Assembly: GCF_030247195.1 (NCBI RefSeq)
Contig: NC_080671.1
Location: 299,781,934-299,845,933, forward strand
DNA length: 64,000 bases
Reading direction: 5' to 3'
DNA from: Topomyia yanbarensis
Taxonomy: Eukaryota > Arthropoda > Insecta > Diptera > Culicidae
Shown here one piece after another: positions 1 through 64,000 of this stretch (its first letter is position 1; the number at the start of each line of letters is the position of its first letter). Position numbers and translations under genes: made by a program. The notes beneath the pieces are model-generated. The model was not told the origin of the DNA. It worked only from the letters and a program-made list of their open reading frames with translations, and did not search any database.

Positions 1-720
1 AAAATAAGGCAGTCCATTTTTTACAAACCAATAGGCCCCGTACGAATCTAGAAACTTTAATAAAAATTTAATATCTTTCTCTGGCGATTTTAGATCGCGA
101 TGTAGTTTTTCACAAAGTTGTACACAATGAAATTGTCCATCAGATTCTCACTTTTGGTAATATTTAAATGTCTAAAGTACTACCTAGGGGTAAAAATGTG
201 AACCAGTTTTATTGAAAAACCTAAGTTTTCAAACAAAAAAACTTTAAAATAAAAAGTTGTTCTGGAGCCCCCGACAGAATATTTTAATTTTACTTTCAAA
301 TGAAAGGGAAAAGCCCATTCTATCACATGCTGAAGTTTTAGCGATGCCGATTTTTTTCGAATAAAATCGTTCTACCAAACACACCGTGAATTATGTTTGA
401 TTTTGGCCACAAATGAAGGAATTTTTGCATGGATCGTATCAATGATAGCAAGATAGTTTTCTTAACCACTACATAGTAAACAATAACTGTAGAATCAAGA
501 AGTGTGATACCCTCTTTTTCATTTGTTTGGTTGTGTATTATTTTTCAACCACTTCCTCGGGGACATTCTGCATTGATTAAAATGGTCGATATGACCAAAG
601 ATACTATTTTTGAACGCGGGCTTATTAGCGCAGGAAATTTGATACCCATACACAACTAGGAAAAATAGCCGCCCGAGTATACTATTTTTTGGTATTCATA
701 CCAAAACATGGTATTAATTG
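1..720. other. unassigned AT-rich DNA
   Basis: No reading frame, RNA gene or recognised mobile element could be supported in this stretch. It is AT-rich and every frame is interrupted by stops. It is probably old repeat-derived intergenic DNA, but that is an inference. Confidence 0.4.
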
Positions 721-807
721 ATTATTATACCTCATGGAGGTATTAAGCCGGTATTTAAGAGACATTTTTCAATACCTGCTTAATACTTCAATGAGGAATT
801 ATAATTT
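721..807. repeat. foldback (inverted repeat) of a small MITE
   Basis: Positions 721-757 and 770-807 are imperfect inverted copies of each other, around the words TACCTCATGGAGGTATTAAG and CTTAATACTTCAATGAGG, with a short loop between them. Such structures are typical of non-autonomous DNA elements. The outer boundaries and any target duplication were not resolved. Confidence 0.5.
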
Positions 808-920
808 ATTTTAGTATTATTTACGTATTCCTGTATTTTTGCAACTACCAAATCAATACATTATTGAATACCTCCATACAGTGAATTTTGTTATTGGAAA
901 GTGAGAAATGTTTCATTGAC

Positions 921-1073
921 GGCACCGGTGGTTGAGTGGTAAGTGTGACCGCCACTCATTCCAGTTGGTCTGGGTTCAATTCCTGCCGAGGTCGTTGAGA
1001 TTTTTCTGAGGTGAAAAAAATGGGTAGGTAATGTCAGAGACATAACCAAAGTGAAGTAGAGTACACTTAGGCT
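921..1073 (+). mobile_element. tRNA-derived SINE
   Basis: The first 70 bases resemble a tRNA gene. An A-box-like stretch (GGTGGTTGAGTGGTAAG, near 927) is followed by a clear B box (GGTTCAATTCC, 973-983), the two internal promoter parts used by RNA polymerase III. The downstream part (to about 1073) does not look like a tRNA, and the cloverleaf is degenerate, so this is a SINE rather than a functional tRNA gene. Mosquito genomes carry abundant tRNA-derived SINEs, for example the Feilai type in Aedes; membership of that family was not tested. Confidence 0.65.
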
Positions 1074-1079
1074 GTTAAT

Positions 1080-3315
1080 TCGAATTCTGCAATTTTTGCC
1101 ATCTTCTGCATTAAAAGCCAGCTATTTCGATATTTGTTTTGATGTATTGTGCCCCGCTGTTGTGGTGCATTTTACCCCTGCACAGGTACGTTTTGCCCAG
1201 CCCATTTTTCAAAGAGCAATTTATAATGATTTTGAAAAATTGAATATTTTTCATGTCCCTGAATATTTTGCAAAGCGATTGTGATTTCAGAGTAAAATGT
1301 TGGCTAAATGATATCATTAATTAAATTCTCCCAATTGATGGTATATATCTAAGTTATGATTATATTTTCTTAGGGGTGTATTTTACCCCATCTACCTATA
1401 CATACGCTTGCATTACATTCACAAAAATCACTCGCGACGCGTTTGTGCAAATGGAATCTTGGTCATACCTCGAAAATTTCAAACGTGCATCCGAGACACA
1501 TACATGGCAAAATTCAAATGTTGGGTTTGTTCCATAGTTTCGAGTGGGTAATTACCAACTCGATTATTTTCATGTTGATAGTACTACCTTTACTACTCAC
1601 GTTGCTCACCGGCCCTGATTATTGAATATTTCATTACACATATCTATAGTGGGATCAAAATGCATGTTCAATTACTATACATTCGACGCTAATCTCTTTC
1701 GTTTTGGGCTTACTAAAAATAATGTTTGCGTTGTGACGAGGGTTATCAACACATCAAGTACGTTGTTTGGTCGTGTGAATATCGTGGTGCTAGGTCCCAT
1801 TCAGAAGATTCCCTACTGGCCCGAGAAAGCCCATCCAACACTCCATTCGTGACACATTGACAAGCAAAGACATCTCCTGCATGTTGTCGACCTACCATTT
1901 TTTGAATGCCGTAAATATACAAGTTGGACTGCTTTACATTCCTTGTTGGCGTTATCCACCCTCAGATAACCCACTTGATATACTATTCCGCTGTCCACCT
2001 ATTATATTATTTAGCTACAAATGACTGTCTCCCTGAGATTAAAGAGAAAATAAATTGTCTTTCTAGTTTAAAATAAATTTAATCCATTCATCTTAGCCAA
2101 AAGAAATTTTCATTTGTATCACTAGTGTCAAGAAATTCTCATATTGTTGAACTTAGTTTTACGAAAATACGAAATCGTAACATTCATAGTTTTAAAGAAA
2201 TTGAAAAGAAAATACCCCGGTACCTCAAAGCTCAACGCACTTGTCGTGTCAAATAAAATATCTGAATAAACAAAATATCGGCCGAATAATTGTTATTTTC
2301 AAAAAGCTTACCCCCTTCGTAAAGATCCGAGCCATAGATCGAAAGTTACAGTGCTTTGGGACGCGCATCGACTACCAAGAGTAGTGGTAAATAGAAACCG
2401 ATATCGTTTTTCTGAAGAGTTTTTCGGTGATCACGACCACCAAAAAAAACTATTCGACCGATCCTCTTCATTTTTCCTCCATTCTTCATAATGAGGTTTT
2501 CTCGTATCTTTACGACTCCCTTTCCAAGAATATTTTTTTATTTTGAAGGTAATAATTTTTAATACAATTTTTGCGCTCCCAACAAGCGTCAAGTAGTAAG
2601 TGATAAATTTACGAATTTGAAGAAAATGGCACTAAAATTGAATTTCAGTGCAACATAATAGAGGCCGCTATAACTTTGTCACTAATAGGGCCTAGGTAAC
2701 GTCTAGAAGTTTGCCTTGTTGGAAGGGCCTTTCGGCTATCCTAAGGTTTTACAGGTCTCATCTGATCATAGTACTTGGGAATAACAAATCTTATTTTCTT
2801 GTCTTATCCTGACCTGCATAAAGTTCGCTCGTCCTCTCTACTTTACGATATGCCAAATATGAACTCATTGCAATCAAGTTGTTTTCGTCGTGTGTAATAC
2901 AAACCTTCGCTAATTCCGGCACCCAGTGACTACAGTTTAAGTTGATTTTGAACCAAACACCTCGTCTATTGCTTGAGACCCAGTGCGAAAGAGATCCTGA
3001 AACCAAATAAGAACGTAGCTTGTCTAAATTTTATTTACTAAATACAAATTAAATAAATAAGGTACACATGACAACATGAATTTCGGGGTAACGTAGGAAC
3101 GTGAAATTTTGTTAAAAATGACCAATAAGATTTTTTAGAGGTATGTATAATAATTTTGTAAGTTATAATCTCAATTATTTTATAAATTCAATATTAAATT
3201 TGCAAAATGGCGAATAAGATTTGTAAACAAACTTTTATTTCGATGGTTTCTCTTAATTTACTATAATTTCAATACAGCAGAAACAATTGAAATTACTTCT
3301 ACGAAGGGTAAAAGT
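1080..3315. other. unassigned intergenic DNA
   Basis: All frames are closed by frequent stops, and the short frames present show no recognisable domain. No RNA gene or terminal repeats were identified. Confidence 0.4.
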
Positions 3316-3517
3316 TTACATTAACGCATATTTTTCGTGAAATTCCACTCTGCAGCAGACTAATGAGCGAAACAAGTTTGTATACAAAAAACACTTTCGC
3401 CCTTTTGACGAATTAATATTGAATTCTAACAGTGAAACATCTACATTTTGATATTTAAATTTGTTATTTTTTTTGTAATCCCTAAGTGAAAATAATAAAT
3501 CTGCAATTTCACCAATG

Positions 3518-3824
<307 letters not shown>

Positions 3825-4395
3825 CTTCTAAGCTAATCGTTGCAATTGATGATTGCAACCATTTTTGCCAGAAATTGCTTATAATACTGTTCGTCATAAT
3901 TTCTAATGTTTCTATGTTTGCGTGTCCGGTCTCGTTTGTGCTAAACCAGGGAGGATGCTTCAAAATCATTTTCAGAATTTTATTCTGAATCCTTCGAAGC
4001 GTTTTCTTCCTAGTAGCACAACAACTTGCCCAGATTGGCACTGTATATAGCATTGCCGGTCTAAATATTTGTTTACAAATTAATAGTTTGTTCTTTAGGC
4101 AGAGCCTAGAATTCCTGTTTATAAGAGGGTATAAAAATTTTATATATTTGTTGCATTTTGTTTGGATTTCTTCAATGTGATCCTTAAAAGTGAGTTTTTA
4201 TCATAAATCAAACCCAAGTATTTAGCTTGATCCGCCCACGTTAAATTCAAGCCATTAAATTTATTAATATGATTATGATTTGGTTTAAGAGAAGAAGCTC
4301 TAGGCGGAAACACAATCAATTGTGTTTTTGACGCATTAGTGGGAATGTTCCATTTTTTCAGGTAATCATTGAAAATATTCAAGCTTCGTTGCAGT
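3825..4395 (-). pseudogene. Jockey-clade reverse transcriptase, C-terminal remnant
   Basis: Two minus-strand frames together read as the C-terminal third of a non-LTR retrotransposon reverse transcriptase. The upstream piece (4382 to 4140) contains an N-A-S-K-T-Q segment followed by A-K-Y-L-G-L, the conserved block after the catalytic site. The downstream piece (about 4053 to 3825) contains [11 protein letters not shown] and R-I-Q-N-K-I-L-K, typical of the thumb region of Jockey-type enzymes. At least one frameshift near 4150 separates them. The catalytic palm lies upstream and is absent, so this is a truncated dead copy. The minus-strand 3' side runs into the (AT)n tract. Confidence 0.75.
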
Positions 4396-4421
4396 CAACT
4401 GCAGATAATACGAAGACTCCT

Positions 4422-4572
4422 ACCAACCGACATAACCCCACAAAATGAACTTCGTTTGACAATTCTCGGTGGTTTGTTTACATAGGAGTTACGTGAGTTC
4501 GAATGTGACAGATGAGCTTCACTTCATTCAGCAAGAGTTCATTCGTGTCGTCATCTTGCAGAACTCAATTAG
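4422..4572. repeat. dispersed repeat, copy 1 (shared with 21184-21403)
   Basis: This segment matches 21184-21403 closely at both ends, sharing ATAACCCCACAAAA, GACAATTCTCGGTGGTTTGT and GTTCATTCGTGTCGTCATCT. The second copy has an extra internal stretch that folds back on the shared motif. It is best read as a deleted copy of the same short non-autonomous element. Confidence 0.7.
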
Positions 4573-4596
4573 GTTCTTTACGGACACAGTTAACCT

Positions 4597-4732
4597 CATT
4601 TTTCTTGACAGTTCACTTGTACTGTTTACATGGACTTAGAAATTTTTTGTGGACGACTAGATTCGCTCGAAGCAATTCGCAAAGATTTTTTCTAAGTCCA
4701 TGTAAACAGAACAAGCGAACCGTCAAAAATGA
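4597..4732. mobile_element. MITE with long terminal inverted repeats
   Basis: Positions 4597-4640 and 4691-4732 are inverted copies of about 42 bp sharing TGTTTACATGGACTTAGA and its complement, separated by about 50 bp. There is no coding capacity. The structure is that of a miniature inverted-repeat transposable element. The target duplication is not obvious, so the parent superfamily is unknown. Confidence 0.75.
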
Positions 4733-5043
4733 ATACTTGAATTCATTTGTGACGTCAGTGTAAAGTATTCAATAGTGTTTTTCACCCCATTTAGCGATTG
4801 TGTGCCAAAACTCAATTCCAACTTAAAGTTATATTCATTAATGAATTGATATTTAGTACTCTACAAATGCTTCTTACTAATAGGCAGCATTTTCAATACA
4901 CAACAGCAGTAAAAAGCATTTTTAAAATAGCAATCCAACCGACTTAGTTAAGACGCACTGTTTAGGCCTATTTGTAACCTAAAAATTAGCAATGCTGAAA
5001 AATTTCACAATGGATGAAAAGTATTTTTTTAGTTCATACTGTG

Positions 5044-5118
5044 TTGCGTTTCGGCTTCGCCTCATCAGAAACCAACACTAACTTATTGTCGGAATAGATT
5101 AGCGCCGGCTTGACGCAA
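5044..5118 (-). ncRNA. hammerhead ribozyme, complete
   Basis: On the minus strand the elements occur in type III order: TTGCGTC (stem III strand plus GUC cleavage triplet), then AAGCCGGCGCTAAT (stem I), a loop, GTTAGTGTTGGTTT (stem I return), CTGATGA (5062-5068 on the + strand as TCATCAG), GGC-GAA-GCC (stem II with a triloop), GAAA, and CGCAA (stem III return). Stem III pairs over 6 bp and stem I over about 14 bp with wobbles. All invariant core bases of the hammerhead consensus (CUGANGA, GAAA, NUH) are present. Self-cleavage is predicted but was not tested. Confidence 0.88.
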
Positions 5119-5386
5119 ATCCCTTAAAACTAAAACACACTTTGTGTTTCAATTGAACGACTGATCAAACGTGATGTCCCGTTCGAGCAGAAGTTCTGTT
5201 TATGCCGATGAGACACAGTGAAACCGAAACTTGTCTTGGCTTAGCAGGCCTATGCGAAAGCACTATGCTATATTTCACCCTAAGGAGAAAAAGTTGGTAA
5301 AAACCAAAATTTCTCGCTAGGGTGAAAATTTGTTGGTAAAAACCAGTCTTTGTACAGGAGGGCACAAATCCTTATTTCATACTGTG

Positions 5387-5449
5387 TTGCGTTTCGGCTT
5401 CGCCTCATCAGAAACCAACGCTAACTTATTGTCGGAATAGATTAGCGCC
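5387..5449 (-). ncRNA. hammerhead ribozyme, half copy at element end
   Basis: This repeats the catalytic core, stem II and stem I of the complete copy, with CTGATGA and GAAAC intact on the minus strand. It lacks the TTGCGTC strand that forms stem III and the cleavage site, because the element ends there. On its own it cannot cleave. Confidence 0.8.
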
Positions 5450-5459
5450 GCACAGAGGA

Positions 5460-7030
5460 GTAACTAGAACAAATTCTTGGCCAATAACCAAAATAATTTT
5501 TTTTTCGATTTTTAAATTAGTTATATTTTTTTTACATACCTAAAAGCATACTGCATAATGTGGCAAAATAAAGAGTATGTCAAAAATTGCTAAAGAATTT
5601 TTGCATGGATGCAAAATAGTGATATTTTAAGGGGTTTTTAATAATTTTTTGTTATGTATCCAGCAAAATCGCTTTCATATGATGATGACTGTGTTAAATA
5701 AGACAATATTATAACAAACGTAGTTGAACATAACTATTTGTATAACCTCAGCTTAAAAATAACTGATAAAACAGTGTTGCTGTATATTGGACCAGCTTTA
5801 AAAAAAACCTTTTTTTAACATTTTATTCCCAATTTGAATGTGAAAAAAGTTACATGATACGGCACGATCCGGCAATGTTGCTGAAACAACATTACAAAAC
5901 AAGATTCTGGTTATCTAAAAAATATTAAATCTCTTCCGATCTTGTCCGATCTACAAATTCCAAGCGATTTGAAAATATTGATATTTATACTAATTTGAGG
6001 TACGCCGAAATGCTGTAGGGCCAAATTTCAAAAATGTAAACAAAATTATGGAAAATGGCAGTTGTCTTGTTTCATAATGAAATATGAGGTGTAATGATCT
6101 TATTAGTGCAATAATAAAGCAGTTAGATGCCAAAATTCTGCAGTAAATACGCGTTAAACAATGGATAGTTCTGCGTATGAAATTTCATACACTAGGATAT
6201 AATGGGTTAACGTGAGATATCTCTCTGGTTATTCTTTTTTAACCATCGTTATCTGCCCTTTTCGTTTCGTTTCACTTAATCGTACGCTGCCTGGAAATTC
6301 ACAATCGGATGGTGAGTCCGCTTGTCGTATTTTCGAAATTTGTCCAAGATATATCGCAGAGTAAACGTCTGGTCCGTCGTAAATCGTCTGTTTTGGTATT
6401 CACCGTCACCCGATTCAGCCAACGGGCGCAGTCTTTTAATCAGAACAGGTTATTCATAGGCGATATTGAGGATTGTTATGCGATATTAAGGATCATGCAG
6501 TGGATTGCTTCGTACTTCTTGTCACTCCCGACTTTTAGATGTTAGAACAGGATTTTGTTATTGCCATCTGGCCACTTATTCTTAATAGTTATTGGTGATT
6601 GTGCTATCCCTAATTTTTGTTATATTGTTCGTTTATATAACGCTATTCAATGCGGAGCCATTGCCTTTTATATATTTACAACAAATAAAGTTAAAGATTT
6701 TTTCAATAGGCTAGTATTAATTCCCTCGCGCGCAATTAACTATTGCGCGCGGAGCTTTTTTACATTGTGGGGGGCATTTGTAGCAATGCCTGACGGTCAT
6801 TCAGTCTGCTTCTTTGGTCGTCACTTCGTCCATGCTAACAACGCAGCAGTTGCCTTGAATTAAACGGTCGGTTGGCTTTGTATGCTTCTTCGATTTGCTG
6901 ACTACGGTCGTGAAACCTTCCGAAATGTCCCACATCAAATTGCACCACGGAAAAACGCTGTAAAAAATTACCTAGTTTGTCCGATTCTTTTCAAATTTTC
7001 AGACAATGCAATATAACCCATTAGTAAGTT
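5460..7030. other. unassigned intergenic DNA
   Basis: No supported gene. A short perfect-arm hairpin (GCGCGCAATTAACTATTGCGCGC) lies near 6727-6750 without a recognisable role. The frames around 6309-6863 show no known domain and no conserved motif. Confidence 0.4.
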
Positions 7031-7034
7031 TTTG

Positions 7035-7270
7035 GCATGTTTATTTTATTCAACTACAACACCACAACCTTACGCTCGCATATTATGCTTAACTCCCCTC
7101 ATTAGTTTCTGTACAACATCTAGCTGCAGCTTCTCCTGTACGGAAACCCATTTTTTCTTCATGTCTTCCTCAGTTTTGACCTCCTTGGGATGCTTCCGTA
7201 GTGCCTGTTGTATTTTTCGATGGGTCTTAGTTCTGGTTCATTTCCTTGGGTATAAAAGTACTTATCTTAT
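7035..7270 (-). pseudogene. Tc1/mariner-type transposase, C-terminal remnant
   Basis: On the minus strand a frame reads K-H-P-K-E-V-K-T-E-E-D-M-K-K-K-W, followed by V-Q-K-L-M-R-G-V-K. This matches the usual C-terminal end of Tc1-like transposases, where a helix with a K-W pair is followed by a conserved L-M-R stretch. Just upstream, in another frame, E-L-R-P-I-E-K-Y corresponds to the block carrying the last acidic catalytic residue (the P-I-E motif). At least one frameshift separates the two, and the rest of the transposase is missing. Assignment rests on motif recognition, not a database search. Confidence 0.6.
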
Positions 7271-7380
7271 CCCAACTAAATAAAATGGTTTTCTGCAAAC
7301 TAGCACCACTGTCACAGCGTTAACTTTTGTTGACTCGTATACTACAGCTACCGAAGAGTTGCAACGTCGATAATTTTTTC

Positions 7381-7545
7381 ATCATGAAGTGCTGTGTGAA
7401 GTTTTGTACCTATAAAACTACCGCCGGTTTTAAAAATATTGGTTTTTTTTCGCTTCCCGGTAAACTACAACCTTCATGCGGAATGGGTTCGGTTCTGTGG
7501 TTTACCAGAAAATTACATCATAACGGATAGCTGCAATGGTTAAAC
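7381..7545 (+). pseudogene. THAP zinc-finger domain remnant
   Basis: The frame from the ATG at about 7384 begins M-K-C-C-V-K-F-C-T-Y, giving the C-x4-C pair that opens a THAP domain. After a one-base frame change near the run of T at about 7442-7450, the sequence continues F-F-R-F-P, then a conserved W and C-G, and ends D-S-C-N-G before a stop. In intact THAP domains the second metal pair is C-x2-H; here the His position is lost. THAP domains bind DNA and occur in P-element-type transposases and derived host proteins. The fragment is broken and no downstream exon is recognised. Confidence 0.6.
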
Positions 7546-8004
7546 CAGCTTTTAGTAGGCACCGTAATGATAAAAGTTATATGTTTTATCTTGCCTTAGA
7601 GATTCGATTCAGAAATTTATTCCAAATATTTTAACTCACTGTCACAATAGTTTCCAAAATTCATTAATCAGATTGCAACATTTGACAAGTCTTCTGCTCA
7701 TTCGTTATCGAGCATTCAGTCGAGATAGAAGTCTTTTGTCATCGGTCCGTACACTCTATAGCGACAAATAGTGTTAATCCGCGTTCAAGGTTATTTACAC
7801 ACTCTGCGCCTAGTTGAGGTTTCAGTATTTTTTCCCTTCTTTTGTGTTTCTGTTTCTGAGTACCGTTAGCCGGTCAGTGAAGTGAAACAGTGTTCTTCTA
7901 GTAAGCCGTCTGGATACCGTTACATACACAAGCTAAGTATTAGTTTCCTTTTCCCCTTCTTGGTTGTCTTAATAACGTGCACTGGGCAATAGGCCCGTGC
8001 AAAA

Positions 8005-9326
8005 ATGACTTCCCCTGACGGCGGTTCATCTCAAGGTGAGATGGACGTCGAAATAAAATCGGCTCCCCGGCTCAAGGTATATCCGAGCTCGGCCACCGGG
8101 CCATTTGTGATCTTCTTTCGGACCAAAGAAAAAAAGTGTTTGAATCTGTTGCAGATTTCTCGAGTTCTGACGGATCGGTATTCGGCCGTGACAGAAATAT
8201 CGAAAATTCGGCCTGATAAGCTTCGGGTGGTGGTTAACAGTTCAACTCAGGCAAACGATATTGCTGGATACGAGCCCTTTACGAGGGAGTACAGGGTGTA
8301 TATTCCAGCTAGCAGGGTTGAAGTCAGTGGGGTCGTTTCCGATTCGAGTCTGAATTGCGAGGACCTGCTAAAATATGGGACTGGCTGTTTCAAAGACCCC
8401 ATGCTTAAGCCAGTGAAGATACTGGAATGCAAACGTTTGCATTCAGCATCAGTCGCAGCTGACGGGAAGAAAACATACGTCAACTCAGACTCTTATCGGG
8501 TGACCTTCGCCGGCTCTGCCCTGCCCAATTACCTCCTTTTTGACAAGGTTCGTCTACCTGTTCGCTTCTTTGTGCCGCGGGTCATGAACTGTACTAATTG
8601 CAAACAATTGGGACACACAGCCTCCCATTGTAGCAATAAAGCCCGCTGTGGGAAATGCGGTGGGAATCATGCGGATGATTCCTGTGGTAGAGTGTCGAAA
8701 AGTGCCTCTACTGTGGGGGAAACCCACATGATCTCCTTTCATGTCCCGCGTACAAACAGCGCGAGGAAAATCTTAAGCGTTCCCTTCAGGGACGCTCTAA
8801 GCGATCTTTTGCAGAAATGCTTAAGATAGCTACGCCACCTGTCTCTACGAACATCTTTACCAACTTGTCTACTGACGAAGGCGACTGTGATGAACCCCAG
8901 GAGGGAACATCTTCTGCTGTGCCTAGAAGTAGTAGAAAAAGGAAGAACATTTCCTCTTCCAAGCTTCGTCGTAAAGGCCAGAAGGTGTCTCTTCATGGTC
9001 CCCCTAAAATAACTACTCAAGGAAGTACTGGTGCAAAACCGAAGCAAGTCGCTCCCGGTCTCAGTAACCTGAGCTCAGAAAAGGAGTTCCCAGCACTTCC
9101 AGGAACATCAAAAACCCCAAGTGTTCCCATATCTCAGCCAGAGAAAGAAAACAGTGCTGGCTTAATAAATTTCTCTGACATTGTGGACCGTATTCTTACA
9201 GCGTTAAACATTTCTGACCCCCTTAAAAGTATCTTGATAAGCTTTCTCCCCGCAGTAAAAACATTCTTGATGCAGTTCACTGAGAAATGGCCCCTCCTTT
9301 CAGCGATTGTATCCTTCGATGGCTAA
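8005..9326 (+). pseudogene. I-clade ORF1 (gag-like nucleic-acid-binding protein), one frameshift
   Basis: ORF1 would encode about 440 residues that package element RNA. The N-terminal 190 residues resemble the RRM-like part of I-element ORF1. Three zinc knuckles follow: CX2CX4HX4C at 8590-8631, CX2CX3HX4C at 8647-8685, and CX2CX4HX4C at 8703-8744. The first two are in frame 1 and the third is in frame 3, so a net one-base deletion lies between 8685 and 8703. The C-terminal tail (8745-9326) is rich in Ser, Lys and Pro. The start ATG at 8005 follows the UTR and precedes M-T-S-P-D-G. The stop at 9324-9326 overlaps the ORF2 start by 8 bases. Confidence 0.88.
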
Positions 9327-12300
9327 TTCATCGAACGAGGTCAAGGATTTAATCACTGTTCTACAGTGGAATTGCAGAAGCATTATCCCGAAAATCGATT
9401 CGTTTAAAATCTTACTAAATAATTTGAAATGCGATGCATTTGCCCTATGCGAGACATGGCTCACTTCAGAAATAACCCTACACTTCCACGATTTTAATAT
9501 TATTCGCTTGGATCGAGAAGACTCTTACGGAGGAGTACTTTTGGGGATCAAAAAGTGCTATTCTTTCAATCGGATCGACCTCCCCTCGACACCAGGCATT
9601 GAAGTTGTCGCTTGCCAAACCAGAATTAAAGGCAAAGAACTTTGCATTGCTTCCACCTACATCCCCCCTAGAGCCTCAGTTAGCCACCGACGGCTTTGCG
9701 ATATTGCGGAACTCCTCCCCGCACCGAGGCTAGTTTTAGGTGACTTTAACTCCCACGGCACGGCATGGGGTTGCCTTCATGACGATAATCGATCTACCCT
9801 ACTCCATGAGCTTTGCGACAACTTCAATATGACTATTTTGAATACGGGTGAAATGACACGGATTCCTGTCCCTCCAGCGTGACCGAGCGCCTTAGATCTG
9901 TCCCTCTGCTCGACATCGCTGCGGTTAGATTGCATGTGGAAGGTAGTCTCTGATCCCCACGGCAGCGACCATCTGCCAATCGTAATTAATATTGCTAACG
10001 GTTCAGGGCCACCGAATACAATCAATGTTTCGTATGACCTCACACGAAATATTGATTGGAAGAGCTACGCGTCCGCGATATCCGAAAAAGTAGAATCGAC
10101 ACAAGAACTTCCTCCGGAGGAAGAGTACGGGTTCCTGGCTGGCTTGATTCTCGATACCGCGATTCAAGCTCAGACTAAACGCGTACCAGACGCGAATTCA
10201 CGCGGGCGTCCTCCCAATCCATGGTGGGACAAAGAGTGCTCAGACGTGTACGCGGAGAAGGCCGCTGCGTATAAGACCTTCCGGGACGACGGGCTGCCAG
10301 CTAGCTACCGACAGTACGCGATGGCGGAAACGCGCATGAAGAGTTTGATAAAAGCCAAAAAACGTAGCTACTGGCGCCGGTTCGTCGACGGACTAACGAG
10401 AGAAACATCGATGAGCACTCTTTGGAGTACGGCCCGGCGCTTACGAAACCGAAACAGTACCAATGAGAGCGTGGAATATTCAAACCGTTGGATATTCGAT
10501 TTTGCCAAGAAGGTTTGTCCGGATTCCGCCCCGGCACAGAAGATCTACCGCGCCGCGTCCCCTCACAATAACGCGAACGAAACACCGTTTTCGATGGTGG
10601 AGTTCTCACTTGCTCTCTTATCATGTAACAATAAAGCCCCAGGGCCAGACAGAATCAAATTTAACTTGTTAAAGAATCTGCCAGACTCTGCCAAGAGACG
10701 CTTGTTGAATTTATTTAATAAGTTTCTTGAGGGTAATATTGTCCCTCATGACTGGAGGCAAGTGAAGGTCATTGCCATTCAAAAACCAGGAAAACCAGCC
10801 TCCGACCACAACTCGTATCGACCGATTGCGATGCTGTCCTGTATCCGAAAGTTGTTCGAGAAAATGATCTTGTTTCGCCTCGATAATTGGGTTGAAGCAA
10901 ATGGCTTACTGTCAGATACACAATTTGGTTTCCGCAAAGGCAAAGGGACGAACGATTGTCTTGCGTTGCTCTCAACAGAAATTCAAATGGCTTATGCTAG
11001 CAAAGAGCAGATGGCATCAGTTTTCCTAGATATAAAGGGGGCTTTTGACTCAGTTTCTATCAAAATTCTTTCTGAGAAGCTGCACCAGCATGGTCTTTCA
11101 CCGACTCTAAACAACTTTTTGCTAAACTTGCTGTCTGAAAAACATATGAATTTTTCGCATGGTGATTTATCGACATCACGAATTAGCTACATGGGTCTTC
11201 TCCAGGGCTCATGTCTAAGCCCCCTTCTCTATAACTTTTACGTGAATGACATTGACGAATGTCTTGTCAATTCCTGCACGCTAAGGCAGCTTGCAGATGA
11301 CGGTGTGGTCTCTATTACAGGTCCCAAAGCCGTCGATCTGCAAGGACCATTGCAAGATACCTTGGACAAGTTGTCTGCTTGGGCCCTCCAGCTAGGTATC
11401 GAGTTCTCCACGGAGAAAACTGAGCTAGTCGTATTTTCAAGGAAGCGTGAACCAGCGCAACTACAGCTTCAATTAATGGGTCAAACTATTGCTCAGGTTT
11501 CAACTTTCAAATATCTCGGGGTCTGGTTCGACTCTAAAGGAACCTGAGGATGTCACATTAGGTATCTGAAACAGAAGTGCCAGCAAAGGATCAACTTTCT
11601 CCGTACAATAGCCGGAACATGGTGGGGTGCCCACCCAGGAGACCTGATCAGGCTGTACCAAACAACAATATTGTCGGTGATGGAGTACGGGAGTTTCTGT
11701 TTCCGCTCCGCTGCGAACATACATTTCATCAAACTAGAGCGAATCCAATATTGTTGTTTGCGTATTGCTTTGGGTTGTATGCACTCGACACATACGATGA
11801 GTTTAGAAGTGCTGGCGGGCGTCCTTCCGCTGAAAAATCGATTTTGGGAACTCTCCTATCGATTGCTCATCCGATGCGATATCTTGAACCCGTTAGTAAT
11901 TGCAAATTTCGAAAGGCTTATCGAGCTCAATTCTCAAACCCGATTTATGTCCTTGTACTTCGATTACATGGCACAAAATATCAATCCTTCTTCATACTAT
12001 CCCAACCGTGTCAATCTCTTTCATGCTTCTGATTCAACTGTTTTCTTTGACACATCCATGAAAGACGAGATTCGTGGAATCCCGGATCACATACGCCCGC
12101 AAGTGATCCCAAGCATCTTTCATAGTAAATTTCGAGAAGTCGACTGCAACAAGATGTTTTACACCGACGGGTCAAGCCTCGACGGCTCCACTGGCTTCGG
12201 TATATTCAACCAAAACCTCACCGCCTCATTCAAACTCAATGATCCTGCTTCAGTTTACGTCGCAGAACTTGCTGCTATTCAGTATACCCTTGGGATCATT

Positions 12301-13005
12301 GATACTTTGCCCACCGATCATTACTTTATTGTCTCGGATAGCCTCAGCTCAATCGAGGCTCTCCGTTTAATGAAACCTAGAAAGCACATTCCATATTTTC
12401 TGGGGAAAATCTGGGAGCGCCTGCGTGCTTTGTCTGCAAGATCGTACAAGATTACCTTAGTTTGGGTTCCCTCGCATTGCTCCATTCCAGGTAATGAAGA
12501 AGCGGACTCTTTAGCTAAGGCGGGCGCTTTGCAAGGTGACATATATGAAAGACCAATTAGCTTCAGCGAATTTTTCAGTGTTACTCATCAGAGAACCCTC
12601 GAAAGTTGGCAAACATCATGGAGCAATGGTGAACTGGGAAGGTGGCTACATTCGATAATCCCTAAGGTATCGACGAAACCTTGGTTCAGAGGGATGGATG
12701 TGGGTCGGGATTTCATTCGCGTGATGTCTCGGCTCATGTCCAATCACTACACGCTGGACGCACATCTCCGGCGTATTGGGCTCGTGGATAGCGGTATCTG
12801 CGCTTGTGGCAACGGTTATCACGAAATCGAACATGTTGTCTGGGCATGTGCCGAGTACTGTTCTGCCAGATCTCAACTATTCGATTCCCTTCGGGCCCGA
12901 GGAAGATCACCCAATGTCCCGGTTCGAGATGTACTAGCAAGCCGCGATATTCTCTACATGTCCCTTATATACACGTTCCTCAAAACCATCAATATCCAAA
13001 TTTAA
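9319..13005 (+). pseudogene. I-clade ORF2 (endonuclease, reverse transcriptase, RNase H), two stops
   Basis: A single frame of 1228 codons is interrupted only by TGA at 9880-9882 and TGA at 11545-11547. Both are consistent with point mutation (an Arg codon in P-P-A-x-P-S, and a Trp codon in G-T-x-G). Residues 1-215 are an APE-type endonuclease with Q-W-N-C-R-S, C-E-T-W-L, L-G-D-F-N-S-H and G-S-D-H-L-P-I. The reverse transcriptase has P-G-P-D-R-I, the F-G-F-R-K-G block and the catalytic box at 11290-11301, which reads L-A-D-D rather than the usual Y/F-A-D-D. The C-terminal RNase H keeps Y-T-D-G-S-S, V-A-E-L, V-S-D-S and P-S-H-C-S-I-P-G-N-E-E-A-D. A C-x-C zinc region closes the protein. Without the stops this would act in target-primed reverse transcription. 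Confidence 0.93.
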
Positions 13006-14071
13006 ATGCCCCTATCTTTTCTCTTATCATTCCCAGAAGTGCCCTCTTCCGCCTACCGTACCCCAACGATGGTTTGATACGACTCCAAGACGAGACAAAA
13101 CATCTGTCGAATGAACCAACAACACGAGATCTACAGTACAACATCACACGCGCAGCGCGGTGTGTTCCCGATCCGTATCTGAGCCGTACTACGAAATCGT
13201 CTGGAGGAACCCCTGCCGGCTCGGGGAAAACCACCCGGCGTCCCAATACTTGATACATCCGTTCGAATCTGTAATCCTGGCCGTTGATTCCTGATGCCGG
13301 AAACTGAAGTTTATATCCCCCCCCCCCGTTCAGTCTTGTCCACCCTCTCTTCCATGTCTCTGATACACAGATGTATGTCTTCACCCCCTTCTCCCCTTGA
13401 ATATCTTCCCAAAACTTATGTGCCCCCCTATCTTCTAGTGTTAGTTGATCAATCCATTCGAATCTGTAATCCTGGCCGTTAATTCGTGATGCCGGAAACT
13501 GAAAGTTTATATCTCACCCCCCCCCCCCCCTTCAGCCTTGTCCACCCACCCTCCGATGTCTCTGATACACAGATGTATGACTTCACCCCCTTCTCCCCTT
13601 GAATATCTTCCCAAAATTTATGTGCCCCCCTATCTTCTAGTTTTAGTTGAACAATATTTAATCTCGTTAAGAAATGCGCAACAGTACCACTACTTTAAAA
13701 TAGTCCTAATTAATTCCCCTTAATCTTGAACCACTCTTTCTAGTTATCTCTAGTTAATAAGCTTGTAAAATGTTCCGCTTAGTTAATAATTATTTTTTCT
13801 ACAATCTCCCTTCTAAAAATCATAAAGTGAATTACTATACAAAGAACACACAAATGACCCGTCCCCCAAATCTTACGAATATTATATTATACCCTCTTTT
13901 ATATGTATAAGTTAGCTGTAGTTTTTTTTTTTTAGTTTTATTATATAAAACAAAATAATATTGAAATGTGTATCCCCCTAGTTTTAAGAAATTCAAAATG
14001 TAAAACAATGAAAAAATCGCACCTTTAAGCTAACGCATACGTGCCTTATCAAATAAACAAATTGAAAAAAA
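13006..14071 (+). repeat. I-element 3' UTR with 195-bp tandem duplication
   Basis: Within the UTR, 13262-13456 is repeated at 13457-13650 with a period of 195 bp, seen from TTCGAATCTGTAATCCTGGCC at both starts. Each copy carries a run of 11-14 C residues (near 13318 and 13517). The end is A-rich, with AATAAA near 14053. The duplication is probably the element's own 3' structure or a late slippage event. Confidence 0.85.
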
Positions 14072-14084
14072 AAGTCTTCTGCTC

Positions 14085-16190
14085 GATTAGAATGACACTG
14101 ACAGGTTTCGTGCTCGATTGGAATGAAATGGTAAACAAATGATTGACGTGACGAGTCTTTATCCAGAGGGATTCAGCGTCGTTCTGACAGCGATAAAAAT
14201 ACAGTGTAATAAATACTTTCTAAACTACTTCTTCCCACATTTTCAAGAGAAAACATCCCGATGTGTTGTTTTGTGCAGCGTTTTTTTTTCATGATGCAAT
14301 TTCATGAATATTTATCTACCATTTGCATCTTGTTGGGCGGTGCTATTTGTTGCTATAAAAGTACTGGATGTAATCGTTGATGATTCAATATAAGATTCTG
14401 GTTTAGCTGTCTTTGCGAGTTGGACCACTGCTTACGTTTTAGCTTTCGGAGTTGAAGTCGAGATTTTTTTTGGTTATGGCAAAATTCAATGTATGCCCGC
14501 CGCGCTGGAGGGAATATTGCAGTTGTTTGCCTCGTCCTTAGTTCGTTTGAAGCAGCGCGTTCATTCAGTTATTTTCGATTCAAATTCCACTTCATAGATT
14601 ACACAATTCACTTTTTCTCGAAAATGTAACAAATGCCACCTTCTGCTTTTAATTCCACAGAGCTCATATATAACATGTGAATGTTTTGGTAGGTGAATGC
14701 ATTAATATTCCCTCCGAGCTGAAGGCTTTAGACTCTGCTTTAAACTTCAGTCAAGATGCAAATTAAAGAATGAATAAGGCGTTGAAACTGAATCCTGGTT
14801 GCGGTTAATGCAGCAGAAATGGGCAACAAAAGATTTTATACCACTGTTTTTCGTAGTTGTTCGTAGAATTGAAACCTAACAGTTTGTTGGTTATATGTGC
14901 CAGATGGTTCCATTTTCCAGGGTCACGAAAAAAGGAATGGGGTGTTCTATCCGCATTCTCACAACCCGGTCAGCGTAGGAAATGGGGAACGAATTCCTGA
15001 ACACGTCTTTATCGGAGACAACTTCATCGTCTTTCGACATGAATCTACGGATAACGCCGTCAGGTATACCAGGAGACAAATCATGTAGTCTTCCGTCGAT
15101 TGCACCGCCCTCCTTGTAGACGGGGACCTTAATCTTAACTTAATCCTGTTTATAAAGATGTGTCATGCTGTTACTGTAGATAAATTGATCTAGTGAGGCA
15201 CGAACTATGCACACCAGAGCCAAATTTCGAACATGTTGAAGTTGATTAACGTTATATCTGGCAATACACATATTCCCTTTTAACGTGACGTTGGTTGCTG
15301 GAAGATTTAGCTAACTCTAATTTCTTTAGTAATAAAAGTTTTTCCTTATCGTGTTGTTGATCGCTTTCACGCGTCATTCATGGCAAAGCTTTCCTCATTT
15401 ATGTTGTACCCTCATTCGTACGATGTGGACGACCATATCGACCTTTTTTACGTATAACCGCTGTAAGCATTCGCCTTCTAGTTTGGTCAAGTACAAATTC
15501 AACACACTACCAGAACATGGTCAGAAGCGACGTTCGTTTCTCAGAAGGTCCTGACATCAATGACATTGGAGAAATACCCAGCTGATTTTGGATCGCGTTT
15601 TGCCATTCGGGATTTCCAGTTGTGCTTCTCAATAGCATTTCGTCTTAAAAAGTGCTACAGATATTCACATTTACATCGGGCCGCGCCGAGGTTGGTCAAC
15701 CAATATTTCCAATTATCAAAGACAACTGTCACGATACTCAGTGTCCTTTTTGCTTTTGCCTGAACCAGCGCGAATCGATCGACAAATCAGCTGTCAGCCT
15801 GCGTGCACGAACCAAATATACGAATTAAAACAGTTATCTGGATCCAAGATATCGATTCATCAACAGAGCGGAGAAAACGTTGCTTGAATTCTATAAAATA
15901 AACAATTTATCATTTGCAGATGAGACAATAAATTAAATTCTATTCAATGCGACTTTACTGGATTTATTGATTTGAACTACATATAATTTCCCCGACTAAT
16001 TAGCGAAATGCGGTATAACTTTTGGAAGGCGTTTTATAAAGCAGGGTCTATATTCTCGAGTTGAATTGTCGATCGTTAGTATTTATTATCGCACAACGTG
16101 CTTTTGCGGATTCTCCATTTTGTTAAGATAATTTTCCAATAGAAAAAAAACTGTCGATCATTGGCAACCTTCTTCAAAAGTACATTGAGA
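14085..16190. other. unassigned intergenic DNA
   Basis: No gene is supported. Overlapping short frames on both strands at 14891-15088 are mirror artefacts without a known domain. A GTCTTCTGCTCGAT-like word recurs after the I-element TSD (14111-14122, GTGCTCGATTGG), but no element boundary could be defined. Confidence 0.4.
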
Positions 16191-16194
16191 TAAA

Positions 16195-16310
16195 TGCGTA
16201 GATTTCCATAGAAAAAAATGCATTTCCGTAGATTTTATCTATCATTATCCGTAGATCCGTAGAAAACCTCCAAATCCGTAGATCTACGGAGATTTCCGTA
16301 GATCTGACTG
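16195..16310. repeat. degenerate TCCGTAGAT word array
   Basis: The words CCGTAGAT and GTAGATTTCC recur about eight times at irregular spacing, including one inverted pair (GTAGATCTAC). There is no coding potential. Similar irregular word arrays with other words occur near 20.8-21.2 kb and 25.3-25.6 kb in this window. Confidence 0.6.
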
Positions 16311-16319
16311 GTTTAGTCA

Positions 16320-17630
16320 CTTAGGTGCGAGTTTGTGCAAATGCCAACGTTGGGATATTAGCAACAACTGATTTAAACGGACATGTGTCGCTTCTATTTA
16401 TGACTTTTCGTGTTTGATTAAGCGACTAAGGTGCCCTCTAATGACGGCTGAAATCTGCCTCACGAATGCTAATTTTCCCGTTTTTCGTGAACTTTTTAAT
16501 TTTACCAATTTCCAAAAGTCTACTTTTATTGGGGAGATATTAAATTATTACCAATATTTAAGTTAGGTGTTTCTGAATCGGTTGGTGTATGAATGATTAA
16601 AATCCATCTAGTAATATTGGAGTTATAAGCGTGCAAACCTTACATAGTTTCGTTACATGGAAGATAGTTTGGATTTTAGAATGACACCTAGCCCCAGATA
16701 ATGGAGTAAGACATTTTTAATGTCAAAACATGTTTATTGTTTTTAATTGCTTCGGAATGGCAAGACACATTTCATAGAAGATATTTTTCGTATAGGGCAC
16801 CTTCTTTTTTCGAAATCTAGGCCACTTTGAAATCAATAACTGCTAAGTGGTGAGACTTTCGTCGACTTGAACAGATGGTAAATGTATGAAACCCTATTAA
16901 CAACAGTAAATCAAAGCGAGAATGGCAGTAAAGCCGAGCAGGTTAATCGCATTTCCTCTCTTGCTTTTCTGAAAATTGGTTTCGACCTTTATGTCGTTTG
17001 CGTACTATTCTCTAATGCATATCAAGGCTCCTTGCGTTCCTGTAAACTATGGAGTTTTGCTGAATTTTTCGATCACCAATAATTGCAAATCGTCCCATTT
17101 GAAGCAGTTCACCAAGTCTAAAACTGTTGGCTACTAAATCGCTGTTCGTTATTTTATAGATAAAAGTTTAAGAGCAAACCAAATACAGACATGACTTAGA
17201 CGATAGTCTTATTAAGCGGCACCCAGTGAATGATGGAAACCAATCAGAATGTCGCTAATAAAACTTTAACTTCTAGAATTATTATGATGATGGCCCCACC
17301 TCATTCCCATACAAAGGTGTTATCTCAACGATTTATCTAGAAGGCAAATTAATATAATTAAACGTTATCTTGCAGACCGATATTTTGAAACAGATCCCCC
17401 TGCAGAGTTAACATATTTGTCATAAAAAATTGTATAGTATTACGGTACCAGAAATGGGTTGGTATTCCCGGGATTTTCGGTACCGGTATTACCGGTACCA
17501 CAACCCTATTCCGGACCATGGTGATGGTGTTTTCATGGGTTGAATCCATTTCAACATCACTATGCAATGGGAGTGAATTTAAACCGTGAGTAAGAGATTA
17601 AAAGCATTTCCTTTACTCGGATTGACTATG
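16320..17630. other. unassigned intergenic DNA
   Basis: No gene is supported. A short palindromic cluster of GGTACC and ACCGGT words lies at about 17440-17505. Confidence 0.4.
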
Positions 17631-17639
17631 ACAGCACAA

Positions 17640-17870
17640 ATTTCGCGAGTGGTAAGCTCAGATATAAGACATAAATCAACGGCACTATATGTAAGTATGG
17701 ATGCAAGATGCATTTCACGAGGATTGCAATCATGCCATTTTTGTTGGAACGAACGAAGACATGGTTTAGTAACATTACAACATAGATGTTTCCGTTTTGG
17801 AAATAAGGTTCTTGAACCAAAGTTATCAAATATTTCTTCAGAAGGCGGGATAGGTTTCTAATTGTTGTAG
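17640..17870 (-). pseudogene. non-LTR retrotransposon endonuclease, small remnant
   Basis: The minus-strand frame from 17829 begins M-I-T-L-V-Q-E-P-Y-F-Q-N-G-N-I, the conserved N-terminal block of APE-type endonucleases in R1/Jockey-like elements (the Q-E-P motif holds the metal-binding Glu). It is followed by V-R-S-N-K-N-G-M-I-A, matching the next conserved strand. Later residues lose similarity, and no downstream endonuclease motifs follow in frame. This is a short, decayed piece; which clade it belongs to is uncertain. Confidence 0.5.
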
Positions 17871-17899
17871 GTTTATGCTGAATATTTTTTGTGCTACTC

Positions 17900-19905
17900 T
17901 AGCCACTGTCGATTGAAGCAGTATAATTTTCAATTTAAACACTTACTGTACAACAACTACTAGATACTAAACATGTTGGACCTTAATAGCCTGTAACTAA
18001 CCCTGGAAGGTTGAATAGATCTATAGCCACACACCATACTTTGCTGCATTCCAGTTTTCTGATAAATAAACTTCAGCTGTCCAATTCGCCTTACACTGTA
18101 TGACACTGGCTCATTATACATATTTTAGACCCTCCAACCTTTGCCTTTTGCTCGATGGAACAAGGGGGGGGGGGCAAGAATTAAATTAGTTGTTCTTTAA
18201 TGCACTCATAAATGATAAAATAAAAATCTTCATTTCACGACAGTAATGCTATGTTTGATTCAAATTAATTTAAAGCCTATGGAAAACTAGTTGATCTTTC
18301 TATCATCCGATAAAGGTCTTAGTATTTGTTCTAAAAGTTTGGTATTAGGCTTCACATCGACACGTTTTCGAATCTTATCAAATTCTCTAATGTGCGGAAA
18401 GATTACAAAAATAATACTTGTTTGTGGTTTACCGAAAATTGTGGATATTGGAAACTATGACGACGGAGTTTTTATTATACAGTATGATAGAATGCTCTCT
18501 AGTAATTCCTACCGGAATGGAGCAATATTTTATTACTATTAAATATAACAATATTAATAATACAAATACTGCATAATTCGACCATCTATTCACCCAGAAC
18601 TGCTTGAGAAGCAGTAAACTAGGCTTACGTAGCATCCGAATCGATCTATACCATTTCATCATAATGTAGTGGAAGTAATCTTATAGAATAAGATATTTTG
18701 TTATTCAATCAATTAACGTACAGAATCACTTGCTATTATAGATCTGGACGGTTCACTTACTTTGTAGAACAGATGAGAATTCTTCTGGCCGACATGTCTC
18801 TAGATTCGAGTCAACCGTTATACCACTGAACCGGTCCGAAACTCCTTTGAACACGCCCTCAGGAGCATCTTCGACAGCAGCATATCTTTAAAATAGGATG
18901 TCATAAGTGATCAAGTCGTCTATGTTTTTAATATCAATGTACTTATTGAACCAGTTGTCGGAAGAACTCAATATAGTGTCTGGTTTTTCGCTCATCACTC
19001 TGCTAGACAGATTTACTATCGGAATAGTTTTATGTTTATGGCGAGAAAATAAACAAGCTCGTTTAACACAGATCATTTAACTTTTGCAAAATAAAAAGAA
19101 CCAAAACGATAAGAGACTGTTGTATCACACTAACTCATTGAATCAATTTGTAGTGCATATACCTACGACCGCACAATACGTATCACAGCACCAAATCAGT
19201 AGATGTAGCACGATTTCATTGTTGTTGAGTTTAGACAGATTACATTATTCACAACAATCGTCAACACAAAGCCATGACCGATTTTCTGGTTTGTTTTTAA
19301 AGCTCAGACCGAATGAAAATTGCAGTGTTGATATATTAACAGATGGGAACAATGGCGGAAGTCAATCAAACTTGTCAACTGTATAGACAGAGATGCCAGA
19401 TATACATTTTTTTCAAATAATTGCAGTGTAAATTTTAATTGTCTGCCCGCATAAATGTGTACCATATGCCAACCATTGAATCAAACGTTGAAAAACCATT
19501 TTCAATATGGTCCGTTCAACAATAGATTAACCATTGCCTGTTATATTATCTAACATAACCAGGTCGTTAAGAACTGTCAACATACCAAAATATACTTTTT
19601 TCCATATACATTTTGACAACACATCATTCAAGAACTATACAGATTATGATAGCATGCATAATTTATATCTAGCGATGCATAACATATTGTTACACGCTAT
19701 TTTCTGAAGAGAGCTTCGTTGACACTAAGTGGACTGTCGCTATATCCGATTAAGCCGCAATATTTTTAGACGAGGATTTGAGGATTTGTAAGCTACATGT
19801 TTTTGAAGCAGCGTAAACAGACGTATAAAAAAGACCACCAGACCAATATTAACCTCCGGCGCAAAAGTACAATGCAGTATGCAAATCTCCAATATAGGAT
19901 ACACG
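17900..19905. other. unassigned intergenic DNA
   Basis: No gene is supported. A hAT-like terminal word, CAGAGATGCCAG, occurs at about 19388-19399 and its complement-type end CTGGCATCTCT near 22118-22128, but they are too far apart, and too much other material lies between, to be called one element. Confidence 0.35.
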
Positions 19906-20149
19906 GAAGGTATTGGAAATGGTAACTGAAATGAGCCCGGTCAGCGTGGCAAGCAGAAAGTTAGCAAAAGTTGAGCAAAGCGAAATTGACGCTGGCAGAG
20001 TTTCTGCGAGCATTTTGCGCGATTTGTGCGAGAATTCTGGCAACGAATTCGCTCAAATGCAACAACCGTTTCTGACAGAAGCGGTTAAATCAACCGAAGC
20101 TGCTCACTTTTATCCAGAATCCAGCCGGGAATGTACGGCCACGATCTCT

Positions 20150-20425
20150 GTACGCTTCCTGCCACATCTTTGCCAGAGGTTTTGCTCGATTGGTGCTAAA
20201 TTCTACCAGGTAGGAATTGCCAGGATTTTTGCACAGTTTATGTCTGAGTTATGCCAGGGTTTTGCTCGGTTCCTGTCAAAATTTGCCAGAAAACGCGAGC
20301 GAAACCGAGTTCGCCCTAGCTCAACTAACCCGACAGGATACGCGTAGAAATCTGACAGGGCTGCCAAACCAAGACTTATAGAAATCTAGCAGAGCGGTCT
20401 GTGCCAGAAAATTTGCTCACTGGGA
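20150..20425. repeat. degenerate GCCAG..TTTTGCTCG word array
   Basis: Words such as CCAGAGGTTTTGCTCG, CCAGGGTTTTGCTCGG and GCCAGAAAATTTGCTCAC recur at irregular spacing. The long frame across it (19913-20347) has no known domain and looks like a by-product of this composition. Confidence 0.35.
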
Positions 20426-20434
20426 GTGTGGTAG

Positions 20435-20692
20435 TACACACAGAAAAAAAAATGTTGGTAAAAATAAGAGTTTTTCACTCTGAGCAAAAAACAACCAACA
20501 CATACTCTTAGTTTAAAAATAAAACTTTTGTTTTGAGTACTATTCTTCATTTGCTTAAAATTGAAACTTTTACTTTGATTATTATTCTTTATTAATTTAA
20601 AAGTTTTACTTTCAACCTAATAGTTGGCGTTGGTTGTTTTTTGCTAAGAGCGGAACACTCTTATTTTTACCAATATTTTGTTTGTCTGTGTA
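20435..20692. mobile_element. MITE with about 60-bp inverted repeats and TA target
   Basis: The left end (from CACACAG at 20437) and right end (to CTGTG at 20690) are inverted copies over about 60 bp, sharing GGTAAAAATAAGAGT and AGCAAAAAACAACCAAC. TA dinucleotides flank both ends, as expected for Tc1/mariner-mobilised MITEs. The interior is AT-rich and non-coding. Confidence 0.85.
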
Positions 20693-20803
20693 TAATAGTT
20701 CAATTATAATGGTGGAATATATCTATAGTATTCCCAATATGGAGAGTATTGTATGAATAGTTTGGAAATGGGTTTAAAGATTTCTGGAATGGTATTTATT
20801 TAT

Positions 20804-21170
20804 ACGGGTGGTAAATGCCAAAAATGTCAGAAAACCTATTTTCGAACCTACCGATAAATCGGTGGCCAGACCTACCGATTTATCGGTAGTCCTACCGATT
20901 TTGGTCTTCCCTACCGATTCACAGACGACCAAGGCAAAATTACCGATATTTTGTTATCCCTACCGAAAACTACCGATTTTTATTGATTTTGGACACATCC
21001 TACTCAACATTCATTTTTTGGGTTGGATTTGGTCTGAGATCTGTGTTTTCAGTATTTTACACTATGTCAACACTACGGTTTTGGCACAGCAACCCGGCCT
21101 ACCGATAACTACCGATAAACTTTTAGTGACCCTACCGATATTAAGGAATTCTATCTGGCCACCCTGCCTG
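20804..21170. repeat. degenerate CTACCGAT word array, possible hAT-type MITE
   Basis: The word TACCGAT or TACCGA occurs at least ten times in the first 140 and last 90 bases, with a divergent middle. The right end reads TCTGGCCACCCTG; its complement, CAGGGTGGCCAGA, is the form expected of hAT terminal repeats, and the left end has GGGTGG at about 20805. No clean target duplication was found. The long open frame across it is very likely an artefact. Confidence 0.5.
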
Positions 21171-21183
21171 TTATTAGGTTTTA

Positions 21184-21403
21184 CACCAACTGATATAACC
21201 CCACAAAACGAACCGGATGAACTTCTTTTGACAATTCTCGGTGGTTTGTTTACATGGAAGTTACGTGAGTTCGAATGTAACAGATGAACACCCGTTGCGC
21301 TCGCACTCACGCATCTGACAAAGTAAATAAACCACCGAGAATTGTCAAACATGAACTTCATTCATTATGAGTTCATTCGTGTCGTCATCTTGTAGAACTC
21401 AAT
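21184..21403. mobile_element. foldback element, copy 2
   Basis: This is the related, longer copy of the 4422-4572 repeat. Internally, GACAATTCTCGGTGGTTTGT is repeated in inverted form as AAACCACCGAGAATTGTC about 90 bases later, so the element can fold back. Its ends (ATAACCCCACAAAA and GTCGTCATCTTGTAGAACTC) match copy 1. Confidence 0.7.
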
Positions 21404-21451
21404 TGATGTGTGCTGTGAAAAGAAAAAAAGTGCATTTGAAGTAGAGCACTC

Positions 21452-21580
21452 TAGTTAGAGTGTGGCCAAGAGACCATGACGTATCCAAACGAACATGGAA
21501 TTTGACGTATACACAATAGAAATACGTCAAATTTCATGTTCGTTTGGATACGTCATGGCCTCTTGGCTACACTCTAACTA
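21452..21580. mobile_element. near-perfect palindromic MITE, 129 bp
   Basis: The two halves are inverted copies over about 58 bp, from TAGTTAGAGTG to CACTCTAACTA, including GACGTATCCAAACGAACATG. Only about 13 bp lie between the arms. It sits at a TA and adjoins the next MITE directly. Confidence 0.88.
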
Positions 21581-21918
21581 CACGGTTAAATAAAACAACC
21601 TGCAGAATAAGTTCTTTTAACTTACTTTTGAGTTGGGCGTCGCTTTCGCACTTATTAGTGTTGTTAAAAACAAAAAGAGAGATTCGACTCAGTCGAGGTC
21701 TTCCGTGGAGGAAGGTACTTTTGAGTTGTTTGGGGTGAACTCAAAATTAGGTAAATTCAACTTAAATTTGAGTATAAAAAACCTATCAATGAGTTGTAAT
21801 TTTTGCCGTGGTTAAATGGAAACTACCTTCAACACGGTTTACCTAATTTTAAGTTCCCCCACGATACCACGAGATTGAGTCAAAGGAACTCAATTTTAGG
21901 TAGTTTTTCGTTTCCGTG
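21581..21918. mobile_element. MITE with CACGG termini and TA target
   Basis: It begins TA-CACGG and ends CCGTG-TA. The ends are imperfect inverted copies for about 45 bp, and the interior repeats the motif ACTCAA/TTGAGT in both directions. The flanks on the far sides of this element and of the palindrome next to it (AGAGCACTC at about 21442 and GAGTGCTCT at 21922) are also inverted, so both seem to sit inside an older foldback. Confidence 0.75.
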
Positions 21919-23264
21919 TAGAGTGCTCTAATTTGAAGTGCTCAGAATAAAAATCGATAAACAATTTCTACACGGAAAAATCTGAAGTAGATAAATTTGT
22001 GGTTTAAAACCAATACAAGTGAGCGCCATTATTTAAAAAAAAACCAAAATAAAAATCTGACAAAACTCTGTGTAATTAAAAATAAATCTGCATATTGGCA
22101 GATATGTTAACAAATCTGGCATCTCTTAGAGGTAATACATTAACAGCTGGGTGAAGTCCATTAGGGCGCTTTCATAGCGCATATGTATTGGTGAGCCGTT
22201 GGGCAGGCAAAAATGACAGTTGCATATAATGTATATGGAGCGGATAGATTGATTTATTTTAAATAATTAATTCACAATATTAAGAGCAAATATTAGAAAA
22301 TGTAATGTATTATAGGAATCACAATTAAACATTCATTGCGTATCATAATGTTTTCTATCGTTTGAACCGAATTAATCAAAACTTGTACATTATAATATTT
22401 CATTTCATTAACAATCTGTAATTTTTCTATGCAAAAATATCAACAAGCTAGTCGGAGGTGGAGCTTTTTGTAGAACGTCTTTGAAAAAACACGACCTGCA
22501 GTGTTAACTGCCATTCAAAGACTACTGAACCGATTTATTTCAATCTTTGCATATACATTCTATGTAAAAAATACCTAACCCCTACGTTGAGTCTTCGAGA
22601 TAATTTTTCAAAAGTTTTGTTCGATTCGCTTCAGTTAAATTTCTAAAAAAATCGCAAAAAAGTGTTTTTTCATACTGAAACCCTTTACCTGTACTCCCAC
22701 CCCCTGATACAACTTTTAAACATGTTGAATTTGGCTTTCTTATCATAAATAGTAGGGTGAAATTTTATGCTATTTCAATGCATATTTGAAAAATGTAATT
22801 TGTAAAAAATATAAGTTTTATTTTTATAGGTGAAGAAATATAATATCTGATGTAAGTGTCAGCAGATTCCACAGGAGCAACGTTCTTACGTTTACATGCT
22901 TGGGTTTGGAAAATTTGGTTTGATACCAAGTCGGTCTACTTCAGTGCATTTAGTATTGTACATTTCCCTACGATTGAACCACGTATATGGCATCCCTATC
23001 CCGTTTATATTGAACTGACATGAGCCAACATCTCTGCGGGCACACAAATTATGGGCCCCACTGACAGTTCTGATTGCTCTGCTCGTTTTGCTGCAAGCTC
23101 GATCCACTCTAGATAAAAACGATACGGCATGACTCGATCTTTAGATGTTTGTCATCGAGCTAAAATATTGGACAATAAATGGAAGAAAAGTGATGTTTTC
23201 GTTATGTTGATGTAAAACAAACACTTTACACCATGATACATCGATAATAAAACGAATTCGAGCA

Positions 23265-23501
23265 TCAATAAGCCGTGTCGTATGGAATAGATTCCGTTGA
23301 TTGTGGATCGACCTTAAAACGACGTTTTAGATCTTGGCTTGCAAAACATGGCGGCGTAGCAGATACCTGGATTGAACCGAGCAGTTCTGGACAATTATCC
23401 GCCAGCGAAAAGCGAAACCATGCGTCCTCATCACGATTGTCCTTTTTGCAACCATCAACTACACACGTTCTAAACGCGAGTTTATATGTAAAAATCTTCA
23501 A
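23265..23501 (-). pseudogene. cysteine-containing fragment in left arm, weakly THAP-like
   Basis: The frame reads R-T-C-V-V-D-G-C-K-K-D-N and then W-F-R-F-S, spaced like the start of a THAP-type zinc finger (C-x4-C followed by F-x-F). No later C-x2-H pair is visible before the frame ends, so the identification is weak. The same fragment is repeated on the + strand in the right arm. It could be the remains of the transposase N-terminus of the foldback element. Confidence 0.35.
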
Positions 23502-23502
23502 A

Positions 23503-23759
23503 TCTCGAGTACTTTTTCAAATGGACGTAAGTAACATTGAGAGCCTCTCTTTGTTTACTTTCTCTTTCGTTTATTATGACGTCATTACAAAACTTTGTAC
23601 TAATTTTCCAGTACATATCGAAAGCCGACGGTTTTTACTACAATATTATGCAAAGAGTAGAGTAGTAAATGTTGAAATGGCCGAGTAATGAACAGAAGAG
23701 AAAGACCTCAAGGAGAATCTCTCATTGTTACTTACGTCCATTTGAAAAAGTACTCGAGA
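23503..23759. mobile_element. MITE nested in the foldback element
   Basis: The ends TCTCGAGTACTTTTTCAAAT and its complement enclose the unit, and the inverted arms extend about 40 bp through GGACGTAAGTAACA. It sits between the two arms of the larger foldback, next to the protein fragment, so it inserted after the larger element formed. Confidence 0.85.
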
Positions 23760-23934
23760 AATAGCCCTATAGGGCTCTTGCTACACACAGTCAAAGCATC
23801 TGTTGGGCACACATTGCATGTTTACGTTCCATGCAGCAAGTTAAAAGTTCAAGCAAAATGATATTCTTCTCAACAAAAATCCACCCAGTTCCATAATAAT
23901 AATCTGTGATTATATGGCAATAAACACAAAGGAT

Positions 23935-24075
23935 TATTTGAAGATTTTTACATATAAACTCGCGTTTAGAACGTGTGTAGTTGATGGTTGCAAAAAGGAC
24001 AATAGTGATGAGGAAGTATGGTTTCGCTTTTCGCTGGCGGATAATTGTCCAGAACTGCTCGGTTCAATCGTAGGG
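23935..24075 (+). pseudogene. cysteine-containing fragment in right arm (inverted copy)
   Basis: This is the inverted counterpart of the minus-strand fragment at 23265-23501, with the same C-V-V-D-G-C and W-F-R-F-S residues and only a few substitutions (for example N-S-D-E-E-V for N-R-D-E-D-A). Protein-level agreement between arms shows the duplication is old but the sequence is still recognisable. Function unknown. Confidence 0.35.
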
Positions 24076-25144
24076 AAATGTACAATACTAAATGCACTGA
24101 AGTAGACCGACTTGGTATCAAACCAAATTTTCCAAACCCAAGCATGTAAACGTAAGAAACATTTGGTTTGCTCCTGTGGAATCTACTGACACTCACTTCA
24201 GATATCATATTTCTTCACCTATAAAAATAAAACTTATATTTTTTACAAATTACATTTTTCAAATATGCATTGAAATAGCATAAAATTTCACCCTACTATT
24301 TATGATAAGAAAGCCAAATTCAACATGTTTAAAAGTTGTATCAGGGGGTGGGAGTACAGGTAAAGGGTTTCAGTATGAAAAAAACACTTTTTTTCGATTT
24401 TTTTGTAGAAATTTAACTGAAGCGAATCGAACAAAACTTTTGAAAAATTATCTCGAAGACTCAACGTAAGGGAATGTATATGCAAAGATTGAAATAAATC
24501 GGTTCAGTAGTCTTTGAATGGAAATTAACACTGCAAGTCGTGTTTTTTTAAAGACGTTCTACAAAAAGCTTCATCTCCGACTCGCTTGTTGATATTGTTG
24601 CATAGAAAAATTACAGCATTTTAATGAAATAAAATATTATAATGCACAAGTTTTGATTAATTCGCTTTACTCAAATATCTAAAAAAATCGCAAAAAGTGT
24701 TTTCTTTATACTGAAACCCTTAAGCCCCCCCCCCCCCTTGAGTCGTATAGGCCTTAAAACCTTTCAAGTCTAGAAGCTTTTTTGTATGCATAAAATCTCG
24801 ATGCACAAGATATTTCACAAATTTGAAATAAAAACCATTTTTTTCTGCAAAAATCAATGGGTATGAAGCATAGCGTAGGCAATACTTTACTTATTTTGTC
24901 CGCGTATCCGGTTCAAACGATAGAAAACATTATGTTACGCAATGAATGTTTAATTGTGATTCCTATAATACATTACATTTTCTAATATTTGCTCTTAATA
25001 TTGTGAATTAATTATTTAAAATAAATCAATCTATCCGCTCCATATACATTATATGCAACTGTCATTTTTGCCTGCCCAACGACTCTCCAATACATATGCG
25101 CTATGCAAGCGCCCTATTCCGAACACTCTGGTAGCTCTAAAGCC

Positions 25145-25627
25145 AAATTTACACCTTTCCGATCCGATTCAGCGACGGTTCAATACCGTGCACGGACGCC
25201 AATATTCTTTCATATCATCAAATGCGAGCATTCACACTTGTCCGGGACGGTGCCGTGCCGGAAAAGTGTGAACGTCCGCATTTGATTGTATGAAAGAATA
25301 TTGGCGCAGAGATGCCAGGTACTTTTTTCGAATGTCTGCAATAATAATTTTAAAAGTCTGGGAAGAACAAAAAATGTCAGGAAAGCTAGTGTAACCAAAA
25401 GCCTCTATATTCAAAAATCTGCAAATATCTGCAATAAAACTAAAAAATCTGCAAATATCTGCAACCAAACTAGAAAATCTGCAAATATCTGCGTCATCGA
25501 AAAATCTGCAGCTTAAATTAAAAGTCTGCGAATTTGCAGACTTGTCTGCAAATCTGGCATCTCTGTATTGGCGTCCATGCACGGTACTGAACCGTCACTG
25601 AATCGGATCGGATAGATGTAAATAGTG
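25145..25627. mobile_element. foldback MITE interrupted by a hAT MITE
   Basis: The left arm (25145-25205) and right arm (25566-25627) are inverted copies through GATCCGATTC, GACGGTTCA and GGACGCCAATA. Between them an inner hairpin, ATTCTTTCATA to TATGAAAGAAT (25203-25300), forms the centre. Without the inserted hAT-type MITE (25307-25565) the whole would be a palindrome of about 220 bp. Confidence 0.8.
25307..25565. mobile_element. hAT-type MITE with 8-bp target duplication
   Basis: The termini are CAGAGATGCCAG and CTGGCATCTCTG, perfect 12-bp inverted repeats with the CAGRGATG-like form of hAT elements. The 8-bp duplication TATTGGCG flanks it at 25299-25306 and 25566-25573, the length made by hAT transposases. 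The interior is an irregular array of ATCTGCAAAT words with no coding capacity. Confidence 0.92.
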
Positions 25628-25629
25628 CT

Positions 25630-27500
25630 TAACCGTGTACTGCACTGTGACGTCAGGCATTTTATTTGACAGATGTTGGTAATGTTATTTACCTTTTTAA
25701 ACTGGTTTGTATCATTTAAGCGATATATTGGGAAGCATCTATCATACCATAATGATTGTTTGTGGAAGTCTATATTTATGGCTGTATGTACTTGCAAAAG
25801 CATAAAACCATACCATTACCAGGTTCAGGACAGGATTTGTACAGAAAGAATGAGAAGAGTAGTGTGAAACCTTTCCTTCCCTTTCATGTAACGCTATCGA
25901 TACAATAAAGACGTGCTTTGTATATTTAGATATTTAGAATTTGATGATTTGACTTTTATTGAAATACGTTGAAAGTTCTAATTTTTCACGCGTTGTAACG
26001 TCACGTTACATTATCGGTCATAAAACAATCCTCTTCCAGTATATTCAGTTAATGTTGATTGAATCTTTCGTGAAACTTTTTCTACTTTCATTTGATAAAG
26101 TTATAACATATTTGTCGAATGAAGATTCGTCAAATCATTGCAACCAAGGTGCTTAGAGTTATAAGGTGATGCGTCTTTGGCAGTAACTAGGTGAGGAGTG
26201 AGGTAAGCGTGCAGCACACTGCGGGGAAGAAAAATGACAACGAACAACTTTGTTTACCGCCTGAAATCTAAGCAAACATATGGAGAGAAATAGTAAACAA
26301 TGTTGTTAGCTGTCGTTTCTAAAACCAACATGGCTGATCGGTGTTTTTGAGGATTGTATCACCTGAGAATAAAAACTCCTTGATTGCAACTGTTACGTAT
26401 CGGTTTCGTAACGTTTAGTTGTGGTGGTGGGGCCACACTGTACTCACCAGCTATTAGGGTCGTTTCACTACGGTCTCCTGGAGAAATTCACACTGGGCGG
26501 ACGTTTCTTCCACACTATGGTCACTGAGCGAATCGTAATTAATTTTCGGCGGAAACAAGTACCTAAAGGAATGCACTGTAAACAAAATGGACGACACAAC
26601 TTGTATATACAGACCATACACTTTTTATTTACAACTACTATTTTTTTGATTTCGCTACGCCAGAAATTTATTACTTGCTTTTTATTCGACGAAAACTTTC
26701 TTCTGTCGATACCGTTGCGATCGTGATGACTTTGGTCGACTTGCAGCTGGCTCGATGAGGCGCGGGCTTCGACGGTGGTGCAGTAACGTACGGACGATAG
26801 CGACAGGGGACTCCTGAAGAAGCAGCAACTCGGCCTATTTGTAGCGGAGGCCTGCGTTTCACTACGGGACCCGGGGAGTGGTACTGCGCGCACTTTTCAC
26901 ACACGAGTGTCTAACTATCAATCGAGCGGGATTTTTAACGTTTTTCGGTCGAGTGGACCCTACCCTACCGGTACTTGGGTAAAGGCGTCCACAATGGCGT
27001 TTTTGGCTTGCCAATCACTGACCGTTTTTCTGCACTCGCGTCGGACGTCGTTAATTCACAAAAAACCGGTAGCTACAGTTATCCCGCTCGAGCAACCGAA
27101 CAGAACCAAACGATCGTGTGAATGTTCTGAACGGTCAACAAGATCCTACGGATCGACACAAACTTTACTACGGAAGAAACGCACGGTCACAATGGGCGTA
27201 TGACTCGCTGCTGTTGGTCGTCACTCCTCCGGGTCAATTAACTATTAGAGACCGCATTACCTTTTCGCGGTAGATTTTACCTTGCCCTGTCCGTTTTCCA
27301 AAATATACCCACCGCACCTCCTCGCATCCCACCCCGCATTTGATGACGGTGATGATGAGATGACAGAGCGATGACGGTTGACATTTACAAAAAATTTATC
27401 GTTTTGATTGATGTCACGAAATATTTTTAGTACAAAAGCTATCAAGAATATTTAATGTGCGGTACTTGTTTCCTTGATTTTGTTTAAATATTGAACAATA
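25630..27500. other. unassigned; CpG-richer block on minus strand at 26400-27250
   Basis: No protein is recognised. The block 26400-27250 is more GC- and CpG-rich than its surroundings, starts TGTTACG at 26392, and on the minus strand has an AATAAA at about 26664 and a GGTGAGTACAG splice-donor-like word near 26440. These could belong to a decayed LTR or a gene's 5' exon, but no paired LTR or coding sequence supports either. Confidence 0.3.
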
Positions 27501-27514
27501 ATAACGACAAAAAA

Positions 27515-27670
27515 ATATAATAACAAAATGAATAACAAATAAACAAGCAAAATAAATAATAAATATAAATCAATAAATATATGAATAAATAAGTATATAA
27601 ATAAATAGATATAAAAATAAATAAATAAATAAATAGACAAAAAATAAATAAATCTCTGAACAAATAAATA
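27515..27670. repeat. TAAA-rich low-complexity tract
   Basis: A run of AAAT/AATA words (ATAAATAAATAAATAAAT and variants). The minus-strand frames across it, rich in Ile, Leu, Phe and Tyr, are artefacts. Confidence 0.9.
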
Positions 27671-28304
27671 ACAAAATCTACATTTGACACCAACCTGGGC
27701 TATTAAGCAGAACTTAAACGCGACTCAAACATGCAAGCACGGAGTAGTAATGGTTTGACATTTAAATTCTACTTAGACATTTACGAACAATATTTTCAAA
27801 GTATAAACAAAGAACAGGCGTCGTCAAATACACGAGATTAACTGTACACTGTTATTTATTTATACGACAAAAAATAACAATATTTACAAATATATACAAG
27901 CTGAGCTCAGTGACCAAAGCGACGATATTGTGACCTAAGAAATCACAGGTCACACAACGTCACGAAAGAAAGTGTCGTATGGAGATGTTACTTAAATTGC
28001 GAAGAGTGTGTCAAGTGATCCGTAGACAGCAGAAGCAACAGAAGCGCAAAAAGTACACACCAAAAAATAATGAAATTTAAACGACATGTAAATCAATACG
28101 AATGTAAATATACAACGATTGTGTGTGTGTGTTAACCATCCTAACTCCCACTAGCTGGTAGTGATTTACAGAAAAAAGATCTATGCTATATTTCACCCTA
28201 AGGAGGAAAATTTGGTAAAAACCAAAATTTCTCACTAGGGTGAAAATTTGTTGGTAAAAACCAGTCTTTGTACAGGAGGGCACAAATCCTTATTTCATAC
28301 TATG

Positions 28305-28379
28305 TTGCGTTTCGGCTTCGCCTCTTCAGAAACCGACACTAACGTATTGTCGGAATAGATTAGCGCCGGCTTGACGCAA
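28305..28379 (-). ncRNA. hammerhead ribozyme, complete
   Basis: Minus strand: TTGCGTC with the GTC cleavage triplet, a stem I of about 14 bp, CTGAAGA (TCTTCAG at 28323-28329 on the + strand), GGC-GAA-GCC, GAAA, CGCAA. Position 7 of the core is A instead of the T in the 5-kb copy, which the consensus allows (CUGANGA). Predicted to be cleavable. Confidence 0.88.
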
Positions 28380-28648
28380 ATCCCTTAAAACTAAAACACA
28401 CTATGTGTTTCAATCAAACGACTGATCAAACGTGATGTCCCGTTCGAGCAGAAGTTCTGTTTATGCCGATGAGACACAAGTGAAGCCGAAACTTGTCTTG
28501 GCTTAGCAGGCCTATGCGAAAGCACTATGCTATATTTCACCCTAAGGAGGAAAATTTGGTAAAAACCAAAATTTCTCACTAGGGTGAAAATTTGTTGGTA
28601 AAAACCAGTCTTTGTACAGGAGGGCACAAATCCTTATTTCATACTATG

Positions 28649-28723
28649 TTGCGTTTCGGCTTCGCCTCTTCAGAAACCGACACTAACGTATTGTCGGAAT
28701 AGATTAGCGCCGGCTTGACGCAA
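28649..28723 (-). ncRNA. hammerhead ribozyme, complete
   Basis: Exactly 344 bp from the previous copy and identical in all core, stem II and stem III bases, with GTC at the cleavage position. Two consecutive competent copies on one strand would release a 344-nt monomer from a transcript. Confidence 0.88.
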
Positions 28724-28992
28724 ATCCCTTAAAACTAAAACACACTATGTGTTTCAATCAAACGACTGATCAAACGTGATGTCCCGTTCGAGCAGAAGTT
28801 CTGTTTATGCCGATGAGACACAAGTGAAGCCGAAACTTGTCTTGGCTTAGCAGGCCTATGCGAAAGCACTACGCTATATTTCACCCTAAGGAGGAAAATT
28901 TGGTAAAAACCAAAATTTCTCACTAGGGTGAAAATTTGTTGGTAAAAACCAGTCTTTGTACAGGAGGGCACAAATCCTTATTTCATACTATG

Positions 28993-29034
28993 TTGCGTTT
29001 CGGCTTCGCCTCTTCAGAAACCGACACTAACGTA
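28993..29034 (-). ncRNA. hammerhead ribozyme, half copy at array centre
   Basis: GAAAC, stem II and CTGAAGA are present on the minus strand, but the copy stops in stem I at the inversion junction, so the cleavage triplet is missing. Confidence 0.75.
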
Positions 29035-29040
29035 ACTAAC

Positions 29041-29109
29041 GCCGGCGGCGCTAATCTATTCCGACAATACGTTAGTGTCGGTTTCTGAAGAGGCGAAGCC
29101 GAAACGCAA
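29041..29109 (+). ncRNA. hammerhead ribozyme, half copy at array centre
   Basis: Plus strand copy that starts at about GCCGGCGGCGCTAATC, within a few bases of where a cleaved RNA would begin, then carries stem I, CTGAAGA, stem II and GAAAC. It lacks TTGCGTC. Confidence 0.75.
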
Positions 29110-29378
29110 CATAGTATGAAATAAGGATTTGTGCCCTCCTGTACAAAGACTGGTTTTTACCAACAAATTTTCACCCTAGTGAGAAATTTTGGTTTTTACC
29201 AAATTTTCCTCCTTAGGGTGAAATATAGCATAGTGCTTTCGCATAGGCCTGCTAAGCCAAGACAAGTTTCGGCTTCACTTGTGTCTCGTCGGCATAAACA
29301 GAACTTCTGCTCGAACGGGACATCACGTTTGATCAGTCGTTTGATTGAAACACATAGTGTGTTTTAGTTTTAAGGGAT

Positions 29379-29453
29379 TTGCGTCAAGCCGGCGCTAATC
29401 TATTCCGACAATACGTTAGTGTCGGTTTCTGAAGAGGCGAAGCCGAAACGCAA
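29379..29453 (+). ncRNA. hammerhead ribozyme, complete
   Basis: TTGCGTC at 29379-29385, predicted cleavage between 29385 and 29386, stem I strands AAGCCGGCGCTAAT and GTTAGTGTCGGTTT, CTGAAGA at 29429-29435, GAAA at 29445-29448, CGCAA at 29449-29453. All consensus positions are satisfied. Confidence 0.9.
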
Positions 29454-29722
29454 CATAGTATGAAATAAGGATTTGTGCCCTCCTGTACAAAGACTGGTTT
29501 TTACCAACAAATTTTCACCCTAGTGAGAAATTTTGGTTTTTACCAAATTTTCCTCCTTAGGGTGAAATATAGCATAGTGCTTTCGCACAGGCCTGCTAAG
29601 CCAAGACAAGTTTCGGCTTCACTTGTGTCTCATCGGCATAAACAGAACTTCTGCTCGAACGGGACATCACGTTTGATCAGTCGTTTGATTGAAACACATA
29701 GTGTGTTTTAGTTTTAAGGGAT

Positions 29723-29797
29723 TTGCGTGAAGCCGGCGCTAATCTATTCCGACAATACGTTAGTGTCGGTTTCTGAAGAGGCGAAGCCGAAACGCAA
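29723..29797 (+). ncRNA. hammerhead ribozyme with mutated cleavage triplet
   Basis: Same structure as the copy 344 bp upstream, but the triplet reads GTG (29727-29729) instead of GTC. Hammerheads need a base other than G at this position, so this copy should be inactive while its fold is retained. Confidence 0.85.
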
Positions 29798-29996
29798 CAT
29801 AGTAAGAAAAAAGATGTTTGCATGTATTTTAACATATCCATGCAAATAACTTGGTTCAAGGATTTAGGTAGGTGTTAGCTCAATTGACTTTCCGATGACC
29901 CATTTCGTGTACAGTGCCAGACATGTTCCGAGGTCATCGTTCCATCAACCAGCCCCGCCTTACTGTAATGTTTGTATCAAATGGATTATAACATTA

Positions 29997-30488
29997 CACT
30001 CAGGTTTTTTTTTACGCGGGGGATACGAGCCGCGTAAATGAAAACCGCGTAAATGAAAACCGCGTAAATTTCAAAATCCGCGTAAATGAAAACCGCGTAA
30101 ATTTCAAAATCCGCGTAAATGAAAACCGCGTAAATTTCAAAATCCGCGTAAATGAAAACCGCGTAAATTTCAAAATCCGCGTAAATGAAAACCGCGTAAA
30201 TTTCAAAATCCGCGTAAATGAAGACCACTTAAATTTAAGAATCCGCGATAAAGGGAACCTCATTGATGGATACCGCGTAAATTCCAAAATCCGCGTAAAT
30301 GAAAACCGCGTAAATTTCAAAAACCGCGTAAATGAAAACCGCGTAAATTTCAAAATCCGCGTAAATGAAAACCGCGTAAATTTCAAAATCCGCGTAAATG
30401 AAAACCGCGTAAATTTCAAAATCCGCGTAAAAAAAAACCGCGTAAAAAAATACCGCGCAAAAAAAACCGCGTAAAAAAAACTTGAGTG
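29997..30488. mobile_element. MITE filled with a 33-bp satellite
   Basis: The ends CACTCAGGTTTTTTTTTACG and the complement of CGTAAAAAAAACTTGAGTG form inverted repeats, flanked by TA at 29995-29996 and 30489-30490. Inside, the 33-bp unit CCGCGTAAATGAAAACCGCG plus TAAATTTCAAAAT is repeated about ten times, with a degenerate patch at 30225-30280. Because 33 is divisible by three, long 11-residue-periodic frames appear on the minus strand (for example K-F-T-R-F-S-F-T-R-I-L); they are not genes. Confidence 0.88.
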
Positions 30489-30489
30489 T

Positions 30490-31450
30490 ACAATAAGACT
30501 TTCGATTCCTTACATGAGGTAAGAAATCGACGCGTATTTAGTGTATTTATTTGATTTTTGTATATATAAATTAGAATGTCTGTAGAAAAATATACCAGTT
30601 TTTCTATTTCCTTCCTCATCTCCTACTTACGCGAGTGACTGATACTTGCTTATCCATTTTTCGTCCCATTCCAAACCTCCAGATATCCTCAAAATCTCCA
30701 GCTTCTTTCTCACGCATCAAACAGCCCGAGCAATCCTTTCTCTTTCTCACGTTTGCAAGTACAGCGCAATTTATCAACAACAGTATGCATGCAGCAGATA
30801 CAGAAGACTCCACTGGCCACGCACGTGGTCCTGAGGTTTGGAAAATGTCGGAAGAAAAAGAAAAACTGACCTGCAGGTTTCCGAATGTGGAACTAAGAAA
30901 TTGGTGCGACACCTATCGGGCGATAGCTACGGGTTACGCGCTGATAATTTGGAATCGCCACTTTTTTCACCAAGTGATGCCGAAATTTTTTTTACTTTTT
31001 GAGAAAGATTTATCACTGGGAAAAAACACTTTTTTTGAGTTTTTGATCTCCACTATTATTATTTACGTTGTTAAAACACTTTTTTCTTCCCCGCATCGGG
31101 AATAGACGGCCCGTATTGCGGGGAGAGCACTTTTGACACTCAATGTAAATATACAACGATTGAATCCAAAATTTGATTGAAAATTACGTTAAAATCTATT
31201 GGAGAATCAAACAGCATACAATTTTACACTTTCATTCGTGTAATATTACATGCCTTTCATTTCACAGCAGTATTCGAGTAAAAATACATTGAAGTGCATT
31301 GGTTTTCCGTTTAAACTAACTGTAATTTTCAATCCACATGTAAAATTATAATAAAATTTGTTGAAGAAAGCACGACAAGTCGTGTGTATTTGTGGTGGAA
31401 CTTAATTTTACATTTATGTTAATGCTCCAAATATGTGCATGAAAATAAAC
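30490..31450. other. unassigned intergenic DNA
   Basis: The + strand frame at 30635-31105 has no recognised domain. The word AATGTAAATATACAACGATTG at 31143 is shared with 28094, so a common dispersed repeat is present. No gene is supported. Confidence 0.35.
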
Positions 31451-31489
31451 TTAAAATCAGAAAATATTTTTTTCTGTGTAGCCTGGCAT

Positions 31490-32110
31490 AATTCCGATGA
31501 GAAAGCGTTGGTAACGATTGTACTGTTTGTAGAAGATCGACAATTGAACCTAGTGAAAAACGCCGAAACGACTCGTGATGCGTGGAATCAGACGACTATG
31601 ACGCCGCAAGTGTCTCTCTTAAGAAGAATTTGTAGCCTGAAAATAGCTGATGGCGCTGACATGGAAAAGCACTTATTCGATTTAGAATAACTTTTCGACC
31701 GATTGTCATGTGCTTGAGTACTCACTGAAAGTGCGATGGAGAGCCGCTCGGACGCTGACCAAACGATAGAATTGGTGAAACAAAAACTGCTGGATGAGCA
31801 CCAGCGTCGTGTCACACAGGGAAGAAGGCTATGCAATTGCGAGGTAAGCAACAGAGGCCTGAGAAGAAGGAAAAGGTTTGTTTCCATTGTCGAAAATCCG
31901 GACATTTCCGTCGGGATTGCAGGCTGCTACAGCAGCAGAGGAAGAACGGAGAAGCAAGCGGCGGTAAGCAAAAGCAAAGCAGATTGCTGAGACAGACAAT
32001 CCGATGTGTTTCGTTGTTGGCGGCATCCAGCAAAAAGATCGTTGGTATGTTGATAGTGAATGCTCTAGCCACAGGTTCTTCGAGAAGCTCAACAAAAATG
32101 TGAAGATCAA
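31490..32110 (+). pseudogene. copia gag and zinc knuckle remnant
   Basis: The first frame (31490-31690) resembles the UBN2-type gag domain of copia elements, with A-W-N and L-L-R-R-I-C-S-L-K. After a frame change, a CX2CX4HX4C zinc knuckle (C-F-H-C-R-K-S-G-H-F-R-R-D-C) occupies 31879-31920. The protease active-site block begins at 32043 and reads W-Y-V-D-S-E-C-S, where copia proteases have D-S-G; the Gly is lost, consistent with decay. Confidence 0.8.
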
Positions 32111-32800
32111 TGTTGTGCTGGCGGATGGATCTACTACAAAATTCGTCGGTATCGGTGAAGGTTATGTAAATTGCCTTAGCGTCGACGGTACAGCACAGCA
32201 GATTTTGGTCAAAGAAGTCTTGTATATTCCCGATCTTTACAGCGGTCTACTCTCCGTTCGGAAGCTGACACAAAAGGGATTAACTGTGCATTTTGGTGCG
32301 TCGAAATGTGAAATCGTTGATCGTGAAGAAAAGGTGGCAGCAGTTGCGGATTTGTGTGGCAACCTGTATGTCTTGCGACAGGTACGGCCAAAATCATCAG
32401 TGAGAAGAAGCATTTGCAGAACTGCCAGCATACGTGGCACCAACGTTTTGGGCATCGTGACTCGGCGGTGCTGGATCGGATTGTCGCTAAAAACCTTGGC
32501 GATGGACTAGTAGTACAGGATTGCTGATTAATGCTAGTATGTGAACACTGCCTTCAAGGTAAACTGCCTAGAAATTGTGGACTGGTTGTGAACGTAATTC
32601 TGGGGTGTTGCCGTTACCTTATGACTCTTATTGACGACTTCAGTCGGTACACGGTAGTCTGCCTATTGAAACAGAAATTCGGTACGTGGCTCACGTGCAG
32701 AATAGATTCTGAACAGCTGAAGGAGTTTTATGAGTTAAAAGGGATCGAAGCTCAGTTTACGTCAGCGTACTCGCCCTAGAAAAATGGCGGGGCCTAACGG
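32110..32800 (+). pseudogene. copia protease tail and integrase remnant
   Basis: The frame after the protease block carries V-L-Y-I-P-D-L and L-L-S-V, typical of copia. Around 32405-32560, in shifting frames, lie H-T-W-H-Q-R-F-G-H and C-E-H-C-L-Q-G-K, the HHCC zinc region before the integrase. L-I-D-D-F-S-R-Y at about 32626-32649 marks the integrase core. Much of the core is then deleted before the acidic motif region near 32720-32780. Confidence 0.75.
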
Positions 32801-32984
32801 AAAAAACCGTATACTGCAGGAGATAACCACCTGTATGTTGCTGGACGCGGGACTTCCAAAAAGGTATTGGGGCGAGGAAATCATAACTGCGAGGAGGAGT
32901 TAAGTGACTCGGGAGAAGAGTACGTCGGCTGTAGAGAGATTAGTGAAGAATCCAGTTGTCCCGACGGTGACGGCAGTCCTAAGC

Positions 32985-34120
32985 AATCGTTGTGGCAAGC
33001 GGCCATGAAAGATAAGTACGAGTCTTTAATGCAGAATAGAACGTGGTCGTTGGTAGAGTTGCCTGCGGGGCGTTCGCCCATCGGATGTAAATGGGTATAC
33101 AAAAGAAAGGAGGACGTTGAAGGTAACGTAGCACAGTTCACAACCCGAAGTTTCTCAAGGCTTTTCGCAACGGTATGGCGTCGATTACGATGTGTTATTC
33201 GCACCGGTGGCTACGCAGTTGACATTAAGGACCCTTCTAACAATAGCGGGACAGAAGCGGATGATTGTGCGTCATGTCGACGTGAAGTGTGCATACTTAC
33301 ACGGGAAATTACAAGAGGTGATATTTATGAAACAGCCAAAAGGATTTGTGGTTCGAGAAAGCGAGAAGCTAGTCTGCAAATTACATTGTAGTTTGTACGG
33401 TCTGAAACAAGCAGCCAAAGCCGACACAATTGTCAGAATTTTGTTTGATATCGGGTTCGCCCAAGCACAGTCTGACCCTTGCTTGTATACAAAGACTTTG
33501 TCGCAGGGAGAGGTGATCATTCTGTTGATATACGTAGACGATATGATTGTTGCGAGCACTAACGAATTGGAAATCATCAATGTAGAACAAGAGTTACTGA
33601 AGAAGATCAAGTTGTCGTCTCTTGGAGCGGTGAATCACTTGCTAGGTATTCGGATAACGAAGGACAACAAAGGGTATTTCGCACTGGATCAAGAAACGTT
33701 TATTCGGAACATTGCCAGCCGATTCGGTCTTGCAGACGCGAAGGGATCGAAGATACCTCTAGATCCTGGTTACTACAACAATCTTTTTAGGGTTTATTTG
33801 TCACCGCAAACAGAATACATACTACAACAATCGTATAAGCACCAAGAAGTTGACGGATAATCAAGATTACCACAGCCTGGTTGGTGCACTTTTGTTCGTG
33901 GCAGTGAACACGCGTCCTGTCGTGGCTGCAAGTGTGTCAATTTGGAGCTCAATAGAGTAGTCCGTACCTGTTGAAGACGAATGACTACAAGTTAGTGTTG
34001 CAGTCAGACAGGAAGAGTTCTATGGTACTACCGGTTTTAGCGACACCGACTGGAATAGTGAAATCACCGACCGGATGTCAAACACCGGATAATTTTTTAA
34101 ACTGCGTGGAGCTAAACAGA
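32985..34120 (+). pseudogene. copia reverse transcriptase / RNase H remnant
   Basis: The start of the RVT_2-type enzyme (M-K-D-K-Y-E-S-L, N-R-T-W-S-L-V) is at about 33004. One frameshift near 33140-33200 leads to the longest open piece (33192-33860), with H-V-D-V-K-C-A-Y-L-H-G, K-Q-P-K-G-F, L-Y-G-L-K-Q-A and the catalytic Y-V-D-D at 33531-33542. It continues into Y-H-S-L-V-G-A-L-L at about 33870, the usual start of the RNase H linkage, and then breaks up. Confidence 0.85.
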
Positions 34121-34209
34121 AAAAATGGTGAAGCAGCAGATTCGCAAGGAAGTTATCGACGAGGAGTGTTGGTGTTGTAGGTATGAGCGATATTTTTCCT
34201 GTGCCACTG

Positions 34210-35320
34210 AATTACAATGACAGCCAACTGTTGTCAGCACTGTAGATATAAGTGAAGAAGAATTTACAAAAAATAAAGAGTGTTTTGTATATTTCATAAT
34301 ACGTTCATCTTTCGCGATCACGAGCGTCTGCACTATCCGTCGGTATTCGGTCTTTCGGCGTACGCTGCATGATCCGGGAAGTAAGTCCATGTTAATGATC
34401 TTGTCCCCGCTAACAATTCTAAGGGGACACCTGAACAGCAATGTACAATAACTAACCCATAATTTTTACAGACAGTACAATGATTTTGCAACAATGTGCT
34501 GCAAAGTTCAAAACATTCGACTTGATTGGAATTTTTTATAAAATTGCAGTGCAAAAACAATAAAACTTGAAGTTTTTACTGTAAATTTCAATGAAAAATC
34601 GCCTTTTACTTTTACTAAAGTAACCAGATATTTTCGAGACGAATGCGGAACATGCTCTAAAAATCTAATGAAGACCAAAGATAATATACTTTTTGCTAGA
34701 TATTTTTCACATTTGTTGTAAAGCTATGCTTATTTTCGTGAAGTTTAATAAAATTAAATAGCTTGCACTTCTATGACATGAATGAAAACATTTTTCATTA
34801 TAATAGTATCGACAAATCAAGAATTTTTATGCAAAATTACAAAACAAATTTTCAGTTAAGCTGCATTTGCGTGGTGATATTTTGTAATATTTAGCGTATT
34901 GGACAATGCGGAACGCTTTCGGGGATGTCCTTCTATGCTGGACAATACCATAAAATCCGGGACTGTCCCGCCTTATACGACCACTTTAACTTTTACTTAT
35001 CACGACCAGACGGGATAGTGATTGTGCTGGTATACTATTGTATAAACAATCAGGGTTCCGGAAAAAAATTTTCTTGTGAAGCTGCGCTTGATCTATTATT
35101 GTTAAAAAAGAAGCAGACCAATGAGAATGGAACAGTTGGTCTGGCAGTTATTGTTGACCTAAAATGTGCATTCGCCGTGAACTGATTAGTGTATTGAAGA
35201 GGTAAGGTGTAAGAGGAAATGTTCTTGTTTTGTGTTTATTTGACACTTCTCAACGCGTCAGCATAGCTGAGCCGTGGATGTTTTCACAAAATGAAAACAA
35301 AACCAAACGAAAGCAAAACA
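34210..35320. other. unassigned intergenic DNA
   Basis: No gene is supported. A GGGACTGTCCCG palindromic word lies near 34959. The frames seen are short and carry no domain. Confidence 0.35.
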
Positions 35321-35323
35321 TCT

Positions 35324-35880
35324 CACTACCGTAGTCCAATATCATTACGCAGTATACTGCTGTGTGTCCAAATCTTCTTTCTCGGCGGTGAAGCTACGTT
35401 GTTCGCCTTCTCTAGCGGTAACGTCCACATCCATTTCATCAATGGTACTGATTTCTTCCTGTTCACTGTCGTATGTTCTTGATTGTTTATTGTTCTTATG
35501 AGTTGCTATTATGAATCCGTCTTCTTCGGCGTTCGCTTCTTTGTTGGTGGTGTTGGTAGTGGACTAGGAGACATCGTGCACAGTTGTTAGAGAATGCTTG
35601 TTCCTATCAGATTCCTAGATATTAGATTAGGTTTTGCAGTTATTTGGGGTTTACCATAAGTTGATTATGTGTTGCTACTTCTGCACAAGATTTTAAGTGG
35701 TGTAGTGTCTTTTTGCAGAATTGGCACGTAAGAATCTGCTCTGGATGCGCGGCCAGCGTTTTCTGATTAAAAGTCCCATTTACGGTTATTCTGCATAAAA
35801 TAATCACGTATGAAGAGATTGGTTTGGTCGGACACATTCTAACCACACTAATACCGTTTGAAACATCTGGGAAGAACCTT
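35324..35880 (-). pseudogene. non-LTR retrotransposon ORF1 remnant (Loa/Jockey-like)
   Basis: On the minus strand, the frame through 35846-35640 reads V-V-R-M-C-P-T-K-P-I-S-S-Y-V-I-I and then a zinc knuckle, C-Q-F-C-K-K-T-L-H-H-L-K-S-C (CX2CX4HX4C). This is the arrangement found in ORF1 proteins of several mosquito non-LTR elements. After an interruption, the minus-strand frame to about 35324 is acidic and hydrophilic (E-Q-E-E-I-S-T-I-D-E-M), like the variable C-terminal tail. ORF2 is absent. Confidence 0.6.
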
Positions 35881-35896
35881 CTCCGGCTGGATGTTG

Positions 35897-36477
35897 TTGG
35901 CTCGAATCAAAACTTGTCGAAAGTAATCAAAACTTGTCGAGAGTAAACAAAGTTCATTTCATATCGTCAACCTGGCGCCCAGGTGGTGAAATCGTTAGAA
36001 TTCAACGGGGTGCTGGAGCGTTGCCAGAAATTTTTTATTTCCAGATTAAATTTTACTAAACTTCCCAGTTAAGCTCAGCCGGAATGCTGGCTGGTTCTAA
36101 TTCGTATTCCGGCTCCGGTGACACAACCGATTCTAGTTTGAATGTTTAAGGGGTACTATTTCGATGCGGCTTAGCCGAGGCCTAGGGACCGAAGCGGCGC
36201 AAAGCCGCTGAGGATCCGCCAGGCGAGTTGGCTACCGACCCGCCGTCGGAAGCAAGCGAAGCTGTGATCCACTCGTTTGCCCGGCTTACTCAGACATAGG
36301 GGCTATTCCTAGTTTACTAGCACGCACGGACAGCACACGCAAAAGCGATGTGGCGTAGCCACATTGAGTGGTGGACACAAAATAAACTTGACAACGCTAG
36401 CAAAATGTAAACACAAATGAACATTCCGGATGAACCTATCGTCAATTGACATTTCGACGAGTTTTGATTCGAGCCAA
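35897..36477. mobile_element. MITE-like element with 26-bp inverted repeats and GC-rich core
   Basis: TTGGCTCGAATCAAAACTTG at 35897 has its inverted counterpart ending at 36477 (CGAGTTTTGATTCGAGCCAA). The interior (about 36150-36300) is unusually GC-rich, with small hairpins such as AGCGGCGCAAAGCCGCT. A second, partial copy of the left end repeats at about 35920-35940. No protein is encoded. Confidence 0.7.
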
Positions 36478-36479
36478 TA

Positions 36480-38290
36480 ATATGGGCCCACCTTCTCCAA
36501 GCATCAGCTGTGACGGAATCCACTTCTCCGAACCTTGACATGAATTCTTTAGTAGCGACAAGGATAGCTGATGTAAGCGAATTTCTGTAGAGTCATTGAC
36601 AATATATACAGGGATACTGATTTTAACCCTCAAAAAGGCAAGCGGGTATCCGAGGTTCGGCGGCTAACCAGTTTTTAGTTAGAAATAGCTGTGTATACAA
36701 TAAGGGCTTCTGTAGGGAATTTTTTTTAACTGACATTAAAACACACGGAAAAATTAGGATATTATGGAAATGTCACGTGTGGGGTGTTTCACAGCTTCGT
36801 ATAATTGGGTTAGAAACACAAAAAGACCAATGAGCATTTCAACAGCAACCGTGTGTACTGTGACGCAAATACTTATCTTAGAACTCATATTTTCATGCAA
36901 AAATCAGTTTTGACGAATACATTTCTATATTTAAAGATATTTCCGAAGTTTTGACAATTTTATATACTATATAGTGTAAAACACATCTACCGTTCATCTG
37001 CGACAAATAATTTTTCTCGAGCAAACGCAGAATAGTGCACGCATACTCGTCAAGTTATATTGTAGTACCAAGTGGTTAGTTCAAACGTAACATCATATTT
37101 CTGCATTGAAAAAAAATATGCGCCTGAAGAAATTTTAACAACAATATGCCAAATTTTTGTATGTTCAAAAAATACTTTTTTGCACGACGTTTAATTGCAT
37201 TGCTTTGAAGCAAGCTATCAATTGGGTTTGTGGTATAAAATGTCAATATATCATATGAAGCTGTCAAATTTTCATCACGAAACATTGAGATTTGACAAAG
37301 TTGCAGAAGTTTGAGAAAAGCGTTTTTAGGAGGAAGATTTTCCTCGCTATTTCACTGAGCGTTAATTGTCAACATCGTAAATTGGCATATTAAAAAACTC
37401 AAGATCATCCCAAACCAAATTTCACTAACAAAACTTATATTCATTAAATAAGGTTATTTTATAGAACAAATTGTACTACGTTCTTTTTAAAACCGAAATT
37501 TCTGACCCCTGCCGAAAAATATTTCTAGATCCGCTCCTGTTTAAAACTATTATAAAATGCAAACTAATTTATAATTTCTCAACAAGTTGAAATTTTTCGG
37601 ATTTTTCGGGAGGGGTCCGGACTCCCAAGACTATTCCCCTGGATCCGCCACTAGACGTATTGATGCATAAGACCGATAAAAAAATTATGAGTTAATTTTG
37701 TTATTGAGTGTTAATTTGATTTTCTTTTATTGTAAGAAAGAATAGTAAAAATAACATGTCAAACAAAGATAGATAAAGTTGGAAAATGTAAGAAGGGATT
37801 ACTCCAACACTTGGGTTCTTATTTGCCCAGCGGACCCAATTTGTCAGGTCGGCCTAGGTGTATTTACAAGAGTTTCGGATTTCCGGGCACAAATGAAAAA
37901 GGCAAACAAAAAATATAAACGTTACAGCACGACGTTCATTTACATTTACATATAAATAACGAGCATAATCCATAATTATTAAGAAGTTTACATGATTTTT
38001 GGAAAAAAAAATTATTTGGCATAAAGTAGCCTCCCTTTGGAGGCTTCTTGCACCAATTTTTAGTTAATTATATATCATGTTCAATGTTCCAAAATTTCTT
38101 TTCACTGTCTTTGGAGGTACTACTGCCATATGTGAAACATAATACAGTTTCAAATTTGAAGTTGCGTGATCGTAGTTCTTGAGCGTAATGTACAAAATAT
38201 TCTATTTTTGACGTATAGTAGCCCCCGATGATGATAGCTTATATTGTAGGCATAAATTCTTTTATGATAATGATTTTCCTAAAGCATCTA
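36480..38290. other. unassigned intergenic DNA
   Basis: AT-rich, all frames short. No gene, RNA or element boundary could be supported. Confidence 0.4.
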
Positions 38291-38295
38291 CCCAA

Positions 38296-38670
38296 CCCAA
38301 GTAATCATAAGCATTAAGCCATTGCACAATATTGGCTATACATTTGCACTAATATTGCATTGAAACTCAATTATAGCATTAACAATTCAATCAAGCCCTA
38401 TATTAGCATCATAATTGCATACATGTGCAGATGAAATATAGCATTTCTCGCTTGCTTTGTACACGTATACAAAGCTGATATTAGTCGTACATGCTACAAG
38501 GATCTTTAAAGCATGAATGCTTTATATGTGCAGTTAGTGTCACTATATTGCAAATATTAAACCGATATAATGCTGTTATAATGATGTGGGTTTATTCGTT
38601 ATGCACCTCTTGAAGATTATATGATGCATATTTCATTTCATTCCAACATATGCAATATAGCCTAGACAGC
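38296..38670. repeat. CCCAAGTAA terminal repeat, left (partner near 43150)
   Basis: CCCAAGTAATCATAAGCATT at 38296 corresponds, inverted, to AGTGCTTATTGGTTTACTTG ending at about 43151. Both sides continue into similar AT-rich sequence with many GCAATATT/ATTGCA-type words. Either the two are ends of one 4.86-kb element or they are separate MITE copies in opposite orientation. Confidence 0.5.
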
Positions 38671-39096
38671 AAAAACTGTTCACTTGCGTGAGGGACGAGG
38701 CAAGGTACCTCTGTTTAGTATATTGGTTCAATTTGTATATATAACATAATGCATGTGTACTAGAAAACTTACCATTTCTGCAGTTTTCTACCTGCATTCC
38801 TATCTCCCATTTATGTCTCCTTTGAATCCCATCCACATTTCTTGAATTCCTGCTTATTTAAGAAAGAAAAGGGGAAATAATAAAAAAGAACTGACAGACT
38901 CCGTGTTTTCCTCAGCGCTTTCGTTTCTCTTAGTCTAGTGTCACTGCCTGTTGGACTCGTGTAAGTTGTTCAATTGGAGATCTCAAAGGGGCTGTAATTG
39001 GAGGAAGATCTGACTTCTATCCAGAAGTATCAGTTCTTCACATTAATACATTATATGTGTGCACTACAAAACAATCCCGCGTATAACATTTTTTGA

Positions 39097-39275
39097 ACAT
39101 TTATATGTTCATATACACACATGTATACATACACATATATACATACATAGATACACACGTGTATACATAAAAAATATACATACACACATACATATACAAA
39201 TACCTACATACATATACGCATTGTAATACATGTATACATATATACACACATATACACAATAACATACATATACTC
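39097..39275. repeat. TACA/CATA-type simple repeat
   Basis: A degenerate tract of ATACAT and TATACACA words. The Cys/Tyr-rich minus-strand frames are artefacts of the repeat. Confidence 0.9.
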
Positions 39276-39294
39276 GAGTTGAAGGAGGACCCCA

Positions 39295-39740
39295 ACTATA
39301 CAAGAGATTATTACCACATCACTGGGTGAAAGGGCAGAAGTTGAAGCCTTAAGTCCGTAGACAGTGATTATGTGTAGAGACCAGGATGATATCAGAACTG
39401 TGAACGAGCTGAAAGGTGCACTGAAGCTGCATTTTAACCTGGGCGAATTGCACATGACGATCCGGTTAACTAAGGAGTACGGAGGGGCTCAGACAGCGAT
39501 GATTCTTTCTCCTTCCCTTGCTATCTGCTGCTGACATGGCGCTGGAGGTAGGCCAACCTACGGCTGGGCGCCCACTGAGAGCCACCTCTCGAGTGAATAA
39601 ACAAGCGGAGAACCAGTTCAGGTGCCTGGTCTTTGGATATTTGGCAGAGGCAAGGACCCGGACATATCAATGATGTGCTGGAACTGCATCTTACGATAGA
39701 CCGCCCGCGAGGCCAAAGTGCATGTTTGGCGTTTATGTAT
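39295..39740 (+). pseudogene. R1-clade ORF1 (gag-like) remnant
   Basis: On the + strand, L-G-E-R-A-E-V-E-A-L-S is followed by V-N-E-L-K-G-A-L and F-N-L-G-E-L-H-M-T-I-R-L, the well-conserved middle of R1-type ORF1 proteins. A damaged zinc-knuckle region follows: F-R-C-L-V-F-G-Y-L-A in one frame, C-W-N-C in another, and A-K-C-M-F-G-V-Y in a third. Stops and shifts make it non-functional. No ORF2 follows; the C/A-rich block starts instead. Confidence 0.65.
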
Positions 39741-39879
39741 AACCGATTTGACACTTTCACGAGTTCCACATTACTAAACAAAACTCAACTTCTCATAATT
39801 GTTACAGATTCCATGTACGGCATACACAATAAATTATTAAAGAAATTTTTGACCAATATATCTTCAGAACACGGATGCT

Positions 39880-42800
39880 ATGCTTGTTTACAATAACCAT
39901 GCATACACGTCACGGACATGCTCCCCCACTCCATCTCTCCATCGTCTGTTGACAAGCCAGCATGTACCACGATTGGCGCCTGAACGCTTGCGCTGCACAC
40001 TCAACCCGCTCGAAGCTCATTACAGCATCTGTATGATACTCAATGGCCATATACCCTTTTACGGCTCATACACGTACACATCGCATGACACAACAACCAC
40101 ATCACCAGCTGGTGGAAAACAACAAGATGGCAAAAGCAAATGGGTCCGTTCTCAACCAAGAAACCGCATCAATGTTCGCGAAACCGACCGACAAGAACTC
40201 ACTTGATACGAAAAAGCATCCTATAGACGAATCCATGTGCATTCATTTTGTACAAGGATGATATTACATTAGGTGGAATCCCCGACAATGATTTGAATCA
40301 GGTGGAATATCGCTGTGTGCGGGTCCCACTTCTTATACACATGCAACCGCGATGGTGTTCATGTCGTCAAATAAGCCACTACTCATATCACCGAGTTATC
40401 AAACCAATACCGTACCTCTCGACTCTCTCGCCACGTAACAATTCTCGACAAACACACGACTACGGCCCAAAAGCCAACTGCCAAAACCCTTCCGAAAGGA
40501 AATTCCGAACAAACCGCTAATGGCCAAACACAGTATACAGCAGTTAATGAAAGAGAAAACATTTCTCTTTTTTTCACTACAAACATCTGTGATTGATGAG
40601 CAACGGTCTGTCCGAAATTCTCCCTCAAAGAGAACTCGTCGTTTGTCGAGAATTCTTCAGCGTTCTTCCAAAACGTCACATCCGCAATGAGTCACTCTCC
40701 CCGTCCACTCTCTCTTCTGTTAATAATTCGGTCACTTTAACATTTATCCCTCAGCTCTTTGCATAATATGCTAGTTAAAACCACCGTCTTTCGATCTGTA
40801 CTGTAAAATAAGTGAAAAGTGTTATAGTGACGCCGTAAAAATCGAAAGAGAAAGCAAACAAAGAGAGCAACTCACCGCAGACATGACGCCTTGAAAAAAC
40901 GCTCAAGAATTGAACAATTGTGAATGGGAAGCAACAAGGGGCCACAGCTCACAGACAGCATTCACGCTCAGTATAACCCCACCCTACAGAGAACAAGAAC
41001 AGATACACACACTCATTCCGTCACCCTTGCAACCCTTGCACAGAATCATTTAGCGAACACAAGACGCACCGATTCAATACACATACACACCAAACCACCT
41101 CTCGTCAGGGCCCCACACACCGAGCGCTCCCTTACGGACGCCCACCCACGAGTCACCAAACAGCAAACGATGCAAAACCACGCAAATCACTCTCTACCAG
41201 TCCCCCACTCCGTGGGCAAGCAATCGCTCCCGAGAACCAACACATACACCTTCCACAAGAACTCTCTGTATCTCATTATCAAGCACTACTCACACGACAC
41301 ATCATGCTTCCGTGACCGGTACGGAACGTCAAGACTAGTCACGTCCCGACGCACGGCACGTGTGAACGGGCACACAAGAAACGCATTCAACCCATCCTGA
41401 CGAAACGGTGACGCTACGTTGCCGTCGATGGAAGCCAATGCATCGCCCGAATCGTGCTTTAGGATGTACGACCCTCAACCTCCACTCTGCATAGAGCCAC
41501 TCGGCTCTCTAACACGGAAGCCCCCGCTCAAACGCTCCTCACGTTCACTCCTGCAACAAGCAACCGAATATGTCAAAGAATGCAGCAATTAGTCCTGACT
41601 AGCACCTCTACATGCACAGACTCTCAGAGAGGCACCCACTTTCACAACAATCTCGATAGACTCCCTCCGGCTCACACCGCCGATCACCGAGGGAAAGCAC
41701 AGACCGGTACCATTGCCCTCAGAATCCATCGCAAAACCACAGCAAAGCCAGGACCTCCGTCAACGTGCATCAGTGCATCTATCCTTAGCTCAACATTCCC
41801 GAATGCTGAGAAAACAAACGTGCCCAAAAACACAAAAGAAACTTAGTTTATGTTTCCAGTTTTTTCCCTCTCATTATTGTAATTTGCTTCAATATAGGGC
41901 TAGACACGGCAACACTGGTCCGCAGTGTGCGCTTCAATCAGTGAGACACTTGAAGGTCCCGTGTGTTTACAAGGTCAGGCCAGTACAAGGTCATTCTCAG
42001 ATCCAAAGATGTCCATTTCAAACTAACAAATACAAAACATCTACTCTTCCACAACCTGCAACTGTCACATTCATCGAACATACCTTATAGATGCAATCCA
42101 CTTGGTCGATTTTCCCAATCTGTCTGCCGCAGCTAGCAAGTTTGATAACACACACTAACTTCCTCGATGCTTCCCCTTTTCACCATCACTAGCAACCAGC
42201 ACACTCTCATCTATCTCTCAAGGTCCCATTGAGGCACGCTTATTAGGGCTGAATCAGAGCTCTTGTACACCAAAATACAATTAAATTGACGACTCATACA
42301 TTTTTTAACATTAAATTTCCGGCCCATTAATAGAATGCCTTGGAACATACTTACCATCTCATGGCATTTTATTTCATCTTTATACTCTTCGTTGTAGTTC
42401 TGTCATTTGTTTGACCAAAGATTTCAGCTGGCCGCCAGAGATTCTTATTTTTTTCTCTCACGGCACGGTCTTTATATCTCTCGCGGCACTCGCCTACTGG
42501 CACCGTCCATTTCCTCCTTCCGGCTCGATAAACTTACACTACTATGGCTCTCACAGTATACAATTTTTCAAATTTACACGCACATTTACCGAGTAAAATA
42601 TGTCTGTTCTGGCTTTCTTATGAATTCATTCAACTTGAAAATCATTCTCAGCCCAAATTAACAGATAGTATTCACAGAACTTCACAACTTCTGCAATCCC
42701 TGAACACTAAACCGGCGTCTCAATCACTTTTCTGGGATTCAACCCTTCAATCACCGTTACAATTTCACCATTAGAATGGATCAGCAAAACACGTCCACGC
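39880..42800. other. C/A-rich, G-poor block of unknown origin
   Basis: For nearly 3 kb the + strand is strongly enriched in C and A with few G, giving many frames rich in Thr, His, Pro, Ser and Asn that show no known domain. No terminal repeats of its own, promoter or RNA motif were recognised. It lies between the two CCCAAGTAA repeats. Confidence 0.5.
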
Positions 42801-44020
42801 GAGCCACTCAGTTCATTTTTGATGCGATAAGGATATTCTTTACAATTCATTAAAGGGGGTTCAATGACAATTCCAAACAGTATTTTTATATATTTCCTTT
42901 TTGTTCATTATACCGAAAAGGAAACATAAAAAATCGTTGCAAAACCACATTGCGAAAAATTTGTACACTGGTGCTATGTACTAGCGTTGGTACTGCAAAA
43001 CTGGGCTGGTAATCTATGCACAGTAATAGCACTCACTATATTTCACTTTTACTGGCATAATACTAGCATTATATTAGAATATATGGCCTTTTAAGACTGC
43101 CCTATATGTAGATGAAAAGCAGATATTAGTGCTTATTGGTTTACTTGGGAAGTAACGGATTTCAGAAGGGTGTGGTAAATGGGCTAAACTGCCTCTGTCT
43201 TGCAAGCTAGGGCTGGATAAATGGCCGAGCATGACAGGATATTTCTAATAGTACTCAGCAAATGGGCGCATAGAAACCGAACGTAAATGGAAGGGTACGT
43301 GGATATTTGCTTCAAATTTAATGAACATTATTTCTTTTTCCGATACAAAGATTTTGCTGTTCAAAGCTACCCCGAAAGCAACGGAAGAAAATTTACAGGA
43401 TTATTTCAATAAATGGGCACCAGTACCTGTTTAAAAAATTCAAACAAGTATATCTACAGTCGTGATTCACTGGTTGGACCACACCCTCTGTTTAACTAAC
43501 GAATTTGTTTCACTATTTGGTTCGACTGTGTTACCGATCTAAGTTTTAGCTGTTTCGTACTAACCACTAACCTCATTAAAATTCAAACCAATAATTACGC
43601 GTCGATAATTTGCGAAAAAAAAACATTGTAAATGATAGCGGTTGGGGGAAATTTGGGAATTCTGCCTGTATTGCTCGAGGGCTGAAAAGAGGTCTTTCGT
43701 ACCCACCCCGGAACGTCCAGACCAGGCGTTTGGGCCTAAGACGTGTTCCCCTCTGGACCAGTCATAACTCCTCAAGGCACCTATAATCCCGCAACCGTTA
43801 CCAATCTGAAGCTATTGACTGTACCGGAAAAACCGCAACGGCAAAAGACGGCAAAATAGTCCGCACTAATCATAGGCAAACTATATAATGCAAAATTTAC
43901 TAACGCCGAATCTGTTGCTGCATGACTGATTGGCACCGCAGTGGAGTTGAGTTAGGTGCCAGTAATTTAGCCGCAGAACCACTGTTTCCGGAAAAGCTAA
44001 GGGAGAGAGAGATAAGAAGG
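42800..44020. other. unassigned; includes right CCCAAGTAA repeat
   Basis: Apart from the terminal repeat near 43020-43151 nothing is recognised. The word TACAGTCGTGATTC at about 43455 recurs inverted near 54460 and marks another dispersed repeat. Confidence 0.35.
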
Positions 44021-44042
44021 ACGAGAGAGAGAGAGAGAGAGA
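44020..44042. repeat. (GA)n microsatellite
   Basis: A short uninterrupted GA run beside GGGAGAGAGAGATAAG. Confidence 0.9.
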
Positions 44043-44163
44043 ATAAGAGGAATTGGATATCGTAGGGTTCTTGGGAAATGATAATGAGTGAGGTAGGTCA
44101 GTTTGGATGCAGGCTTAAGGCGAGTAAGTTCAGTGAAATTATAAAACGGTATAGTTCGCAAAG

Positions 44164-44808
44164 TATAAAATCCTGCGAGAAGTTTCCAACCTAGATCAGT
44201 ACAGACCTGATATCACGAGTCCGCTCGAAGTGATTTTCCGGTCAAAATTCGGCTTGTGTCCCACCGTTGGCCGCTACGATTTTTCGGAAGTCCGTTTCCA
44301 TTAAGACGGCAACCCGCCACTACATCGTGAAATTATCAACCCACGGTACGCCCGCCGAAGTCCGCCGCCACACCCTAGCACGGCCGACGAGAATCACTCC
44401 TGGGTTAGACAACGGTACGCCACTCCATTGTGGAGCAACGAAAGCACCAAGTGACGGTAACATCTCGGACGCGTGCGCAGTTTGCTAAAAGGCCACGCGC
44501 ATCAGTTCTCCCCACGCTGGAAGTACCGGCGCTACGCTAGTATTGACGCCAAAACCACTGCCTCGTTCGCCAAGCAGCATCGACAGCAACGACGGCCCGC
44601 CAAACGGGCTCAGGTACGTTCAATTCCTCCTCTCTCCCACCCACGTGTCGGATCAGCGAAGGGCCCCAACGTTAATAATTAGGCGCCTAAAACTCCGTTC
44701 AAAAATAAATTGTAAACCTTTTCTTTTTGTTCCTACGAGAGCCTTTTTCTTTGTTGGATGGTTTCTATATTGATTCGCCTGAGTTGAAAAATTGTTTAAA
44801 AGCGGTAA
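44164..44808 (+). promoter_or_regulatory. TATA/Inr promoter with splice donor; possible solo LTR
   Basis: TATAAAA at 44164-44170 is followed 34 bases later by TCAGT (A at about 44198), the arthropod initiator. The next 600 bases are GC- and CpG-richer and free of strong coding signals, and contain AATAAA near 44704. A near-perfect splice donor, GCGGTAAGTACAG, sits at about 44799-44811. This combination fits either an LTR (U3, R, U5) or the first exon of a gene. No second LTR or downstream exon was found. Confidence 0.45.
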
Positions 44809-44859
44809 GTACAGAGTCCTCCCGAGAACGGTAGCCGACCCTGAGATCAAAAATAAAGG

Positions 44860-45725
44860 TGAGCTAGCCGCGTGGTGTTCTTCAAGAATACTTTCAACTG
44901 ACAGAACTCTCCAAAAGAAATGTTAATGGTCTAAATGTCTTTCTTCACATCACTATATACTGTGTGATTCATTGTCAAAAAAGGGGAACGCGGGGCAAGT
45001 ACTAGCAATATTTTTTCTAAAATTCCACAAAGCTCCTAAAATTGTATATTCTGTGCATAATACTTGTTTAGGTGGTTCTTAACAAAATATAATTTTTTTA
45101 TTGGTTGCCAAAAAATGGAGAAAAATGACATTTTAAAAACGCTGCGGGTAAGACCGACACCCCAAAGGGGCAAGAGCGACCCCCCTTTTGAACTTTCTTT
45201 TTGTTTAATTTTTTCCATTAAAAATATATTGTGTATGTGTAATAAAATGCAATTATGTGTATATGAGTATGTGTGATGCAAACGCATGCTTTCTGTAGTT
45301 TCATCCCGTAGCAAGAGGAAGAGCAATTGAATGCCTGGTGTTATGAATAAATAATGTTTAACGCATGGTTTATGTTATGGTATGGGTTTTCTCAAGTCAT
45401 TCTTTCGAGCTTTATTGCCATTATTTACATTTACAAGCCATTCTAACGAGGAAGAGCTGTTCTGCAAGCAGATTATATACGCTGTTACTAGGACTCATTC
45501 ACTTAGAAGTGACGCACGCTTTGTAGTAAGCTATCCGGTTCGTGTTGTGATTTTTCGGAACACTTTTGATAAACAATCCGACGGTCAATGAAAATTTTTC
45601 ATGAATGTCATTTCAAAATCTCATATTAGATTATACTTTTCGTTTCGTTTTGTAATATAACTATGAATCACGTTCAATTTAATTCTTAATTTTTTTGGTC
45701 GGCTTGAGACAATATTGAGAAATAA
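44860..45725. other. unassigned intergenic DNA
   Basis: Contains GGGGAACGCGGGGCAAGT at about 44983, repeated inverted at about 54335, so part is a dispersed repeat. No gene is supported. Confidence 0.35.
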
Positions 45726-45729
45726 ATGC

Positions 45730-47020
45730 AAAAAACCTATTTTAATCCACCTAGCGGCGCAATTGTGCCTTTCTCAATCATGAATCACGAGAATGTGTGC
45801 GTTGTTTATATTCATTAAAAGCTTTTAAATGCATATATTACATTTTATTATTATACATCACATGACAACTATATACAGGAAAATAAATCATTATTCGAGT
45901 TCTAAAATTTTGAAAAAGAAAAAACAGCCACGGTAATATTGAACTGAAAAACCTGTTTTAATCCACCTAGAGGTGCAATTGTGCCTTTCTCATTTCTCCA
46001 AACTATGATTTAATAGCTGGTTCGTACAATATATAACATTATGGAAATGTCTTTCATTCTTATTACACTTGGTAAGTACATATAAGAGCACATTTTTGCA
46101 TTCATCGCGGTATCGGTTTGAATCGGAGTTTCCTATGTGATCGCACTCCACAACCCGTAACTCCGGAGCCGGAAGTAGGATGGAGATGGAATTTAATATC
46201 AGTTTCCGGGGACGTAACACCTTTCATTTGAGACTAAGTTGATCAAATCTGTCTAGTCATTTTCGAGAAACCAATATAACCGTTATTCTGAATTTGGATG
46301 CTTCCGGATCCGTCGATGGTGGCCAGTGTGGCCAAAGAGACTTTGAATGACTGTTGGTGACCGAGATCTACAAATTCAACAGTTGTGTTTACATTTTGGA
46401 AAAAAAATTCGCCTTTTTACATTCATCGCAGAATTCGTTAGAATCGGGATTTGCTGCGTGATCGTACGTATCACCTTGTAATTCAGGAACCAGAACTCGG
46501 ATCCACACAAAATTGAACAGCAGCTAATGGACCTTTCATTTAAAATCAAGTTTGTCAAAATCGGTTCAGAAAATTCCGAGAAACCGATGTGGACAAATCA
46601 ACAAATTTTGTTTTGTAACCATACTCTTCAACTCGTAATCCGGAATAAGATGTCGGTTGAAAATGAAATTTAATAGCAACCTATGGGAATATTATACCTT
46701 TCATTTGAATCTTAGTTTGTAAAAATCGGTTCAGCCATCTCCGAGAAAACGATGTGGATATTAGGTTAACAAATCCGCACATACACACACATACATACAT
46801 ACATACATACATACATACATACATACATACATACATACATACATAATACATACATACATACATACATACATACATACATACATACATACATACATACACT
46901 CAGATATTTTGCGATCTCGGCGAACTGAGTCGAATATTATATAAGACTCGGCCCTCCGGGCCTCGGTTAGAAAGTCGGTTTTTGGAGCAATTGCATAACC
47001 CTTCTATATGAGAAAGGAAA
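45730..47020. repeat. mosquito dispersed repeat, copy A, with (CATA)n
   Basis: It begins with TTTTAATCCACCTAG (twice, 45739 and 45958) and ATTGTGCCTTTCTC, and ends ATGAGAAAGGAAAA near 47015, giving inverted TGCCTTTCTCAT-type ends. Inside, a module of about 130-180 bp recurs, with the words AACTCCGGAAGC, CCTTTCATTTGA and AAAATCGGTTCAGCCATCT. A CATA microsatellite (46790-46900) is followed by CGATCTCGGCGAACTGAGTC and GGCCCTCCGGGCCTCGGTTA. Confidence 0.75.
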
Positions 47021-47059
47021 AAGAATAATATTTAATTAGCTTAATAAGCATGAGTTCAA

Positions 47060-48205
47060 TCTTATCTTCATGTGATTATAATTTGGAAAGGTTGGTGTTG
47101 ATGGGTTTGAACGTGTAGGGAATGGGGGGTTAGTAGAGTGGGAGTGGAGGATGCGTCAGAAATCCTTCATCTTATTTCGGTATACGGGGTGGATGAGGGA
47201 AATGCGGGCGTGAGGGTGGTCCAAGGGAAGGGGAGTGATGAAGGAGGGAGGTGTAAGGGCATGGCGGGGGGGGGGGCGACGCAATACTCAACTGCATATT
47301 TTGCCTTCTATTTGAGACTTGGTTTGAGAAAATCGGTTCAGTCATCATTGAAGAAGCGATGTGACTTTAATTGTGGAATATGCCCGGAATTCCGGAATCG
47401 TCGATAGAGGAAAATATATTCAAAGAATGTTTGATTGGCAATCAGTGATCTAGATCTGCGATTAGAAGTAATTTGGTGACCATTTCAATAGTTTTTAGCG
47501 GTATTACGATTGTACCGATTTATATGGGAAATTTCAGTGTATCCTTACTAACACCCCTGTAACTCCGGAAGCAAGAGTCAGAACCGAATGAAATTCAGCA
47601 GCAGTCAATGGCATTACTGTATCTTTCATTTGAAATCAAGTTTGTAAAAATCGGTAGAGAATTCGTTGGGGAATGGGTGTGATATTAGCTTAGGAACTTG
47701 GCGGGTTCCCCGGGGGCGTCATGAACCGTCATAGGTGGCCAATGTGGTCAAAGCTGCTTTGATTGATCATTAGTGATCCAGACCCGCAAACTAGAGTAAT
47801 GTTACATCAATTTTAATATGTTTTACATCATTTGAACATCATGGTGGTACCAGTTTATATGGGAATTTGCTGTGTGACCGCACTCTTCAACCCGTAACTC
47901 CAGAACCGGAAGTCGGATCAACTAAAAATTCAATAGCAGCTTATGCGTTATACCTTTCAGATGAAACTAAGTTTGCGAAAATCGGTTCAGCCATCTCTGA
48001 GAAAATTGTGTGAGTTTAAATGACACACACACATACACACACACATACACACACACATACATACACACACAGACATTTGCCGATCTCGACGAACTGAATC
48101 GAATGGTGTTTGACATTCGGCCCTCCGGGCCTCGGTTAAAAAGTCGATTTTTACAGTGATTGCATAGCCTTTCTTTACATGAGAAAGGCAAAAAGGTGCG
48201 AAATC
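47060..48205. repeat. mosquito dispersed repeat, copy B, with (CA/CATA)n
   Basis: Same family as copy A. The modules at 47310-47360, 47560-47680 and 47880-48010 share the TCGGTTCAGYCATC-type words, the microsatellite at 48021-48072 sits in the same place, and the end GGCCCTCCGGGCCTCGGTTA followed by ATGAGAAAGGCAAAA is conserved. No protein is encoded. A further module lies at 48360-48540. Confidence 0.75.
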
Positions 48206-48848
48206 GGCTAAGTCCCAAAAAGTCGATTTTTATAAAAAAAAAATTTTTCGAGATAAAATCTCGACGTTTCATGCATTTTAAAGATGTTTGGCATCAAAAA
48301 TACCAATTCGATTTCTGAAATTTCATGGGGTCCCACCTTTGAAAAAAAATTTTGAGTTCCGGCTTATATGGGAATTTCATATGTGACCGGACGGTTTAGT
48401 CTATATTTCCGGACCTATATAAGCGATCCGTGCGAAATTTTATAGACATCTGTGGGGATATTATAGCTATAGTTGGGACTAAGTTTGTGAAAATCGGCCC
48501 AATCATTTCCGGGAAACTGATGTGAGTTCGTCAATTTTGAATGATTATAGTCGTGTAAACTGTTTGGATTTTTTGTGTCAAGCATGTGCTAATTTGCGTA
48601 CTAGTTGGCAACCCTGATTGTTTTTTTTTGCAAATTCGATTGCTTATCCCGTATCGAACTTAGACATAGTTTCGGTTTTTTTTCAACTCTGGTCAATATA
48701 TGGATTTCGGTGAAATCTATTCACTCGTGTTTGCTGCTATCGACCATTGTTTTATTTTCGCATTCGGCATACCCGTGCTCATTCACAGTAGTGAACGTCA
48801 ACTATACGAAACCAATAGTGTTTGTCCGGTGCCATCATAAGGAGAACA

Positions 48849-50669
48849 ATGTCTAAAAAGTGTGATGCGAGCCCTTGTTTCTCCGGTACCGTTCGCAGTG
48901 GCAAAGTTGAGTGTGGAAAATGTCGCAAATCCTTCCACCTCCAGTGTGCTAGTTTGAATAGCAACCAGCACAAAGCCGTACGCGATTGTCCCGGAGCCTT
49001 TTGGTTTTGTCAGTTGTGCCGTAGCTCTGGAATCCATCAGCATCAACCAATACAAAACCCTACACTCGATCTCATTCTACTCCGTATAACATCTATAATG
49101 AAACTGGTTGGCCTACAAATCGATGCTACTCGTGCTTTGTGTCGCAATTTTTCCAACGGACCACCACGCCCCAGTAACTGCAACCAGCCTCATAGCCAAC
49201 CCACCCATCCCAACGCTACTGTTAACTTCGAGGAAGAGCTGAATCGGATGCACTTCTCATTCTCCGAAATCTTCAACTCACTCATGCCTGGCGACGATAC
49301 TTCCTGCGGAAACAAACGAGACCGTACCTCAAGTTTCAACTCATCTCGACGGCCACGGGAAGATAAGCGACGGAGAGTTGATGTTTCAATCGGTACGTCT
49401 GATTTTTCCAATATTATACCAGTCCCTCTTATAGATGCACCTGTGGACACCTGCGCCATTGATGATATTGCATCTGCTGCTGCTAATTCCGAGCTCATAC
49501 CGACTACTACTACGCCGCCGACTAACGTTATTGCTACTGCTGCACCCATTGCCATCGAACCTACTGCTACTGCGGTGTGCTTTACCAAATCAACTGCTGC
49601 TATATCAACTGCCACTGCATCTGCTGCTATTGCATCAAATGATGCATCTAATATCATCGTTTTGCCTTCTCATACCAAGACCACTGCCGTCGCTGGTCTT
49701 GCTGCACCCACTACCGCCATAGCCACTTCCCATGCCACTGTTACACCTATTTCAATCGCAAATACTACTGCTGCACCTGCTATTGCCGCACCACCTCGCC
49801 CATCTGCTGCCGCTGCACCACCTGCAATTGCTCCAGTTTTCGAAACCATTCCATCGCTGATCACCCCAGCATATGCTGCGCGTTCATTTGCTCCCGCCGC
49901 AGCTGCCATGCGCACTAACAGCTCCACATCCGCTTCCCACAACGCAAATACTGCTAACGCAACCGTATGTTTCAACACCGGCACCAGTGTACGTGCTGTC
50001 GTCGATGATCAACCCCACCGTCACAGTCAACAATTTCTACAGCAGCCCACGGTTCCCGGATCACAGTTTGCCATACAAAGCTTAAGTATTCCTAATTGTA
50101 ATTTAATTGAACGTTCTGAAACATTAACAATTCCAACGCTCTCGGTTGCACCTCCCACAATATCAAGAAAATGGTTCTATGTAACTCGATTCCAGCCAAA
50201 TGAAACTGCTAATAATTTAATCCTCTATATAGTAAGCAAATCCAGGTGCGACCCAAACTTGATTTTCTGTGTTAGGCTAGTACGCCAAGATCGTGAACAG
50301 GAACGACCGTTATCTTATGTATCTTTTAAGATCAGTGTTCCTACTATGCTCGAGGGACTCCTCACCTCAATGGATTTCTGGCCTCCCGGGATTACTATCT
50401 CTCCTTTTTTAGATCGGAGTTTGATCAAACGTTTTCAAACCGCCCCGTTGGTGAAAGAGAATTTGCTACCAAGTCAACGTCTTTCCAATACCATGCGACA
50501 AATAACCAATGGATTACCAGCACGAACAATTCAATCGCCGAGAACCCCTTTGCTACTCAATACCCCATTGCCCAATCAACTCTATCAGTACAACCTTCAA
50601 GCCCATCGCACACCAACATACCCACTTCAACTGCCACGAGAACGAGGAATTCAGACATCACTGGTTTGA
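48849..50669 (+). CDS. CR1-clade ORF1 with PHD finger
   Basis: Starts at ATG 48849 with A at -3; earlier in-frame codons lack an ATG. The 606-residue product opens with a PHD-like C4HC3 finger (C-D-A-S-P-C, C-G-K-C, F-H-L-Q-C, W-F-C-Q-L-C) over residues 5-57. Residues about 190-385 are low-complexity Ala/Thr/Pro, encoded by GCT, ACT and GCA runs. The C-terminal 150 residues include W-F-Y-V-T-R-F, resembling the domain after the linker in CR1 ORF1 proteins. It probably binds element RNA or directs chromatin association. The frame ends in TGA at 50667-50669, inside the ORF2 frame. Confidence 0.85.
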   Translation: MSKKCDASPCFSGTVRSGKVECGKCRKSFHLQCASLNSNQHKAVRDCPGAFWFCQLCRSSGIHQHQPIQNPTLDLILLRITSIMKLVGLQIDATRALCRNFSNGPPRPSNCNQPHSQPTHPNATVNFEEELNRMHFSFSEIFNSLMPGDDTSCGNKRDRTSSFNSSRRPREDKRRRVDVSIGTSDFSNIIPVPLIDAPVDTCAIDDIASAAANSELIPTTTTPPTNVIATAAPIAIEPTATAVCFTKSTAAISTATASAAIASNDASNIIVLPSHTKTTAVAGLAAPTTAIATSHATVTPISIANTTAAPAIAAPPRPSAAAAPPAIAPVFETIPSLITPAYAARSFAPAAAAMRTNSSTSASHNANTANATVCFNTGTSVRAVVDDQPHRHSQQFLQQPTVPGSQFAIQSLSIPNCNLIERSETLTIPTLSVAPPTISRKWFYVTRFQPNETANNLILYIVSKSRCDPNLIFCVRLVRQDREQERPLSYVSFKISVPTMLEGLLTSMDFWPPGITISPFLDRSLIKRFQTAPLVKENLLPSQRLSNTMRQITNGLPARTIQSPRTPLLLNTPLPNQLYQYNLQAHRTPTYPLQLPRERGIQTSLV

Positions 50670-53560
50670 ACCAACAACTCGAATTTTATTACCAAAATGT
50701 TGGCGGTATGAATACGAGAATAACTGATTACTACTTAGCCTGCTCCGATGCATCATATGACATCTATGCCTTTACTGAAACCTGGTTGAATGGTAATACT
50801 TTATCACACCAAATATTTGGCCCGCTTTACACCGTTTTTCGGTCCGACCGAACTAGTTCTCACAGTAGCAGGAACCATGGAGGCGGAGTTCTTATTGCAA
50901 CGCGTTCTCGCTTTAAATCACGCCAACTCTTTCCCCCTAATTGCTCATGTGTAGAACAAATATGGGTCGCTCTAACGCTTTCAAAATCTACGTTATTCAT
51001 TTGCGTAATATATATTCCTCCGGATCGTACCAGCGACGTAATATTGTTTAATGAACATCTTAGCTCTGTTACATGGATCGCTTCACAAATGAAAATTAGT
51101 GATAATATGGTAATACTTGGCGATTTCAACTTCCCAGGTATTAAGTGGGTCTCCTGTCCCGCTAAGTACCTCTTCCCTGACAACTCATTCTCCACCGTTA
51201 GTCACCTAGCAACAGAACTGTTGGACAGTTACAACACCGCACTAGGACTAGGACAAATTAACAACATCGTTAACAGTAACGGCCGTGTACTTGACCTATG
51301 CTTTGTTAGTTTAGACTTAATTAATGACTGTTCCATTTCTGAAGCACCGTCTCCGCTTGTAAAGAAATGCCACCATCATCAACCTTTACATCTTTCGATT
51401 CGCGATTGCTCGCCCATCGTCTTTCGAGATATATCTGAGTCTATCTATTATGATTACAAAAATGCAAATTTCCTCGCCATGAACCAATTCTTGAGTAACA
51501 TCATTTGGAGCAATGTTGTCGATGGAAGAGATGTCAACGAATCTGCAACCGTCATATCGAACGTTCTACTGTACGCTATAGACCAGTACGTACCCAAAAA
51601 GTTAAAAAAAACTCCCTGCTCCCCACCCTGGACAAATAGAACACTGCAACGTTTAAAATCTGCCAAAAGATCTGCTTTGAAAAAATTCTCGAAATTTCGC
51701 ACGCGCCCATTGAAAATTCGTTACATTATTTCTAACGACAGATATAAACGTTTAAACAAACGTCTCTCTCGTATCCACGAACAACGCACTCAAAATCACC
51801 TAAAGTCCAATCCAAAGGCCTTTTGGGATTATATAAATAATCAAAGGAAGGAGTCAGGTTTACCATCGGTCATGATCCGTGATGCAAAAGAAGCTTCATC
51901 TACCAAAGATATTTGCGATTTATTTCGTAAGCAATTCAGCAGTGTTTTTACATACGATAAACTGAACTCTTCAGAAATATCTACTGCTGTTCTAAGAGTT
52001 CCATGTGGGCTCCCCATCGATCAACATCCTCGTATCACTTCTGATGCAGTTATTACTGCATGTAGAAAGCTAAAAAAATCATGCAACGTCGGTCCTGATG
52101 GGATCCCAGCGATTGTTCTAAAACAATGTTCTGCAAGTCTCGCTACACCCTTATCGTGCCTTTTCAACGACTCTCTGCGATCAGGGATTTTTCCTGACTG
52201 TTGGAAGCGATCCTTCGTTTTTCCGGTTTTTAAAAAAGGATGTAAACGCGACGTGCGCAATTATCGCGGAATTGCAGCCTTGTGCGCTACATCCAAACTA
52301 TTCGAGTCAATCGTCCTGGATTTTGTCACTCACAACTGCCGTAACATAATAGCTGAAGAACAACATGGATTTATTCCTAAGCGATCTACCAGTACCAACT
52401 TAGTTTCATACACATCATACATAACTCATGCACTCCAACAAAGACATCAAGTTGACGCGATTTATACAGACCTTACTGCAGCTTTCGACAAGATTAACCA
52501 CCGTATAGCTGTTGGCAAACTCGAACAGCTGGGTTTTAATGGACCTTTTCTTAATTGGTTACGTTCATACCTATTTGGCCGTCAAATGAGCGTTAAAATT
52601 GGAGATACTCTTTCCCTACCATTTGCTGCTACCTCCGGAGTTCCACAGGGCAGCCACCTGGGACCCATAATCTTCCTGTTATACATGAACGATGTCCACC
52701 TTTTACTAAAATGTGTCAAGCTTTCCTATGCCGATGACTTCAAGCTATTCACCATCGTAAAATGTCTTGATGATGCAAGACTTCTTCAATGCGATCTAGA
52801 AATCTTCGCTAATTGGTGCAGCAACAATCAGATGGTCTTGAATGCATCTAAGTGCTCCGTAATATCCTTTACTCGTAAGCATTCATTGATTATTTTCAAT
52901 TATGAACTTTATGGCAATAATCTTCGGAGAGATACTTCTGTTAAAGATCTAGGTGTAATTCTTGACTCAAAGTTAACATTTAGAGACCATGTTTCATACG
53001 TAACATCAAAAGCTTCCAGAACACTTGGATTTATCTTTCATACAGCCAAAAATTTCAGAAATGTGCACTGTTTAAAGTCACTCTATTGCTCTCTAGTACG
53101 CTCGATATTAGAATATGCATCAGTGGTCTGGGCACCATTCTATCAAAACAGCATCAGCCGAATCGAGTCCGTTCAACGCAAGTTCTTACGATTTGCCTTG
53201 CGCCATCTTCCCTGGAATGACCCGATAAATTTGCCCGCATACGAAGACAGATGTAAATTGATCGGTCTAGACCTGCTCAGTTGTCGTCGCAATGTCGCAA
53301 AGGCTTTGTTTGTCTCCGATATTATTCAAGGTAATATCGACTGCTCCGCATTACTCCAACAGCTGAACTTCAACATCCATCGTCGTGTTTTGCGATCCCA
53401 TACTTTTTTCCGCCTTCCTGTTGCTAGAACTAATTATGGTCAGAACGAACCCATAGCCTGTATGAGTCGTATGTTTAATCAACTCTCTGATGCCTTCGAC
53501 TTTAATTTGTCCCGAGCCACCATAAAAAAAAAGTTTTTTGAAGTCATATCCACAGTTTAG
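50666..53560 (+). CDS. CR1-clade ORF2 (endonuclease / reverse transcriptase)
   Basis: A 965-codon frame begins its conserved part at L-E-F-Y-Y-Q-N-V-G-G, the start of an APE-type endonuclease, followed by F-T-E-T-W-L, L-G-D-F-N-F-P-G and C-H-H-H-Q-P. The reverse transcriptase carries G-P-D-G-I-P-A, Q-H-G-F-I-P-K-R-S, S-G-V-P-Q-G-S-H-L-G-P and catalytic Y-A-D-D at 52727-52738. No RNase H follows. The frame is open from 50330, 340 bases inside ORF1, but has no ATG before the endonuclease; the first is at 50708. Translation probably depends on a -1 shift or on re-initiation at the ORF1 stop. The start given is the point of the ORF1 stop. Confidence 0.88.
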   Translation: MNQQLEFYYQNVGGMNTRITDYYLACSDASYDIYAFTETWLNGNTLSHQIFGPLYTVFRSDRTSSHSSRNHGGGVLIATRSRFKSRQLFPPNCSCVEQIWVALTLSKSTLFICVIYIPPDRTSDVILFNEHLSSVTWIASQMKISDNMVILGDFNFPGIKWVSCPAKYLFPDNSFSTVSHLATELLDSYNTALGLGQINNIVNSNGRVLDLCFVSLDLINDCSISEAPSPLVKKCHHHQPLHLSIRDCSPIVFRDISESIYYDYKNANFLAMNQFLSNIIWSNVVDGRDVNESATVISNVLLYAIDQYVPKKLKKTPCSPPWTNRTLQRLKSAKRSALKKFSKFRTRPLKIRYIISNDRYKRLNKRLSRIHEQRTQNHLKSNPKAFWDYINNQRKESGLPSVMIRDAKEASSTKDICDLFRKQFSSVFTYDKLNSSEISTAVLRVPCGLPIDQHPRITSDAVITACRKLKKSCNVGPDGIPAIVLKQCSASLATPLSCLFNDSLRSGIFPDCWKRSFVFPVFKKGCKRDVRNYRGIAALCATSKLFESIVLDFVTHNCRNIIAEEQHGFIPKRSTSTNLVSYTSYITHALQQRHQVDAIYTDLTAAFDKINHRIAVGKLEQLGFNGPFLNWLRSYLFGRQMSVKIGDTLSLPFAATSGVPQGSHLGPIIFLLYMNDVHLLLKCVKLSYADDFKLFTIVKCLDDARLLQCDLEIFANWCSNNQMVLNASKCSVISFTRKHSLIIFNYELYGNNLRRDTSVKDLGVILDSKLTFRDHVSYVTSKASRTLGFIFHTAKNFRNVHCLKSLYCSLVRSILEYASVVWAPFYQNSISRIESVQRKFLRFALRHLPWNDPINLPAYEDRCKLIGLDLLSCRRNVAKALFVSDIIQGNIDCSALLQQLNFNIHRRVLRSHTFFRLPVARTNYGQNEPIACMSRMFNQLSDAFDFNLSRATIKKKFFEVISTV

Positions 53561-53929
53561 TTGCTTTCGTTTATAAAATTTTTTGTATTATGTTGTAAGT
53601 AGTACTTAAGCAAGTTTCACTTTTCGAGTTTGTGTTAGACATAGTTAATAAGTACTGAACTTACTTGTATGTTCTATCATTGCATATTATTTATATTCTG
53701 TGTATTATATAGTAATTAGCTTTTTTGTCATTAGGGTTAGCATATTGCCTATTGACAATGAAAAGATGAGAAGGTTTTATGCCTACTGGAGAAGAGGCGA
53801 AAATGAGCTTCACTCCAGCGGGCTTTTCCCTGCTCCACAAATAAACAAATAAACAAATAGTATAATTGAACACAACAAATATACCCAGTCGTTTGTATCG
53901 AATCAAAAACGAACCCAATCATCTAAACA

Positions 53930-54355
53930 CCGTGTCGGTCTTACCCACCCAAAAACTGTCGGTCTTACCCCAACAGCGCACATTTTTGTTAAATGCTCAG
54001 TTTACAGTATTGAAATACTCAAACTTATCTTCAATACACACAAATAACGATATGGAGAGTAGAATAGAATGTGTGACAAAAAACTGGTCATTTTTCAAAG
54101 CTTTTGCGATATTAAAACCTTAAAATGTATCAACTAAAAAGAACATTCAAAAGCGCATTAACTTTGCTTTCGCTTGTTTTGTTTATTTTGTTGACGTTTA
54201 ATGAACCCATATGGCATCGATGTGTATCGAAATGCCTAAAATAGTCGTACTAATAATATCCTGTCGTTATTGTATGTTTTAAAATTTGATATCTGGGAAA
54301 AGTCGTGGGGTGTCGGGCTTACCCAGGGTGTCGGACTTGCCCCGCGTTCCCCTAT
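53930..54355. repeat. dispersed repeat with GTCGGNCTTACCC words
   Basis: TCGGTCTTACCC occurs twice at 53936-53971, and the variant TCGGGCTTACCC near 54315; ACTTGCCCCGCGTTCCCC ends it at 54349 and matches, inverted, 44983-45001. Probably one non-autonomous element; limits uncertain. Confidence 0.5.
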
Positions 54356-54359
54356 ATTT

Positions 54360-55630
54360 GACAGCAGATTTTGGCATTCAGATACTTTTTAGTTAGACAA
54401 TGGTCCAACTAGCAGAGGTCCAACTAAAAGCGATTCAGTTAACAAATGACCAACCAGCGAATCACGACTGTACTTGATTTTAAGAAAGTTATTTTAAGAA
54501 CTTTTGAAGAAGTGATCAATGTTCCCCGTTTCACGTTACCAAATAGAACGACGATAACAGTATATTGGCTCTCTTCTGCTTTACACTCGGAGAAACCTGG
54601 CAAAAACCTCTCACCAGTTGTCCATCTGAGGATGTTGGATCATTCGCAGGATACATGGCGTGTTTCTGGATACGCAAATTTTACTGATTCTGTATCCCTT
54701 CTCCGTCTCATCTAAAATCTCGTGAGAAAGAGAAACAGCTTCGAGAAAATCTGATGGAAACACTCCATTGCATCGTATCCAGCTTTCCATTCCATACTGT
54801 AACATTTCTGAACCGCAGTTTGGGCCGTGTGGTTGGAAAAGTGAAAATTCTCCCTCCGGGAAAGTACCAGTAGCACGAGAAGACTAACAACTGTTGCTCA
54901 TTCCGGCTTTAAAGCTGTGTGATTGTTTAGTTGATAAATAAATAATGGAAAAGCGAAATATTGTATATTCTCTGTTTATTGTATCTATAGCAGCGAGAGT
55001 GGAGAAGTGCCAAATATAAATAAATAGTGGAATAGACATTTTTAGGCACACTGAGCATAATCGTGGCCATTGCTGTGTTTTAAGATAGCATTTACTTTAA
55101 TGGGATTTACGGTGATTTTTGTGTTAATGCAAAAAGGTGTTAAATTCGAAACAAGACAGTAGCTATGTACATATACCCGATCATTGCACGTGGCTTGTGG
55201 GGTAGAAGCATATGAAACATTTATTAAGAGGCGTGAAACGGAAGTGTCTTGGCTGTGTAATAAAAGGAAATAGTGCTGATGTGATCACCGGTGTATGTAG
55301 CTGAAGACAAAGTGGATAGATGAATACATAGGGGAGAGTGAGGACACTTGTTTCTTGGTGATACCCCGGCCATATCACATAACCTATGAAAATATGAAGT
55401 TATCTCAATGTATGAGAACGTATATGATAATCGAAAGTCAAATCAAATATTACACCATTTTCTGGGAAGGTCATGATTTGTTGGGTGTTGTTACGATTGT
55501 CGTTTTATAGGAGAGTTTATTCGACAGTTCAGGCAGATAAATTTTAGCAAACTGCTTTTTGTAACGTCCAAAAGTTTCGACCGTTTGTTACGGTCTTCTT
55601 CGGTGGACACGATCCTTACAGCTAATATCA
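54360..55630. other. unassigned intergenic DNA
   Basis: Begins with a dispersed repeat (GGTCCAACTA repeated at 54402 and 54418, AATCACGACTGTAC at about 54460). No gene is supported beyond it. Confidence 0.35.
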
Positions 55631-55634
55631 GCAG

Positions 55635-56285
55635 TGAAAAAAACACTTTTTTGCGTTTTTTTCTAGAAATGTGGGTGAAGCGAATTATTAAAAACTTTTA
55701 TATATTATAATTTATCACTTCAATAACATTCTGTAATTTTTCTATGTAAAAATATCGGCATGCGACTCGGCGACGAAGCTTTTGGTAGAACGTCTCTAGA
55801 AAAACACGATTTGCAGTGTTAACTGCCATTCAAAAACCACTCAACCAATTTATTTCAAACTTTGCATACACATTCTATTTAAAAAAAATACCTAACCCCT
55901 ACATCGAGATAATTTTTTCAGTATTTCGAAATAAAAATTGCCATTTTTACGAAAAATTTGGCCATTTAATGAAAAAAAATCCTTAATTGAAAAAATATCT
56001 CGAAAACTCACATATGGGTTCGGTATTTTTTTTACAAAGAATGCATATGCAAAATTTGAAATAAATCGGTTAACTAATTTTTGAATTGCAGTTAACACGC
56101 AAATCGTGTTTTTTTATCCAGAGACATTCTACAAGAAGCTCCGTCACCGAGTCGCTTGTCGATATTTTTGCATAGAGAAATTACAGAAGGTTACTGAAAT
56201 GATACATTATAATGTACAAAAGTTTGCTCCACCCAAATTCCTTAAAAAATTTCGAGAAATAAATGTTTTTTAACGCAGAAACCCT
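55635..56285. mobile_element. palindromic foldback element related to 22162-25116
   Basis: The left arm (about 55635-55925) and right arm (about 55970-56285) are inverted copies sharing GTTAACTGC, TTTATTTCAAA and ATACCTAACCC-type words. The arm sequence matches the long foldback at 22-25 kb (for example AGAACGTCT, ACTGCCATTCAAA and CCTAACCCCTAC). It is a short derivative of the same family with no coding sequence. Confidence 0.75.
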
Positions 56286-56524
56286 TGCAACAAACACCCC
56301 CCTCACCCTTCCCATTATTCACTGAATTATTAGGAAGCTGATATTACCAGCTTCAACTCAGCTCATCTGACAAATTGCTCATATCAGCTACGCTAGTCGT
56401 AAATGTTTGTAATGCCCCCCCCCCAAAATGTTGAAGAAATTTGAAAAACATGAACATGTTCAAAAAAAATTTATATGGAATTCTCAAAGTTTCATTTACA
56501 AAAGTTGTAGTGAAAATTGACGAC

Positions 56525-57780
56525 AGCCTCGACACCTACCGGTCGGCTCGTTGTGGAGGCTAGGTCTACCGCCGAGGACTACAACGAGTGGATTGCGGCG
56601 AAGCGGAGAGCTAAATGGCTCCTGGTATAGTGACAACACTGGGAGCTTATTGGTTCACGAAACGGACATCGGTACCGAGAGAAATTCCGCCACATTCTGT
56701 AGTCCTTGACTGACGACGAACAAGGAGTGGAGAGTGTGTGAGAAGTATCCCCATAGCGACCACCAGGCGATTCGCTACCAATGGAACTCTGCTGCAGTAC
56801 AGAGAAGGAAACCGGCAAGCTAAAGTGGAAGGCGAAACCTCTTTGTTGAGTCACTTCGGCGAACTACGGAGTCAAGTACGTTGATGCGGCTGATGTAACG
56901 AGAAGGATTGTGATTGCTTGTGATGCTACAAGACCACGAAAACTGGAGCCATGCAGTAGATGGCGTGCGGCTTACTGGCTAAATAAGTAGCTCAGTACGC
57001 TATATGCTGCTTGTCTTAGAGCCAGAAGGCAGGCTCAGAGAGCAGGATCGGAGAGTGAGAGAGGAGTGTAAGTGACGTTTTGAGAAGCTAAGGACGCTTT
57101 AATATGGGAAATCAAGCACAGCAAGCCAGTTTGCCTTAAGAGCCTGCCTGTGCTGCGAAGTAGACGCCAATCCCTGGGGGACGCGTACTATGCCGTCATG
57201 ACGAAGGGCCCGTCGATACCAGCTGAAATATGCCCGGCTAAGCAAAATATAATCGTTGAGGGTTTCTTTCCGAAGCACGATTCAAATACCTGGTGGTCAC
57301 CAACACCGTAAGGAGAAGAAGAAGGGGCATATCTGCGAATGTTCAGGATGCTACTGCAGAAGTGTTTAGATGACGGCAATTTCCGCGAAATGTGGATGGT
57401 ACAGAATCTGGTGTTGCTGCCAAAGTCATGAAAATCGCTGGGCCATCCAGCCTCGTATAGGCCAATGTCGCAGCGCTGCACAGAAGAATGAACCAGATCC
57501 TGAAGAGCTACTTCCAGAGTAGAGTGCTGCTGTACGAGACGAACGAAGGGCAGAAGTCAATGCGAGTCGAAGCGGGCGTTCCTCAGGGTTTCATTCTCGG
57601 TCCAACTCTTTGGAGCGGGATGTGCGATGGGGTCCTAACACTGCGGCTGCCTGGGAAAGTGAAAATTGTGCGTTTCGCGAACGACGTGTCACCAACGGTT
57701 ATGAGTGAGACACTTAGAGAAGTGGAGATGTCGGTGGAGGAGACAATATACGCGATCGAGAGGGGACTAGACTAAGTAGA
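56525..57780 (+). pseudogene. R1-clade ORF2 (reverse transcriptase) remnant
   Basis: Across several + frames the R1 order is seen: V-V-E-A-R-S-T-A-E-D-Y near 56555, W-R-A-A-Y-W-L-N-K near 56960, S-E-R-E-E and R-F-E-K-L-R-T near 57055-57090, W-G and V-M-T-K around 57175, then an open piece (57488-57775) with A-G-V-P-Q-G-F-I-L-G-P. The catalytic box is F-A-N-D, so the first Asp is replaced by Asn. Multiple stops, frameshifts and a deletion between the fingers and palm make it inactive. Confidence 0.8.
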
Positions 57781-58250
57781 CCGCTACGAGACACCATCTG
57801 TCGCGGGTCATCGGGGCACCAGTGAACCGGTCGCCCTGCTCCACCGGAATCGCCGAACTGACTTCGGCTGATTGGCTGTGTAACCCTACTGAAAGAACTA
57901 ATTACTAAGTAGTTGGATTGAAATGTGTGCTGTGCTGATAAAAAACCTCTTTCCGAAGTAATGCCGGGGAGGAATCAGGTTTAGTGCAAGAGTAGTTATA
58001 TTAGCGGGTCAGGTGGCTATCCAAACCCGTTCCTTGAGTTGTCGGTTTTTGTGCATTTTTCCCTGCTCAGATTGTTTTTGAACATTTTTTCTGCTCTCTA
58101 AAAATTATATTCATGCATATATATATTGTATATATACAAAAAAATCATATCCCCCTCCGAAAAATTTTCTTACTACGCCACTGCTGTTTTCACTCCTTGG
58201 CGGTTTTCACTCCCCAGGAGCCATAAAGCCATGAGTGATAAAATCATGGA
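57781..58250 (+). other. probable R1-element 3' UTR and unassigned DNA
   Basis: The sequence after the R1 frame has no coding signal. GCAAGAGTAGTTATATTAGC and CTATCCAAACCCGTTCC resemble 3' UTR words of mosquito R1-like elements, from memory only. It then turns AT-rich with ATATATATATTGTATATATA near 58118. Confidence 0.4.
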
Positions 58251-58679
58251 TTTTAATGATTTGTCAAACTATGGTTCTTTCAACGCATGCTCATAGGAGT
58301 GATTTTTCAAACACTTAATGAAACTGGTCTCATTCGCGTATTACAATTGTCCTATTCATATACGAGATTTCATCGCCCTAAATCATTTCATCAACGGCCA
58401 GTCGTTCAGGATCGGGTTCATCTACCTGCACTTCATCGGGCTCTGCAGGTAGAGTATAGCCGCAACGCAACGAGATCGGCTCAGACAACGAGAGGTGACA
58501 AATGCTACAACGAAAAGCGAGGGATCGGTTACATGGGTCACGAGGATGAAGCGATTACTTACGAAGTGAAGGTGAACAATTCCGCCAACTAACCTTTACC
58601 GTAAAAAGAAACGCTACTTTAGATGCGGTCGGCAAACGATCACGATTCATTAAGACCGACTCAAAACTTTGGACACACT

Positions 58680-58890
58680 CGTGTTGTTGAAAACTGGTAC
58701 AAACGTAGGAGTATCTCACTTGGTGGTTGTTATGAATAATGCGGATACCACGTGCCAACAAAAAGGTGAGCAATCAAATGTGTTTCCGGATCATCTGCGT
58801 GAGATGTTTGCTGTTGCCTCGGAAAGGCTAGACAGCAACCAAAAGGCTGAACTCAGTCATCTGCGAAATTATGGGGACGCAGCTGATTAA
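58680..58890 (+). pseudogene. gypsy reverse transcriptase, N-terminal lead-in
   Basis: V-F-P-D-H-L-R-E-M-F and L-D-S-N-Q-K-A-E-L-S-H-L match the conserved lead-in just before the gypsy reverse transcriptase. The frame stops at the point where the antisense CR1-like element inserted, directly after G-D-A-A-D. Confidence 0.65.
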
Positions 58891-58896
58891 CTTAGT

Positions 58897-60380
58897 CGCG
58901 GTGTTATGTTATGTTTATTACTTTCACCAACAGGCCCCTTGGCCCCAATGGTGGTTGCTTAAACTAATTACATTTTAAAATTGACAACATTTTCGCTTTT
59001 ATCGCATTCCGCGTCCGGTTGAAGTCAAAGGCCGTCGCCACACTGTTAAAAATTCGTTGGAGTCCGGTTACAGCGCTCTGGCAACCATAGTTGGTTCTCC
59101 TGAACGGAACTCGCAGAAGGGAGTTATTACGTAGAGCTCGAACGCGGGCTTGAAGATCCAGACGTCCGAGGATTGTAGGGCAACCCACTTTGGCAGAGAG
59201 TAAGTCCGAGACGAACAGGGCTCGAGAGCAGTCCCTCCGAATGCTGAGTGTATCGAGGTGTATTAGCTGGCAACGGTTTTCATAGCTCGGCAGCTGAATT
59301 CTGTTTCGCCATGGGAGATGACGAAGGGCGAAGCATATGAACCTGCGTTGGACAGCCTCGATTCTGTCAATCCCGTTCTGGTAGTACGGATTCCAAACAG
59401 CTGAACAATATTCTAACGTTGAGCGGACCAACGCGCAGTAAAGCGATTTAAGACAATATACGTCCCTGAAGTTTTTCGCTATTCGGAAGATGAACCCAAG
59501 CTGTCGTGATGCCTTATCCACGATGTATGAAGTATGTGGTTTGAATGTTAATGCCGAATCCATGATGACTCCGAGATCTTTGATGTGAGAGTGTCTTGGA
59601 ATGCTCGAGCCGAAGAAATGGTAGTTAAACTGAGTCGGTTGGCGTTTCCGCGTGAACGTGACGATTGAGCATTTGCTCGGATTTAAAACCATTCTGTTTA
59701 GATCACACCACGTACTAAAGCTGTCCAGTTCCTTCTGAAGAAGTTCGGCATCCGTTTTATCCCGTATTTGTTGAACAATTTTCATGTCGTCGGCGAAAGA
59801 AAGGCGGGGTCCTTGTAATGTGAAATTGACGTCATTAAAGTAGAGGAGGAATATTACTGGACCGAGATGGCTGCCTTGTGGTATGCCGGATGTAGCGAAG
59901 AATGGTGCAGATAGACAGTCCTTAATGCTGATTTGGAGTTGCCTTCCATCGAGGTAGGAACGAAACCAGCGCAGAAGTTGTCCATGAATGCCGAGTTTGT
60001 CCAGCTTCGCTATTGCGATATCATGGTTGATTTTGTCGAAGGTCGCAGATAGATCCATATAAATAGCATCGGTTTGCAATCCGTCAGCGAATCCATCCAT
60101 TACATATGTTGTGAACGAGAGCAGGTTTGTCGTTGTTGATCGTTTAGGCATGAAACCGTGTTGGTCATCTGCAATGTAGTGTTTGCAGTGAAAGAAAATA
60201 GGATCTAACACAACCAGCTCGAACAGTTTTGATACAGCACTTAAACTTGTTTCCTTTTTTATGAATTGGAAACATTTGCGCTGCTTTCCAGCAGGAAGGG
60301 AATGTACCAGTAGTGAGTGATAGCTCGCGGTGTTTGAAAGACTCCGAACTGCCAACTTGTAGCTAAATCCCAGAAAATGC
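58897..60380 (-). pseudogene. CR1-clade reverse transcriptase, 5'-truncated copy
   Basis: A minus-strand frame (60355 to 58964) covers the reverse transcriptase from Q-H-G-F-M-P-K-R-S through S-G-I-P-Q-G-S-H-L-G-P and the intact catalytic box F-A-D-D to the C-terminus, ending at L-K-C-N. It is a different family from the element at 48.6 kb but of the same type. Near 60240-60260 a small deletion and frameshift remove the N-Y-R-G-type block. On the minus strand the 3' UTR ends in tandem ATAAC units (about 58910-58897). The endonuclease and ORF1 are absent, as usual for 5'-truncated insertions. Confidence 0.88.
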
Positions 60381-60384
60381 GTGC

Positions 60385-61000
60385 GTCCTCACATGGAGTA
60401 CATACTGATCCACGCAACATAAACGCATATTTGCAATGACCACGTCTTATGGACAAATCCTAGTTAAGAAGCTTCATTGAAGTATGCGCCTACTACAGGA
60501 AGTTCGTGAAAAACTTTACTTCAGTAGCCAAACCTTCGCGTCAACTTATCGAAACACGTTCTACGTATGAGTGGAATATGGAGTACAAAGAATACTTTAC
60601 GACGCTGAAAATCTTACTTCTGCATCGGTTTTAGCATTTCCTGATGTTCAGATATCGTTCATACTGGAGACTGATGCGAGTCAAAACGGAATCGGAGCGG
60701 TTTTGTCACAAATTTAGCAGGGAGAAAAAAGGTTATAGCCTACTACAGTAAATGCGTGTCGAAGGCCACAAGGAACTAATGTGTAATCAGAAAAGATCTT
60801 CTCTATTTGTTATCGAGGAAACCCTGTTATCACCCGGGGTGCGAACAGGTAGACATTATGGAGTTACCAAAACAACACTTAAAGTGAAGGAGCGATTCTA
60901 CTGACCGGGTTTCTCAACATATGTTAAAGTGCGGTGTTCACAATGCATGTGCAGCTCGAAAAGGTTCTTTCGCTTGAGAGGAAATCTAGAACCGACAATA
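60385..61000 (+). pseudogene. gypsy RNase H and integrase zinc region
   Basis: In shifting frames: C-A-Y-Y-R-K-F-V-K-N-F (end of the reverse transcriptase connection), then E-T-D-A-S-Q-N-G-I-G-A-V-L-S (start of RNase H with its Asp), followed by Y-Y-S-K, then R-F-Y-W-P-G-F and C-S-Q-C-M-C, which belong to the HHCC zinc region of gypsy integrases. There are several stops, for example TAG at about 60717. Confidence 0.75.
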
Positions 61001-61009
61001 GTTAGCCAA

Positions 61010-61375
61010 CACAGTTCGGTTTCTCATCTCGCTCAGTCCAGACGCTAGAAATCGCTCCGCTGTTATAGCAGGGCAAGTAATCAAATTTACGCGCGCGTCG
61101 CTTAGTTTATTTACAAAGGCGAAAATTGACTCCTTTTACCTAGTGTGTGAAACGTGAACAAACAATGAGTGACAATACAAAGTAAGAGTATGTCCCGTTG
61201 CGGGCAAACTGTGTTGCTGTTGACTACTCGAAATGTCCGGTAAGACCGTCAACTCGTGAAGTGGAGCAAATGTTGAAAGCGAACATGAAGCTTAACGTAG
61301 CAGAAGTTAAGGCGGTGCAATTCCATCATTGCGGTACTGATTATGTTTAAAAACATTAGTCAAGCAGAATCATTC
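61010..61375 (+). pseudogene. non-LTR ORF1 N-terminal fragment inserted in gypsy
   Basis: After a leader with ACAGTTCGGTTTCTC, a frame from ATG at about 61165 reads (after a stop) E-Y-V-P-L-R-A-N-C-V-A-V-D-Y and C-P-V-R-P-S-T-R-E-V-E-Q, the N-terminus of a gag-like ORF1 known in several mosquito non-LTR elements, with A-E-S-F-A-S-Q-N slightly later. It breaks off before any zinc knuckle. Gypsy integrase sequence resumes at about 61400, so this piece is an insertion or rearrangement. Confidence 0.55.
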
Positions 61376-61399
61376 GCTTCCCAGAACATACTAGCGACA

Positions 61400-61690
61400 C
61401 CGTTATCAAAAATCAAATGTGGATAAGGATCAGCAAAATTTGGACAAACTCCTACCACTCACATTGTTGAGCTACAAAGCATCTGTTCATAACAGTACCA
61501 AATTCACTACTGCGTTACTCAACTTAGGAAGAGCACCAAAGAGTTTTCCCTGTTGGCGTACTTGCAACAAAAGATCGACTTCATGCGCGATGTCCAGGAT
61601 GTAGTCAAATCGCCTGGCACCGTACCAACCGCAGAATTTAGGACTAGTCGAGACGATCAACCCATTAGAGGGGGTTGTATTGCGGAACCT
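61400..61690 (+). pseudogene. gypsy integrase C-terminal part
   Basis: Q-Q-N-L-D-K-L-L-P-L, L-L-S-Y-K-A-S-V-H and S-T-K-F-T-T-A-L-L match the end of the gypsy integrase core, where S-Y-R-A-S-x-H is the usual form. A frame change near 61550 continues Y-L-Q-Q-K-I-D-F. The remainder ends around 61690. Confidence 0.7.
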
Positions 61691-61699
61691 ACATTTTCG

Positions 61700-62385
61700 T
61701 AGAGGGTTTTGAATTTGACGGGTATGATACCCGTCAAATATAATAATCAAATAGAGCAATTATTGAAGTTATCAAGGTTGCAATTATTAAAGTTATCAAG
61801 GCATTCTTTCAAGTACTCCTGCCAATTGACCGTTCCGTTACGAGACAGCGCGATTTCGTCAATAGCTGCCGTTTATTGCGAGTTGTCGTCTTTTGGACTT
61901 TGTACGTGTACACGTTTTTTACGTTTTACATAAAAGCTTTACTTAAATGCATTTTTTTTCGCCACGTCCCTCACCAAACTATTGGGATTCTACTTGAAAA
62001 TTTTGACTACCCGCTTGTGATCCTTCATACTATGTGGACATCCATATTGACAACTTTTTTCCTTCCTATCTACACGACTTACATTAGATCATCCTTAGTT
62101 TCTTGCTATGGTGAAAAAAACAATTTGTATACACCGCTGATATTCTTTTGATTCCATTTTCATAATGATTTCACATTTTCTAGTGAAACTGTGTAAGTAA
62201 ATTGAATAAATTGAACTAATTTACCCAAAAATTGCAATAGAAAACATCCAATGGAAACAAAGTTACACCATTTTGAAAGTGGTGAAATTTGATTCCGTAT
62301 ACCCCTTGTCAACAAGAAAGGGTCACTTTCAATGTTGAGACGACTGGTTATAAAGATGATGGCAATAGCATTTAACTCTCAACTC
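61700..62385. other. unassigned intergenic DNA
   Basis: A tandem pair, TTGAAGTTATCAAGG and TTAAAGTTATCAAGG, lies near 61762-61801. The frames seen are short. No gene is supported. Confidence 0.35.
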
Positions 62386-62389
62386 TTCT

Positions 62390-62900
62390 CTTGCTTCTTG
62401 TCTCCATTTACAGCGTCGCCATTTAGCTCTCGTCACAGTAAACCGTTTAGATGCTGATTCCATGAGCCATTTTGCTCCTATTTCCGTGATTCATTCAGCT
62501 CCCAGCCATTTAACGATCTACTCGGATAGTCCTCGGCGGTGAACTCACCCTACTCCGACTGATAGTTACCCGACGGACGGATTTTTCACAACACCGATAC
62601 CCGCTTCCCTGAACCATTTAGCTCCCAGCTTTATTGATATCTACTCGGATATTGTCCGGCGATGAAACCACCCTATTTTGACAGAGTTCCCCGACAGCGG
62701 AATTTTTCTCAGTATCGATATCTGTTTCGTGAGCCAATTCGCTCCCATTTTTGTCATGATATAATCGGATAGTTCACTGTGGTGAGTCTACCTTACTGTG
62801 AATTTCCCGGCGGTAGATTTCTCCCGATACCGATGTTCGTTTTCGTGAGCCATTTCGCTCACCACATCGTTTCGATCTACTTTAGTCACCGGCGGTGGAC
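62390..62900. repeat. degenerate tandem repeat of about 120-150 bp in R1 3' UTR
   Basis: Three to four copies of a unit with GAGCCATTTMGCTCCC, CTACTCGGATAGT, CGGCGGTGAACTCACCCTA and CCGATACC words occur, with starts near 62463, 62611, 62731 and 62847. They sit on the 3' side of the minus-strand R1 ORF2, so they probably belong to its 3' UTR. Confidence 0.6.
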
Positions 62901-63149
62901 CTAGGCTGCTCAAGCCAGTAGGTGCTGAGATCTGTCTAGCGTTTCCGGGTGAAGCTGGTGCCCGAACGACTCAATGCTCGCTATTCGATGCGATCTACTC
63001 GCTTCAATGCCCGGCGTCTATGTATGTCCAGCCTACTCACGAGCGGCGATTCTGGTGAAGCCTGGCGCCCCGACAACCCGAACTTTTACTACTCAACTGG
63101 TTCCCCCGTCAATTTCTTCCGAACTCCGATGTGTGGTTTCATGGCGGCT

Positions 63150-64000
63150 TTCTAGCCGACGACGTTACTTTGTTGGTTCTTTCTCCACTTTCTCTGCAAC
63201 TCGGAGTGTATACTCGTAACTTTTCTGTTGATAGTATCCCAAATATGCTCATGGTGGTACATCACTTCGATGATATTATCCACTGTCACACTATTGGCAT
63301 TTACCCTTTGAACTTCTTCGAAACTAGGGTATTCGAAGATCACGTGTTCCAGAGTCTCTTGCATGTTCATACACTCCGGGCAAAGGGGTGACGAAGCATG
63401 TCCAAATCGATTCCGGTCCTTCCGGAAGCTTCCGCGCCCGAAAAAAACTGGGTCAAATGAAAGTTTACCTCTCCATGCTTCCTATGCGCCCAGGCCGGTA
63501 CATTTGGGATGAGTCGGTCTTTTTACCGCATTGTCCCGTTCGTTTTGTACGCTCTCGCGTCGCGAACAGCCCTTAGGATAAACGTGTTTGTCAACTTCGT
63601 CTAGCCATACCTCAGTATTGAGGATGAGACATCCGCCAGGAGACATCTCGTGCTGCATCCTGCTCCTCCGATATTCGGCATGATCCTTGTCAATACGTTA
63701 GTTGTCCTCGCAGCCTTATCGTATACATAGTCGACATGGCTTATGTAATTTAACCGATCGTCGATCATCACACACAGGTGCTTCAGCGCACGCGTCGATG
63801 GGATTGATTATTCCCCAACGCTCAACACAACATGCTGGACTTTTTACGGTTGCTGTCCAGTACTACCTCCGTCTTGTGGTGAGTCAGCTGAAACTTGACG
63901 TCGCCTATTGTCTCTACCGTCAACATCTCCACATCCCTAAGGGTCTCGCTGTTTGTCGTCAGGACAACGTCATCTGAAAAACCTACGATGTCAACTCCCC
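63150..64000 (-). pseudogene. R1-clade ORF2, C-terminal part, runs off window end
   Basis: Minus strand from the window edge: V-G-F-S-D-D-V-V-L-T is the catalytic box, with Ser in place of the usual Ala, followed in other frames by H-H-K-T-E-V-V-L, M-P-N-I-G-G and S-I-L-R-Y. R-L-I-P-N-V-P-A-W and H-G-E-V-N-F-H-L-T-Q are in the C-terminal region, then C-P-E-C and M-N-M-Q-E-T-L-E-H-V-I-F, a zinc-type motif typical of R1-clade ORF2 C-termini, and the end W-R-K-N-Q-Q. Several frameshifts are present. The 5' portion is outside the window. Confidence 0.85.

Follow-up and report, generated by a model that had tools for sequence, protein, structure and literature searches.

A head-to-head array of a 344-bp unit carrying type III hammerhead ribozyme motifs, with 2.5 copies in minus and 2.2 copies in plus sense, occupies positions 28181–29804 of the 64,000-nt stretch of Topomyia yanbarensis DNA that was analysed here (the window). 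We tentatively explain the array, with a probability just short of even, as a recent insertion of a non-autonomous, retrozyme-like element that arose by two-sided priming on separate ribozyme-cut RNAs. The evidence comes from this one window and from two loci of the unit. New here are a second, upright copy of the unit, the location of the 5′ ends near the predicted cut, the palindrome at the joint of the arms, and a complement of the ribozyme core within the unit.

Layout of the array and its target duplication

Tandem-repeat calls with a period of 344 bp cover 28181–29034 (2.5 copies) and 29046–29813 (2.2 copies). The inverted arms, which meet at 29045/29046, are 99% complementary over 746 nt, with 33 nt between them. 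Unit positions are numbered from the predicted cut, +1 being the first A of AAGCC, which gives the following layout:

28170–28180, plus strand: left copy of the 11-bp target duplication, AGAAAAAAGAT
28181–29045, minus strand: left arm, 865 bp, from unit +3 at the centre to +192 at the outer end
29040–29047: 8-nt palindrome CGCCGGCG across the joint
29046–29804, plus strand: right arm, 759 bp, from unit +5 at the centre to +75 at the outer end
29805–29815, plus strand: right copy of the 11-bp target duplication, AGAAAAAAGAT
5029–5450, minus strand: second, upright copy, 95% identical, 1.2 units, from unit +5 to +79/83 (search of the window with the array masked)

The original prediction had described inverted, non-coding 344-bp units inside an 11-bp direct repeat, and all of this was borne out: coordinates and arm complementarity agree, the repeat is exact on both sides, and no ORF of at least 110 aa (stop to stop) runs into the array. 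Of all 11-mers, taken at 62,345 start positions of the window, AGAAAAAAGAT is the sole one that recurs 1624 ± 5 bp downstream; the corresponding count for other 11-mers was 0 of 61,800, with matches near the array and in a microsatellite region left out. Because AGAAAAAAGAT is the only 11-mer repeated at the spacing of the array, the duplication is not due to chance.

Near-identical inverted arms are the typical shape of an assembly artefact at an inversion centre. Such an artefact is nevertheless very improbable here: a fold-back read would mirror the flanks, whereas the flanks of the array differ and carry the matched 11-bp duplication, and the arms are unequal in length and each have substitutions of their own.

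Type III hammerhead motifs in the unit

In the motif, TTGCGTC closes the unit and AAGCCGGCGCTAA is paired with TTAGTGTCGGTTT (13 pairs, three of them G-U); next come CUGAAGA, GGC-GAA-GCC, GAAA and CGCAA, with A-CGCAA pairing with TTGCGT. Helix III is open, and therefore the hammerheads of the unit are type III, not type I. Helix I is long and continuous (at least 13 pairs), without an obvious loop-loop contact, and helix II consists of 3 bp with a GAA loop. The motifs at the two loci are:

28305–28379, minus strand: complete type III hammerhead motif, GUC
28649–28723, minus strand: complete type III hammerhead motif, GUC
28993–29045, minus strand: central truncated hammerhead of the left arm, with a variant stem I loop that is 12 nt shorter
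29046–29109, plus strand: central truncated hammerhead of the right arm
29379–29453, plus strand: complete type III hammerhead motif, GUC; the cut is predicted to fall between 29385 and 29386
29723–29797, plus strand: type III hammerhead motif with GUG at the cut, which is not a permitted triplet
5044–5118, minus strand: complete type III hammerhead of the second copy, core CUGAUGA, GUC

A complete hammerhead had been predicted at every internal unit junction. This was partly correct: the array has four complete motifs, three with GUC, but the fourth has GUG, and the 5′ strand of stem III is missing from both central motifs. Across the two loci, both strands of stem III are present in five of eight ribozyme cores (4 GUC, 1 GUG). 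Four of these five match the consensus core CUGANGA / GAAA / NUH with three helices, the fifth being the GUG motif, and apart from the GUG base the core varies between the loci at the free position 7 only.

A core-and-helix scan of the window gave five type III motifs, three in the array, one at 5068 and one at 39867. The same scan of 40 Markov windows gave seven type III and seven type I motifs, with stems I and III both of at least 6 bp in none of them. The match at 39867 (minus strand) is weak and type III-like, with stems of 4, 3 and 5 bp, and random windows yield matches of equal strength. On the opposite polarity of the unit, no further hammerhead was found in this both-strand scan, and the nearest core, found by eye, has a changed U4.

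All four substitutions in stem I keep pairing; the chance of this is 0.0015, 0.009 or 0.023 for a transition bias of 1, 2 or 4, respectively, and 0.12 for transitions only. Two of the four hinge on the alignment of the shortened left loop, and the pattern is suggestive only.

The original prediction was to count as refuted if no hammerhead hit rose above the threshold of the Rfam models and, taken literally, this check went against it. Nothing in the whole window reached the gathering score, and no hammerhead was reported over 27900–30100 up to an E value of 10. For short stretches, Hammerhead_3 (RF00008) scored 14.2 bits in the array and 17.9 and 15.0 bits in the second copy (cut-off 48.5), in alignments that place the 5′ stem on the wrong strand. 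The top of a permissive Rfam search, a miRNA-like identity of the long inverted repeat, was judged to be a hairpin effect.

Type III hammerheads have already been reported from dipteran genomes (PMC7936874), and hammerheads from repeats of Aedes aegypti (PMC3088659). The short stem II is not unique to the unit, because a viral or phage contig found by pattern (L024, 2211–2231) shares the core and stem II, CTGATGAGGCGAAGCCGAAAC, between two reading frames; by eye, the motif of this contig reads as a putative type I hammerhead.

Ends of the copies and the head-to-head joint

The 5′ ends of the right arm (+5), the left arm (+3) and the second copy (+5) are all no more than 5 nt away from the predicted cut (three of three, two of which stem from one event). 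Because all three are located 3–5 nt inside the predicted cut, the cDNAs probably ended by running off RNA that the ribozyme had cut. Two of the three 3′ ends nearly coincide, at +75 for the right arm and +79 to +83 for the second copy; the left arm ends at +192. Thus, the left arm extends 117 unit positions further outward than the right arm, and the arms being of unequal length, neither is a simple mirror of the other.

At the second copy, no clear target duplication was found, the longest word common to its 150- and 128-nt flanks being a 9-mer. The flanks were also compared with the RNA. The right flank of the array matches the RNA continuing at +76 in 7 of 11 positions, a match equalled by 3 of the 344 unit positions. 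Between the left flank and the RNA at its start site there is no resemblance (4 of 11, a level reached by 138 of 344 positions), and the flank of the second copy is unremarkable (5 of 11; equalled by 61 of 344 positions).

The joint itself is spanned by the palindrome CGCCGGCG, and the complete units have GCCGGC at +3 to +8, beside the predicted ribozyme-made end. The innermost stem I of the left arm differs by a loop that is 12 nt shorter and by two pairing-preserving substitutions; this loop could reflect a variant RNA, slippage during copying, or later trimming of the palindrome centre.

The head-to-head order and the single outer duplication had been attributed to one insertion event, for example twin priming on a multimeric RNA. 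The single event is retained here in a modified form, whereas the single multimer is not. Twin priming is an established product of LINE-1, and LINE reverse transcriptases are encoded within the window. In its strict, LINE-1-like form, both overhangs would prime on one multimeric RNA, the second of them internally, and the cDNAs would meet midway. The first cDNA should then end at the priming site of the second (+192), but the right arm goes on to +5, unit positions 5–192 are present in both arms, and both central ends lie beside the ribozyme cut. Such twin priming therefore appears rather improbable.

The palindrome across the joint and the 99% complementarity of the arms could also result from self-priming, in which a single cDNA (or antisense RNA) forms a fold-back at the palindrome next to the end made by the ribozyme and serves as template for the opposite arm, as has been proposed for inverted repeats of rotifer Penelope elements (PMC3846280). 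We consider this unlikely. The left arm is longer than the right arm and hence not a copy of it, and the right outer end agrees with that of the independent copy. Furthermore, the right innermost unit has loop sequence that is missing from the left one, unless it was lost later.

A proposed model of two-sided priming on two RNAs

In the reading that we prefer, the 344-nt unit would be transcribed as a multimer and cut by the type III hammerhead just before AAGCC, and might also be circularised. At a staggered break in A/T-rich DNA, the two 3′ overhangs would each prime a cDNA on a separate multimeric RNA cut by the ribozyme, at unit +75 in one case and at +192 in the other, and both cDNAs would run to within 3–5 nt of the 5′ end that the ribozyme had made. 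The 3′ ends of the cDNAs, copies of the self-complementary GCCGGC, would then be joined head to head, and fill-in of the overhangs would generate the 11-bp duplication. Two-sided priming on two RNAs would account for the duplication and the head-to-head order, for the location of both central ends at the cut, and for the outer end common to the right arm and the upright copy. The palindrome at the joint and the resemblance of the right flank to the RNA also speak for it.

The enzyme would most likely be provided in trans by a Penelope-like element. A purified Penelope-like enzyme cuts and extends both target strands, prefers AT-rich DNA and starts inside the RNA (PMC11167929), and inverted Penelope copies in rotifers are mostly head to head, with palindromes at the joint (PMC3846280). 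These properties of the enzyme and of the rotifer copies make a Penelope-like enzyme a fitting candidate for the array. The duplications of named rotifer examples are 8, 9 and 10 bp long, and other copies have none (PMC3846280). Against the model, the purified system did not require hammerhead cleavage and gave no RNA reads that terminate at the cut (PMC11167929). Nor was a Penelope gene seen in the tested ORFs of the window, which comprised 10 of the 48 listed ones or portions of these. Further points against the model are the Rfam scores below the cut-off, the poor match of the RNA to the left flank and to the flank of the second copy, and the lack of a clear duplication at this copy. Because LINE reverse transcriptases are present in the window, a LINE enzyme is kept as a possible mobiliser.

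According to a wider reading, the unit belongs to a type III animal retrozyme with a blocking complement, a design resembling that of plant retrozymes and viroids, which is mobilised by two-sided priming of the Penelope type, the ribozyme cut setting the 5′ end and the palindrome joining the cDNAs. We regard this generalisation as doubtful. If it were true, each inverted insertion would record, like a fossil, the copying of two ribozyme-cut RNAs at a single break, and a type III design with a blocking complement would be placed in an animal element. Penelope-like elements have been proposed to supply the mobilising enzyme of animal retrozymes, because the two co-exist, are arranged in tandem and have type I hammerheads in common (PMC7229834). 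Structural evidence on this enzyme would come from a retrozyme-like insertion that combines an anatomy of the Penelope type with 5′ ends at the cut. The positions at which the ends fall offer a test in any mosquito genome with many copies.

RNA folding and the complement of the ribozyme core

For the tightly trimmed stretch 29377–29456, the hammerhead is the predicted minimum-energy fold (−26.7 kcal/mol, z −3.45; 0 of 200 shuffles as stable). In 12 trimmed stretches of a left-arm unit and the second copy, it lies within 0.3 kcal/mol of the best fold in six (4 of 8 in the array, 2 of 4 in the second copy), and is 2.4–8.4 kcal/mol worse in the other six, which include at least 12 nt upstream. 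In six longer linear stretches, the hammerhead is 1.4–16.4 kcal/mol worse than the best fold. With at least 12 nt upstream, and likewise in the circle, the winning folds lack stems II and III.

Self-cutting of the motif is uncertain, because the hammerhead is predicted to be the best fold only in tightly trimmed RNA. The predictions leave out tertiary contacts and folding during transcription, so that cleavage would still be compatible with them, yet we count them against it. The poor folding in longer RNA lowers the likelihood of our preferred explanation as well as that of a Penelope-mobilised type III retrozyme.

The ribozyme core at unit 54–64 (GAAGCCGAAAC) has a perfect 11-nt complement at unit 225–235 (GTTTCGGCTTC); a complement of this length occurred in 1 of 400 Markov units. 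It is found at four places in the array:

28482–28492, minus strand: core complement GTTTCGGCTTC
28826–28836, minus strand: core complement
29266–29276, plus strand: core complement
29610–29620, plus strand: core complement

The circular monomer of a natural left-arm unit has a predicted energy of −113.0 kcal/mol, with an average of −76 kcal/mol and a standard deviation of 9.6 for 60 Markov circles. In this predicted circle, stems II and III have a probability of 0, and the core pairs with 225–235 with a probability of at least 0.98. The idea of a ribozyme that prevails in local folding and is blocked solely in the circle was dropped, and no circle-specific switch is claimed, because the hammerhead is disfavoured in longer linear RNA too. 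Nor is the blocking complement strictly conserved: in the second copy the perfect run is merely 7 nt, and pairing is carried on by a G-U pair.

The disfavoured ribozyme fold in longer RNA, together with the GUG in one of the four complete array motifs, would fit a different origin, namely the ordinary insertion of RNA from, or a rearrangement in, a pre-existing inverted satellite, the hammerheads being relics with no role in forming the ends. Hammerhead satellites are known in many animals (PMC7229834). An origin of this kind is very improbable, given that all three 5′ ends, at two separate loci, lie at the cut and that the outer duplication is exact.

Comparison with known retrozymes and Penelope-like elements

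The original prediction had likened the array to animal retrozymes and Penelope-linked sequences. The non-coding tandem units, the hammerhead motifs, the duplication and the Penelope-like anatomy uphold this likeness; the type III design does not, being unlike the described animal retrozymes. Animal non-LTR retrozymes are tandem units of ~170–400 nt with less than 50% GC and one hammerhead per unit, with duplications of more than 4 bp when present and no coding capacity seen (PMC7229834). The unit, with 344 bp and 42% GC, falls within these ranges, as does its exact 11-bp duplication. However, the animal elements have type I hammerheads, and the ribozyme is mostly predicted to be free in their circles, some mussel circles excepted (PMC7229834), whereas here it is type III and predicted to be blocked. 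Furthermore, the portion of PMC7229834 covered here does not mention head-to-head insertion. Because its hammerhead is not type I, the unit is not filed as a classic animal retrozyme, although it is predicted to work like one. Among the literature matches listed, there was neither a tandem type III retrozyme nor an inverted (head-to-head) retrozyme insertion from an animal, and no priority is claimed.

Plant LTR retrozymes share with the unit the type III hammerhead and a ribozyme that is predicted to be blocked by a complementary stretch, but they differ in having 600–1000 bp between the hammerheads and a 4-bp duplication, here 344 bp and 11 bp, and in having an LTR, PBS and PPT as their features (PMC4918200; PMC7761336). 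Their GC content is above 55% (PMC7229834), compared with 42% here. A blocked ribozyme has been described for viroids and plant retrozymes, in contrast to most metazoan ones (PMC7229834).

Penelope-like elements resemble the array in head-to-head copies, palindromes at the joint, duplications of 8–10 bp, partial tandems and AT-rich targets, but they encode a reverse transcriptase and a GIY-YIG endonuclease and carry minimal type I hammerheads (PMC3846280; PMC11167929), whereas the present unit is non-coding and type III. The combination of head-to-head order, joint palindrome and short duplication is found here in one insertion, with a duplication of 11 bp.

The HDV-like agents and dipteran genomes contain type III hammerheads with a long helix I, as in the unit. 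In these, a 5-bp stem is followed by an internal loop GCCR that pairs with a loop YGGC of a 6-bp helix II (PMC7936874); in contrast, helix I is continuous here over at least 13 pairs, and the 3-bp helix II has a GAA loop. The SINE-like SM-alpha repeats of Schistosoma have a hammerhead unit of ~335 bp, close to the 344 bp found here, but with a type I hammerhead and a full tRNA sequence (PMC8490949; PMC4918200), instead of a type III hammerhead and a weak tRNA-like signal.

tRNA-like signal, further copies and neighbouring features

The tRNA model scored 22.6 bits in one unit and 16.6 and 16.2 bits in two others (cut-off 29), and no match to it was listed in the second copy. The A/B-box score of the unit is 18, a value also attained in 8 of 400 Markov units and in 12 of 370 window tiles, and the B-box match is the anti-ribozyme segment (unit 225–235) itself. 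ARAGORN made no call on the array at -ps80 and 21 implausible calls at -ps60. The signal for a tRNA-derived promoter in the unit was treated as weak.

No copies of the unit were found in phages, plasmids, genome contigs (one pattern) or viral contigs (three long patterns). A 16-mer pattern matched 23 viral contigs, but no match in the top 30 rows was longer than 23 nt; these are taken as chance, by a rough guess of the size of the collection.

A 33-bp tandem repeat, CCGCGTAAATTTCAAAATCCGCGTAAATGAAAA, lies at 30030–30475, about 220 bp past the array, and is open on both strands (ORFs 29992–30474 and 30012–30509). Near the second copy, there is an inverted repeat around CTGTTTACATGGACTTAGAAA with a short spacer (4605–4735), which by eye is MITE-like. 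A long TA-type microsatellite at 3440–3830 yields tyrosine-isoleucine reading frames on both strands. At about 50330–53560, a long LINE ORF encodes an endonuclease and a reverse transcriptase. The best of the 100 matches listed for this ORF (50330–53557 in the search) is a protein of Topomyia yanbarensis itself, a sabethine mosquito (99% identical over 72% of the query), and further named matches listed are from Aedes, Toxorhynchites, Uranotaenia, Culex, Malaya and Sabethes.
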